Shown: one piece after another, positions 1 to 64,000 of the stretch | How positions within the stretch are numbered: position 1 is the stretch's first letter | Layout: each line of letters opens with the position of its first letter | DNA from: Polytrichum commune | Taxonomy: Eukaryota; Streptophyta; Polytrichopsida; Polytrichales; Polytrichaceae | Assembly: GCA_950295325.1 (NCBI GenBank) | Contig: OX485805.1 | Coordinates: 14,557,501-14,621,500, forward strand | DNA length: 64,000 nt | Direction: 5' to 3' | Made by a program: the position numbers and the translations under genes | The notes under the pieces: generated by a model | What the model saw: only the letters and a program-made list of their open reading frames with translations | What the model was told of the DNA's origin: nothing | Databases searched by the model: none

Positions 1-2899
1 AGTCCGCGGAAACTATTGCGTCAAAACTGCCACCAACCACTTGATGTCAAAGTCTGAATGTACATGAAAAAGACATAAACAAAATTCAACTATCATGAAC
101 TCCAAAGAGGTTGAATGTTCTAAATCTAACTCTTTTGGAAAAAGAAAAGAAAATTTTATAATAGTGTTTCGAGATTAGGAGACTTTACTTGGACTGGGGC
201 AAGCCCGCTGCTGCTAGGTTGGCATCCACCTTAATCCTATCTGCACTTGAGGCCACTGCAATCTTCAGACCAGCCTCCTTACACTGCCATCCAAAAGTGA
301 ATTTAACCCATCAATAGCAAAATGCAATCTTCCTTCATCAGGTCCAGTTTCAAAAATGATTAAGCAAAATTCGAAGCATGACAAAATTTTGATAAGTTAG
401 GAGGCCAGTAGAGTTGTCCTCTAATTCAACATGCGTTTGGTCGGGATTTGGTTGTTTTGCATACAACACCTTCCATGTTTGATAAGTTTCCGGTGCATCC
501 ATGGAGGTAGTGTGGAGGTTTGGACAAAGAAAATTCTATATAAGTTAATTGAGGGTCAAACTCATTTTGACATGCCAAGAGGTGCTAAAATGAGTTTGGC
601 TCTCAATGACCAGAATAGGCTACTCTTCATTCAAATTCAAGCACTATCTCTGAGCATGCATCACAGGTGGAAAGAAATTCCTGATTTTATACGCAAAATA
701 ATCAATGGAAAATTATATGGAATCTACTCCAAACAGAAAGTCCCATTGAGTTTAAGGATAACTCTAATATCCAGAAAACAAAAGAATTTTTACTTGTATA
801 ATTTTAGCTCTTTGTGAACTATGAGAGTCCAAAAATTAGTGTTTTTTTCATAATAAATTCAACAATGATATGTTGCAATGTCTGATTTCTAAAATTAGAT
901 TATTTCTAGGGATACGGTACTTGGGTCCTCAGAACCTTGCACTTTTACCTATGCGGTAGTGCTATGGCAAAATGCTTTTCGACAAGACTTGTAACTTGCA
1001 ACAACAAAAACTGAATCCCAACAAATAATAAGACGAGAAGAATAATAAGCTTACCTTGAGAATGAGGTCCAACGCCCCAGGGTATCCCAGACCTGAATTA
1101 GGCTTGGCGTACTGTCACAACCAATGAAGTTGATGCTATCAGATTCCAGCATTACAATTTTATTTGAAATTCAGAACCTCTCTCACTTTGTAGCTTGAAT
1201 ACAAGTAACAGTTCTAGGGTGTACCTTATCTATGTAAATTTGAAAAAATCGCTTCTTCGCTACAATAACATCAAAATTTGGTACTGCAAATTTCTTTGCA
1301 ACTCCCCCCAAAAAGTTGGCCTCGCCTGCACCACGAGAAAAGCATATGCTTGATATCAATCTTTCAGAGTAATTTGTATTGAGATTGTACATGACCGATG
1401 CTAATATAATGTATGCTGATATGATCCATAGCTGAGTAGAATTAACAGTTTCCAGTTCAATTCAATCAGAATAGATGAGTCTTCTGTCATGTGCTAATTC
1501 TCCAAATTTAGGAGTTTCCTAATTTAGAGTGAGCAGTGTGGCAGACTCGAGCAAATCTAGAATTCAACCAATTTCTTCCGAAGCAGAAATCCATCAGAAC
1601 CCATCAGCTTAGGGATATGGAAAAATGTTGGTGTCCGGTTAAGAATCTTTGAACCCACAAAGATGGGTATATTTTATCCACAATCTCTAGCTGGGACGTA
1701 ATTACCTATGCTCTGCATTACTCAAGAGGTAAAATTAACCGCCACAATCGGCAGTTGAATTCAAAATCAACTGCTGGTGAATTCCAGAATTCAGCTGCTC
1801 TCGGCCATCTTAAAAATGCGCCTACCTCTCAACCCAGGGTCGAAATTTAGCTGAGAGTCGAAACTGCAAGACACAAATATGATGATCTAAAACATTTCCA
1901 CACTCAAAAATTGCTAACCGGTACCAATAAACGGAAATCCTCCGCAGTGACAGTGTACCCCATCCCTCGAAAAGCTAATTCCCAGCCTCCCATGAGCAAT
2001 CCAACCCACAAAGATGACTATATTCCTATCTTCAATATCGAGCTGGAATGTACTAACCACATATACTCTACATTACTCAAAAGGCACCATCAATATCATC
2101 ACTTAAAATACTCTCGACCATCTTAAAAATCCCCCTTACATCTCAAGTCGGGTTCGGAATTCAGATGAGCCGAAACTGCAAGAAAGGAGTATGATACTCT
2201 TAAAAAAGTTCACAGTCCAAAAAAAATTGGCTTTCCGGTGCCCACAATGGGCACAATGGGGATGAAATCTTCCGCAGTAACAATGTACCCAATCTCTATG
2301 AGAAACTCAATCCCGGATGGCTACCTTTCTATCTTCAATTTCAATTACATCGGTAAAAAATGAAGCATAATTGCCACTTAACATCCACCATCATCAATTG
2401 GAGCAATTCAAATGCTCTCGGTCATCTTGAAGATCCTCTACCTCTCAAGCCAGGGTCGAAATTCACCTCCAAAAAACATCCCACACAAGAAAATTTGCTT
2501 ACCGGTGCCCATAAAGGGAATGAAATCTTCCGCAACGACAGTGAACCCCATCTCTTTGAAAAGCTCAATCCCAGCCTCCCGTGAGCAATGCTCGCTATCA
2601 CAAAGCACACCATCCATGTCGAACAACACTCCACGCACAATGCCACCAACATTGCCGCTCTGTCCCTCCTGCTGTTGCGCCATCGCCTTCACTATCCTTG
2701 CTGTTCCTGCTGAAACAACATTCAAGTCCATCTTCAACCCCGCATTCAAATTGAGGCCTGAATCGGCCCCGGTTTGGGCCAAATTTGGAGATGTGAGAAC
2801 GCGCGGGCCCAGGGCGCTGCAGGTCGGTCCCGCGCGCGCCACGGAGCGTGCAGTGGGCGCGCAGGCAGCGGTGGCGGCTGCGCGAGCGGCCATTGCCAT
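1..2899 (-). CDS. SOQ1: SOQ1-like HAD phosphatase, N-terminal five exons (partial)
   Basis: Exons on the minus strand are 2503-2899, 1225-1325, 1055-1111, 189-283 and 1-26 (cut by the window edge). All junctions are GT-AG and the phases join without error. The chosen ATG (2899) opens an Ala/Arg-rich, acid-poor leader of about 60-70 residues, as expected of a chloroplast transit peptide. Exon 1 then carries the HAD motif I, GVLFDMDGVLCDSE, followed by a segment ending FMGTG. Exon 2 gives GEANFLGGVAKKF and exon 4 gives VASSADRIKVDANL, the HAD motif II region. This order matches the stromal HAD domain of SUPPRESSOR OF QUENCHING 1. The full protein normally continues with a membrane helix, a lumenal thioredoxin-like domain and an NHL propeller, all expected left of position 1. 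In Arabidopsis SOQ1 limits a slow form of non-photochemical quenching. Both nucleophile Asp residues of DMDGV are present, so nothing seen here suggests a dead gene. Confidence 0.88.
284..1054. other. SOQ1 intron 3, nothing recognised
   Basis: This 771-bp intron (GT at 1053-1054 side, AG at 284 side on the minus strand) is AT-rich. A 128-codon open frame on the plus strand (431-817) has no recognisable domain and is taken as chance. Confidence 0.5.
1735..2590 (-). repeat. Tandem triplication of exon-1 end plus flanking intron in SOQ1
   Basis: Three diverged units start their exon-like part near 1914, 2233 and 2499 (spacings about 320 and 266 bp). Only the unit at 2499-2590 is the functional exon-1 end with a good donor (CCG|GTAAGC). 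The copy at about 2233-2320 has the donor GT changed to GA. The copy at about 1914-1998 keeps GT but carries small deletions that break the frame. The flanking intron parts also repeat: compare 1795-1870, 2110-2190 and 2425-2470, which share a CTCGGCCATCTT-like stretch and a GGGTCGAAATT-like stretch. Both extra copies lie inside intron 1, so they are pseudo-exons. Confidence 0.8.
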
Positions 2900-3002
2900 G
2901 GCCAGAGGGAGGAATTGAGTGATTTGGTAGCGAACAATGTCTGGATTGCGAGAAGATTGAGGTTGTATGTGCTTGGGTTTGAGGCTCCCAAGACTCGTGG
3001 TG

Positions 3003-3050
3003 GTGTGACCATCATCATCATCATCTTCATCTCGATCTTCATCTTCTCTT
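3003..3050. repeat. ATC/TTC trinucleotide run in SOQ1 5' leader
   Basis: Short CATCATCATCAT-type and TTCATCTTC-type runs lie about 110-150 bp upstream of the SOQ1 start codon, so probably in the 5' untranslated region. I see no convincing TATA box upstream of it on the minus strand. Confidence 0.55.
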
Positions 3051-4269
3051 TCTAGGCTTCTTCCCTTTCTAGCTTTCTAATAGCAAGTCTTTTTCCAACT
3101 ATAGATCTAATATTTTTTGTAGAAACATAGGAGAAAGATGGAATAGGTATAGCATAAATTCTTGGTTATAGCCGTTTTTCCATTACATGAGATAGATCTA
3201 GCAGCATACAATCTAGCACCACTATTCGAGGACGTGGAGATATTGTTGTATTTATTAGGAAATCTATTTGCACATGGGTCTCACATCTTCCCTCTTCTCA
3301 CACAAACACACATATATGAATTAAGATCCACAAGGATATAGGTCTCTCCACGAATATAGATAGATAGATAGATTGATAGATTGATGTCATTCTCCACCCT
3401 CTAGTGCCAAAAACTACAAATCTACAAACACAAATCCCTACACTCTTGTTTTCACCGAGTTTGTTTATGATTAATCTTTAGGGAAAGTTTTTCTAGTATG
3501 AGATTTTTATGCTCGAACAATCTCTCCAAGGACAAGACCTCCATCTTGACGACAATGGCATCAACCTCATAGAGGTCCCCAACCCCATGGCTTGAGAGAA
3601 TTCAACGACAAATTTGATCATTACAATGCATTCAGTCGATTTTTAATAAACAATTTGTCATTTTCCGTCTCTGCTATTCCTATTGGAGTAGACAAGCAAT
3701 GTCGAATTTTCACTTGTTTCTCTAGTATGGACCGGGCTAGTGTATTTGACTACCCCATAAGTGAACTTAACTCCCTTTGTAACTCTATCTCCGATTTCTC
3801 CATATGTAATAAACAACCCGATTCTAACCATTGCCCCCTCTTCTTTAAAAAAAAAAGGTCATATTGTAGGATCGAGGCTTCCAACCCCGTTTAGTCAAGG
3901 ACAAGTTCTTTGTCCCAATCCTAAGAAAGAAAACCAATATGTTGTCAACATCAAACATGAACTCAGATAGATAGAAACTCTAGTCCCTTTTTAGCAAGGG
4001 GCCGGCGTGAATAAAGTGTCCATTCGTAATGCCAATGACCCGATGCCCACTGGACAAGGGGACATTGGGACAATACTACTCTCCCCTTTCGAGGATGGAC
4101 ACTATAGTGACACACTATACTAGTTCCTAGCTAGCCACTAGTGCCTTGAAGATACCAGACATGGTATCCCCCCAAAGGGCTTTGAGGTACCCATACAACA
4201 AGGTCCAAGGACCCCCCACCAAAGTTGGGTGGACTAAGGTGGCTACAAACATGAACTCACTTATGTACA
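3051..4269. other. Upstream region of SOQ1 and unassigned sequence
   Basis: This stretch should contain the SOQ1 promoter in its first part. A GATA-type microsatellite lies at about 3354-3384. A 100-codon open frame at 3592-3894 has no recognisable domain. It could be the degraded upstream part of the LINE that follows, but I cannot show this. Confidence 0.4.
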
Positions 4270-6720
4270 AGGTGACACGTACACTTCATTAGACGACCAC
4301 GCTCAACCATGGTTACACTTGATACTACACACAACTCAACCTATTTTCTTTAAAAACCTAGTGGCAAACAATGAGGCAGACCATCCAACACATGGTTTGA
4401 TAGTGATTATCGAGAGGCTTGGTGAAACTTCCATATGGTGTTAAACTCTAGTCACTTGAACAATACCTCCATAATGGCTTTCAAAAAATACCGCATGATA
4501 ATCTAGTACAAGAAGCGCTCTTACCTGGAGCACAGACAAAGGAACTACTCAAAAGTGACCCCAAATTATTTTGGAAAAGCTTGAAAAAAAAAGATGATCC
4601 AACCCTCCCATTTACACCACAAGAAAGCAGTATGTTATTGCACAATACTATACACCTCAGGACAAAACATCATTGATGATTTTGTTCCAAACATTCAACT
4701 TCTTGATGTTTTTACAATAGAGGAAATATGGGCCCATATTAAAGATTTAGCAAATCACATTGCTTTTGATTTCCATGGGTTAAAACTGGAGTTTCTAAAA
4801 TAGGTCGCAAATTATTTGTGTGAACCAATCATATTCCTATTTAATTTCATGGCTAAAGAGGGTTTCCCAACTTCATGGACTATCAACATCATTCAAATGA
4901 TTTTCAAATCTAGTGAAAGACACTCCCCAGGGAACTATAGGACCATAATGCTCGGAATAATCTTTGACAAACTTTATGGCTATGTTTTGAAGAAAATAAT
5001 TAGTCGATGGGCAGATTTCAAAGGGGGCAGAGCAAGAGGACAAGCAAGTTTCAAGGAAGCAAGATCTACTTTGGACCACATCCTCACATTACATACTTTA
5101 ATCAAACAAGAAGTATTTGCATGTTGATGTCTTTATTCTTGTTTTGTTGATTTAAAAAAGCTTTTGACACAATCCTGCATGACAAGCTTTGGGCGCACCT
5201 CCAATGATTAGGTGTACCACCTCATTTACAACATGTTGTGAAAGTCATGTACACCGCAGTCTATGCAGAAGTTCGAATAAATGGTGACACGCATGGTGAC
5301 ATAATGTCCAACATTGGTGTTAAACAAAGATGTCCCCTCTTCCCACGCTATTTGGCTTTTACATTGATGAACTTGAAACATATTTGGACGAGATCGATAG
5401 AGAATCTCCGTTTTATTTAACACTGTGATTACCATTCTTCTTATGTTGATAATGTTGTCCTACTCTCTAAATTTGGACGAGGCCTACAAAGACTTTTGAA
5501 CAAGCTATATGAGTTGTGCACCTCTTCTAGCCTTGAAGTCAATTTATCTAAGAATAAAATCATGATATTTTGGCTGCAACAAAAGGAAATTAAACCAAGA
5601 GGCATGTTACCTAAACAAGGACCCAATTGAGATAATTTGTGAATACAAATACCTAGGGATTGATTTTTATTCACATAGATACTTTGATCCATCTAGTAAA
5701 AGATAAAGAAGCAAGCATGAAAGCGTTGATTGGCACTTTAAGGAAAGAAGCAACAGTCAAAGTTATAAGTTGGGAAGTCAATCCCATCTATTCAAGGCTT
5801 TGGTGCTTCCAACTATCACATATGGAACTGAAATTTGGGTAGGTGACTCTCATTGGAAGGTTTTTGAGAAGGGCATGAAGATGCATATGATGTCTCACGT
5901 CAAAGTGCATTCTTTGACAACCTATCATATTTTGATTGCCGAATTTGGAGAATTTCCCATAGAATTACACACTCTCAAGCTCACTATAGGCTTTCAATAA
6001 CGGCGACATCTCTCCACTCTTGGTTAGTCAATAAAGCAGCCTCACTTTCTGGACACTTGGCCAACACATGGATTTTAACACCTAGCACAAATCGACAACC
6101 ATGTGGAAGACATCATAGGGTCTATCTCACTAGGACACCCATGACAACCCAAACGCATCTAAAATAACATATGATGATATCAAGGAGGCCTTTATTGCGA
6201 AAGAGTGGAACTCTTTCCATCTCCCAAGGAAGAAACTAGATTAACTCCACCTCAAGGATTTTCTCAAGTATGAATGTAAATTGTACTTGAAGCGACTATT
6301 GACACCACCACAACGCAAGATCATTGTTGGTTACTGCACCTCAAACCATAGATTAGTTGTTGAAACTTGACAATGGTCAACTATCCTTGTCTCTAAAGAT
6401 ACTAGACTACGCCACATTTGCTCCTATAATGCGGTTGAAAATAAAGCACATTTCATGTTGGAATGTCCCCTATATATGCCCACTAGAGATAAATTTCCAT
6501 CATTATTTGAGAATGTAGTCCCAGGGAGCCTCGAGTCTTTCTTTCAATTGATGCCAAGTTGATATTAGCCTCTATCTCATAGAGGCTACTAAGTACACCC
6601 TACCACTCAAGAGAATTAGTTGGTTTGAAACCATCATGATGAAGTTTTAGTCCCATTAGCCTTTTCAGCTTTTGGGACTTCAAAGTCAATTTCATTTCAA
6701 TAAGCTTTTCTCGTCCTTTT
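4270..6720 (+). mobile_element. Degenerate LINE (non-LTR retrotransposon) ORF2 remnant
   Basis: Broken frames read as a LINE reverse transcriptase. At 4816-5127 the N-terminal RT segment is clear, with PGNYRTIMLG and RARGQASFKEARSTLDHIL. Near 5140-5180 FVDLKKAFDTI gives the first catalytic Asp block. At about 5310 GVKQRCPLFP corresponds to the usual GVKQGCPLSP. At about 5435-5460 YVDNVVLLS stands where an active enzyme has YADD, so the catalytic pair is lost. After the RT, KYLGIDF and LPTITYGTEIW (to 6000) and a terminal ECPLY block (about 6460) follow in order, as in plant LINEs. Many stops and frameshifts interrupt the frame. The 5' limit is uncertain because no endonuclease domain could be recognised. 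No flanking target duplication was found. Confidence 0.85.
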
Positions 6721-6744
6721 TTCTAATAAGTGTTTGTGTGTCAT

Positions 6745-7007
6745 TGGAGTTATCCGTAAACTCCCTCAAAGAGAGATGAAACTGTGGATTTAATCGTTCT
6801 TTGAGAAAACTTTTCATTCAAAGCTCGCAAGCTTGTCGTACATTGGACCTTATTTTGAAAGTTGAATTAAACGTCATGACGCCACTCTTTGTGCATGGTA
6901 ATTTAAGCATTAAGAAAACTTGGGTGACTTTGTGATAATTTTCATAAACTCAAGGTTTGGGGCTAAACCCATGGTTTCATCTCCCTTAATGTACAAATAA
7001 CTCTATT
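6745..7007 (+). repeat. MITE family M1, copy 1
   Basis: The ends are imperfect inverted repeats: GGAGTTATCCGTAAACTCCC on the left, and on the right the complement of AGTTATTTGTACATTAAGGG. Both continue into an AGATGAAAC motif. Two further copies lie at 7391-7812 and 11886-12873. The internal phrase CACTCTTTGTG..ATGGT..TTTAAGCA also recurs at about 48870-48910, marking a fragment there. Confidence 0.65.
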
Positions 7008-7390
7008 GGATAGTGTTAGAATGACTATCCTAGTCTCATCCAATGTCAAATACTTATCCCTTAAAGTCTAGTGACCCTACCATACAACTACAAATGTTGT
7101 ATATTTTGAAGAGGTCCTCCATACATGTACATAATTACGAGTTATAATTTGTGTAGCATATGTATGTGTAGTATACCCCTTTTGTGCACTCACACATACT
7201 CACACATGTGATGAAAGGTGCACCCCGAAGGATATAGCCATCTTTTGGGCAAAGTCGAACGTCTCCCCTTCATTTCACGAAAATTGGATATTTTAGGACC
7301 ATTTGAAGACTCCTTAACCATTATAAACTGTCAAGAGCGGGCAAAACTCCCTACCAAACATGAGCCTTTTTAAGAGACTTCAATGGTACC

Positions 7391-7812
7391 TAGAGTTATC
7401 TGTAAAGTCCATCAAAGAGGGACAAAAATGTGGGTTTGATTGTTCTTTGAGAAAACTTTGTATTGAGAACTTAGTAGCTTGTCCCATATTGAAGCCTATT
7501 TTGAATGTTGGATGAAACTTTTGGAACCTCCTCTTTTCACCTCTCAAACTTTGTGAGAATTTTAAGATCCAAAATAGGGAATGTGTATGGGACCTATTGT
7601 CATGAATTTCGGGTTAGCCAATGCAAGGCTAGCTTGTATCACCCATCCTAGTAAGACAAGCTAGAAAGCTTGTTTTTAATAGCTTGACACCACTCTTTGT
7701 GTATGATCATTTAAGCACAAAATAAACTTGGTTAACTTTATATTAGTTCTTATAAACTTAAGGTTTGAGACTAAACCCATGGTTTCATCTACTTTACTTT
7801 ATAAATAACACT
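7391..7812 (+). repeat. MITE family M1, copy 2
   Basis: This is the same family as 6745-7007 in the same orientation, but about 160 bp longer. The left end begins TAGAGTTATCTGTAAAG and the right end is ATGGTTTCATCTACTTTAC, matching copy 1 with substitutions. It abuts the ~1.6 kb repeat that starts near 7995. Confidence 0.6.
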
Positions 7813-7994
7813 ACTTTATTGGTCACATACTCCCAATGCTTTAAAAAAAATAGTGATCTATCATTGATTTGTGATTCCATGATTACAAAGTAATCATCCA
7901 CTTTTTCTACATAAAGCCTTCAACAAAATCCAGAAATGAAAAATTAAAAAGGATGATGTCACCATATTTTGTGTGAATAACAGCCAGAAAAATT

Positions 7995-9515
7995 CTTGCT
8001 TTGTTGCTGCAATCTTTGGGTCCTTTACACATAAAACAAAGGGCCGTAAAGAAAAAATCATTCAAGATTTCTTGTGGTCATAGTCAGTTGTTTGAAGACC
8101 ATGATCAAAGGAAATTCACATCAGTTTATAAAGGCCTTGGTCATGAGACATAATGTAAGGATAAAAAACCACTGGATAGAAATTTTATTTTATTTTTCTA
8201 ATTTTGACTCGGTCACCTTCACTTTTTGCTAAGACAACCTGTTTGGGTATTCTTACCACAAAATCCAAAACTAGTATTTAGGTATTTTCAAACATTTCTT
8301 GGACATTTTGGCCAAGTCCAAACAAATTGGTGTTTGACATCATCATCCAAATCCCTCAATATTTTGACTTCTTCCCACAACTTTTTGGTTGTGCGTCATG
8401 TGTGATTTCTATTGGTTGTATAACATGCACAAGCATGGTCAAGTACACAACTTCATTACCTTACATAGGTTTTAGTGAAAGTGATTCAAAACTATATACT
8501 AACTTTGAATTTTGTGAAGGAAAATTTCAAAAACATTTAAAAAACACGTTGAGCTACAAAGCCAAGCAATTTATGTTGACAAAAAAAATGAAAAAAATGA
8601 AATTATTTTGACGATGGTGCAAGTAGGTATATTTAGCACATAATTGTTTAAATTTTATTTAAAACATGATAGAATTACATAAATTTGAAAAAAAATTCTA
8701 CAATTTTTGTAATGTTGCCCTCAACTTCATAAAGAATTCAAGGAATATGAAAAAAAAATTGTAACAAACCTCTCACAAGTTTATCACCAACTTCCACACT
8801 AACACATATCAATCAAAACAATCTTAAACCAAGTAGGTCTTGGTTTAAGATTGTTTTGATTGATACGTGTTAGTGTGGAAGTTGGTGATAAACTTGTGAG
8901 AGGTTTGTTACACAAATCCTTCAAAATATTTAAGATCATGAAATCTACATCCAGAACCATTATGATATTTAATCAAGAACTTTTGAGCAATATTATTAAT
9001 GATAATTTTTGAAGATCTCATCTTGATATTTTATATTTGAGTACTAAACACAATAATAGAGGGCACCATGAAAAAGAAATCGAATGTGAACAACACTTTG
9101 CTACAACTTTTATGCCTTTGACCAGATACTTTATGGTTTTAGTATACGGGAGCATTTTTTTCCACATACTTGATTGTGCTTGCTCCCAATATGCATTTAT
9201 AACCATATAGTTGTGTGTTTGCAATATGCTTTTGTTTGTGTGAAAAAATCTAGAATTACCTAAACACCAATTCCAAGCACTTAACATTATCCATTTATGG
9301 ACATTTAGGAATCCATGTCAAAAGAAATAACTTAGAAGTGACATAAATCATTCATTTTATGACATGCTCACCCATGATCACTTTTGTTTTTGATAACCTT
9401 GTATAAAACAAAGTGGGACTGCCACTCATATCTCGATCAATGAGAGGATTTTGAAACCAATGGCCATGGTCATTGGTCACTAGTGTAAACCGGCCCTTTA
9501 AATTGCAATTGCAGA
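7995..9515 (+). repeat. Interspersed ~1.6 kb repeat R1, copy 1
   Basis: This block matches the reverse complement of 16855-18545 along its length. Examples are the phrases around TTCTTGTGGTCATAG (8074 against 18455) and GGACATTTTGGCCAA (8302 against 18165). A third, shorter copy lies near 19640-19870. The right edge ends in GTGTAAACCGGCCC, which resembles the inverted-repeat ends of the PIF-like elements described below, so R1 may itself be a large non-autonomous DNA transposon. It has no coding region that I can recognise. Confidence 0.7.
8761..8911. mobile_element. Near-perfect 73-bp-arm fold-back element
   Basis: The left arm is 8761-8833, the loop is five bases (8834-8838) and the right arm is 8839-8911. 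The arms differ at one position only, an A:C mismatch in a plus transcript or a G:U pair in a minus transcript. The corresponding place in the inverted R1 copy (near 17715-17735) lacks it: the flanks join as ..GGAATATGAAACAAATCC.. there, read on the minus strand. So the hairpin was inserted after the R1 duplication. It carries no gene. Confidence 0.85.
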
Positions 9516-9582
9516 TACAAGAGAAATCCTACTAACTCTAAAACCCAAGTTGAGAGTCACTGCTATGTTAACAACAAAAACT

Positions 9583-9775
9583 ACACTAAATATTATATTT
9601 AGTGTAACATGCTAGTTTATGCCATTGTCATAGCTTTTCTGATGACACTTTTAATGAAGAAGTTTACCAGTACTGTCATGGATGATTTAGGCTTGAATGA
9701 GGTTCTTTCAGTTCGAGGTTCTAGATCTTCTTGAAAAAGTCCCTGATGAACCACTCGTTTGATCAATTAATTGAA
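9583..9775 (-). repeat. MITE family ACACTAAATA, truncated copy
   Basis: It starts with the palindromic end ACACTAAATATTATATTTAG and continues as the reverse complement of the 3' part of the copy at 16384-16763, up to about 9690-9775. It then loses similarity, so one end is missing. Confidence 0.6.
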
Positions 9776-9791
9776 TGAATATGATGAATGG

Positions 9792-10186
9792 TACACTAAA
9801 TATTGTATTTAGTGTCATATGGTATTTTACGTCACTATGGTAACTTCTCTAATGACACTTCTTGTGAATTAGTTAAAAGTGATGTCATGGATGATCAAAT
9901 TTACATGAAATTTGTGTCGATTATTGAAGCAAATTTGGTATCATCTGCATCCTAACATATTTTTCAATGCAATGTTCTCACGGATGATTGAAATTTGGAT
10001 GGAAAATCACTTAGTAAGTGACAGTAATTGCAACATTGTATTCCTATAATTCTCAAATTCTTTTACAAGGATGACGGATAGTGTTAGGTTTACATTTGGT
10101 GTTGGTGACACCACACGGGTGATTCACGATTACTAATGAGCAAGATAAGTAGAATCGGTCACACCAAATACAATATTTTAGTGTAG
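9792..10186 (-). repeat. MITE family ACACTAAATA, full-length copy
   Basis: Both ends carry a short palindrome: ACACTAAATATTGTATTTAG at the left, and ACACCAAATACAATATTTTA at the right. Internal landmarks shared with other copies, read here in reverse orientation, include CATGGATGAT, GATTGAAATTTGGATGGAAA, AGTGACAGTAATTGCAACA and GTTGGTGACAC. Related copies are at 15343-15867, 16384-16763, 43787-44118 and 49799-50113. Confidence 0.75.
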
Positions 10187-10341
10187 TCTTCTCCTGTCGA
10201 ATTATCTGAGATGAAGTTCATCATCCTACTGATCATGTTGAATAATTGGAAAACCGTGATATTCCATTGCATCCACCTCAGACAAAGTCCTCAATAATTC
10301 ATCACTGAGCAACACATATAATTGAAGTCAACTTCATGTCA

Positions 10342-11151
10342 TCAGACTCGTCTAAAACCCTGATGGGATCCAATCCACCACTGGTCAGCAATAATCAAGC
10401 TCCCAGTAGAGTAGTATTGTGACAGGTTACACAATGCCTGCCCTAGCCTGGCAGCATTTTCCCTGTGTCTTTGAATTAGTTCACGAAAGCAATGAGACAA
10501 TAAGTTATGTGGGATGGCTCTGGCTTCAGCAATAGCCACTGCACCCTCGTGCCAAATTAACTAAAATTGGCCATGCACCACTTCCCACACCAGCTTTCTC
10601 ACTCAAGAGAGACACTAACTTAGAGTGGGATCCGGAAGGTGGCACAGCCTTTGGGGAATCAAGTCCAACAGGAGCTGGGATTGCAGTTTCATTGTCTCCG
10701 TTCAGTACCCATCGAGAATGGGATCCAAGGCACCAGCAGCGATAATAGTCAAGCTCCTGTTACCCCATGAGACATTACGTGCTGCACTAAGGCCGGCATT
10801 TTGCTGTTTCATCGAATCTGTTGATGAAAGAAGAGCGAGAGAGAGAGAGAGACAAGATGTGGGAAGGCGAGCTCCAGCTTCAGTAATGGCCCGATCGAAC
10901 TTCATGACATAACCTTGCCAAAACTTCTACAATACCTAATGCATCATCTACAACACCTGCTTCATCCTCACTCAATAGCAACACTAGAATGGGAACAAAC
11001 CCTGCTGATATAACGTGAGCCCTACTATCAGCGTCAAGAGCTACATTGATGACCAACACCTCCAGTGCATCATTCTGTTTGCCTTGCTGGCCTTATTTGA
11101 ATTGCAACAAGAGTCAGATCGATCTCCAGCCAATCTCTTGTATTCTTCCTC
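10342..11151 (-). pseudogene. Armadillo-repeat protein fragment, broken (U-box/ARM type?)
   Basis: Reading the minus strand from about 11100 downward gives DADSRAHVISAGFVPILVLL, followed by LSEDEAGVVDDALGIVEVLA, a typical armadillo-repeat pattern. A one-base shift near 10895 then opens ITEAGARLPT, NAGLSAARNVSWGNRSLTII and AAGALDPILDG (to about 10702). After a further break, VAIAEARAIPHNLLSHCF follows at about 10535. Repeats of this kind, with the IxxAGAxPxLxxLL logic, occur in plant U-box E3 ligases and other ARM proteins. No U-box is visible. The upstream side is cut exactly by the TAA-flanked MITE at 11156. Frameshifts and stops make it a pseudogene. Confidence 0.6.
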
Positions 11152-11155
11152 CTAA

Positions 11156-11627
11156 GGGCGGCTTTATACACGGCCTGGGGCCAGCCGGAGCACCGGCCCG
11201 ATTGAGCCCTCAATCCGGCCCCACTTTATGAACTTTTTCGAACCTTAATCGTTGCCTTATTAGTCTAATGCAATCATATTTGTGTTAATTGTTGTGTTGT
11301 TAGAAGAGTGGAGTGAAGAGGAGAGGAAAATAATTTACCCCGGGAGTGATTGACGGACAAGATGAGCTCAATCTAACGAAGGAGCCCAATCGGGCCCTAG
11401 AATGGAGTTCGGGATGAGGAAAAGCTCGTCCCGAACTCTCATCTAGGGCCCGATGGTTTGGCGCCAAAATTGTGCCACCTAGGATGCCACATGGGATGAG
11501 TGAGTGTTCAGGCCGGCCCCAAGTATAAAGCCCTTGGGCCCGATTTGATGAAATCGAGTGATCCTATTGGCCCAAATTTTGAGAGTTCCGGCCAGCCCTC
11601 AATCCGACCCCAAGTATAAAGTGGCCC
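11156..11627. mobile_element. PIF/Harbinger-like MITE with TAA target duplication
   Basis: The terminal inverted repeats begin GGGCGGCTTTATACACGG on the left and, on the opposite strand, GGGCCACTTTATACTTGG on the right. The trinucleotide TAA flanks both ends (11153-11155 and 11628-11630), the usual target duplication of PIF/Harbinger elements. It is 472 bp long with no coding frame. It sits at the edge of the ARM-repeat pseudogene. Confidence 0.8.
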
Positions 11628-11885
11628 TAAAGGCTATAAAGTACCAAGTAACATTCTATTTGGTCAAAGATTGTGAGGCATTGATAGTTGATTTCTTTTA
11701 GAGGGATAACTTGCATAACATTACTCAATGTTCAATTCTCATTTTGCGGGCCCTCAAAATATAACAGTCAGGTGCTCAAAAAGCTACGTAAAGAAACTTA
11801 ATGTCAAACCGAGCTCTCAACATCCCATTGTTATATTATGAGGGCCCACATTGCTGAGATATGTTATGTGAAACTTGGGCCACAA

Positions 11886-12873
11886 TAGAGTTATTTGTAA
11901 AGTAAATGAGATAAAATCATGGGTTTAGTCCAAACATCCAGTTTATGAGAATTAACACAAAGTCACCCATAATTTCTTAATGTTTAAATTACCATACATA
12001 AAGAGTGGTGTAGGGCTATCAAACATTAGGATGGGTGAGCCAATCTAACCTTGAATAGGTCAATTTGGGATTTAGGATGATGTGTCCCATGCGCATACCC
12101 TATTTTAGATCCTAAAACTCTTTCAAAGTTTGAGAGGTGGGAAGAGGAAGTCCCAAAATTTTCACCCACCTTTCAAAATACGCTCCAATGTACCATTGTA
12201 ACGAGCTCCAATGTATTAAGAGCTAACAAGCTCTTAATACAAAGTTTTCTCAAAGAAGGATCAAACCCACAATTTCATCCCTTGTTGAGAGACTTTACGA
12301 ATAAGGGGTTGTTTACACCATGGACCATGAAGTCGTCCCAAGGCCTTGTACAATATGTGATTGGCTGTTGAACTCATCCCGAGACCACTTTGGTTTACAC
12401 CCAAGGAAAAAATGTTAGAGAGACCATAAAGTTTAAGGTCCTCAAAGGACATATTTTAAGGTGCACATTATCCATTGACATGGTCCAATGGGTTTTGTTG
12501 TGGGAGAGGCAAAAGAGGTGCTCTAGTAGAAAAAGGCAAGGGCCCATGGCAGAGAAATGTTGTTATAATAAAATTTTAGTGAATTTGTTTTGGAGGAAGA
12601 GAAGATGAAAACAAGAGAAGAAAAGAAAATAGTCAAACTTGATTCGTTTTTCAAAACTGCTATTTTGGGACATATGTTAAAAAAGTCAGCACATTCACAT
12701 TTTGGTGCATGGTCATTCCTCTTGGTCCTCATTTGGTTTACACCTAGTGAGACGCCCAAAGACTTTGTATATTGATTTTTCAAGAAATCAAACCATGGAA
12801 GTTGGATCATCAAGTCAGACCATTGAAAAATGTCATCCTCCATGGTCCACGGTGTAAACCAGCCCTAACTCTA
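11886..12873 (-). repeat. MITE family M1, copy 3, split by a later MITE
   Basis: This is the reverse complement of the M1 copies at 6745 and 7391. The left part runs 11886-12304. The last bases of the M1 end are found again after 12865, giving CGAA-TAA on one side and TAACTCTAATG on the other. Removing 12305-12865 and one TAA restores an M1 end like that of copy 1 (GGATAACTCCAATG on the same strand). Confidence 0.7.
12305..12865. mobile_element. PIF/Harbinger-like MITE nested in M1 copy 3
   Basis: Left end GGGGTTGTTTACACCATGG; right end, opposite strand, GGGCTGGTTTACACCGTGG. TAA lies directly outside both ends (12302-12304, 12866-12868). It is 561 bp long with no transposase. A truncated relative lies at about 41397-41610, and a related end occurs at 9500-9515. 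Confidence 0.82.
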
Positions 12874-13026
12874 ATGCACCCAAGCTTGGGGAGGGATTCC
12901 GGGGACCCGCAAATGGTACAGTAGTGGTTGTGGCCAGCCTAAGAACAGAATCATTCCGTTGGAGTCAGCTTGATGTCCACCGGCTGGGAAATTGGGAATG
13001 CTCTTATGAATCAGCACTAATTAAAT

Positions 13027-13680
13027 TCAACTATTTCTATTGAATTCAACTATTTCTATGTAAAGTCTTCTGTATTGTAAGATATTGGTTCTGATCATGG
13101 GACCCACATTGAGAAGGATGTTTGAATTTGGCAAGGGGGTTCGAAGATGACCGTTTGCAAGTGAAGGTGGTTTATTTTGGACTCTCCATTGTGAGAAAGA
13201 GGAGCTTTCTTTCTTCGCTACTTTACCCAATCTCTCCAGAAGAGCCTCCCGACCAAGAAGAGTCGTTTCCTTAAGTTTCTCGATTTGAACAAGTTGTATG
13301 GCGAAGATTTGCTGAAGTTCGTGTTGCAACAATCAGATGCCAACTGTTCCGCATGAGTTTTGTGCACATTTCCAACTCCAAATCAGTGAAGTACAATGTT
13401 TTGTTCGATTTTGCCAACAAGACTGTAGCTAGAATCCCACGGGGTTTGCAGCAATCACTGACGAGTTTGTCCACACCCCTGGCAGCTCGGAGTCCCATAT
13501 TGATAACTCTATGGGAATTTTGGATCTCTTCAACAGCCAGATACTTCAACATTAACACTCGTACATACAATTTCACAATCACCATAGCTGTCGTAAGTTT
13601 TTCCACTAGGTATTGACATTCCAATTGGTGGATTTGAGGTGCAGTGGTACCTTCTGGTGAAGCCAACCTTCGTACCAATT
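13027..13680 (-). pseudogene. Gene remnant, possibly N-terminal part of the ARM/U-box pseudogene
   Basis: Two overlapping minus-strand frames look coding. One contains NMGLRAARGVDKLVSDCCKP and LATVLLAKSNKTLYFTDLEL (about 13340-13500). The other, in a shifted frame (13027-13332), contains ELQQIFAIQLVQIEKLKETT and LLERLGKVAKKESSSF. The helical, Cys/Leu-rich style resembles the N-terminal helical region that precedes the U-box in plant PUB ligases. It lies upstream of the ARM fragment on the same strand, with MITEs between them. I do not see a U-box, so the link is inference. The frames break at about 13330, so it cannot be translated as it stands. The minus-strand sequence up to 14030 is open but not recognisable. 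Confidence 0.35.
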
Positions 13681-14030
13681 TCTCTAGACATTGTGTTCAT
13701 TGCGCTACATATTTTGGTTGCTCCTTGGTGACACATCACAAGGACATTTTCCGGTTGATTTTGAGCATCCGCATGAGGATAAAATCCAAGCTGGGGTTTG
13801 TCAAATGGGGAACTCCTTTGTGTCAAGCATGATTGGGGGATAACAAGAAACAAAACGTTTTGAATCATGTTAGAAATTAGGTCTAGGGAAAACGTAGAGG
13901 AAGAGAATAACCTTCGGCTGATGTTCTCATCTGACTCTGACTCGATGCCATGCTTGCCGGTCATGTGACCAAAATTACATTTCCTGGCACATGTCCAGGA
14001 GAATGATTCCTTCAATTTGAGGAAGCACAT

Positions 14031-15342
14031 CCACCGTCATATGGTCTCCATCTGAAGAGACAAAGTTATGATTTACAGTACCTGCACTAACTCGCACTGG
14101 ATGGCCATCCTACTAGGTACTAAACATCTACATCCCAGACTAAAACTTGCATCCCGAGGAGGCCATCCTTAGTATTTACTCACAAATCTAAACTAGTGAA
14201 CAATGTTTGATCTTCAGATTTCAGTAAACAGCAGCATTTTATGCTCTCAAAATTTTAGTCTAGAGTTGAGCACCACAGTAAGCTGGGGAAGCCACTGGAA
14301 ACTCCTCTGCAGCTGGAACAGGGAATACCTGCTCCATTGTTCCAGAAACCAGCACTCACAGCAAACCCTCAGAGAAGATTCGCAAAATTACTCAAGTCCA
14401 CGGTGATTAGAGAGAGATAATCAGACAGATTTATCCACGTCCTGCAGATTCTGAAGGTGACATCTATCTAACATGCTTAGAACACATATCGTTTGCTGAT
14501 AGTTATGTGCAGAAGCCTTGATGACCTCCATTGCCCAAATTCAGCATGCATGGTAGGGGCAAAGGGAGACCTTCGATGAATGCAAAATCCAGCAGCATCT
14601 TAATGACCGGTTCTACATACAGATGGCTTCTCAAGCAGAAATGGAAAGATTCTGACCTGATTCGAGTCCTAAGTTCCATCCGCGTCACACGCCACTAGCT
14701 AACATGTCCGATCGACTCTGCAGCTTATGGAGAGCCTGGATGCATCAACGAAGACGTGAAGATCTTATGAACCATCTTGTGAATTACTTCGATGAACGGG
14801 GAGAACCGACCGCTAGTTGCAGATGAACCGGTTGCGTTTCAGAAATAGCTGGGTGAAGTTCATCAAGACTGCAAGACTCTCAGAAAATTTAGAGATTATA
14901 CCCCCACATTTATGAAGAAAAACCAAAAGATGTCAACATGTAACCTGTTGGACTTGGAAACACTAGGATCTTGACCGACTATGCCCAAAAATCCTTGCGG
15001 ACATTGGATTAAGGTAGATGAGGTTAATTCAATTAGCTTCCTTAATTTTTCACATGTTTTTTGGTTTCTCATCGGTAGTGTAGTCGTTCTAATTTGGTGG
15101 GTGAGTCATACATGTTGATTTAGTTGTCGCCTTGATGATATTTGGGTTAGTCGCCTTTGCAAAATTCAAACTACATCCCAACATCTTCCATAATTAGGAG
15201 TGCTACCCACTAAGCTATGACACACTTGAATTTTGTGGACGAGGTGGGAAAATTAAGAGGTGCCAACTTGGACAAATTAGGAGACAACATGTGGCTATGA
15301 GGTGCCGACCGACTTGCATTGTGGGTATTTTATAATGAAAAG
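14031..15342. other. No gene recognised
   Basis: Only short open frames without recognisable motifs are present (for example 14203-14406 plus and 14503-14688 minus). No inverted-repeat ends were found. Confidence 0.4.
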
Positions 15343-15867
15343 CTAATTAAATATGATATTTAATGTCACAAATTATGCATAACATTACTTAGATCCATAA
15401 TAGTGTTATGTGAGACTGACAATATTTTGTAGAATATTCTCCATATTCAATATGAGTGTGGAGAATATTTTGTGGAATACTGCCAATCCCACATAACATT
15501 GTTATGAATCTAAATAATGTCATGTGATTGTCTTGCTCAATACTAATTGTAAACCGTCGTGAAATGTCACCAACATCAAATGTTAACCGACATTATTTGT
15601 CATTCCTTGTAAATTTTTTGGATGGTTATAGATTTACAGTGTTGCAATTATTGTCACTTATGAAGTGATTTTTCATCCAAATTTCAATCATCCATGACAA
15701 TATTTCATCACAAGTTGTTGGCAAGAGAAGGTAGATTTTGGCCAATGGATGAACTCATTCATCATCCATGACACTATTTGTTCACTTATTCATAAGAAGT
15801 GTCATCAAAAGTTACCATAGTGACATAAAAGACCATATGACACTAATTATCATATTTAGTGTAGTTC
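15343..15867 (+). repeat. MITE family ACACTAAATA, copy with nested fold-back insertion
   Basis: It begins at TTAAATATGATATTTAATGT and ends TCATATTTAGTGTAG. It shares the internal landmarks CTTGCTCAATACTAATTGTA, TTCATCCAAATTTCAATCAT and GGCCAATGGATGAACTCAT with the copy at 43787. Between the 5' palindrome and CTTGCTCAATAC lies about 150 bp absent from the other copies, which is the fold-back at 15375-15525. Confidence 0.72.
15375..15525. mobile_element. Second ~150-bp fold-back element, nested in a MITE
   Basis: Two arms of about 75 bp are inverted copies of each other at roughly four-fifths identity by eye: ATAACATTACTTAGATCCAT on the left against the complement of ATGAATCTAAATAATGTCAT on the right. 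They meet at a central CATATTCAATATG palindrome. It is older than the hairpin at 8761 and unrelated in sequence. Confidence 0.7.
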
Positions 15868-16383
15868 TTACATTTTATTTTACATGTGATCACTTTAGAG
15901 ACATGACACAACCAATATTTGACCTTAAACTTGGTTTTCATTGGCAAATGACTCATGTAAAATATGCTTAGTGATGTCATCCACTTACACACATTGAACA
16001 ATGAAAGTGTTCCCCTCTATACCATCATATTAGAAAGCAAAGAGTCTTTGATTCCAAAACTTAGATCAAAGCCTTTCTCAGCTCATATTTCAGGGATTCC
16101 AATGCTTGGTCTTGATTCATAATTACTAACTTGCTCAAGCTTCTAATACTCAAATCCATCAATTAGATGATTCCACAAGACTAGATGTGTCCACATTAGC
16201 CTCATCTACCTTGCTTGTGACTTGTGAACTTGCCTTGGCAAATTCTTGAGCTCACAATTTGCCAAATAACATCCGCCAAATCCAATTTATTGGTGCCCAT
16301 CGACTTGAAAATGTTGTTAATAACAAAATTGTTTTACCTCAAACATCCAATGGGAATGCAGAGTCGAACCTGGACCAAATGGC

Positions 16384-16763
16384 TACACTAAATAGTGTCA
16401 CCAATTCTATTTGTCTTGCTCATGTGAACCACCCCTTGTAGTGTCACTAACACTAAATGTAAACCTAAGATCATTTGTCATGCCTTGTGAAAAACTTTGG
16501 GCACTATAGATTTACAGTATTGCAATTACCATCACTTACTAAGTGATTTTCATCCAAATTTTAATCATCCAGGAACATGTTTCATTACATAAATGTTAGA
16601 ATGCAGATTATGCCAAAGTTTGTTACAATAATTTACATGGATTTCATTCAAGTCTAAATCATCCATGACAGTACTTGTAACCTTATTCATTAAAAGTGTC
16701 ATTAGAAAAGTTATGACAATGGCAAAAAATAGCATTTAACACTAAATATAATATATAGTGTAG
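16384..16763 (+). repeat. MITE family ACACTAAATA, copy
   Basis: 5' end CTACACTAAATAGTGTCACC, 3' end ACACTAAATATAATATATAG. It shares the internal order of the 43787 copy, with an extra segment around 16590-16660. The neighbouring sequence (to 16855) is the inverse of 9516-9583, so this copy lies inside the inverted duplication. Confidence 0.7.
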
Positions 16764-16854
16764 GTTTTGTTGTTAACTTAGCCATGACTCTCAACTTTGC
16801 TTTTAGAGTTATTAGGATTTCTCTCATATCCGCAAATGTAATATAAAGGTTTGT

Positions 16855-18545
16855 TTACATTAGTGGCCAATGACCATGACCATCATTTTCAAAATCCTCT
16901 CATGATAGAGAAATAAGTGGCGGTCTCATTTTGTTTTACACAAGGTCATCAAATGTAAAAGTGACCATGGATGAGCATGTCATAAAATGAATGAAAAAAT
17001 GACTTAGAAGTGACATGGATTCTTAAATGTCCATACATGGATAATGTTAGGTGCTTGGAAATAAATAAATAAATAAATAACCAATGTCGAGCAATCCAAC
17101 ATGAATTTGAGCCCGTTGGCCTTATCATGCTTAAGAATCCCCTTGGTGCAGGGTGGGGTTTATTGCCTACCTTGTGGTGGGTGGGCTTTTGGCTTCCTAC
17201 CTAACTAGCTAGTTTTTTTCCATCAAGTAGAGAGAAGATTTCATAGCGGAAATCAAACTGCCAACCACTTCGTTTAGAACTGGGTACCTCTCCACTATCA
17301 CTTGGTAGTTTAGGGTCATCTCCGACCAAGGTGCTTGCAATTGGTGTTCATGAAATTACAAAATTTTGGAGAGTCCAAAATTACGTATGCATTGTGTGAT
17401 AACAAACAAAATCATAGTGCAGACATACAACTATATGGTTATAAATGCACATTGGGAGCAAGCACGACCAAGTATACAAAAAAAAAATGCTCCAATATAC
17501 TAAAATCATAAAGTTTTTGGTCAAATGCATAAAAGTAGTAGACTAAGTGTTGTTTGAATTGGATTTCTTTTTTCATGGTGCCCTCTATTGTTTTGTTAGG
17601 TACTCAAATATAAACTATCAAGATGAGATCTTCAAAACCTATCATTAAACAATATTGCTCAAAAGGTATTGACTAAATATGGTTTTGGATGTAGATTTCA
17701 TGACCTTAAATATTTTGAAGTTGGATTTGTTTCATATTCCTTTAATTCATTATAAACTTGAGGGCACCACTACCAAAAAAAAGAAAAAGAAAAAAATTAT
17801 CATTTCTTAAATTAAACAAGTATGTGTTCAATATACTTGCACACTACTTTCATTGTCTTCAAAAACATGACATTGTAGAATTTTCTTGAAAAATAATTTG
17901 TCAACATAAATTGATTGGCTTTGTAGATCAATGCATTTTCGAATGTTTATGATTTTATCCTTCACAAAATTCAAAGTTTGTATATAGTTTTGAATCACTT
18001 TTACTTACACCTATGCATGGTAATGAGTTGTGTACTTGACCAAGTTTGTGCATATTATTCGACTAATAAAAACCACATATGATGCACATCAACAAAGTTG
18101 TGGGAAGGAGTCAAAATATTGAGGGATTTGGATGATGAAGTCAAACACCAGTTGTGTTTGGAATTGGCCAAAATGTCCAAGAAATGTTTGGAATTACCTA
18201 TATACTAGTTTTGGATTTTGTGGTGAGACTACCCAAACCAGTTGTCTTAGCCAAAAATGAAGGTGACCAAGTCAAAAATAGGAAGATTTTTTTATTATTT
18301 ATAGTGGTTTTTTTATCTTATTGATTTTTGGTTTTAGTGCAAGTCATTAAAACCACTACTTTTTGCTCTTATAAATACGCCTTACACTATGTCTCATAAC
18401 CAAGGCTTTTATAAAGTGATCTGATTTTTTTTTATCATGGTCTTCAAACAACTAACTATGACCACAAGAAATCTTGAATGTTTTTTTCTTTACGACCCTT
18501 CATTTCATGTGTAAAGGATGCAACAATTGTAGCAACAATGCAAGA
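16855..18545 (-). repeat. Interspersed repeat R1, copy 2 (inverted)
   Basis: It is the reverse complement of 7995-9515 with scattered substitutions and small indels, including about 60 bp extra near 18310-18370. It lacks the fold-back found in copy 1. A short AAAT run lies at 17063-17082. Confidence 0.7.
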
Positions 18546-21150
18546 ATTATTCTAATCTCCCATGTTAATGCTATGATCTTTTAGAGTAAAATATTATAGC
18601 CATGACAATTACGTAGGTCAATGATGTTGACTATGTTGATTATTGAGCTCTAGTGATTAACAAAATATGAGCATGAGGCCACTCTCTATATTTTTTAGCC
18701 CGAGGCCACATATCTACATGGTGTCCATTTGTAGATCTACAAAGGTGTGCAATTAAGATAAGTAACCCAAAATCATGCGCGTTTATCTCATGTGGCCCAA
18801 TTGTGAGCACTTTCAAGTTCCAACTCCACACACATTTTTGGTCACTAATTGGTCAAAAATTGTCTAGCCCAATTAGCAATAGCGAATCATTTTAATTGTC
18901 ATAATATTAAGTTTTTGGATTGTACTTGAGATGCCAAATCTATAAGATATCAATTTAGTGACAAATCTCATTCCCTTAAACTCCTAAATGTCTAAAAAGT
19001 CTAAACGTGCCAAAATGCATCACATGTTTTTTCTTATGTTTTGCTAATTGAAATTGATATGATTTCTTCGGATATTTTAGTATATTAGGTGCTTTAAGAT
19101 TTCAAATCCATGAATGAAAATATTGTAAATCAATCCTAATATGAGACCTAGGGAATTTTTCAAATGCACACTAGTTGGGATTTCTAGTGTACTTGTCCCT
19201 CTCGTGCCGTAGCTAGTTGGTTTAGGGGTTTTAGGGTGTTAAATGTTGAGAGCCATTATTATCGCCCTCTCATTTTGAAAGGTAAGCATTAAAAAGAATT
19301 GAATGAATTTCATATATATATATTTTGCCACATTTACCATCATGGTTTTGTTACTAAGGTCCACTTGTATCAATATCAAAATATTGGGATTTGGTCGAGA
19401 AGTGACCAATTTGCAAAAAACCTCATAAATTCAAAATCTGGCATTTTGGGGGAATTGTGAGGTTGTAAGTCAATGCGTGTAGTTGGTGTTCTTAGTACCT
19501 TTTAATAGTGCACTAATGAACTCACTACACCTATACAAAGCACAATTTTGATAAGAAATTAGGGTGAAACTAGCTCCCTAGTTTTTACACTCATAACATA
19601 AACATAGTAATTAGCATCCTAACTCAAAAACTAGTAATTCCGGACATTTTGGCCAATTCTAGACAAACCATTGCATAACATCATCCTCCAAATCCCTTCA
19701 ATATTATGACTTCTTCTCAAAAATGTGTTGTTGTGCGTTATATATGGCTTCTAATGGTTGTATAATACGCATATATAATCATGTAGTTGTGTGTCTGGAC
19801 TATGTTTTTGTTTATTATCAGACAATGCATGCATAATTCCAAACTTTTCAAAAATATGAAATTATCTCAATATCAGTTTCAATATACTTAGATGGCTAAA
19901 TATTTTGTAAGGCGATCCCCTTATATATGTATATGCTTCAAACTTCTATATAGTTGGATTCAACAATAAGTTTATATATATCGTGGAGATACAAATGATC
20001 AAAGTTTAGCTAGTGACATAAGATCAGTCAAGGTCCTAAATCCATATACCCTCTTGATTGTATTAACTTAGTGGGGCCTATAATACTCCCTAAAATTCGA
20101 GCATGTCATAGTCCGATCTCATTTTAACATGTGTTCTTTTGATCTTTGTTCTTCACTATAAACCTTGCCATATACCCTAAAGAATGGGTGTTTTATTAAC
20201 AAAAGTGATCACATACTTTAATTGTTGTGCAAAACTTCATAAGTCTTAGTCAATTTATATGCAAAACTTCAAACATTCACTACAAATTAGGTCTCCTATA
20301 TTGGTAGTAATCCTACATTCACAGTGGCAACTCTCCATTTTAGATATTAAGTTGTTTATGGATCACTTCTAATTAATGTTATGAAGTGATGGTTATATAT
20401 ATATATATGGTACAATATCAAGAGGAACAAGATGTGTATTTTTTTCACAAATGACATAGTGTGAATGCAACTTACATGTGTCACTAGAAGAAATTGTGTC
20501 CAAATCAAGCCTGCAAGGTAGTTGTTTTTTCACTGCATATCAACTTCGGTAGCTCTTTGAGCTATATAGTGGTGACAATGGAGCTAGCCAAGTGAAGCGC
20601 TCAGTGAGACGGTGGTGTCACTTGTTTTGGTGACCTCTAGTGTCTTGAGGGTGATTGCCACCCTCATGGGTGTTGCATACCACTCGGTGGATTATTGGGT
20701 GGTGTAGTGCATTACTGTCAATCTAGTTAGGTACCAAACCTATAGGATGCGTATGAGGGTGGCAGTCGGGTATATGCTTACACACATGCTAACCAAGGCC
20801 GGTTTGGCCTACCCATTGCCAAATCCACGTATGCAGCATCAACTACTTGGTGGTTATAGAGGGTGACATTTATTACCCATGGGTGGGTGGCATTGAGGGT
20901 GGGCAACGAGTGCGGGTGGGTGTTGTTTAGGGTGGGTAGGTATTGAATTGGGGTGATTGTGGATGATTTGGGGTAATGGATTATTGTTGTGTGATGTTGG
21001 GTGACCTCGGGTGGCATTGGGTGACCATGGGCTGCATAATGGTGGGAGAAATGACAAAGGCCTCTATGCCTAGTTTTGAGACATGACAATAAATGGCAAT
21101 AATGACATTGGTCCTTAATGGATTATTCTACGTGAAATGTTGTGCATTTT
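18546..21150. other. Non-coding AT-rich stretch with an R1 fragment
   Basis: A third partial R1 copy lies at about 19640-19870 (shared phrases GGACATTTTGGCCAA and CATCATCCTCCAAATCCC). Short TA runs occur near 19314 and 20397. From about 20880 to 21010 the plus strand is rich in GGGTGG repeats. No gene is recognised. Confidence 0.5.
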
Positions 21151-21159
21151 GTGGGAACA

Positions 21160-22760
21160 TGCGAACACCAAAAGTTCCGGATAGGCGTTTTTCAATGCCT
21201 AATCCGGTCTGTCCGGATGATCCGAGTATCGTCCAGGGATTCTGTGAAGTGCAGGATGTCAGGGACGCAATTTCCCTGCTTGAAAGTCGACCACCGGCCG
21301 GATAGTCCTTTGGAAGTCTTTGTTCCGGGTCTTGCCTTCCGGATTGGACCTCTCTAATGAAGTCTTACTCCTACACAAATCTTTCCTCAATACCTACCTA
21401 CCTACTTCCTACCTCCATTAATGATTGGGTTCATCCGGTGAAGACGTCCCTATATGGTCAAAATCCGGATTTCTCTCACAACCAGTCCGGATCGGCCTAA
21501 TCTTTCCTGGCAGGTCACACAGAGAATCCGGATGGTTCCCGGAACTACAACGACAGAAAGGTTAAGGTTCGGCCGGAGATCTGTTAATCCGGGATAACTA
21601 GGCGATCCGTACCACTTTCCGGATTACCCCGTCCAAAGACTGTGAGACCTCTTCAGAAGGTCGGATGGCGTAAGTCCGGCACCTTCCGGATCTTACCCAG
21701 TCCTAACGACGGCTATCTCACATGGACGTTACCCAGGCATCCGGAACAATGAGGTTTCCCTCCCACTACACGTTGGAAATGCTCTCCGGACCGGAAACCT
21801 AACCGTTCCGGTTTCTCTCCTCCTTCTGATAAATCAATCCGGCTATGGCGAACTTAGGCTCAACTAAATCTGAGATAACTGGGCGATCCGTACCGCTTTC
21901 CGGATTGCCCCGTCTAGGATCCATGAGACCTCTTCAGAAGGTCGAATGGCGTAAGTCCGGCACCTTCTGGATCTTACCCAGTCCTAACGACGGCTATCTC
22001 CCATAGGCGTTACTCAAACATCCGGAATAACGAGGTTTCCTTCCCACTACACTCAAAAAGGAGCCATAGTACTATAGTCGGATTAGATCCGGGTTTCCTC
22101 TCCTTTGTCCTATCCGTACTTCCTACTCATCCATTCCCTCTAGATCAGCAGCACTTCTCCTAACAGTCCGTGCACAAAACAAGTCAGAATGGGTGGAGAA
22201 CTAGAGCTTTGTTTGAATGGAAAGAGACAAAATACAACAAATTAAAGGAGAGAAGAACCCCTCTCAAGCTCCTTATTCAGCCTTAAGTAGAGGCCACAAT
22301 CCCTAACTACTGGTGGCGGCCGCCCTGAAAACCCTTGGCAACGAGAAATCCGGAAACGCGTCCTTCGCGGAATTTCCGGATCTCGATCCGCTTTTTGCGC
22401 TGACAAAATTTTGAATTCACAGTCTCGCCAAAAGCATCCTAAACTTTGTCTGCCTAATTCTGACCTACCTACTGCTACTCTACCTAAGTCTAAACTAAGT
22501 GGTCCGATGCTTCTTCAAAGCCATCTCGTCCTTGGGTTGACTCGCGGGCCCGTTGATGGCGGAAGAGCCTTATCTCTCGATCCGGAACTCTTCCGGATTC
22601 CGGATTCCGGTTCCGTAACCGTTTCCTCCGCAACCGTTCGGAGTCCGTTGTAACCGCCTCCCGGTCCAGACGCTCCGGACCGGACCGTTCCTAAACGGTC
22701 TTCCCTGGTCAATATGCGGTCCGGCCAAAGTGTCCGTTTTAACCATTTTAACGCGTAAGG
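21160..22760. repeat. TCCGGA-dense island with an internal direct duplication
   Basis: CCGGA or TCCGG occurs dozens of times across 1.6 kb, in contrast to the CpG-poor flanks. A 180-bp unit is present twice, at 21592-21771 and 21872-22052, sharing GGCGATCCGTACC, GAGACCTCTTCAGAAGGTCG and CAGTCCTAACGACGGCTATC. The sequence at 22180-22270 has the style of a retrotransposon leader read on the minus strand. A solo LTR or LTR fragment is one explanation, but no TG..CA ends with target duplication were found. Confidence 0.55.
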
Positions 22761-25700
22761 CGGATGCCTAGAACCTTATTTCTTAAAACAACTAACCTAC
22801 CCTAGGAAACCCTACTTTAATAACAACCTCAGGGTATTATCTCGGGGAGTTCACTGCGATAATATTAGAAAACAACGTGCGGGAAAATATAAGGTAATTT
22901 ATATTCACAAAAGGAAAAACTTAGAATTTTCTTAGAAGTAATATAGGTGAGTATGTATGATAAAATTTGTATTTTAAATAATATAGGCTTGATACAAATA
23001 ACGCATATTTTTAATATATTTGTAAAAATATACCATAGGATTTAAGGATCCTAGGGTTTTTTTTGAAATAGGGTGTCTTTTTCAGAGGCGGGAAGATTTT
23101 GGATGAAAAACTAGGAGTTTCGGTTGGTCTTGTGTTTGTGTGCTTCAAGCAAGATGTTGTAGTATTAACTCTATACCCTTCTACATTATTGCATGGACCC
23201 TATTTTTTCTTGCTTTGTTGTTGGTGTTTTAATTGTTTTTTTTACACTCAGTACCGTTGTGTTTAATTGTGTGTGTAACTTGATTGAGGAACATGGGCTG
23301 ATTTTGTTGTTTGAAACTGTTTATGAACACTCTTAATGTAAAACCTTGTTGTGCCTTGGATTTTGGTGACTTAGTACTTTGAATGCTCTTAAACCCTTTG
23401 GAGCAAAATCAAATAATTATAATGAACATACCTAGCTTAAAATTAGAGCTTCATCAAATTTAAAAGTAATTATAGGGTCATTTAAAAAACAAGAAAATAG
23501 AAATTTATTAAATAATACGGTACAAAAAATTAAGGATGGATAATTAAATACCCCTTGAATAAATACCCTTGTCACGCACGTGTATACATATATACATGTC
23601 TAGTGAACTCCCCAAGGGTATTATCCGGGTATTAATCCGGTTAGGAAGCCAATCCGGACTTCCGTGGATTTTTGGGCTCCCACACATTTGCAGGGGGTTT
23701 CAAATGCAAGAATAAGCATGTTAATCAGGAAACCTGAGCATCCATGTCTTCATAGGCATTCACGCGGTTCAAAACATGTATTGTAAGACATACTATGCCT
23801 CTCACAATAATGAACATATATAACATCCCCACCATGGCCCATTAACCTCTCCCATGAAGTTTTCGGAACTTCAAGAAAACTACCCATCATTAGAGTTCTT
23901 CATAAAGTAAAGCAAATGAAACCATGGGTTTTGTCCCAAACCTTACTCATTTTCATGTTTTCCAACTCCTACACATTAAATTTACTCTATAAGTCTTGTA
24001 AAAGAATTTCATAGATGTAGTAATATTGCAATACTTCTAGGGTTACACATTAAACAAACTCAAATGAGCATTGATTGTTAAGTAAACACTTCTAGACAAC
24101 TCAAAGATTGAATTGAGACTAATGTGTGTTCAATATTTTTGCTTTGTTCTTTAGCTTTCCAAATGCCAAAGTACACAAAATGTGAATCTTTGCAGAAACA
24201 ACCCCTGGTTTACTACCAAGGGCCTACCTAATTTCCCAAGAGTCGAATAGATGCTTCATTGCCACTGTATATTCACAGAAGAGTGTCACGGGTGTTGAGC
24301 ATTAGTGATGTAGAGTGAACGAAAAATGTACAAGTATATCAAATGGTTGAGTGTTTGAATCTATAAACCTCTGACCCACTAAAGAATCTCTAAAAAAAAG
24401 CAAAAAGATGCAGCTATGACGGCAAAAGGTCCACTCCATTATGTTGTAGTTGATCATCCTTTCAACCTTACCAACATGCACTTTCTCAAACCCTGACAAT
24501 ATTCTTCCTCCAAAACCTACCAGCTTGTCTTTACCGATAATCTCCAACTTCCAAATTCCATCACTTAACCCTCAACCACATCTCTCTCTCTCTCTCAACA
24601 CATAATCACCATAACCACAAACAAAACACACCTTGCCCTGCAACTCCTTTTGAAAACCTTCAAAATTTGTGTTATCAACAACCCTCGTTGAACCGATCCA
24701 CCCACCTCCAAATATGAAAACACTAAACCCTCCTTGAACAAGAAAACAAATCCACTACTACTACAAGCTTCATAGAAACAATAACTTAACCCGGTGATGA
24801 GATGTGACTCGAATGGTACTTACCCCAAGTTCAAAATTTACACTAGAATATTAATGATGATCTTTTGATGTTGCTAATATAGTCTTAGAAACATGTATAT
24901 TTGAAAGTAAATTAAGACTTTAGCTTAGACATTCAGTTCACTCACAAATGCCATTCAAAATCCAACAATTCAAGGGGACACAAACAACTGTTAGTTACAT
25001 CTACTACCACATCTTGCAATTTTCTAATGTTGTAGGAGATGCATATAAAAAACTAGGTTAGGATGTTTATGCTCGGGTAATGTTTGTATTTCATTTCATG
25101 TTCTACCAATTGAGCACATTTTGTGAAATATTGTCATTGTTGGACACACCGGTTGGTATACATCAAACACATTGATCCTAATTCAAGAAAAGGTGCCCCT
25201 AAGACACTCATAACAAACAATAATTCAGCACAAACACGTCCATTGCACGTTTTTGTATTGGACATTTATAAGAAGCTAATCAACGAAAGACAAAAAAATG
25301 CAATCTCCAAGATGAACAAAATAAAAACCTAATACCAAACATTCTAGAAAATCACGGTAGCTCCTACTCCATTCATAAGGGTCAATCAGCCATTCCAGGA
25401 ATTCAACTTCACACGGCTATTGATTATTGATGCAACATGGTATTGCCAATCCCACAAGCATAAACACATGTGGGCCTTCAATTGAATGTTTAACCCTCTT
25501 GTGAAAGCCTTGCCGCTCACAAAGATCAATTGGCAAGCTAAACACAAAAACAATAACAAAAATGCAAGCCTTTCCAATCCTATATGATGGACAAGAAGGA
25601 GCCCTACCCATTATGCAAAGGGAAAATAAAATAAAATAAAATAAAATAAAACAAAAAACAAATTAAACTTGTAGTTTGGATATTGAAGGTTTGATTTGAT

Positions 25701-27040
25701 GGTTTGTGCTCAAATTTTGTCAAATTTGAATTGTCAATTTAGGACAACAATTGCATGATCAAAGTAGGGTGAGCCAAGACTCTCATTGTCTAATCATTAT
25801 TGCATTGGATACCTAGCATGCAATTGTGGAGGGAGCATAAATAATTCATTATCATTTTCACTACACCATTGGTCCTTGCTTCATGTCTTTGTTGGAGTGG
25901 AATTGGCCTAGAATTGGTAACATAGGGAGTCATAGAAAGAGGAGGTGGATGTGGAGGGACATTGGGCATCACATTGTTTTCTTCCACCAAGAATGAACCT
26001 CAACAAATCACCATAGAGTTGTTGTGTTGTCAAGGATGCTACCAAAGGTTGGGAAGAATGTGTTGAATGTGGGCAGAAAATGCTTATGCCAACTTCACAG
26101 CAAAAAAAATCACATCAACCCCACCTTATAGTAACATAAGAAGGGTTCTTGGTGTAGGACAAAATACTCGCCTAGCTAGAGGAGGCCATTGTGGAAGAGT
26201 GGATGGTTTGGTGATTGGCACAAGATGGAGTTCATTTAGCTAGGCAACTAACTCATCAAAGGTGCCTTCTAGAATCACCTTCAAGATGCACTTCAAGAAG
26301 AGGTCATTTGGAGGGGGAGGGAAGATGGATGCCATACCAATATAATTGGACACTACCAACAACTACAATATAAGAGGCCAAATCTTTTAGAGGATATGGC
26401 CAAAGGGAAGCACAACCTTCCTCTTCCAAAGCATGTTGGAACAATGCCCTACATGCTAGGGCATCTTGGAGGTCATTAACTGAAGACATTATAATATTCT
26501 CATTACACTTGTTAAAAAATCCAACCTTTTGTTTGACTCATTGATTTGATGATATAAGTTTTTGTTGTAGACTTTATGAAGTTGATCACCACACGGTTAA
26601 CACCAAATAGGAACTGAATCATTATGCAAAACACAAAAGAAATCATATTGTCACACAAAAGACACTTGGAAATCCACAAATACTACAACTCCATGCATAA
26701 CACAAATGAGCACGACCCCCATAGATTGGATTGCAAATTTGGGAGGAAATTCCACATGCCAATTTTACCATGCCATTTTGAAAAACACAAAAGAAACTCA
26801 TGGACTAAATGTAGTTGATTACTGCATGAATAGTGATTTCTATCAATTGGGGTGTGCCTTGGCTATTTGACCAGTAGTCACATACTGAATGGCCCTCCAT
26901 ATAGGGTTCATCATGAGCACCCTTCTTTGCAAAAGTGCGGTGTGGAGCACCCACAACATTGAGGATGCGGAACAAGCACATTTCCGGTGCCAACTCCAAA
27001 CTGCCACAAACCGATTCACAATCACTCAAAATAATGTTTT
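22761..27040. other. Long AT-rich stretch without a recognised gene
   Basis: Open frames are short and without motifs on both strands. An (AAAAT)n microsatellite lies at 25622-25652 and a CT run at 24582-24596. The phrase GGGTATTATC next to GGGAGTTCACT at 22837-22860 recurs in altered arrangement at 23600-23625. Confidence 0.45.
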
Positions 27041-27469
27041 GTGTTCTCACACGGGGGGATCACTCCATTGTCAAGTTGAACACCACGTGCGACCAAAAAA
27101 AATCTTCTTTTGGTAAGTTGCACCACCAAAATGGGTCAAAATTTTATCAAATGTTTTTCATGAGTAGATATACACAGTACCTATGACATAGTTAAAAGTG
27201 GTAACTAAATTTGATGATTTGTTTTTTTCATAAAACATACCGTTTCTAACTAGAATGACACAAAATTGAACTAAAAAATTTACTAAAAAAATAAAGATGA
27301 CTAAAAATTTCAAAAAATGTATACAAAAGATACTATCAATGGTTATGTATATGTAGAAAAAATATCATAAATTTTAAAATTATATATGGCATGTAATATA
27401 GGGGTAGCAAACTTTGTCCGCACGTGGTGTCAACTTGACAATGAAGTGACCTCCCCGTGTGTTCTCACA
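27041..27469. repeat. Inverted repeat with ~50-bp arms
   Basis: The left arm 27041-27093 (CATTGTCAAGTTGAACACCA inside) is matched by the reverse complement of 27419-27469 (TGGTGTCAACTTGACAATG). An AT-rich spacer of about 325 bp separates them. It could be a small fold-back element. Nothing in it looks coding. Confidence 0.6.
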
Positions 27470-29560
27470 ACCTTTGTGTTTGCATAATTTGGTGGTAGGT
27501 CCTATATATAGTTTGTTTGCATGTTTGCCTTCACCCATGTGCATGACTGAATCTATGTGTATACTCGTCCGATGCTCCAAACAATGCAACAAATTCCAAA
27601 AAATGTTGGAGGGCCGCATCAAAACAAGTGGAGATGTTTGGCACAACTCACTTCATGTCGACAACATGAATGTGCATGTGATCCAAAACATCAGAGGCAC
27701 CCATCATGATCAATGCCATTTCCATTCACATCCATTGCAAGAGACGGTGAACTGATGTGAACAACAAGACTACTTGTTGAAAGGGGGGCGGGCACTATAA
27801 TGTTAGGCTAATCTATTGGCAAGAAGATATTGACATGCGCCAAATTCCCATGTGTGTTGTGTGCAACATGCAAAATACTATTGCTACCCTCACCTACTTG
27901 TAGTGGACTACCATCTTGCAAAAAATCAAAGTTTCATGGGCTCACAACACTTCTTGGCATTTGATGGGCCAACATAGTTTGTATACAAATTGTGAGGGAT
28001 GCATCCATGTTTAGTGTTGGACCATCCCACAATGAATGGCGGCCATAACCCTTACACATGATGCCCTTTGTAGAGTCAACATCCCAATTGAAAGTTTTTA
28101 TTTATTTATTTAAAAAAATCAAGGTTTTGTTTTGTTTGTGCAAGTTTGATGTAAGGCAATTGACGCAACACAAACAATCCGGGGGGGGGGGGGCATGAAT
28201 GTCTCCACTATTGCGATGAATCACTCCATTGTGGGTGCGTTTTGTGTGATGGTGATCCCGACCACCTTGGTGCATTTGGCATTCTTTTTCGGCATTTCCA
28301 AGTAATGTATGCCCCAAGTTGGTCCCACAATGTATGTGAATCCCCCAAAATGTTGGCCAACAAAGGTTGGCAATAGGATACGTCCTTGGTTGATGATCTC
28401 ATAGGTTGTGAATGGCACAAAAGCGGGAGGTAGAAGACCAAACAAACAAACCAACCAAGCAACCAACTAACCAACCCCCCCCCCCTCCCCCCCCCCCAAA
28501 AAAAAAAAAAAAATCGCCGCTAATCACACTAAGTGCTCCACCACAACACTCTAGAGTAGCCATTCACCACTATCAGTGTGTTGTGCGAGAAGTGGACGTT
28601 TGCAATGCAAACTCTATGGAATGGTTGGTCAATGCTAGTAGACAAATATGGCATGGTTAGGGTGGGTGACCTGACACCCTAAGGTGGGCGCCATGCATCC
28701 ACTTCATCACCATCCCTTGAATCCCAACAAACATATAGTAGGTATCAGTTTATGTCCATATGCACAAATCAATTGGGATGCAGCAAATGTGGATGCGAGT
28801 TTGTTGGAATTGTGTGCAAAGTAGATTCATGGGAGGTCAATGTTTCACAACAAATTAACCACATTCATGTTACAAGTGTTGGATTATGATGGTAGACACC
28901 ACCACACGACAACCAAGGCCATTGTAAACATTAATTCCACAAAATTTCACCACCCATTTGGATGAAGTGCACCATGATTGGGTGACGTAACACACACACA
29001 ACCCACCCATCATACACAACATGTGCGCGAACTTTGAAAACCCACCCATTGGCAATTCTCTCACCCAAAATGCATACCCAAAACACAAAACATGCAACGC
29101 CTACCAACTAGACACCAAAACGGTGACGGTTATCCTTGTTGGGTATCATGGGTACTATAATACACAATGATTTTTAGAAATTGGTATTAACCCAATGACA
29201 CCCAACCTACAGGCAAAATAGCAATGAAATGCAAGGTGACAATCAATGTGGTACTGTAGTGAACTTTGGGTAACTGCCACCACAAGGCAGGGTTAATTTA
29301 GACACGATTTCTTCTAGTGTGCTACAACAAGAAATGTAGTCCACATCTAGGAATAGTTGTTATAATTTCTATCATAATTAAGGTCCACCGATAGAAATCA
29401 CATAAAAACTTTCATTCAGTCCATGACTCATGAATTAGTCTTAATTACTTAGAGCATTGTTATGTAGAAATTGATACAACACAACATATGCCACAACTCG
29501 GGCTTGTGGAAATGACAAAAAGAAGTTGTACGAATGCACCCGGGCCGGACTTCCCTATAC
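27470..29560. other. No clear gene; homopolymer tracts
   Basis: A G run lies at about 28182-28193 and a C run followed by an A run at 28477-28514. A minus-strand frame at 28221-28466 contains VGPTWGIHYLEMPKKNAKCT, which has a protein-like look but no family I recognise. It ends near the G run. It may be an old gene or transposon fragment. Confidence 0.4.
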
Positions 29561-29599
29561 AAGAAGTGTTACTTTTTGACCGAAAGAGATACACACCCA

Positions 29600-30259
29600 G
29601 GACCAACTAACAAAGTCAAGAGACTGCCAAAAATCTCCCTCAAATCTATCCTTTCCGTAGATAGATGACTTGTTCCAAGATGCCTGTCAGATCTACGACT
29701 CTGGAAGATTCGAGCCACCTTCGTTGTCTGTTTCTCTTGCGCTCTCTCTCTCTCTCTCTCTCCCTCTCCCTCTCTCTCCGAACCCGACAAGCTTTTGGAG
29801 GAGAAGCATTGCCAGCAAGCCTTGGAGTTTCAGAAGCTCTAATTCTTCTCTCTCGAAAGCGAGCCAAGCCACAGATCAACATCTCCTGGTGCACTTTGGG
29901 GTAAGAAATCTCCACTCTGTTTTCCTTTTTCTTTCTCTCTTCTAAAATCCGACCTGCATCTGCTTTGACAAGTTTTAAACTAATTTCCTGTTTTCCGTGA
30001 ATTTCATCACCTACAAGGCTCCGGATGTTTAAATTATTTTGGGCAGAAATTCGTCTGTAAGGTCAACTGCACGATCCAGGATTTGTTGGCTTTGTTGTGA
30101 CCGTTTGACACTGCATAAGTTTGCTTGTTGGATCGATGCAGTGTTGCTAATTTGAGCTGGAGCTACTGACTTCAAGTTTGCAACTGGGAGTGTGGCCTCT
30201 GGACGTGGTACTGAGGAATATTGCTGAGAACTTATTGAATCGGAAGGGATCATCTGGAG
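29600..30259 (+). other. Possible non-coding transcribed leader with two exons
   Basis: A pyrimidine-rich segment with (CT)n at about 29739-29776 ends in a consensus donor GGG|GTAAGA at 29901. A second candidate exon, 30047-30259, is bounded by GGGCAG and GGAG|GTAAGT. No long plus-strand frame crosses it, so it would be a 5' untranslated leader or a long non-coding RNA. The X8 gene starts 3 kb downstream and could use it. The minus strand over the same interval holds a 74-codon Ser/Gln-rich frame (30029-30253) that follows an AG, an alternative reading. Confidence 0.3.
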
Positions 30260-33080
30260 GTAAGTTGGTGATCGAGTCGATTCCTTTTACATACAATGTA
30301 CATACATTCATACATACATCATCGTGCGTTTTGTGTGAGAATTTCTGCGCAAACTAGAGTGTGAAGTCCCTATGAGGTCTAAAAGGTAGTGAAGTTGCCG
30401 GTGTTTCGATTTCCTGCACACCCCAGACACCGAACATTCGATGTGCTTCTTACTTAAGCCGAGCAAAATGAATTCCGAACTGTCTGTGTGTATGTTTGTT
30501 TTTCCTTTCTTTTCGAATCCTTCTTTATAGCTGGTGTACCACTATTACATGTCTCTTGTAGTTCATAAATTGGTGCTTTTCTTCACAAAATCTGACTACC
30601 ATAACGACTGACTCTCACGTAGAAATGTTGCTAGCATATTTACTAGGGCCATGTCAAAATGTTTGTGGCCAAAAATCCCAGTGGTTTCAAACCAGGTGAC
30701 AGTTTTTGCCAATCTCGTTCTGTAGAACCGAATCTAGTAGGAGATTCGCACATCTGCAGTACTTCTAGGAGTTGCTCGCTCTGTGGTCTCTGTGCATTCG
30801 TCAACTTTTAGGCACCTTCCTGTCTACAAGGCTTGAGCCTCGCTAGTCTAGTACTAGCTGCTTTCTAATAATTCACAAGGACAAGCGTCTCCGTAGGCAC
30901 ATTTACGTTGCTAGGGATAACTCACTTCACCTTATTTAGAACAGCTGATTTAGTGTGGCTCACACTATTCAACACTGACCTACACTAACTGTTTTGAAAT
31001 CACTGGATGTAAACTAGAGAGGGTGTCATTGTATACTATCAAGTCTTGGTGTTGCATGACAAGTCATGAAAACCACTTTACTTAACATGGCACATTAGTT
31101 TTTAGTGTGCCACATTAGATCATATGTTTTAGTGTACATTGTTTGACCATTAGAAGAAGGAAACCCCTACTCTTGAGCCTTCATGTTGTGGCTTGTATAC
31201 AGTGGGCATCAAGTGAAGCAATCTCCCCTTTGATGAATTCTTTGTGAACCCCAAACTTATTCCATGATTTCTTTGCATCCATTGCAATCCATGCAAGGTC
31301 AGCACTTTGCATGTTGAATTGTGATAAAATTTTGTGCCACATCAATTTTATCATGGGGTACAGTCAAGTGGTAGTTATGTGAAAGTGGCACTTTTAATTA
31401 CGTAATAAACAAATTAGTGTCAAAGCTGCCATTTTACTACAACAATGGGTGTAGTGTGGTTTAATGATTTAATGTATTATGCTAGTTAGAGTAGTCAACT
31501 TCATCTCACCCAATGATTGCAAGATCGTTTACGTACAATGTCGATTATGAATAGTGTGGGCCACACTATATTGAGACATGCTATAGTGTAGCTGTATTGT
31601 TCTCATGAGTACAGTAGCAGGTTTATCATATTATAAAAACTTTCTAAGTAAATGTATACTATGCCTCATAAAATATGGCGAAGCACCTCCATTAACATGT
31701 GAGATCCTTTTGGGCAAGTGTGTAAGTACTTCGGTAGGAAGTGTTTGTGGACACCTTTGACATGCGTGTGTTGGAGATACCTTACTTCCTTGCGCAACTC
31801 CCGAAAAAATACCCAAGAGTCCAATTGATCGAATCCGAATCTATAGCTGTACCTTTTTTCAAGGAGGTCGACCTACTCCGCAAGGATTTGTGAAACCCAT
31901 CTATTACATAAGTTGAAGTTGAAAGGGTAGGTAGCTGCAAGCTTTAGAGACCATGAATTAATCTAGGAGATTTCATTGGGGAAGCCTACATGAGGGAAGT
32001 TTTTACACAAACCCCTAATATGGGTGTCACAAATTTCAAGCTGACCTTAAGACTCATGGAATGCTTTACTCAATTTCTTACAATTCAAAATGCAATATTT
32101 TGGATCATGTGAGTCTGAAATACATACATCTCACTGGGGAGTAATTTATGAGATATAAGAGTTAGGATCAAGAATTTGTGACAAGCACTTCATAAGTTGA
32201 AGGTGACATAACTTAAGGAACCTTGTATACCCAATTTGGAAAATTCATTTTTATAAGATATTTGATGGGTTAGAGGGTAGGTGGGTGAAAGGGTCAGTAG
32301 GCAGGTCGCCCACGTGTACCTTGCTCGTCCGCCACGTGTCACCACCTTAGGCAAGCTCTCCAATCCGGTCATTGTGTAGGTTCAACAGTAAAGAGGCTCA
32401 TCCTGGTTGTCCTTTTGACCTTTCAACCTTCTTCCAGTCTTGCAATCTTTTAATCACAACCCAAACATACGTGTGCAGCCAATTCCAGCACACTCGTTCA
32501 GGCATTGTCAGCATTAAAGTTTGAGTCGTCGACAGAAAATCTTTAGAGACATGATGATGATGATGAAGGTGAGGTAATAAGTAAGTAAAACATCCTGGCA
32601 ATGTTGCACAAGATTTAACACTTGACTGACTCATTCACCTCGCCAGGGAATCTCCAACCTTGGCTTATTCTATGCTATCCCTTGCATGCCCTGCCCATGC
32701 TGTCGATCAATCTAACCGAACAGCCTGTAACGAAATTGGCGGTCTCCTTAGGGCCACTTCACATACGAGCCAAGATCTGTTGTGACCATGAAAGTGTGAG
32801 AGCCTAAAAGAAAGTGTCCAAAGGCCGTCCCAAGGCACTTCCAAAATCATGTACTCTTCGGCCGCCTTCTGCACTGAATGCATCGACAGTAGAGCGATCC
32901 CTGAACCCTAAGTTATTCTAATCTAAGTTAAGTATACTAACTTAATCCACCCTACCGTTGCCTGTCAGAGTGAACTGAATAAAGTTAAGTATGCGTCCAG
33001 AGCTCAAGTTGGATTCCGGTTTGCTAAGTTCATTAGTGGTGAAAACTTAGTCTGTGTCAATGCATGTGCGTGCTGCCAAA
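30260..33080. other. No gene recognised
   Basis: Short unassigned frames only. The segment starting at 32751 with GGGCCACTTCACATACGAGC after TTA is one end of the PIF-like MITE family seen complete at 45945-46474. Its other end is missing. Confidence 0.45.
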
Positions 33081-33266
33081 TCTAAGTAGTCGAGGTTGGG
33101 TTGTGAGCTAGTTGCGAGCGAGATTGGGTTGGAGCAAAGGTGAAGGGGAGCTTACAACTGGGAGAATCATCTTCACATGGGCGGAGTTTGAGTTCATTGA
33201 GTTCGTGGGGTTGCCGGGGTCGTTTGAATTAGGGGTGGGGAGGATTCAACTTAGGCGGCGACCACG

Positions 33267-36200
33267 ATGACGAGGATTGCAGCTATGCCGAACAAGTGCA
33301 GGGTGGTGGCTCTGTTGGCTGTATTGGTCTCCCTGCTCCTGCTAGGTAAGCCTCTAGATCTCTACTTCGCCACGAGTTATGATTTCAATCCAAGTTCAAG
33401 TTCAAGCTCAATTCTGTTGCAGCAATGTAATGGATATGGGAGAGTCATCAATTTGCAATAGAGCAGCGTAATCCTCCGGTCTGGTTCGAAAACCGCAAGC
33501 TGAAGAATATTTTAAACTTTGGCGTTTTCTTGCGGCAGTTGGGAAGATTTTCTGCTGCTTGAGGGTTCTAATTAATTAGGTCTACGAGAAGTGAACCATG
33601 CAGACGACAGCAATTCTACCATCCTTCTTCCATGCCAGAAAGGTTTAGCAAAAGGAGAAAACAGGCCCCAAGGTATCCATGTCATGACAAGATTGAAGTA
33701 CTGTTCCCCAAACTTGTGATGATCACACTCCGGTTCAAAATATATTCAGTCGAACTCTTGGAGAGGATAACTGCTCTCGTATACAACAGTCTTCCATTTC
33801 TCGTCTCAAGCACTTTAAAGTTAAGTGTTGTGGGTAACTGTTCACATGTTGGTTAGGTTGACCTGCCAGTGGCGCTTCCTATCCGCGAGGTTCACATGGT
33901 TAAGTGATGACCATTAAGACATCGTTTTTTTTCTTCACTTGTAGTGCCCCCATTCACAAAAACTCCAACATTGGGACCTACTCCTTCTGTGAAGATGCTT
34001 ACAACGAATAGATGCTTTCCTCTACATGATCCATTACCTTGTCTAGTCTAGTGGTTGACTATGTGATCGGCATTCTCTCCAACCTATTCCAGTGTCGTTG
34101 CTCTAGTACTACCGGTGCATCCAATCTGGACTATCTAAATCCCTTCGTATTCGATTGAGCTCACTCAACGTGGGGGTATGTAAATTTCTATCCGAGTACT
34201 ATCCGAGGCATGAACTACTCCTCCGTCACCTATTAGAGAGCTTGAGCCAAACCCAACACTTAGAAGGTGGAAAGAATATGTCTTAACTTACTCCGCAACT
34301 CTCCTCCTGCTGAATAGCTCCCCCCATGCCTTAATTCCACATAACCATTTGGCACATGCGGTTGCGTTCCCCGATTGGGGAAGAGGTTCACTTCCCCATA
34401 CCAGAACCCTCTCCTTCCCTTGTCCTCGATTTACTAGGCCTTCGATCTCCATGATTAGAGGGTCCATACGAGAGAGCGACAAAATGGTTATAATGTCCAA
34501 TAACCCTATTTGGACCTCCCGGCCGTCAAAGGTTACCTTGTAGTTCATAACTGTGTTTAGTTCCATCCACACTAGCATGATCGCTTACATGGATTTCTAG
34601 ACAACTTATGTCCACGTTCCATGTACATATGTCTAATTCGGATAACACAACAATAATTTGGGCACTTGTACTTGAGTGTGTATGTGGTAAGGTGGATCTC
34701 GGAACGGACATCCAGAAGACTGTTTAAAAGGGATCAGACTCTCTGCTCAAAATATGCTAACCATTTCAGGCTTAATAGTCAACACAATTGGGGGATCCAT
34801 ATGACCACTCAATGAGCACGAAAATCTTCACTTTGAAAGCGAATTTGATATTTTTACGAGCTCCGAAATTTATGACCTACAAATGGCTACGGGCATAATT
34901 TGGATTCGTTAATCATCTTGCACTAATTGCGTGTTTCATATCGTACGAGAAGTAGATGTAGAGAGAAAAGCATCCAAATCACACATGTCTTCCTTACATG
35001 TTCCATGTGTTTGTGTTTGTGTTTGTGTTTTTTCAGGATTCGCTCAGGGAGAACGTAACTCGACAGCCAGTCGAGGCTGCAAGTCACATTCCAATGCCTC
35101 CTCCTCATCAATAATAGCATCGAAGGCGCACTTGCACAGGCCTCGAGAACGCAGGCTGACGACGGAAGTGTGGTGCATCGCCATGACCAACGCCTCCGAA
35201 GTCAATCTGCAAAATGCACTGGATTGGGCTTGCGGGCCTTTGCAAGGCCAAGGTCAGGTGAATTGTGGCCCCATCAATTCGGGGGGCGCTTGCTTCGATC
35301 CAGATACGACGCTCCACCATGCCAGCTATGCGTTCAATGCATACTTCCAGCTGAGTAACGGCACCGTCTCCTCATGTAACTTTAGCGACACCGCCACTCT
35401 CACTTACACCGATCCAAGTGAGTCTATCCACAACTCTCCTCCAATATCCACTCTACCCCCGTGCTTTTATTCATTCACTTATTTATTTATTTATTTATTG
35501 TTAGTTTGCTTGCTAAGATAACTAATATTTATTTTGTTTTGGTTATTTTGAGTTTTCAAATGAAACGTTTTTATTCTGTTACTAAAAAAATACAAGCCAG
35601 CAGTACTCGAAGTACAGATAGGGGTAATGCTATTTTTGGATTGTTGCATTGAGCTTGTGTTTTAGTGTGGCATTAAAATTGGTGTACCTTGTTGTTAAAG
35701 TGGTCTTTGTGATTTGTCATGTAGCAAGTTCAAGTGTCATGTGACATCTTCTCTAATTGCCATCTAGTGATTCAAAAATAATAGATTTGGGTCGATGATG
35801 ATGAATAGTGTGCGCCACATTAAAGCAGGTGTAAATGGTGTAGTTTAGTATATCACTCCTCCTTGAGGATAATCTAAATAGCCTAAGCCTTCTTGGGGTA
35901 AGGCAAGAGCTCCAATCTAAAGTGAGTCGATTGATGTCTCTCTTCTGCTTCTTTAATATCCAACCCCCTTCTTTTTGTTGTCAGTTTGTTTTCTATGGTT
36001 GCTAGTTTTTTTTTCGTTTCATTTTGTTTCGTTTTTCATATTTGACAATCAAAAAGTTTTATGTTGTTGTTGAAACTTATCCCCAGTACTCGCAGCAGAG
36101 ATAGGGACAATGGTTACTACAATAAACTTGTGATTTAATGTCCCATATTAATTGGAGTGGTCTTTGGGATTTGTCATGCAGCACCAAGTGTCATGTGACA

Positions 36201-37589
36201 TCTCCTCTAGTTGCCTTCCAGTGATCTCAAGACAATTGATGTACATCGACAATGAATAGTGTGGGCCACATTAAATAAGGTGTCTTAGTGTAGTTGAGTA
36301 TGTCACTCCTAGGATAATCTAAATTTCTTCATCATTCTTGGGATAAGGTGAGGGCACCTTTTACATTGCACACTTTTCAGATTTCAACTTAATATGTAGA
36401 TTTGATAACAAAGTAAACATTACATGAGCACATGAGCACATGAGTGGTTAGATTGTACCACTGTTGGAAGTGGTACATCTACTGTTATCCTAGAAATTGG
36501 GACAGACTGATGAATATCAAGGCCCCTGTGCTTCTGTAGCAAGACTTGTTCCATTCTTGGAGTTTGATTCAATGCTTTTTTCATACTCCATGAAGATGTT
36601 TGCGAACTTCTTAGAAATCTAAGTCAATTACCTCATTCAGTGTGAGAGAACGATCCAAGTGTGACAGTCAATCAGAAAGATGATCTGCGTAGCTTTAAAT
36701 TTAGTTTACATCATATATGCTTATTTCCAGAGACTGACCGTATTTGTTGTTGTGGAAACAGGTTCAGGAACTTGTGTATTCGTAGGATCAAATATGTAAG
36801 TCCTTTCGCACTGTTGATGATCATCTGTCAAAGGCTGGTGGCATATAGATTACTGTTTCAGATCCCTGATTTGAGTTACAAAAAAATTCTCTGAATTTTG
36901 CAAAGTTAGCGTGTAAGTTGGCATTGGATCTTATCAGCTAAGGTAGTTGGGTCTTAAATTGTTACTTTTTCCAACTTGCCCACTCCTCCTGAGATATGAA
37001 ACATGCAATTAGTACGATATGGTTAGCAAATCCAAATCAAGGCCGTAGCAACTTTCCTCAAGATTTTTAAAGCTCAGATGAATATCTTTAGTAAAGTGAA
37101 AATTCTCGTTCTCATTAAGTGGTCATATAGGTCATTCTTAGCCTAGAATGGTCATTATATTTTGAGCACTTAGTTCAATCTCTTTAAACACTGTCTTTTT
37201 GGGCTCCGTTCTTGGAGCCACACCTAACCACATACCACTCACATTTGGGTGTCCAATGAAGATAAGTAACTGAATTAGGCATGTCGCATTACTACAGGGG
37301 CTGATCACATTTCATGTTGAATTTTGGGTGCAGAACTGTGACTTCAAACACAACAGTAATTGGATCACCCACGCCCGCACCTGCACCCGCATCCTCATCC
37401 GCGCCCGCATCTGAGCCCGCAACTGTGCCCCCACCTTCTTCGACTGTTCCAGTGACGGCTTCACCGGCTCCATCATTTACATCTCCTGGTCCAACACAAT
37501 CTGTATCCCGTACTGAAATAGGGTTTGAGCCAAACTACCTCTTTTGCATGTCGACTGTGGTCACTATAATCACATACTTCTTCACATGA
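33267..37589 (+). CDS. X8 (CBM43) domain GPI-anchored protein, PDCB-like
   Basis: Four exons join in frame to 249 codons: 33267-33345, 35037-35417, 36762-36795 and 37334-37589, all with GT-AG borders. Exon 1 encodes a signal peptide with core VVALLAVLVSLLLLG. Exon 2 encodes the X8 domain: EVWCIAM, LQNALDWACG, VNCGPI, GGACFDP, HASYAFNAYFQ and SSCNFSDTATLTYTDPS. The sixth Cys comes from the 34-nt exon 3 (GSGTCVFVGS). Exon 4 encodes a Pro/Ala/Ser-rich linker and a hydrophobic tail ending in IITYFFT, as expected of a GPI-anchor signal. X8 proteins of this build bind callose (1,3-beta-glucan) at the outer membrane face and plasmodesmata in angiosperms. All six Cys and the domain Trp are present, so it is probably functional. 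A 50-residue basic spacer separates the signal peptide from X8, longer than usual. Confidence 0.9.
35480..36360 (+). repeat. Tandem duplication inside X8 intron 2
   Basis: The stretch about 35480-35910 is repeated at about 35960-36360. Matching pieces include TGTCATGTGACATCT, GAATAGTGTG(C/G)GCCACATTAAA and GGATAATCTAAAT. A related GAATAGTGTGGGCCACACTA lies upstream at 31549. Each unit also has an AGTACTCG..CAGAGATAGGG-like piece. No coding content. Confidence 0.65.
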
Positions 37590-39660
37590 CAAATTTTATA
37601 CCAGTTCCTACAGAAAGGGTTAATGGGTCTGGCAGTTCACTGCGGGCGTGAAGAGACCCTTCATTTATGCTTGCTTCCTCAGGAAGCTGGCGTATCTATC
37701 TATCTATTTAGGGTTGATTCATTCCTTCAATATGATTTTTCAGTATTCAATCACGATTGAGAATAATGATAGAGGTTTATATATACGGAGATGTCACCAC
37801 CACCTTAATCATCATCTGCTAAAGTAAATAAAACTCTTACGGTCAAAACCATGTCCATGTCATGTGGGGAACTAGCAGGCAGAAAAGCATTTAAATCACT
37901 GCCCTAGAGAAAAATAGCATTTTGTCCACATCCATCTTTTATTTCTCAGACTCAAGAATAAGTCTGGGTCTCACCAATTTTGCCTTGGTTGTAAACAATG
38001 TGGTATCTGCTGGTGACCTACCAGTGTTGGACCGGTATCACCTTTTTTTTGATACCACTCGGGTATATATAATGAGGATTTTACAGTTCTTTATACCGGT
38101 AGGGGTATGGGTTCCGAGGATACTTTTGTATTTGATTTTATTCCGGTATGTATACCATGCAAGAACCTTCATACCTAGGACTAATTGTCCTAGTGTCAGG
38201 ATAACATGGTGTTAGGATTGTATCGATGACTTGGGTATACAAAGATTCTATCATCTTGTGATACCTACCAAGTATCAATATGTGACTCTTATTACAATTT
38301 TGATACTGGTTGAGTTGGTTTTTGGGTACAATACTGTGGATTCACATAAGTTGTATACTGGTCCGAGAGCATCCGGGGACGAACTTCATGTGTTCTGCAA
38401 TTCTTTACTATTCAGCAAATCATACTGCCTACTCTTATAGTTTATATAGCAGCCACCTCAGTGAAATCTTGTAAATGGAATCGCTCTCTTGTAAGGTATT
38501 TACACTATGTACTGGGAGCTTGATTTGATGAGGATTTGTTGGTGTGTGACTGATGTTCCTCAGTTTGCAATCATGGGATGCATAATTTCAATGCAGTTCA
38601 TGTTCCTTCAACATAGGCAAACATTATTGATACGCAATGAAAGTTCCTTATTTTTGAATGTGGTCCATAATCTTGTGTACCTTGTGGGCTGTTACAGATT
38701 TAATTTTATGAGCAAGAATTTTTTGAATCCTCATGTTCATGCAGCGACAATGATTGTAGACGCATCCAGAGCTGGGCTAATTTTGTGTAGTAATTCTGCT
38801 TCCACCGCTTTGGGAAGATTGAGAATTGACCTGGAATATGCCGGTGTTCCACAAAGGTCTTCACATCCCGAATCTCAAATGTCCAATTTACAGGAGTGTG
38901 AAGTGGAGCAAATAAAACCAATTTTGAGACCTGTCCATGGACGCTTATGTTTTTAATGCAAAAACATGAGCCTCTTTTGTAGATCATAATCTCACTTCAT
39001 CTCATTCTAATTCAACTGGCAGAGGGAATTATCGCATATGACTGTACCTTTCAGCCATCCAACATCAAAATTTAACCGCCTATCGTTTTGTGCCCAATTC
39101 ATCTTAAATTCAGGCTCTGTGATTCCAATTCCAGTGTCAAATCCACTAAGTAATCAACCTTCAGGTTGCATACTACCTATTTCAGGACCTTTTATGTTGG
39201 ATGAAATAGAGGTACACTTTTATGTGATAATTCCCTCTCACCTGATTTGTTTTTCTTAAGTTAGAAAGTTGATATTCTGGTGAAGTGAAAACAAATTCAA
39301 TAGAGATGTTCCAATGCCAGGTTGTGAAAATTTGACACTGAAGTGAGATTAGGTATCAGCAACAGCCTCACCTCGCAATGTTTGGCCCATAAAAACAAAT
39401 GGCCTACTTCTACGACTAGTAGAAGGTTCCTATGGATGTGCAGAGTCTTGTTTAATTTAATCATTGCTCCAACCTCCAACGATATTCTCCTCGCTGTAAT
39501 TAAAACCACACACCGAGGACCATTCAAGGCCCTCACAAAATTTCATCCACATTTGGAAAATTTTGGTCAAGTCAGATGACTTTGCATTGCAAGCATGTAC
39601 CAGGGCAGAAGTAGAAGTGGTAATTGGTTACACTGCCATTTGTTGCTTGAGAGCCAGATT

Positions 39661-39770
39661 TTTTCGCATTTCGTAGATTGTTCGGCTTTCGAGTGGCAGT
39701 TTTCTTCGCATTTCGTACATTGTTTGGCTTTCGAGTGGCAGTTTTCTCCACATTTTGAAGATTCTTCAGC
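39661..39770 (+). repeat. 42-bp minisatellite, about 2.5 units
   Basis: The unit contains TCGCATTTCGTA(G/C)ATTGTT(C/T)GGCTTTCGAGTGGCAGTTT. Two near-identical units are followed by a diverged partial one. Confidence 0.8.
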
Positions 39771-41396
39771 TCTCTTTTTTTCTTGTCTGCAAGAAGAATT
39801 AAATCAACCTCTATAGTCAGAATGTCACACAGAAAGATTCTGCACAGCTTCTATGAAATATTCAAGAAGTCAATCCTTATTTACTCATCATTTGAATTTA
39901 TCTCCAGTGGAGCTTAGGTGAAATTAAGAAAACGAAATAATTTAGGAGTCTGGATGGTGACCCCTTCATAAGAGATAGGGGTGTTATTCAGTTACTTTAT
40001 CAGACACCTATACTTCATTGGTGCGTGATCATGTGACAAACGAAGAACAAACACCATAAACACACATGTTTAAAAGAAATTGGACTATGTCAACAAATCC
40101 TATTGACTACTGCACACTCAATCGTGAATACAATTGGGAGGACCCATAAATTGAGTTAAGAAATCAACACACATACACTTATGATAGCATATAACTAAAT
40201 CACAGAAGGGCTGATTTTCAATGGTCACCAACTCTGAAGATGTATATATGATCAATAGAAGATGGAGAACAAGAAAAAGGACACCGAATAACACCCACAT
40301 ACCTTAGTTTTGAAAACGTTCTTCTGATGAGTGTTAGAAACAACGTTTGAACGTGAAATTTTTTCTAGGTCAGATACAAATGGTGTCACTGCACCTAATA
40401 TCTCAACACCTCATTCTTTCCGATTATGTTCTCCCTAATCCTTATTGAAATAGAAAGAATATGTCATCGGAAGCATTTGAAGGGGTGATAATGAAACAGC
40501 TGTTCTGAAGAAGACTGTTGCCACTCCGAGGGTTTCCCAGTTTCAGTCTGTTATGTTGCAGGGATATCATGATACCGAGGTATTAAAATTCTAAGGCCAA
40601 AATCTTGTATAAAGGAAATAAATTAGTAGACACCAAAATGAAAAGGCATTCAAGTATGTGTGTGTTACCATTGATGACACTTCGCGCGACTTTTATGTGC
40701 AGCTTGTTCTCGGCGCGGCTTCTGGTTGGATTCAGATAATGTGCTCTGGCGAGGACAAGCTTCGCCTTCGCACACAGTTCAATCCATCTTATGGATCCAC
40801 CTAACCGAAACCCCATCCCCAACTTTCCAGACGATACAAGCACCAGCACCACAGAAACTCACAAAAACTCACACTCTCAGAAATGTGCAAACCTTCGGAT
40901 GCTGCAGAAATTGTAGTTGATCAGTGAGTGAGCTTCAGAGACACTTCAATGTAATGACCGAAATGCTCGTCCACCATCCAACTGCAAAACCTGCAACATT
41001 TGATGACTTGCGACTCACGCCAATATGGTCGGTGCAAGTCTGGAACAAAACGAAACATTAACTAGCAAGATCAGTGGAGCTCCTGCACAGTGGGGATAAA
41101 CAACCTACCCTCTTGGCAGAATTCCCTCTTGTGTGTGGGAAAACGTAAGGATTCTCTTCCAAAAGGAGGGAATTGTGCCAAAGTGAGAATATTCATAGCG
41201 GGAAGACCATCCCTTTTCCCATGCGGGAATTTCTCAAATGCTCCTTGTGCTCCACTTCTAGTCTTCGATCGTCACAAGAAAGAGGGGTCTGATCATGGGA
41301 TGATACAGACATGAGGGTTTTGGCCTTGGTGTTTGCAGACAATGTACATTGTCTGCACCGACCCAGAATCGTATCAAAATACAGACTTACAATGAA

Positions 41397-41610
41397 GGGC
41401 CGGTTTACAAAATGGACCAGGAAGTCGGACCAGGGCGCTGTAAGATTGATGATAGGCTGCTGAACTGGTCCCGGGTTTGCTTCAGTTTGCAAAAAATGGC
41501 AGAGGGACCACGACGGTCAAGGTCCCTAAAATATAATTTTCAAGGCCTAATAAATGCATTGACATGGTCTAATGGGTTTTGTGATGAGAGAGGCAAGAGA
41601 GGTGGTCTAA
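41397..41610 (+). repeat. Truncated PIF-like MITE
   Basis: It starts GGGCCGGTTTACAAAATGGA and follows the first half of the element at 12305-12865 (shared GACATGGTC(C/T)AATGGGTTTTG and GAGAGGCAA). The right end is missing. Confidence 0.6.
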
Positions 41611-42248
41611 TTAATTAGGATTAATGAGCATTAATTAGACTTAGTTACATTCAATCACACTTCATTAGCATAAATGCATATGAATACTTTGTGAAAGAAG
41701 AAGGTATTAACTAGACTATAATATTTAACATATTAAAAATAAATCACTAATTTTAGTTCCATTTTAGAATGACAAAGACCCTTTCAATGATAAGTCACAA
41801 AAATTATAACCTGAGTCAATGCTAATGAGGGTTTTGTAATATTTTTGACTTCCAGGTTGCTTACATGCTTTTTTGGTGGTTTCACTTTGAAAATGAAATC
41901 GTAGTCAATTGCTTATTTACTCAATGGGCGTGAACACATATATTGGATTCTGGACATTGAAGGTGAAGTGCACTCAATATGGGATTTGTGGATAAGTGGC
42001 CTTCGGGAATGCAAGGACAATGGCGTTTTCAAATCGGACGGGTGAGCAACGGTTTTTGGTTGAGTCCAAAAAATCTGGATTTTCTAGATGGGCAACTGCC
42101 CTTGCCTGAATTTGCCTCCTATGAAAAGTTCATGGGGGGAAATTTAACATCCACCTTTCATGGCCATAGCTTAAAAAGAAGCTAGAGAAGAAGGCAGATT
42201 GTGCCACTGTCATTGGATCCGATAATAGGATTAAGGGATTCCACAATA

Positions 42249-43645
42249 CAGTCTACCCTCTATAAATGTTAACCCTCGGGAGTGGATCAAAGTTAACATT
42301 TATAGAGGTGTTAACAATTAACAATTATAAAATTACTTTTTGGAGCAATATACAAATCTTAACATTTATAAATATAAGCAATTATGAAGAGTCCTTGTGA
42401 GAGAACACCATTCATAAAATTGCAAACCCAATCAAAACTTTATTCAATATCAAGTTTACAAATCACGGGTGAAGTATGAATCAATGGTTCTTTGGTGAGA
42501 TTCATCTGCATGCACAACTTGCAAATATTTCTCAATCTGCACCAACAAACCCACATACTTGGACACATCACATGAACGTGATTCCATGTACCTTCTAATG
42601 GTACCAAAACTAGATTGCAAGTCACTATAAGATGGAATGGGTTCCACCTCACACTCCTCTCCCTCACAATCATCATCTTAGACATTAGAAGTCCCACCAA
42701 TAGAGCCTAAAACATCCCATACATCCTCTTCGGTGACCTCATATGGATTGTTCAAATCAAAGTCTAATTCGTATTGCACATACTCTTGTGCCTCCATTCT
42801 TGAACTTCCATCTCTAGAACTATTAGTAGCCAAACTTAGTCTTTCCAAAAGACTAGTTAACTCTTGTAATTCCACTTGAGGATTTGGAATGGAAACTCCA
42901 TTCAAATCAGGTAGTAGGAGCATACCGGTATGTCTCCAACAATGATAAATCACATTAGATGTGACTTTCAACCTCCACGCACATTCTAGCATTTTCACCG
43001 CTTCATAAACATCAATCTTTGGGTCCTCATTGCTCATTAGTTTGTCCAACTTGTGCTCAATCAACAACTTGCAATATTGAGCCTTGAAAGAGTTTATCAC
43101 ACCTGCATCCATAGGCTGGAAATAACTTGTTGTATTTGGAGGCAAAAACTCCACGGTTGTAATTTGCAACTCTGACCTGATGTTATTGTACTGGTGACGT
43201 GCAAAATTATCAACCAATAACAACACCCTTCGTTTCCCTACTAGGCTCATCCTCCTCTCAAAGTCCAAGAGAAACTTCTCAAAAAGAGCAGTGGTCATCC
43301 AAGCCTTTTTATTATGGAACCAAAGAATTCCAAGGTTATTTGGATTTGCAATGTTTCTTTTTGTAAAAGCTCTAGGACGTTGATATTTGTAAATGACAAA
43401 AGGAGGGAGTTTTACACTACCATCAACATTGCATGTTAGTGCAATTGTGAGCCTTTCCTTTTGCATTGCAGGTTGTATTTCATTCGTTAACATTTATAGA
43501 GTCAAATTTACAAAGAAGGGAGTACCATTTTGTTAACAGTTAACACGTTTAACATTTATAGTGTGCAATATGTGGGGAGTAGAAGAAAGTTAACATTTAG
43601 AGAGGGTTAACACTTATAGGTGTTACATTTATAGAGGGTGGACTG
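42249..43645 (-). mobile_element. Tigger/pogo-like DNA transposon, internally deleted
   Basis: The ends are inverted repeats: CAGTCTACCCTCTATAAATG on the left, and on the opposite strand CAGTCCACCCTCTATAAATG on the right (one mismatch). They are flanked by TA at 42247-42248 and 43646-43647, as for Tc1/mariner/pogo elements. Copies of GTTAACATTTATAGAG recur inside both ends (about 42291, 43487, 43547, 43591), likely transposase-binding subterminal repeats. The element is 1397 bp, about half the length expected for an autonomous one. Confidence 0.9.
42678..43493 (-). pseudogene. DDE_1 (Tigger/Jerky-type) transposase, N-terminus lost
   Basis: A 271-codon open frame matches the C-terminal two-thirds of a pogo/Tigger transposase. 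ERLTIALTCNVDGSVKLPPF opens it. LLLVDNFARHQYN carries the second catalytic Asp, and FLPPNTTSYFQPMDAGVIN carries the third acidic residue of the DDE/D triad. The CENP-B/HTH DNA-binding domains and the block with the first catalytic Asp are absent. Only about 150 bp separates the Met from the right inverted repeat, so they were deleted. The C-terminal acidic tail (VTEEDVWDVL) is intact. The open frame suggests a young deletion derivative, but it cannot be catalytic as it stands. Confidence 0.88.
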
Positions 43646-43786
43646 TAAAAGGGTGAAACATTCGAGGAACCGACTGCTGGATTTAATATTAGACCATTTG
43701 GCCAAACAATAGGTGGCTCTAACGTAGATAGCAGGGCAGTTGAAATATAACCCGACATTCACAATAGACCACCACCCGTGGTGAGG

Positions 43787-44118
43787 TGCACTAATTATGA
43801 TATCTAGTGTCACCAATTCTAATTGTCTTGCTCAATACTAATTGTAAACCACGGTATAGTGTCACCAACACTAAATGCCCCACCAACATTGGGGGGGGGG
43901 GGGGTTTAGATTTAGAGTGTTGCAAAAACTGTCACTTACCAAGTGATTTTCCATCCAAATTTCAATCATCCATGACAATATTTCATCACAAGTTGCTGAC
44001 AAGAGAAGGTAGGGTTTTGGCCAATGGATGAACTCATCCATCATCCATGACATCATTCATAAACTCATTCATAGTGACATTAAATACCATGTAACACTAA
44101 ATAAGATATTTAGTGTAG
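43787..44118 (+). repeat. MITE family ACACTAAATA, reference-like copy
   Basis: It runs from GCACTAATTATGATATCTAG to ACACTAAATAAGATATTTAG, each a small palindrome. It has the most complete uninterrupted internal order in the window: CTTGCTCAATACTAATTGTA, GTGTCACCAACACTAAATG, TTCATCCAAATTTCAATCAT, GGCCAATGGATGAACTCAT. A G run lies at about 43889-43902. Confidence 0.78.
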
Positions 44119-44304
44119 GGTCTACACCCTCATCATACAAAATGTTTGCACGACATGCCAGTTGCATTGGTACACGGGCTAACTCACAACTCATTGCCTA
44201 GAATGCCGGCTATGTTTTAGCCTCTTCACATGCCTATAATCTAGCCCCATTGCGGACTTCGCTCCATTTCTCCCCCAAAATAATGTCCCAGCTCAGCTTG
44301 GGCT

Positions 44305-44830
44305 TAATGCCCCGTTCACACCTAACTTCACCAAATAATAACCAAAGTCTTTCCAAAAAAACCGGGTAAATCTCTCTAAGTTATAGCAGAGGCACCCAAC
44401 TATTCCAATGCACTAACTTACTTCGGAGATTGTTGAGTAGGTTTTAGTTAAGTAGCTTTCACACATGTTCATTGTTTTATTTACCAAACAATGAATGTTG
44501 AATAGTTTTTGTCCCATCCCCAAATGCCTTACTACTCATCTATCTTACCATCAATTTTTTGTTAATGAAGTTCCTCGTGCTCTCATAGCTAAGACTAAAA
44601 ACAACCAATTACAAGGACGGGAGGCGACACTTTTAAAGGTCCTACATTCTTGGCTCATGTATATTTATCGATGGGATGGTCGGTGCCTGAGGCTTAAAAC
44701 CTCCACTTTTAAACCCATTCCACATCATTTGTCAACTAGGCTCTGAACTAGATAGTGTCGGTGGTGTGGAGGCCGTGTTTTTAGAACCAACTTTTAGGCT
44801 TAGCTAAAGTCGAGTGGGAAGGAGGCATAA
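44305..44830 (+). repeat. TIR element family T2, copy 1
   Basis: This ~530-bp unit is the inverse of 47013-47542. It begins TAATGCCCCGTTCACACCTA and ends AAGTCGAGTGGGAAGGAGGC. These ends are inverted repeats of each other, more clearly so in the other copy. It holds no transposase. Internal landmark: TTAAAACCTCCACTTTTAAA. Confidence 0.7.
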
Positions 44831-45179
44831 GCCACCATTGTAACCACTACTACTAATGTTAGCCGGGCATTGTATTAATGTGGAATCCTAGTTCTTATTC
44901 AATCTCTATAACATGTTGGACGGTGAGATTCCTTGACATTGGTGGGTAGTATTTACCATGTTTTCTTCTTCTTCTTTCTCCAGAGGGTTAACGGTTGGCA
45001 CATTAATTAGAACATGAGTTAGTGAGAATGGCGGCTTGTGTTATAATATGTTCACACAAATGTAAGGTACATTGTACCCTTCTCGCCAACTTGTACACCA
45101 ATAGTTCTTGGTTTCTAAGTCTTCAACTTCGATTATGGTATCACTTGGCAATCAATAATGCCTTGACACATGTCCCTAG

Positions 45180-45440
45180 ACTTGAGTGCTAAAGTGAGAA
45201 GGAATTCGTCTCAAAATGAACAATCATGGCAAACTCTAGACATTGATATTGTGTTCGACCCAAGTTTTTGGTTTCAAAAATTCATAGTAATTTCAACTTA
45301 AGGAATATAATTACCGAAAAATTGCAGTCCCCTCGATTTCTATCTTCCTACACAAGAAAAGTTTACACCGCCTTATACTTCTCTGGATCTGGTGCAAAAT
45401 CTCTTCAATGGTTGGTTATGGGTGGCGCCGCTACCTTATG
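45180..45440 (+). repeat. Direct repeat, copy 1 (partner 48505-48745)
   Basis: Shared with 48505-48745 in the same orientation: GCAAACTCTAGACATTG, AAAATTCAT(A/G)GTAATTTCAA, GATTTCTATCTTC(C/T)TACAC and CCTTATACTTCTC. An 83-codon frame here has no known domain. Confidence 0.6.
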
Positions 45441-45944
45441 CTTTGAGGCCGAAATGAACCCTTGTTGTCATAGGATATTTGCACTTTCAAGGTCCTCCAT
45501 TATGTTTAAGTTACATACGTGGTTCCTGAAATCATGTATAGAGTCACAAACTTGTTGACACAAAGATATATATACAGATCATAAGATCACTGGAGATTAG
45601 ACACATCAGGAGAACTACAGTAGAAGGTTTGCTGGTCCAATCACTTAGCCCTTTTGAGCTGAAATTGATCATAAATGTCTCATTTCATAGCTATAAAATT
45701 ATAGTCAATGGTGTCATGTGGGAACGACCATGTTGTTTGATCTACTCCCTTGCATTTCTGGTATGAACTTTAGGGCATGATAACTCTTCCAAGTAATTTT
45801 GATTCTAAACATACTTTTGATCTTAGTGCATAAACGTTAGTGTAATTGTTTAATATTCTAGAGACACCTACATGGTAGGTAGTCGAAACTACTCATAGGT
45901 AGGGTCCAACATGGATGTTCCAAGTGCATAGGGTGCTAGTCTAA

Positions 45945-46474
45945 GGGTCACTTCACACATGAGCCAAGAGCCGTGACCTTGTAATGGTGAGGACCCTTGA
46001 CTCTCATCCAAAGGTTGTACGATGGGTGTTGGGAAAGTTGTTTTATGTAGTCATAGGTCCTCAAGCATAGTGTGAAGTGAGAATGGACCATGTTGCAAGA
46101 CTATTGCATAGTTTCTTGGTGGAAAAAAGAGGGGAGGATTTGGTTTAATATAATATGTCTCAAACTCTATCGATTTAAGAGAATTACTTGGTGGTGTTTG
46201 TCTGTCTTGGAATCTGTTATGGAATCTACCCTACAATCTATCCTGAAATCTTCCAAGAGGTGGGCCTAATGAAATTCCAAGAGCCCATGAAACCTTATCC
46301 ATAGTTTGCCATGTAGGACTCCATGTAGACTTTTCATCCATGAAGTCTTCTTTGGGCCTTTAGGCCTTGACCTTCATGTGTGAAGTGAACTTGGACGGTC
46401 TCCGCCCTTTCGACCAATGAGAGCTCTTAGATTACAATGGTCACATGCCTTCAGTCTTGTGTGTGAAATGGCCC
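45945..46474. mobile_element. PIF/Harbinger-like MITE with TAA target duplication
   Basis: Left end GGGTCACTTCACACATGAG; right end on the opposite strand GGGCCATTTCACACACAAG. TAA flanks both ends (45942-45944, 46475-46477). It is 530 bp long with no coding frame. A partial copy starts at 32751. Confidence 0.78.
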
Positions 46475-47012
46475 TAAAAAATGCAAAGGCCAAGGGCATC
46501 TGAATCCGACGCCTCATGTATCCCAAACCATGTCCCTAGCCATCAACTCCGCTCACATCGCATATGCATATTACTAACAAGTAATGAAGTTATTGGATAA
46601 CGGGTTTTTGTTTCATGAGATGCATTAAATCTTGCAAAGACTCATTAGATATTATGGCATGGATAAATATCAAGGATGAATATCAAAGGTTATGCTAGTG
46701 GGTAATTTCTTTGTGGGTATCAAATAATTGGAAAGTGATTTACTGATGCAGCCTGAAGTTTAACGAGGTAGATTGAAGTGATGGACGTTGGTTAATATTT
46801 GTGGCAGGGGTAAATGTCATGGGTATATATCGAGGGATGTAAAACTGGGTACATATTGACAGTGTAATGCAACTGTGCAGAGAATTACTATTGTCACCTA
46901 GAGTTTTAGTAGTATGGGGCATAATTGAGTTACTGGGTTGATCAAACCTCGGTGTAAGAATTTAAGAATTTGTTTGCACCATGGATAGTTACCAACTAAT
47001 GCAAGACACAAG

Positions 47013-47542
47013 TAATGGCCCCTTCCCACTCGACTTTAGCGAAGCCTAAAAGTTGGTTCTAAAAACACGCCCTTCACACCACTGACACTATTTAGTCCAG
47101 AGCCTAGTTGGCAAATGATATGGAATGGGTTTAAAAGTGGAGGTTTTAAGCCTCAAGCACCGACCCTCTCATCGGTATCTAGACATGAGGCAAGAATGTA
47201 GGACCTTTAAAAGTGTCACCTCCTGCCATTGAGATTGGTTGCTTTTAGTCTTAGCTATGAGGGCATGAGGAGTTCCAAGAACAAAAACCAATGGTAAGAT
47301 AGAGGAGTAGTAAGCCATTTGGGGATGGCACAATAACTATCCAATGTGTCATTGTTTGTAGATTAAACAATGAACATGAATGTGTGAAACCTACTTAACT
47401 AAAACCTACTCGAACATCTGCGGAGCAAGTTCTTGTAGGTGCATTGGGATAGTCAGTGCCTCCGCTATGACCAAGAGAGTTTTACCCAGTATTTGGGAAA
47501 GGCTTTGGTTATTTGGTAAAGTCAAGTGGGAAGGAGGCATTA
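47013..47542 (-). repeat. TIR element family T2, copy 2 (inverted)
   Basis: It runs TAATGGCCCCTTCCCACTCG to AAGTGGGAAGGAGGCATTA, whose ends are inverted repeats, and it is the reverse complement of 44305-44830. Together the two copies form a 530-bp-arm inverted repeat around 2.2 kb. Confidence 0.72.
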
Positions 47543-48500
47543 GGTGTGTCCACAGGGGAGTCCATGGTGGGTGTGGTCCCTTCTGATTATGAACTACTAG
47601 AGCCACATAGTTCACATTTGTGATGAACATCTTTGGGCGTCGTTCAGAATCGGGTTCTACAATAGTTTGATATCCCACACGGTTAACTGGAAGATAGGTT
47701 AACAACAATTGGCAATCATGTCCTACTATGTACAAAAGCCCAATCCGTGAAAAATGGAACCTATTTTTAAAACCACCCATGAATATAAATCAACAAAACC
47801 AATCCCAACCCACTTGAAGTTCCAACACCATATAGCTTCTTGATGGGGTCTTCATGAGGAATAGGTGGTTCAACTTTCGTATACATGTTTTTGATGCTTC
47901 TACATATAATTTCATTTTTTTTCGTCTTGTTTTTAGTTTGTTATCTCATTTGAATCTAAGGTTGAGGCATCTATAACCGATGAAATAAAAGAATTTGCAT
48001 TTGTTTAGGAGGAGTAATAGTAGGATATAATGTTTCTTGCGAAGAGAAACAAATTCTAAGTAGAATGCAAAAAATAAGATAGAATAGAAATTAAAAATCA
48101 TAAATATGGAAATTGCTACATATTTCGTAGCGGTAAAGCTAGGGTATTACATACTCGATGTATAGGTTAACACATAAATGCTCATCTAAATGCTAATGCT
48201 TGGCTACGATAATTGTCTAAACTTTTATGAGGGTAACAAATCACGAGCCGCCGCCACATAAACCTTAACTCCATTCACCTTAAAAATATAGATATCGTCC
48301 ATGTCAACATTACATAACCCTAGTGAGCAGTCAAATGGACATGGTCGACTACGGATGCCTTGACCTTAAAATGAACACATTTATATATCAATTGTATTCT
48401 TCCCACCACAGATGGGATACATATATAGTAGAGACACCTTTTCCTAATGAAGACCCCGTCAGCAATCTATAAGGGCCAGAACCAATAGTGTCATGACACA
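47543..48500. other. No gene recognised
   Basis: AT-rich sequence with short frames only. Confidence 0.45.
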
Positions 48501-48504
48501 TGTC

Positions 48505-48745
48505 CTAGTTTTGAGTGCTGAAGTGAGGAGGAATGAGCTGTTAAAATGAGTGGTTACGGCAAACTCTAGACATTGGTGATATGTTCGGGCCAACTTTCAG
48601 ATCAAAAATTCATGGTAATTTCAATTTGAGGAATTAAGTTACCAAAAAATCTATCAGTCCTCCTGATTTCTATCTTCTTACACGGCCTTATACTTCTCCA
48701 TATCTAGCGGAGAATCTCTTAAGTGATCAATTATGGGCGCCTCTA
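48505..48745 (+). repeat. Direct repeat, copy 2 (partner 45180-45440)
   Basis: See the shared phrases listed for 45180-45440. This copy is more diverged and shorter at its 3' end. Confidence 0.6.
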
Positions 48746-48924
48746 CTCTAGGTAGAACAAGGTCTATTTCAAAAATCCAAGTTCAAATATCACGTATACA
48801 AATATATAGAACTGGTGGATATTATTGGTTGACACCTCGTAGAACAAGCTAGAAAGTTGGATTTAAATAACTTGACCCCACTCTTTGTGTATGGTCATTT
48901 AAGCATTAAGAACCCTTGGGAGGA

Positions 48925-49550
48925 GCCAAACAATGAGATCTTCAAGTTCATTACTTATTAATTTAACTTATGCATGGGATGCCTCTGTTGTGTCGAGCAT
49001 CCTTGAATCCTTGTGCCTTGATTATGACCATTCATATTCAAGACTCAATGCGGCCATGTACTCCACAAAACAAAACACTTGTTGTTTATACATCTTAATG
49101 AAGAGTCTACAATGCACAAGCATACTTGGGTCCACCTTCCCATGCAAGTGAAATATAGTGTGGGTTACTATTTCGCCTTACATACTTTAGATTATCCTCT
49201 ACCTTATCTTGACATTGTAAATTTTGAACTATCCTTAAATAATTATTATGATACACCCCGGAATGTTTGTGCATCATCCAATTACCCATGAAACGGCCTC
49301 CAATTCATTTAGGTGACGAGGAGCAAATTCAAAGAACTTCTTCAAGTTTGTTACTAATTACCTTATGCATTGCAAGACCCTTGTGTGAAAGCATCCTTAA
49401 ATCCATGTGCCTTGATTTTGAACGTTTGTATTCAAGACGAAATGTCATGCACTTTGCAAAAACCTTTGTTTAAACATCTTAATGAATATGTTACAATGCA
49501 CAAGCATACGAGAATTCACATTTTCATTCAAGTGAATCTAGTGTGTGTTA
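48925..49550 (+). repeat. Tandem duplication, ~390-bp period
   Basis: About 48925-49165 is repeated at about 49320-49550. Shared pieces are CATCCTT(G/A)AATCC(T/A)TGTGCCTTGAT, CATCTTAATGAA and ACAATGCACAAGCATAC. A C run follows at about 49660-49672. Confidence 0.65.
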
Positions 49551-49798
49551 CTAGTTGACCTTAACTACTCAAGACTATTCTCGAACTTATCATGAGATTG
49601 TAGGTTTTGAAGTAAGTTATGAAGAGATGGGTGGACGGTTGGTAATCCCATGTGAGCACCCCCCCCCCCCCGGCAACTACACTAAATTGTCTAATTAGTG
49701 TGGGTTACTGTTTGAAGTTACGTGTTGCTATAACTTTACACCAACATTATTGTTTCTTATCAACTAAATTATATCATGTTCATTGGTGTGCATACTAA

Positions 49799-50113
49799 CT
49801 ACACTAAGTATGATAAGTTAGTGTCATGTGGTAACTTTTCAGATGAGACTTCTTATGAATAAGTGAACAAATAATGTCATGGATGATGGATGAGTTCATC
49901 CATTGGCCAAAAATCTACCTTCTCTTGTCAGCAACGTGTGATGATGTGACAGTAATTGCAACACTGTGAGTCTATAATCCCCCCAAAAATCTACAAGGAT
50001 TGACAAATATTGTTGGGTTAACATTTAGTGTTGGTGACACTATACCACAGTTTTACAGTTAGTATTAAGCAAGACAATTAGAATTGGTGACACTGAATAT
50101 CATATTTAATGTA
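49799..50113 (-). repeat. MITE family ACACTAAATA, inverted copy
   Basis: It runs CTACACTAAGTATGATAAGT to GAATATCATATTTAATGTAC and is the inverse of 43787-44118 (for example GTTGGTGACACTATACCAC). Its ends are diverged. Confidence 0.7.
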
Positions 50114-51560
50114 CTTCAGTTATTTGGGTTTTTTAAATTTTAAAATGATGCTCTCAACAAAATGTTATAGCAATGCATAATTCCAAATGGTCACCCACAC
50201 TTATTTGACAAAATTGTGTAGGCACCCACCTCTTTGAGTTTGGCTCCCACTATTGTTACCAAAGTAAAGGGGGTCTATTGAAACTTGACTCCCATAGGTT
50301 TATAGTTGATCCATCTCAAGCGGGGTCCCCTATAGTAGCTTGGGGCTTCTAATGGTAATTTTGATGTCAAATATTATATATATATATATGCTAGAATAGA
50401 ATTGGCTACGTTTTCACCTTGGATTTTAGTGGTGGGGCCCATCTCAAAAGAGGTGGGCATCTAGCCATAACCAAACTTGAAGAGATTCATGATGGGTTAT
50501 AAGATGTTTTAAAAAAATATTTAAGATTCCTCATGTTGTTAGTTTCAGATGGAAATGTTAAAGATGTCCCCATTTAAAATTAACATATTTATCAATGGAT
50601 GGGAGAGTTGGATTTGTTTGAATTACCCACATACTATATTGTCAAGTGCATTTGACTTCAATACTTGTTAGGGGCTTGTAGAAATTGTCATGTAGGCCAT
50701 AAGCAATATAGTGGAACATAGAAGGGTGAAGTGCTTTGGCCACTTATATTGCTATGTTTTTGTGATCATATGAAGGTTAGGCAACTCTATCATGCCAACT
50801 ATTGGATTTTCTCTTCAAGATGTCCCCAAAGGTAATGGGTTTCTTGTTATTATTATTAGCGAAAATCATGATGTTTGTATATATTTTACTATGAAAAGTA
50901 GATCAAAATATCCTAACAGAATTTCCAAATAAATGAAGGATTTGACACTTGTTTGCCATGGACCACTATGGAATTGTAGCACGCCACACTAATTCCGAGC
51001 AAGATGATGGAAGTGAGAGTGCATTGGTCGGTTGGCCGGCAAAGTTGGTTGGACAACACGGGCCCGCGATTTTCGCTCTTCAATAAGTTGCACCATCACA
51101 AGGTCCCAAGGTTGGCACCACACGGTTTTTTTACAGTTGGATTTTTTATAGTTTTTTTTAGACCCAATCATCTGAGGTCCAACAAAATCATGTTTTGTGA
51201 GCCCAAAATGGTGTCCACATGTGTTCTTAACTCTTTGAAACCATTAGAAATTATGTTTTGATGTTTTATGATTATTCATAAAAATATAAAAATAGTAAGG
51301 CTTGAATGAAGTTATGTTTAGGCATTAGGCTTGTGTGAAGTGGATTGATTAGAAGTTTATTGGTGTGAAGAAAGTTCCTTAGTTAGGTGAGCGTAGTACG
51401 TGGTGAACCAAGGTTAGTTCCTTGAGTTAAATGGTTGAATTAGGATCTATGTTGTTAGTTTAAGAACCGAAGGCTTAGAGGATAGGATGAGAGCCTACAA
51501 AGTAGGAAATGATCAAAAGGGCTTATCTTGAGCCTTGGGGGTGCTCACCTCCCACCTCAC
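50114..51560. other. No gene recognised; right part probably U3 of an LTR
   Basis: A TA microsatellite lies at about 50376-50388. The sequence just before 51561 should belong to the upstream part of the LTR whose promoter follows. The LTR start could not be placed because no second LTR is present. Confidence 0.4.
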
Positions 51561-51567
51561 TATATAA
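51561..51567 (+). promoter_or_regulatory. TATA box of a Ty3-type LTR
   Basis: TATATAA followed at about 30 bp by a CT-rich stretch (CTCTCTCCTCTCTCTTTCCC), the usual plant LTR promoter and start-site arrangement. It lies 1.2 kb before the primer-binding site, inside the inferred LTR. Confidence 0.55.
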
Positions 51568-51911
51568 CCCTCACTCTCTCCTCTCTCTTTCCCTCTTTCC
51601 TTCGTGCTCCTTGGCACCCCACGTGTTATAAGTGTGGGTGTGTGAGAAGCAAGAGAGGAGCACGTGTGTGTGCAAGGTTCCAAGTTGAAAAATCAAGACT
51701 AATTAGTCTTTAAGTTAGCTTCACATTGTTGGATGTGGTCTTGGATTTAAGGTGTTGAAGAAACAAGAGCTTAACTCATCATGTTCAACTTTTAGCATTT
51801 AGATTTATAGTGTTTAAACTTAGTTAAACTTGTGACATTTAGATTTTTAACATTTAGATTGATGTGGAATTATTAGTAATTAATTTTAGTGGGTTTAGCC
51901 TAAGGCTGAGA

Positions 51912-52195
51912 CGGCCAGCTGCTACTGCCGGCTTCAACTGAACTACCCAGTTGCTGGACCTGCCGGCTTCAACTGGTGCTACCCAGCTGCTGGACTGCCG
52001 GGCTTCAACCGGACATGCCCAGCTGCTAGACTGTCGGGCTTCAACTGGTGCTACCTAGCTGCTGGACTTGCTGAGCTGCTGGACTGTCGGGCTTCAACTG
52101 GTGCTATCCAGCTGCCGGACTGCCGGGCTTCAACTGGACCTGCTGAGCTGCTGGACTGCCGGGCTTCAACTGAACCGTCCAGCTGCTGCTTGGGT
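51912..52195 (+). repeat. GC-rich minisatellite inside the LTR
   Basis: Units of about 36-40 bp built on GGGCTTCAACTG and CAGCTGCTGGACT repeat about seven times with variation. It is followed by short TTAGTTAGGCTAG-like repeats (about 52255-52320). Confidence 0.8.
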
Positions 52196-52778
52196 TTGTG
52201 AGTTGGGTCAACCAACTAAGTTATGGCCGAGCTTAAGCTGGGTTTGCCAGTTAAGCTAGTTAGGTTAGGCTAGATAATAAGCTAAGTTAGTTAGGCTAGT
52301 TAGTTAGGCTAGATAGTTAGGCCACTTGTGTCAAATTAGTTGGTGTAGTGGCTACACTAAGGGGTGAACTTGGGAAAGAGTTGTGAGAGATTTGTGGAAG
52401 AGGAGGCGATGATAAGTTATATAAGTGTTTTTCAACACTTGTATTAAAGACTTATGTGCATCATGGAATCAACAAGTTATAGCCTCAGCGAGGTGTCATG
52501 CGCTAGTGAAGAATCAACAGCCAAGACCAAAGTTGCACAAGGGAAATCCTTGAAGGCATGCGTGACAAAGGCGATAGGGTGGACTCTTGAAAAAACCAAT
52601 GATGTACCTATGCAAGAGAGTCACACCAATAAAATGTCATGACTTGAATTGAGTTGGAAATTCATCAAGGTAGAACGCACATCCCATGTTACTACAAGTT
52701 TTTATGTTAGACATGTGATCTCCAAACCCATCACCCGGACTAGGACGCTTAAGGGTGGTAGGTTTGGCCTCATATAAA

Positions 52779-52796
52779 TGGTGCGTCCACCGGGAG
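52779..52796 (+). other. Probable primer-binding site after the 5' LTR
   Basis: TGGTGCGTCCACCGGGAG begins with TGG, complementary to a tRNA CCA end. It lies six bases after a CA (52771-52772) that would close the LTR. The tRNA is not identified. The gag region follows about 0.8 kb later. Confidence 0.5.
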
Positions 52797-53614
52797 TGAA
52801 GCGGAAACTAGAAGAAAGACTTGGAAGGCGATTAGGAGAACTTGGAGCTGGAGACAAGAATGGAACGAGCGCTCGAGGGAGGTAAGTGTTTCTTTTTTTA
52901 TTTTAATTGGGTAGCATAGTTAGTTTATTTGATTTATGCAATTTCATTTATAAAGGGAGCGCGGCTAAGATATATACTAAAATCTCTTGGGATGGCATAA
53001 CAAGATCACGCTAATAAGACTCGAATTAGTTCACTAAGAATTAGAGGGATAATTAAAAGTTAGGAAATCCAACTTTGACATTGACCTCGGGGTGAGCATT
53101 TAAGTTCTTAAACTAGGGGATTGTTACTTTTGAATTACATTGCTAGGGTGGTTGTTGTATTGTATTAATCACGGTCGAGAGTAAGTATTGACTTGCAGGG
53201 GGAAGCGATTGCTTGATGTAAGTCAATTCTTCCAAGTGAATCCATTAATTAATTAAGGAATGATTTTAGTGCATATCTTTGTCGTTATCCGCGGTAGAGG
53301 GTAATTCCCAAATTATAACATGGTGTAAGAGGTTGTAGGGTGAATCCTCAACCTCTAGCATAGTGTGCAAGGAAGGTCAACCCCTCACTCGTGGTATTGT
53401 GGCGAGTGTTAGGTGGAAAAAAAAGTGAGCAAGTGATACTCTCACTAGACTGGAAACTAACATGAGCATTCATATCCCCTATTTGGGATTTTTCATGTAA
53501 ATGGGGTTGTAGGTTCTCTTTCCTCACCTCCATAATTTTTTAATTCCACCAAGACAAGCGATAACATTAAAGAGGGGAGTCGGTGAGGAATATGATTGGT
53601 CAAGAAATGATTGA

Positions 53615-56044
53615 TTGATTCTTTATGGAATGCAAGGTAAAACTCGCTCGCAAAAACCAAGTTTGATACTAGGATTAGAACAATCAACACGTGAAAGGGG
53701 GTCATCGAGAATTAGTAAAGAATTAGAGGAAGTGGATGTCAGAATAGAGAGTTGTTTGAACGTTGAGCCTAGATCATTGTTAGGTACATTAGAAACTGAG
53801 GCTCAACTTGAAGAAGAGGTGACTCCTTTTAAGTTGAGTGGTGAGACTTCATAAAAAAATAGTATACTTAGGGAAGAAGTTCCAATAAACGTTGATAGGG
53901 GGTTACAAGGGAGTGCACCGGCCACTATGGATCCGGATTGAGGGGTGGATCTACCACCCATATCTCCTATTCCACCTATTGATCCATTGGTTAGGCCGAG
54001 AGGCTTGCCAATCGTGGTTCCACAAAACTTACAAGCGGTAGACATGCCCTCCCACCTCCCTAAGTTTTATGGAACTAAGGATGAGAATCCTTCTAGACAT
54101 ATGAAGAGGTACATGGAAATGTTAGCTAGTTCACTTGTGATTAATCCGGGATATTGGCTAGTATGGTTTCCCACCACTTTAGAGGGAGAGGCGTATGAGT
54201 ATTATAGGGATCATGCCGAGGGATATTTTAGAGGATGAGACCAATTACAAAAGGAGTTTTTTAATGAATTCCGTCCGGAAGTTGGTCAAAGCACGGCTTT
54301 GAGGGCATTAGCCTCATTAAAACAAGGTATGGAAGAGGAGATATCGGCCTACATTAGGAGATTTGATTTAGTGTGTACACGGTTCGTGGGCACCATGTTC
54401 AACGACGACACACTAAAACAATTCTTCATACAAGGATTCTTTAAGTCGGGAACAATTATGGGTGTTCTTGAGAGAAATCCTCACACATTGGCGGATGCCA
54501 AGTGGGCGGCTAGAGAGATAGAAAGTTTGAATAATGATCATGAGAGGTTGTGGAAAAGGGAAGATGAATTGATACCTCAATTCATTCCTATTCGACCTAG
54601 GGTGGTCACAGGAGAACCGGTCAAGTATGAGAGTCAAGTTCCTTATGCCATGGTTGAGACGGGTCCACGTCCTTTAGCGGTTAGGGAACCAGTGCCACTT
54701 TCTAGCATTACCGGCACCTAGAGTGGATCCTCACCTTGAGGAAGTGGAGAAAATATTAGGTGCTACCCAATTAGGATTCCAAGAGGCGATGATGAAGCAA
54801 ATGCAGAGTCTCACGGATCAGATGTTTTTGATGATTAGGAGCTAGCATCCTGGCCCTCCTCCTCAAATAGAGTCGGATAGGCACTCTTCAGGATTTTGGT
54901 GTGTCCAATGTCAGCAACCTGGTCACACACGTCAGTTTTGTAGGAATGGACAAAACCGTGATCAAAGAATGAACGGTAATCCTCCTCAACAAAACCAAAG
55001 GAACCAAGGTCAAAACCAGGGTCAGCAGGGTCAGGGGAACAATAGACAACCTCCTCCTCGAGGACAAGCTAATCAAAATGCTGAGAGGAAGGAGTATCAC
55101 CAATTCTGTGGGAGGTATCATGTTAGAGGTGAGTGTTGGTCGGAAAATCAAGGTCAGGGTTGTAGTAATTGTGGAGGTTCACATCCCTCGGATGAGTGTC
55201 GTTACCCTGATAAGATCATTAGCATGCCTAATCCGGTGGCCAATCCACAACAACAAGCACGAGACAACATGAAGGGAGCTAGACCACAAGGTGGATCATC
55301 GAACGATCTTAGGCCACCGAACTTGTACTATGACTATGGTAATGCAAAACAAACGTCTCATCTACCGGCGGGATTACAAACAACAAACGGGTACATTCCG
55401 ATTCATGGTAGGCAAGGAGGTGCACAAAACGTTGACAATGGGCGCCAAGTCCTTCCCACGGATCCGGGTCCGTCTAATTTTCAAGATGTTAGATTTATGG
55501 ATGGAGTGGTGGATGCTCATTATGATAACACGATTCCTCCACCAATGGGGATTGGAGAGGAGCAAGGTCAATGGCCTCCACACATCAATGCCATCACATA
55601 TGAATTGAGGAGTCTAGATAATGAGGTCATTCTAAAAACACCGGCTTTGGCGGTCACAACTAGAGCTATGAGAGAGAAAGCTCCATTAGAGGTGGGAATG
55701 GAGGATCAAGAGGAGTATTCTTCGGACGAAAACATTAACATGTCCAACTTAGACAAGATGGATAGAATTGCTAGGAAGGTCACTAAGGAGTTAGAAAAAG
55801 AGAATGCAATTCTCCATGCGATAGGGAAAGGCCTAGCGTCGTTCATGATTTAGATGGTAGTGATATGGGAGAATGGGAAGGACCGGACATTCCTTTGGAT
55901 GAGTTTGATGGTGTCAGAAAATGTAACAGTGGAGAAGTCAAGTGGTTATGATTTGTGGGCCGACCTTAGTACGCTCAAGGCGGACATAACCTTTGAACAA
56001 CTATTGGAAATTTCACCCGCCGCACGGAAAACTCTCAAGGATGG
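53615..56044 (+). pseudogene. Ty3-type retrotransposon gag, broken
   Basis: One frame from 53615 covers the capsid-like gag domain (MPSHLPKFYGTKDENPSRHM, then WLVWFPTTLEGEAYEYY and DDTLKQFFIQGF). It is interrupted by in-frame stops at 53852-53854, 53939-53941 and 54236-54238. A frameshift near 54700 moves the frame to that of 54969-55853. There a CCHC zinc knuckle, CVQCQQPGHTRQFC, lies at about 54900-54945 and a second, shortened knuckle, CSNCGGSHPSDEC, at about 55161-55200. A Gln/Asn-rich stretch separates them. Another frame break near 55853 leads into YDLWADLSTLKADITFEQLL, the segment before the protease. Too damaged to be expressed. A Tat-like lineage is suggested by the linker but not proven. 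Confidence 0.85.
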
Positions 56045-58310
56045 TGTTGTGCATTTTTTTTGTTTTTTTTAGCTTAAATGAATTTTATGTGTGAATGGCC
56101 ATTACTTTGAACTAGAAAAGATAAACTACTTAGTGTGAAATGGCTATCGTCTTGTGATAGGAGGAATTAGGCCACGTGAAGTCTATGGCTGGGTAAGAAG
56201 AGGCAAACAACTGATATAACTACTTTTTGGAGGTTGAGAAGAGAGGAGGTCATTCATTATGTGTGTGTCTTGTAGGCGAGAGACCGAGAGCTTAAGGGAG
56301 ATTTCTTGAACCTTCTGACATGTGTGTGGATTTTTGGTGAACTTAATTTTAAATCTTATATTGCAAGCACATGCGTGGGATGCGCATCTGCTAAGGGCAA
56401 TTGTCTGTTGTTGTTGCTATCGTAATTATATTAGTTCCAGGGAGATTTTACTGGAATTGTAACTCAACAATTGTTTGATTTTGGAGCACAGTCTGAATGC
56501 CATAAGTTTTGAGGTTTGAGTTTTAATAATATGTTTAATTTAGAGTTACCTGTTACAGGTAGCAGTCTTTATATGCCGTATCAGTTGATGTTTATTTTCC
56601 TGGCAAGGCTATTTACTGAAATGGCAATTACCTGTACTGACGAGGCTATGGTCTCCATCTGGGATCTGAGTGTAGTAATTTTGCAGAGGCTGTTTATTCA
56701 AACGAATCACCTAGTTATATGAAGAGCAGGGAATCATGAAATCATTATTTGTTTAAACGAGAACTTGTAGTCTGATTGGATTTTACGCAGCCAATGAGTT
56801 TAATTTAAGTTCAGAAATAGTTATCTTAAATTAAGAAGTCTCACCTTAGGCCATGGTCTTGAGAGTCTAGTTGTAAAGCCTACTGGAATATATCTTTGAT
56901 GTAATCTCAAATTGAATGGCTTAATCGTCTGAGAGGGTTCTCAGTCGAGGCTATAGTCTGACTTGTAATTGATCGTAACTAATGTTGCATTTTATTTACT
57001 TTGAGGCTATGTGATCTCCGTATCGGTAAGCAGTGTTAATACCATGAAGTCAATAACCTTTGCACATATGTTCATTGAATGTGATTCATTGAGTATGCGT
57101 TCGATGTTGGATTGTGTGCAAACTGTTAATTGAGTTGTATGACAACCTGAATGTATTTAGACATATTGCAAACACATTTGAGTGCGTAATATAGCTCAAA
57201 GATTATTGTCTCTTCATTGGATATACTTCCACACTTCTAACTTGTCTCTAAAGATAATTGCATCACGAGTCAATTGATTTCAATAGGATTTCAGTTTTTC
57301 AAATCGATTTGAGTAAAGAGAGTATTGTCGTTGTAATATGTGAAAGAGTTAGAGAGTTGTGACACCGGATTTCCGGGCACAATTAAATTGAGTAAGAAAT
57401 AAGACTATTGTTTTCAATGTGTAAATGGAGAAACTGTTCTTAGTCTTGAATGGAAGCCGAAGCGCCAACATGGTGAGACTACGGTCTACGAAAGGTTATC
57501 CAGTGGCGGAGAAGACAAAAGGACGTGCCGTTTACCATATTGGTATGATTTGATTATTGTCTCACACCTTGCAAGGATTAAAGTGAATTGGACCTTTTAA
57601 TACTTTAAGAAATGAATTGTTTAAACATTATTCATAATAATGAAATGAGTTGCTAAGTCAATTGTCTAAGTTTTGAGTGTATGAAATTGAAACCTTGAAT
57701 GAACTAAATGAGATTACGAGAGATGTGAGAATATGTTGACACGCATATGTGGTGATGGCTTATTGACGCATTGACCGAGCATATGATTACTTGATGCCAA
57801 TCAGGTAAAAAGACAATTGTCGGACTGTGAAATTAAGATTGAAATTAACGAACGAAGACTGAATATCCTAAATGGATTACGGACAGACATTTCAAGTTTC
57901 ACTAAACATGATTAATTAAGGAAAGATTATTGACTACTCCAAAGTGCCCGTGGCTTTGGTAAAAAGACATAAATGGGTTACTATTGCAAGACTATTGACT
58001 ATGGCTGTGCCTATGATTTTGCACCGCACTTGGTCCAATTAAAATGAACTCACTGCCAGACTATTGACTGGGAATTTAGAGTGAGAAGAGAGACTGTCAC
58101 TTTTGCATGCACTGTTGTGGAGTGATCTTTTAGATGTTTTTATCCCCTACCCGTAAACCAATTGTCATACCTAACTTGAAATGAAGTGTTATAACCTTGT
58201 GTTTTCCCTAATAAACCTTATCTAAGACACCTAGATGTTAGATGAATCACCTTTTAAGTCTTCCCTGATTGTTTCCCTGGGTTTTGTTTGTAACCAAAAA
58301 ACTAACTACA
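56045..58310. mobile_element. Solo LTR (2266 bp) inserted in the Ty3-type element
   Basis: The insert starts TGTTGTGC and ends AACTACA, the canonical TG..CA LTR termini. The five bases GATGG stand on both sides (56040-56044 and 58311-58315) as a target duplication. Removing the insert and one GATGG rejoins the retrotransposon frame at codons Asp-Gly-Ile. The interior is AT-rich with no gag or pol and no internal second terminus that I could find. So it is best read as a solo LTR left by recombination between two LTRs of a different family. Confidence 0.85.
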
Positions 58311-59180
58311 GATGGCATACCAGTGAATAGAAGAACTAGAAAGGTGAAGACTAGAGTTGCCGCTAGGATTCAATCACAAGGAGGTCGAGATGTGAAGGCT
58401 ATAGAAATAGAGGTCATCATAGTGGACAAGGTGGTCCCCAATGTGCTAGTGGATGGAGGAAGTAGTTTGAACATCTTGCCGGAACACACTATGAAGAAAT
58501 TGGGTCTTAGTCTTACGGGTCCTTTAGCTTTGATTATAAACATGGCCAATCAAAGCTCAACCACACCTTTGGGAATGATTAAGGATTATAGGATGACCAC
58601 CGGGGGAGAGGAATATTTAGTTACTTTTCATGTAATTAAGATGCATTCCAACAAGGACTCATTCCCCATCTTGTTGGGAAGACCTTGGTTGAGAATGGCC
58701 GATGCCATAGTAGATTGGGGAGGTGCGAAGCCATCCATTACTTATGGTCCTAAGGATAATCGAATCAAAGTGTCAATTGGGTCATTAGGGGGGGTGGATG
58801 AAGAAGGAATTGTATCTACCATTGGAGGAGGAAGACCTTGACAAAATCAAAGATGAAGGAGGAGAGGCTATAGTTGGAGTTGTCCATCCCAAAAGTCAAA
58901 ATACCTTTACGGAATCGGGTTCGGGAAGTTTAGGTCCTAGGTTCTACAATTATGGAGATAATGGGGAGTATGCACAATGGTTAAGGGAATATCCCGAGTC
59001 AGAGTTTGATATATTGGCGACATCTCACCATCCACGTTTGGGCAACAGAGAGAAGTTTGAGTGGCGGGGATTGTTTGTTGTTAGAACCATGTGAGGTGCT
59101 CACCGAAGAGGAGTGGATCTTAGGGGGTTTGACGCATTGGGTAGATGATGTGGGCGATGTAGAGGTTAACCCTTAAAGGA
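58311..59180 (+). pseudogene. Ty3-type aspartic protease and linker, truncated pol
   Basis: The frame continuing from gag-pol reads NRRTRKVKTRVAARIQ, then the protease active site NVLVDGGSSLNILPEHTMKK (Asp-Gly-Gly in place of Asp-Thr/Ser-Gly, a variant common in plant Ty3 elements). The flap-side and C-terminal block FPILLGRPWLRMADAIVDWG follows. A one-base shift near 58800 leads into an acidic linker (LPLEEEDLDKIKDEGGEAIV, to 59094). Similarity then stops. Reverse transcriptase, RNase H, integrase and the 3' LTR are absent, so the element is a 5' fragment. Confidence 0.85.
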
Positions 59181-59239
59181 GGTTGCAGGCCAAAATGGCC
59201 TACGGTTTCTTGTATTGGGTTGCTGGTGTAGGGTTCTTC

Positions 59240-60160
59240 ACCGAATTAGGCCTAACTCCGAACTACAGATGTCTCGGCACTGCCTAGAGGCTGCCTTCTT
59301 GATTTTCCAATTAATTTTCAGAGTTGTGTGGCGATGTCGGCGTCGAGGTAAGTGATGCCTTCTGTGTATTTCTACGCAATCCAGCAGAATACGTACACCG
59401 TCTGAGCTTTGCGGGTACAGCCAGCGCGGTGACGCACCGTATTTTTCTGGTGGCCGTTGATGACCGCTTCGGCCGGTAGGGTCGTTGGCAAGACACGCTC
59501 GTGTGGGCAAGGGGAGCGCGAGGGCATTCCCCTGCTTTTGCTTCGCGCTCCACCTTCTCCACTCCATGTTTAGGGTTCTTGTAGATCCCTGGTCTTTTGT
59601 TGAGTGGCATCCGGACGTCATGGCGCCGGCGATTTTGATGTTTGGAGGCGGCGAATGCGATTGTGACCACCACGTCTGTGGTACTGGGTTATGGGACAGG
59701 GGGGAAATGGTGTCCCGCTTTCGGAACAAGACGTTTTCGTTGCGGCGCATTGTCCTATACCCATTTTCAATCTCTGGATGTGATCCGTTTTTGCAGTTCC
59801 AATCTCGTTTCAGTGAGTGGGAAGAGTTTACATGGAGAGTAGCCGCACCTCAGCGAGCGCAGAGCGCGTTTCTTTGGAGTGTGAGGTGCATAAGTGGTTC
59901 TCAGGGCAGGGGGTTTCAAAGGAAGGCGCTACACGGGCGGTGCAACTCCTGGATGCGAGCACACTCCTCGCGCAACCACGCCCGAGCCGGTGTTCACCAT
60001 TGAAAAAGAGGTTGTATGCTTTGAGGTCCCTCTAACTTGTGATGCCCGTTTCAAGATTCCATATAGAAATATACCAACCTGAAGATGGAGCAATTGCATA
60101 TTCACGCTGGTGGCAACATCAGAGTTCTCTCTCTCTCTCTCTGCTTCATAATTATTCATC
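59240..60160. other. GC-rich segment of unknown nature
   Basis: A 0.9-kb GC-rich segment follows the retrotransposon fragment abruptly. It has long overlapping open frames on both strands (172 codons plus at 59485-60003; 170 codons minus at 59238-59750), which is what CpG-rich sequence gives by chance. None has a recognisable domain. It could be a captured gene fragment, a promoter island or part of another LTR. A (CT)n run lies at 60128-60142. Confidence 0.35.
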
Positions 60161-60894
60161 TCTTTATTGCTTACTGCTTCAGGAATGCTATCTTGTGAGC
60201 GGTGAGCGGTGAGCAGAAAATTTGAATTTTTATTCTTCAAATTTTTCAATGAAATGTATGATATAGACCCTATGACCGTGGAGAATTTATGGTTTCATTC
60301 TATAAAATCTGCATATTATTTAACAAAAATTAATCAAGGTCCTATTCCCGCGGAGGGATTTTGCAGTTCACACAAATGAATTTTTTTGGAAAGACCTTGT
60401 AAACAAAAAAAACACCTTTGGTACATTAGAATCTCCCAACATGCATATCAACATGGTTGAATTTTTTTCAAATGTCCCAATTTAAATAGTCATCATCTAG
60501 ACATTAAAGTGGTTAATAAAGTACGCATCCATTTAAGTACGCATCATGGTTAAGTGCGCAATATTTTTTAACAAAAATCAGGGTTTGTATTTTATTGTTT
60601 GAATATGTCATGTAGAGTCGTTTATCGCGAATGCATGAATTTTTTATGCTTGACATTAAATGTCAGTTTGTTGACGTTTTGCTAAAACGTCTCAAACGAT
60701 CATCACAATTCATCATACATATGTCTAGCTTCCGTTTGAACATCGGAGCAAAGCAATTGGTCGTCGATGTTGAGGACAATGTTATCTAGAGCTTCAAAGC
60801 CTTTAAAGTTCTTAAAATCCAAGGTTCATAAAAATAAAAATAGATCATATATTAGAAGGAAATACACGTATTTTTATGTGAAGTGCTTCAATGA
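60161..60894. other. No gene; downstream flank of the methyltransferase-like gene
   Basis: AT-rich. It should hold the 3' untranslated region of the minus-strand gene that ends at 60895. The word AAGTACGCATC occurs twice (about 60519 and 60536). Confidence 0.45.
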
Positions 60895-63800
60895 TCACGA
60901 AGACATTTCAACATCATTAGAAGCCTCAATCCATCCTTCCTCGCTATCACTATCACTAGATGATCCATCAACTTCTGCAGAAATATGGAAATATTTTTCT
61001 ACAGGATGGCAACTACTATGTTTTTCTGGAGAAGGGTCTGGTGATGAAGTAGCTGCATACGCTTCTGCAACAATCTCAGCATGAAAAGGAAGCTGAAAAG
61101 GTCTAATAGAGCTTCTAATCTTACTGATATAGTGTGAGAGAATGCTTCCATCATACTTCATCCTAGAGGACTTCAACGCTTCCTTGCGCCATCTATAAAC
61201 AAGTAAAAATCAACCATTTAAAAATGTTGGTAAGAAAAATTGAGGAAATGTTTAAAAATTTGAAGATAGATAGTGTAGACTTACTTACAAGCTCGCTTGG
61301 CAACAATCTTCTTCTCTGGCTCATCTGCATTCTCCAAAGGGCGTTTCTTCTTTGGAGAAGACCTTGTAACTTTGACTGATTGAACTTCTTCAGCTTGGGG
61401 AAGAAGAGGAACCAATACCTCTTTGTATAAGATACTGTCATATTCAAATGCAATAATATGACGATGAAGACTCTTTGATGCCCGAACAGAAGCACCTGAA
61501 ATAAACAATACCATTTAGTACTTGGTATAAATTAATGACAAAACATATCAAAAGAAAAGTATAAGAAAAAAATAATACATGTGGAGGCTGTGAGGTCCAT
61601 GACAATGTCATCTTCAACCGTGCAGAGATCAATAAAAGCCATGAGTAAATTAAAAGACTTCTCTCGTGCACCTCTAAATGGCATTCTATTCTCCAACTGA
61701 ACAGTTAGAGAATCAACATCAATGAGGTTTGTGAGATGTCCATCTGATGACAACTTGATGCCCTGTGCAAGAAGTTCAGGACGGTCACAAAACACAAAAT
61801 TGGACATTGGAACCTCTTCATCCGGATTTTCCTTTCTAACAAAGCATTTCACCATGAAACACTTGTGCGTACGGGATGGATGATCCGGGACAGTAAAAGG
61901 AAGGCCGTTAATTGCAAACCACTTGGATTCCTCCTGAAAATTTGCCCAATCCGCCCAAGATAAAAGCTCATTGGATATAAACTTTGAATCATGATAAAAT
62001 ACAATGAGGGCACCATCATCTTGAAGAAACTGCATGGCAAACTCAAAATGCCTCTTGATCCATATGGATTCCACTTTTCCATATGGTTTAGTCTTTGGAT
62101 GACGGTTCCAAGGTGGAATTTCACCAGCAATACCAAGTCCAGGAACAGGTAAATCCTCTGGAACATCAAAGATAACAAGATCAACTACATTGTCAGCTTC
62201 ACAATCCGCATAGCTTCGAATCTTTTTACCTTGATGATCTTTAATTCATGCCTTCATACGCCTCCAAATCTTTGGCTCATCACTCTCAGTAACATCATCA
62301 AACAAGTTCAAAATACCTAAAGGACTATCATGGATGATCTCTATCCTACTCTCTACATCATCCAACTGCGAGCATGTGATAGTATACACCGTTTGTGAAG
62401 AAAAAGGGGCAACGGAAAGAGGCACCTGAGAAACCAAAGGAGTAATAGTAGCGGGCATGCTACTGCCTGAAGGAGAAATACCCACATAAGAAAGAAGTTT
62501 CTCTGGCCCTTCCTTTAACACAAGCTTCGCCAACTCTTTGTTCCGTGCCGCAACCTCCTTCTTCAACTTTATTTCCTCCTCCTTGCCTTTCTTCTTTTCT
62601 TCTTTCTCTTTCAAACGAGTTTCAACCTTTGCTTTCTTGTCAGCCAATTTCTTCCTTTGTTTGTCAGATATAGAGTTGTCATCACCCACCTCCGATGCAT
62701 CTTCTTCAATATGCACCAAATTCTCAACCTCTAATTGTTGCATCATATTGTCACAACTAGCCTTTAAGGCTCTCTCCTCTCCAGGACATCTTTCATTTTC
62801 CTTTAACTCAAGATACCAAGGACATTGAAGAAGATGAGGTCTTCCAAAATATTTTTTCTGCTATTTTGAAAAAATACATTCACTACTAGAAACATCCATC
62901 CACTTGTTAAAACGTTGAGGAATGTTCTTCCTATCAATGGCCCCCTTAATCACCAACTCCCTCCAGAAATATCTCAAGATAGCTCTCTTCATAGCATTCT
63001 CAGTACCAGCTTGGACAAGAAATAACTCTTTCTTTGTATAAGTGCCATCCTTTGAAAAAAATTCTTTGAAAGCCTTCCCCCACAAAGTAATAGAATGGGA
63101 CTCAATCCAAGTTCCAATATCGTCCACTGGGTTGGGCAAGTCCTCGGTCTTCAATATGATAGCATCTTCTTCCATAATTTTCTCAAATCGATTTACTGCC
63201 TCTTCCTCTAACTGCAACAATGTACAATTATTCAGCAAAACAAATTCAATTCAATCCATCTAATTCTCAAATTTTAGATATAACTTAAACTTCATAAAAA
63301 ATACAAATATACGGTTCAAAATAACATACCCCAGCCCAGAAGGCAGCTTAATCTATCCAAATCCGAATAACTGAATCAGAAGCGGATGAGGGAGGAAAGT
63401 TGTATTCTTTACGACTCTCCTTACTCATATTCCACCACCTTAACCATCTCTCTTTATGCTTCGAAGAAACCTTTGTTGTTGCAATAAGTTGTAGTTTCTC
63501 TGAAGTCATCTCAAGCTTCACTTGAAAGATATCAAAGTGATGAATAATCTACTTTCAAAAGTACAATTAAATTAGTAAAAATTTGCACTACAAAAAAATA
63601 CATAATATAGAAAACATTTAATGACATATATGCAAAATTTACGACATTAATTGTTTAGGTTTAACCCTCTCAAACCCGTAATCAAGCCAACCACACAAAA
63701 TAACATCACAAAAACCAATGAAGGCCTCCTAATTTAACTAATCACTTACCTCAGCCACATAGAACTTCTTCTAAAACAAAGCATACAATAACCATGTAAA

Positions 63801-64000
63801 GGGCAGTAAGAGGATTATTATTTCATAAATATTTATTATAAACGTCCCATCTAACTTCTCTCAGATCCGAGACCATGCAAACCAAGTTGAATAAAATTAC
63901 AAAAAACAAAAAAATATATGATAGATGGTGGAGCACATACCTCTCTTATGAAACCCTCTCCATTTGCTAGATTGGCAATTGCGAGGTACCGAGATAGGTC
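60895..64000 (-). pseudogene. DNA N4/N6-methyltransferase-like nuclear protein, three in-frame stops (partial)
   Basis: Six exons join without a frameshift on the minus strand: 63941-64000 (open at the edge), 63750-63770, 63330-63548, 61579-63211, 61285-61495 and 60895-61192. All borders are GT-AG. The order is an N-terminal helical region, a Lys/Glu coiled coil (about 62520-62690), then a methyltransferase-like core. The core has DLVIFDVPED where motif IV (DPPY/SPPW) is expected (about 62155-62180). WIKRHFEFAMQFLQDDGALIVFYHDS follows as the next strand-helix block in shortened view, IKRHFEFAMQFLQDDG. Then REKSFNLLMAFIDL resembles motif X and DIVMDLTASTCAS resembles motif I (DxFxGxG), split by an intron at 61579. 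IV before X and I is the beta-class order. A basic SPKKKRP (about 61340-61360) suggests nuclear import. The tail is Ser/Asp-rich. Stops at 63348-63350 (TAA), 62861-62863 (TAG) and 62246-62248 (TGA) block translation. Motif residues are degenerate, so catalysis is doubtful. Confidence 0.72.

Follow-up and report, generated by a model that had tools for sequence, protein, structure and literature searches.

The methyltransferase-like gene in positions 60895-64000 of the window, by which we mean the whole 64,000-nucleotide stretch of Polytrichum commune DNA analyzed, is most likely the accessory (second) gene of a large family of Mutator-like DNA transposons, present here as a dead copy in a non-autonomous element, with a domain that comes from a beta-class methyltransferase and bears an altered active site. 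This reading is based on observations in the host genome: how the transposon is built, its high copy number, the order of its genes, the homology and the purifying selection. The protein encoded by the family probably aids its jumping gene rather than carrying out the usual DNA methylation.

The gene lies on the minus strand, and positions 60895-64000 cover its 3' part. A single frame can be spliced from the exons 63211-61579, 61495-61285 and 61192-60895 across GT-AG introns of 83 and 92 bp, in accordance with the intron-bearing gene assumed by the initial annotation, which was made from the letters of the window alone. Upstream, the 3' end of another exon (...LAIANLANGEGFIRE) enters from beyond the window at 63941-64000, as read from the sequence, and an exon (EKLQLIATTKVSSKHKERWLRWWN...) was placed at about 63521-63334 by the splice reading, with similar blocks in the relatives L020, L048 and L056; its edges are approximate, with neither a clean AG before it nor a clean GT after it. 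The large exon (61579-63211) encodes the greater part of the methyltransferase-like domain and, besides, a region rich in Lys and Glu that looks helical. The motif IV position, where DVPE stands for the canonical DPPY, was located at 62156-62167 by alignment and locus-by-locus reading, followed by the motif X-like RGAREK at about 61658-61675, whose R, G, E and K are invariant in a 10-member alignment, and by the first part of motif I, DLTAST, at 61580-61597, located by alignment and exon reading. These motif coordinates were calculated from the exon limits, and all the peptide blocks previously listed in the IV-X-I order are present. The splice reading places the 83-bp intron (GTATTATT..TATTTCAG) at 61496-61578, where it splits motif I; the next exon (61285-61495) contains the second half of the motif (ASVRASKSLHRHIIAFEYD), which continues as ASVRASK..HIIAFEYD at 61493-61437 on the minus strand, and the stretch SPKKKRP at 61358-61338. 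After the 92-bp intron (GTAAGTCT..TTTATAG) at 61193-61284, the last exon (60895-61192) encodes an acidic Ser-rich tail and ends with the stop codon at 60897-60895, so that both SPKKKRP and the tail recognized by the initial annotation belong to the spliced frame. The transposon ends, the N-terminal domain past position 64000 and the interruption of the frame are additional to that annotation.

The frame of the window copy is interrupted by two in-frame stops in the large exon, TAG at 62863 and TGA at 62248, and probably by a third one, TAA, in the exon at about 63521-63334. The position of the 62248 stop is open in three sister copies, L004, L005 and L006, which read RMKAWIK(D/E)HQG. The family thus has copies more open than the broken one in the window; as the window copy is dead, any function applies to its relatives. 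Structure prediction from the single sequence of the 237-aa window exon was uninformative (mean pLDDT of 36.8 and pTM of 0.30).

Profile comparisons support homology of the C-terminal half of the gene product to beta-class amino-methyltransferases (PF01555; CcrM). The 237-aa exon alone scored 13.2 bits against PF01555 (E 0.087), below the cut-off of 26.7, and is unconvincing as a member because the intron splits motif I. The exact spliced window sequence reached 21.0 bits (E 3.5e-4), still below 26.7, and the same stretch with the Gly of the family in place of the Cys of the window in motif I reached 28.2 bits (E 2.2e-6). The PF01555 check proposed initially thus leaves the window copy itself under the cut-off, with the relatives L049 (35.3 bits) and L048 (32.4 bits) above it. 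We used a cross-subfamily alignment of 10 members, in which the first row (window) carries Gly at the final position of motif I, where the window DNA itself reads Cys; in this alignment the Asp of motif I is invariant and the final Gly is conserved to at least 90%. All 10 members matched PF01555 (best E 2.6e-8), the PHROGs DNA methyltransferase family 3008 (best 1.3e-8) and the CcrM model (best 9.8e-7) at E<=1. When the alignment profile was compared with the PDB, CcrM was matched over positions 16-233 of 245 (E 2.4e-7) and DpnA over positions 182-237 only (8e-8 and 8.9e-8). The L049 domain weakly matched 14 phage records, and among the matches listed (10), with E-values of 0.1-0.9, all are annotated as methyltransferases. 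Across the family the motif I region persists, exemplified by DVNAGVG in L013 and DLFVGTGASFHAA in L049, as does the RGxxEK block of motif X. Pfam, the PDB profile matches (CcrM, DpnA) and PHROGs therefore bear out the beta-class N4/N6 methylase homology that had been suggested from the peptide blocks. PF01555 also matched small contigs of the assembly with 98.5, 68.0 and 55.4 bits (C10:4592-5212, C10:15117-15353 and C12:29682-30278), which may be bacterial contaminants.

The active site of the family deviates from that of the enzymes. Motif IV was read at all 41 fetched methyltransferase-domain loci, of which 36 are distinct (the duplicate pairs being L003/L010, L005/L011, L008/L012, L048/L054 and L049/L050), and the canonical (D/N/S)PP(Y/F/W) was absent at every one of the 36. 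The position of the aromatic residue is occupied by Asp or Glu at 33 loci, by Asn in L018, by a stop in L038 and by Tyr in L048. Thus, the catalytic aromatic residue of motif IV is replaced, nearly always by an acidic one, and the motif I and X regions are kept. Catalysis by amino-methyltransferases needs the PP and aromatic residues of motif IV, and the unusual, possibly non-catalytic site suspected in the window copy proved to be a property of all 36 loci. Pooled pN/pS was 0.15 for the L013 type (15 pairs), 0.24 for the L018 type (6 pairs), 0.36 for the L048 type (10 pairs) and 0.58 for the window type (21 pairs, L007 left out). Selection preserves the protein in the family, most clearly in the L013 type, and the conserved replacement together with the low pN/pS points to a changed function under selection, not to decay.

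The preserved motif I (L013, L049) and motif X and the purifying selection on the domain could also be explained by a protein that is still active as an amino-methyltransferase despite its unorthodox motif IV, xxP[E/D], and would mark the element with 4mC, 6mA or another modification. We consider this improbable in view of the PP pair missing at 36/36 loci and the aromatic residue missing at 35/36. The single DIPY copy, L048 (C1:9662141-9662830; found again as L054), comes from a subfamily with an uninterrupted methyltransferase frame of 577 aa; as a sign of an active enzyme it was set aside, since all five sister copies (L049, L051, L052, L053 and L055) read DIPD.

The gene of the window resides in a transposon, the in-window part of which spans 60180-64000. 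Both ends could be located, the flanking duplication is identical at 10/10 positions, and the element is collinear with the L010 element. The whole element comprises 12,971 bp, from window position 60180 to about 73150, past the window end (G000:C3:14617680-14630650). Its target-site duplication, CTTACTGCTT, lies at 60170-60179 and is perfectly repeated over 10 bp at the far end, outside the window. The terminal inverted repeat on the methyltransferase-gene side (CAGGAATGCTATCTTGTGAGCGGTGAGC) occupies 60180-60207 on the plus strand, and the far side begins with CAGCGACGCTATCTTGTGAGCGGTGAGC. Comparison with L010 and L013 defined the element ends as CAGGAATGCTATCTTGTGAGC... on the gene side and CAGCGACGCTATCTTGTGAGC... 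on the far side, and the ends of the L013 element read CAGGAATGCTACGATG.. and CAACGACGCTACC... The terminal inverted repeats of about 28 bp are imperfect and recur in distant subfamilies, and GGTGAGC repeats are found at the element ends. Perfect 10-bp duplications flank all three elements for which both ends were examined, namely CTTACTGCTT for the 12,971-bp, TTTGCAAGTC for the 13,303-bp and ATTAAGAAAA for the 14,697-bp element. The 21-nt gene-side terminus has 68 exact matches in the genome, compared with 0 for the reversed control; it occurs exactly within less than 8 kb downstream in 15/18 window-type copies, and with mismatches in L004 and L006. The ends accordingly outnumber the 18 window-type genes, and this surplus suggests deleted or miniature derivatives of the family.

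The window element differs from the L010 element at 228 of 12,935 aligned bases, counted in alignments of at least 900 bases with a shift of no more than 600. Transition rates per site, from this one unpolarized pair, were 4.7% in CG, 4.1% in CHG and 2.3% in CHH contexts, a pattern that fits methylation of cytosines by the host and their later deamination. Tandem arrays precede the exon of the N-terminal domain, with a 157-bp unit repeated 5.5 times in the window element and 8.5 times in the L010 element and with units of about 128 bp and 427 bp in the L013 element; further arrays occur elsewhere in the window and L013 elements, and window 58000-64000 was free of tandem repeats in TRF. A repeat, one strand of which is GVTPGTCGAVGERAQVILVWVRAPGVGNASHPQRLGG in L014, is shared in or beside the elements L014, L015 and L004. 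Beside the window element, an open frame at 58269-58841 on the plus strand contains a retropepsin-like VLVDGGSSLNIL stretch and by eye looks like part of a Ty3-type retrotransposon.

A count in the host genome, also proposed by the initial annotation, gave 1249 first-look candidates for the methyltransferase exon, 1034 for the N-terminal domain and 1820 for the transposase; these totals are rough counts, and 150 candidates were scored for each. Eighteen of the methyltransferase-exon places are of the window type (70-100% identity), and the rest are 29-43% identical. That the genome is a plant's shows in its LEAFY-domain matches, three strong ones and a weaker one, and in TTTAGGG arrays that run from the first base of contig C1. 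The initial annotation had considered the gene to be domesticated or transposon-borne. The ends, the duplications and the transposase linkage described below speak for the second alternative; the first is unsupported because the window copy is broken and belongs to a mobile, multi-copy family. Domestication as a single-copy DNA methylase gene of the plant, related to N4CMT, would agree with the introns, the nuclear-import-like stretch and the plant host, but it is contradicted by at least 150 scored places, the flanking duplications, the stops in the window copy and the missing catalytic motif, and we regard it as hardly credible.

The full relative L013 contains a stop-to-stop frame of 1234 aa on the opposite strand, upstream of the methyltransferase gene, that ends in a CxC...CxH block. 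This arrangement recurs in the genome: of 127 non-window-type methyltransferase places, 44 have one of the 150 scored transposase places no more than 25 kb away, and in 41 of these 44 the two genes diverge, the transposase being upstream. In 500 trials of random placement the means were 2.45 linked and 0.64 divergent-upstream pairs, with maxima of 8 and 4. The test included 145 methyltransferase places of 153 matches, with five second pieces of window-type copies left out. No scored transposase was found within 25 kb of any of the 18 window-type copies. Of the L013 transposase, nothing but residues 1186-1225 is matched in the window element, close to its far end (C3:14629828-14629947), and we therefore consider this element non-autonomous. 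It keeps the accessory gene despite the loss of the transposase, and the higher pN/pS of the window type fits relaxed constraint after that loss.

We call the element Mutator-like because of the duplication length, the terminal repeats, a weak SWIM match and our own reading of a CxxH/DDE-like block. The 10-bp duplications at all three elements and the inverted repeats of about 28 bp are features of this kind, the target-site duplications of Mutator-like elements ranging from 8 to 11 bp according to an excerpt of PMC6446971. The L013 transposase protein (1233 aa) had no match in Pfam at E<=5, including PF10551 and SWIM. PF10551 has 142 matches in the whole genome. Of the four transposase stretches scanned, only that of the relative L026, which lies some 10 kb upstream of the L010 element, matched SWIM, at 17.0 bits (E 0.0042) and so under the cut-off of 19.6; the other three did not. 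By our own reading of the sequence, the L013 transposase would be a divergent Mutator-like transposase, not a member of PF10551. Transposase relatives at C3:13620514, C3:58494812 and C3:12064149 were reported with open frames of 2390-2527 aa, lengths that are unreliable because one of them, L059, contains an N stretch. Near another Mutator-like transposase, a frame pair in L026 at 4229-5338 (plus) and 5361-7136 (minus) looks by eye like a Harbinger-type transposase with a Myb-like partner.

Mutator-like elements tend to pick up host gene fragments, as PMC6446971 describes, and the gene could in principle be such a chance capture without function for the element. This is very unlikely, because the gene recurs in divergent subfamilies and keeps its place and direction with respect to the transposase, and because the low pN/pS in the L013 and L018 types reflects purifying selection.

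The N-terminal domain of the accessory gene lies past the window at C3:14622059-14622508 and has an invariant DGNH and 22 invariant columns among 10 members; all 150 scored genome places matched it. We tentatively assign this domain with its DGNHR motif as ParB/sulfiredoxin-like, by eye and from mixed weak profile matches. The ParB-like phrog_1033 matched four of the 10 members (best E 0.2), and the unnamed phrog_9020 scored better in two (0.0096). In Pfam, one of 10 members matched DUF1015 (E 0.053), which we take to be ParB/Srx-like, and one matched the unrelated phage tail family PF20608 (E 0.0032). The PDB profile search with the domain returned no ParB match, the best being a ribosomal protein (E 0.0049). 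A bacterial fusion of ParB and adenine methylase, Bce_0392 of B. cereus, is described in an excerpt of PMC5512222 and makes the ParB reading attractive, albeit unproven.

The protein of the family consists of the DGNHR N-terminal domain, a helical-looking middle and a C-terminal descendant of a beta-class N4-cytosine/N6-adenine methyltransferase. It may bind the DNA of its own element, with the tandem arrays near the N-terminal exon or the terminal GGTGAGC repeats as candidate targets, and the methyltransferase fold may serve SAM or DNA binding as a pseudo-enzyme. By analogy with VANC21, such a pseudo-enzyme could counter the silencing of its own element. According to an excerpt of PMC5735166, VANC21 binds its own element at short motifs arranged in non-coding arrays, and these arrays evolve by tandem repeat formation. 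Escape from silencing aided by a SAM-binding, VANC-analogous factor is a possibility we advance tentatively. Nearly as likely, though still doubtful, is the prediction that the pseudo-methyltransferase helps transposition itself in a mudrB-like role, as a DNA-end or integration factor whose N-terminal domain nicks or clamps DNA. mudrB is apparently needed for integration according to PMC6446971, Bce_0392 is reported to nick DNA in the excerpt of PMC5512222, and the gene was retained in the window-type element that lost its transposase; on the other side, the ParB assignment of the N-terminal domain is weak. A more far-reaching scenario, which we regard as rather unlikely, is an arms race: DNA transposons of plants would have taken up a bacterial protein of the ParB-methylase type and, by re-tooling its active site to xxP[E/D], turned it into a SAM-dependent anti-silencing or DNA-marking factor that recognizes the tandem arrays of the element itself, possibly with a chemistry foreign to the known amino-methyltransferases.

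The family resembles several known systems, each in part. It shares with the PF01555, CcrM and DpnA enzymes the IV-X-I order, motif I, the motif X region and the profile matches, but it differs in the replacement of DPPY/SPPY, nearly always by xxP[E/D], in its introns and in its location in a eukaryotic transposon. VANDAL21/Hiun of Arabidopsis is likewise a plant Mutator-like element with an extra gene and non-coding tandem arrays; in contrast, the elements here have 10-bp duplications, and anti-silencing belongs to VANC and is only proposed here. The term methyltransferase is absent from PMC5735166, which accordingly does not describe VANC as methyltransferase-related. ParB-methylase fusions such as Bce_0392, to judge from their description, would share a possible ParB-like N terminus followed by an adenine-methylase-type domain, whereas the gene here is a plant gene with a long middle part, an acidic tail and tentative ParB homology. 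Bacterial-type amino-methyltransferase domains also occur in two other eukaryotic cases, the bdelloid rotifer N4CMT and the Marchantia 4mC methyltransferase. The rotifer N4CMT, however, is a host gene that keeps the catalytic SPPY, as stated in PMC8885841, unlike the transposon-borne family without SPPY. To judge from the rotifer enzyme, the link to Marchantia drawn by the initial annotation would go no further than the shared superfamily.

Mobile elements carrying DNA methyltransferase genes are known: an excerpt of PMC5890265 describes retrotransposons with methyltransferases, namely DIRS (Dam-like) and elements of Symbiodinium and Klebsormidium, and mentions DNA transposons with DNMT from marine viruses. 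Those genes are Dam-like or C5-cytosine (DNMT), whereas here a cellular DNA transposon carries a beta-class-like domain with an altered site. Mutator-like elements with extra genes are also known from PMC6446971, and the word methyltransferase is absent from the main text of this MULE survey, whose table gives a SET domain for some Phytophthora elements. None of the titles and abstract openings among the matches listed names a DNA transposon of a cellular genome that carries a gene of methylase type, subscription journals and preprints being outside the scope of this search. Among the matches listed there was thus no cut-and-paste element from a cellular genome whose gene resembles beta-class amino-methyltransferases, as opposed to the methyltransferase retrotransposons and the Mutator-like elements with extra genes already described.

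For annotation, the family is a warning: a gene labeled "DNA methylase N-4/N-6" in a genome of this kind may belong to a transposon and have a non-canonical active site. The known accessory genes of plant Mutator-like elements include silencing counter-measures (VANC), and a large, selected family with a methyltransferase-fold accessory protein suggests that DNA modification may be something transposons can read or rewrite.
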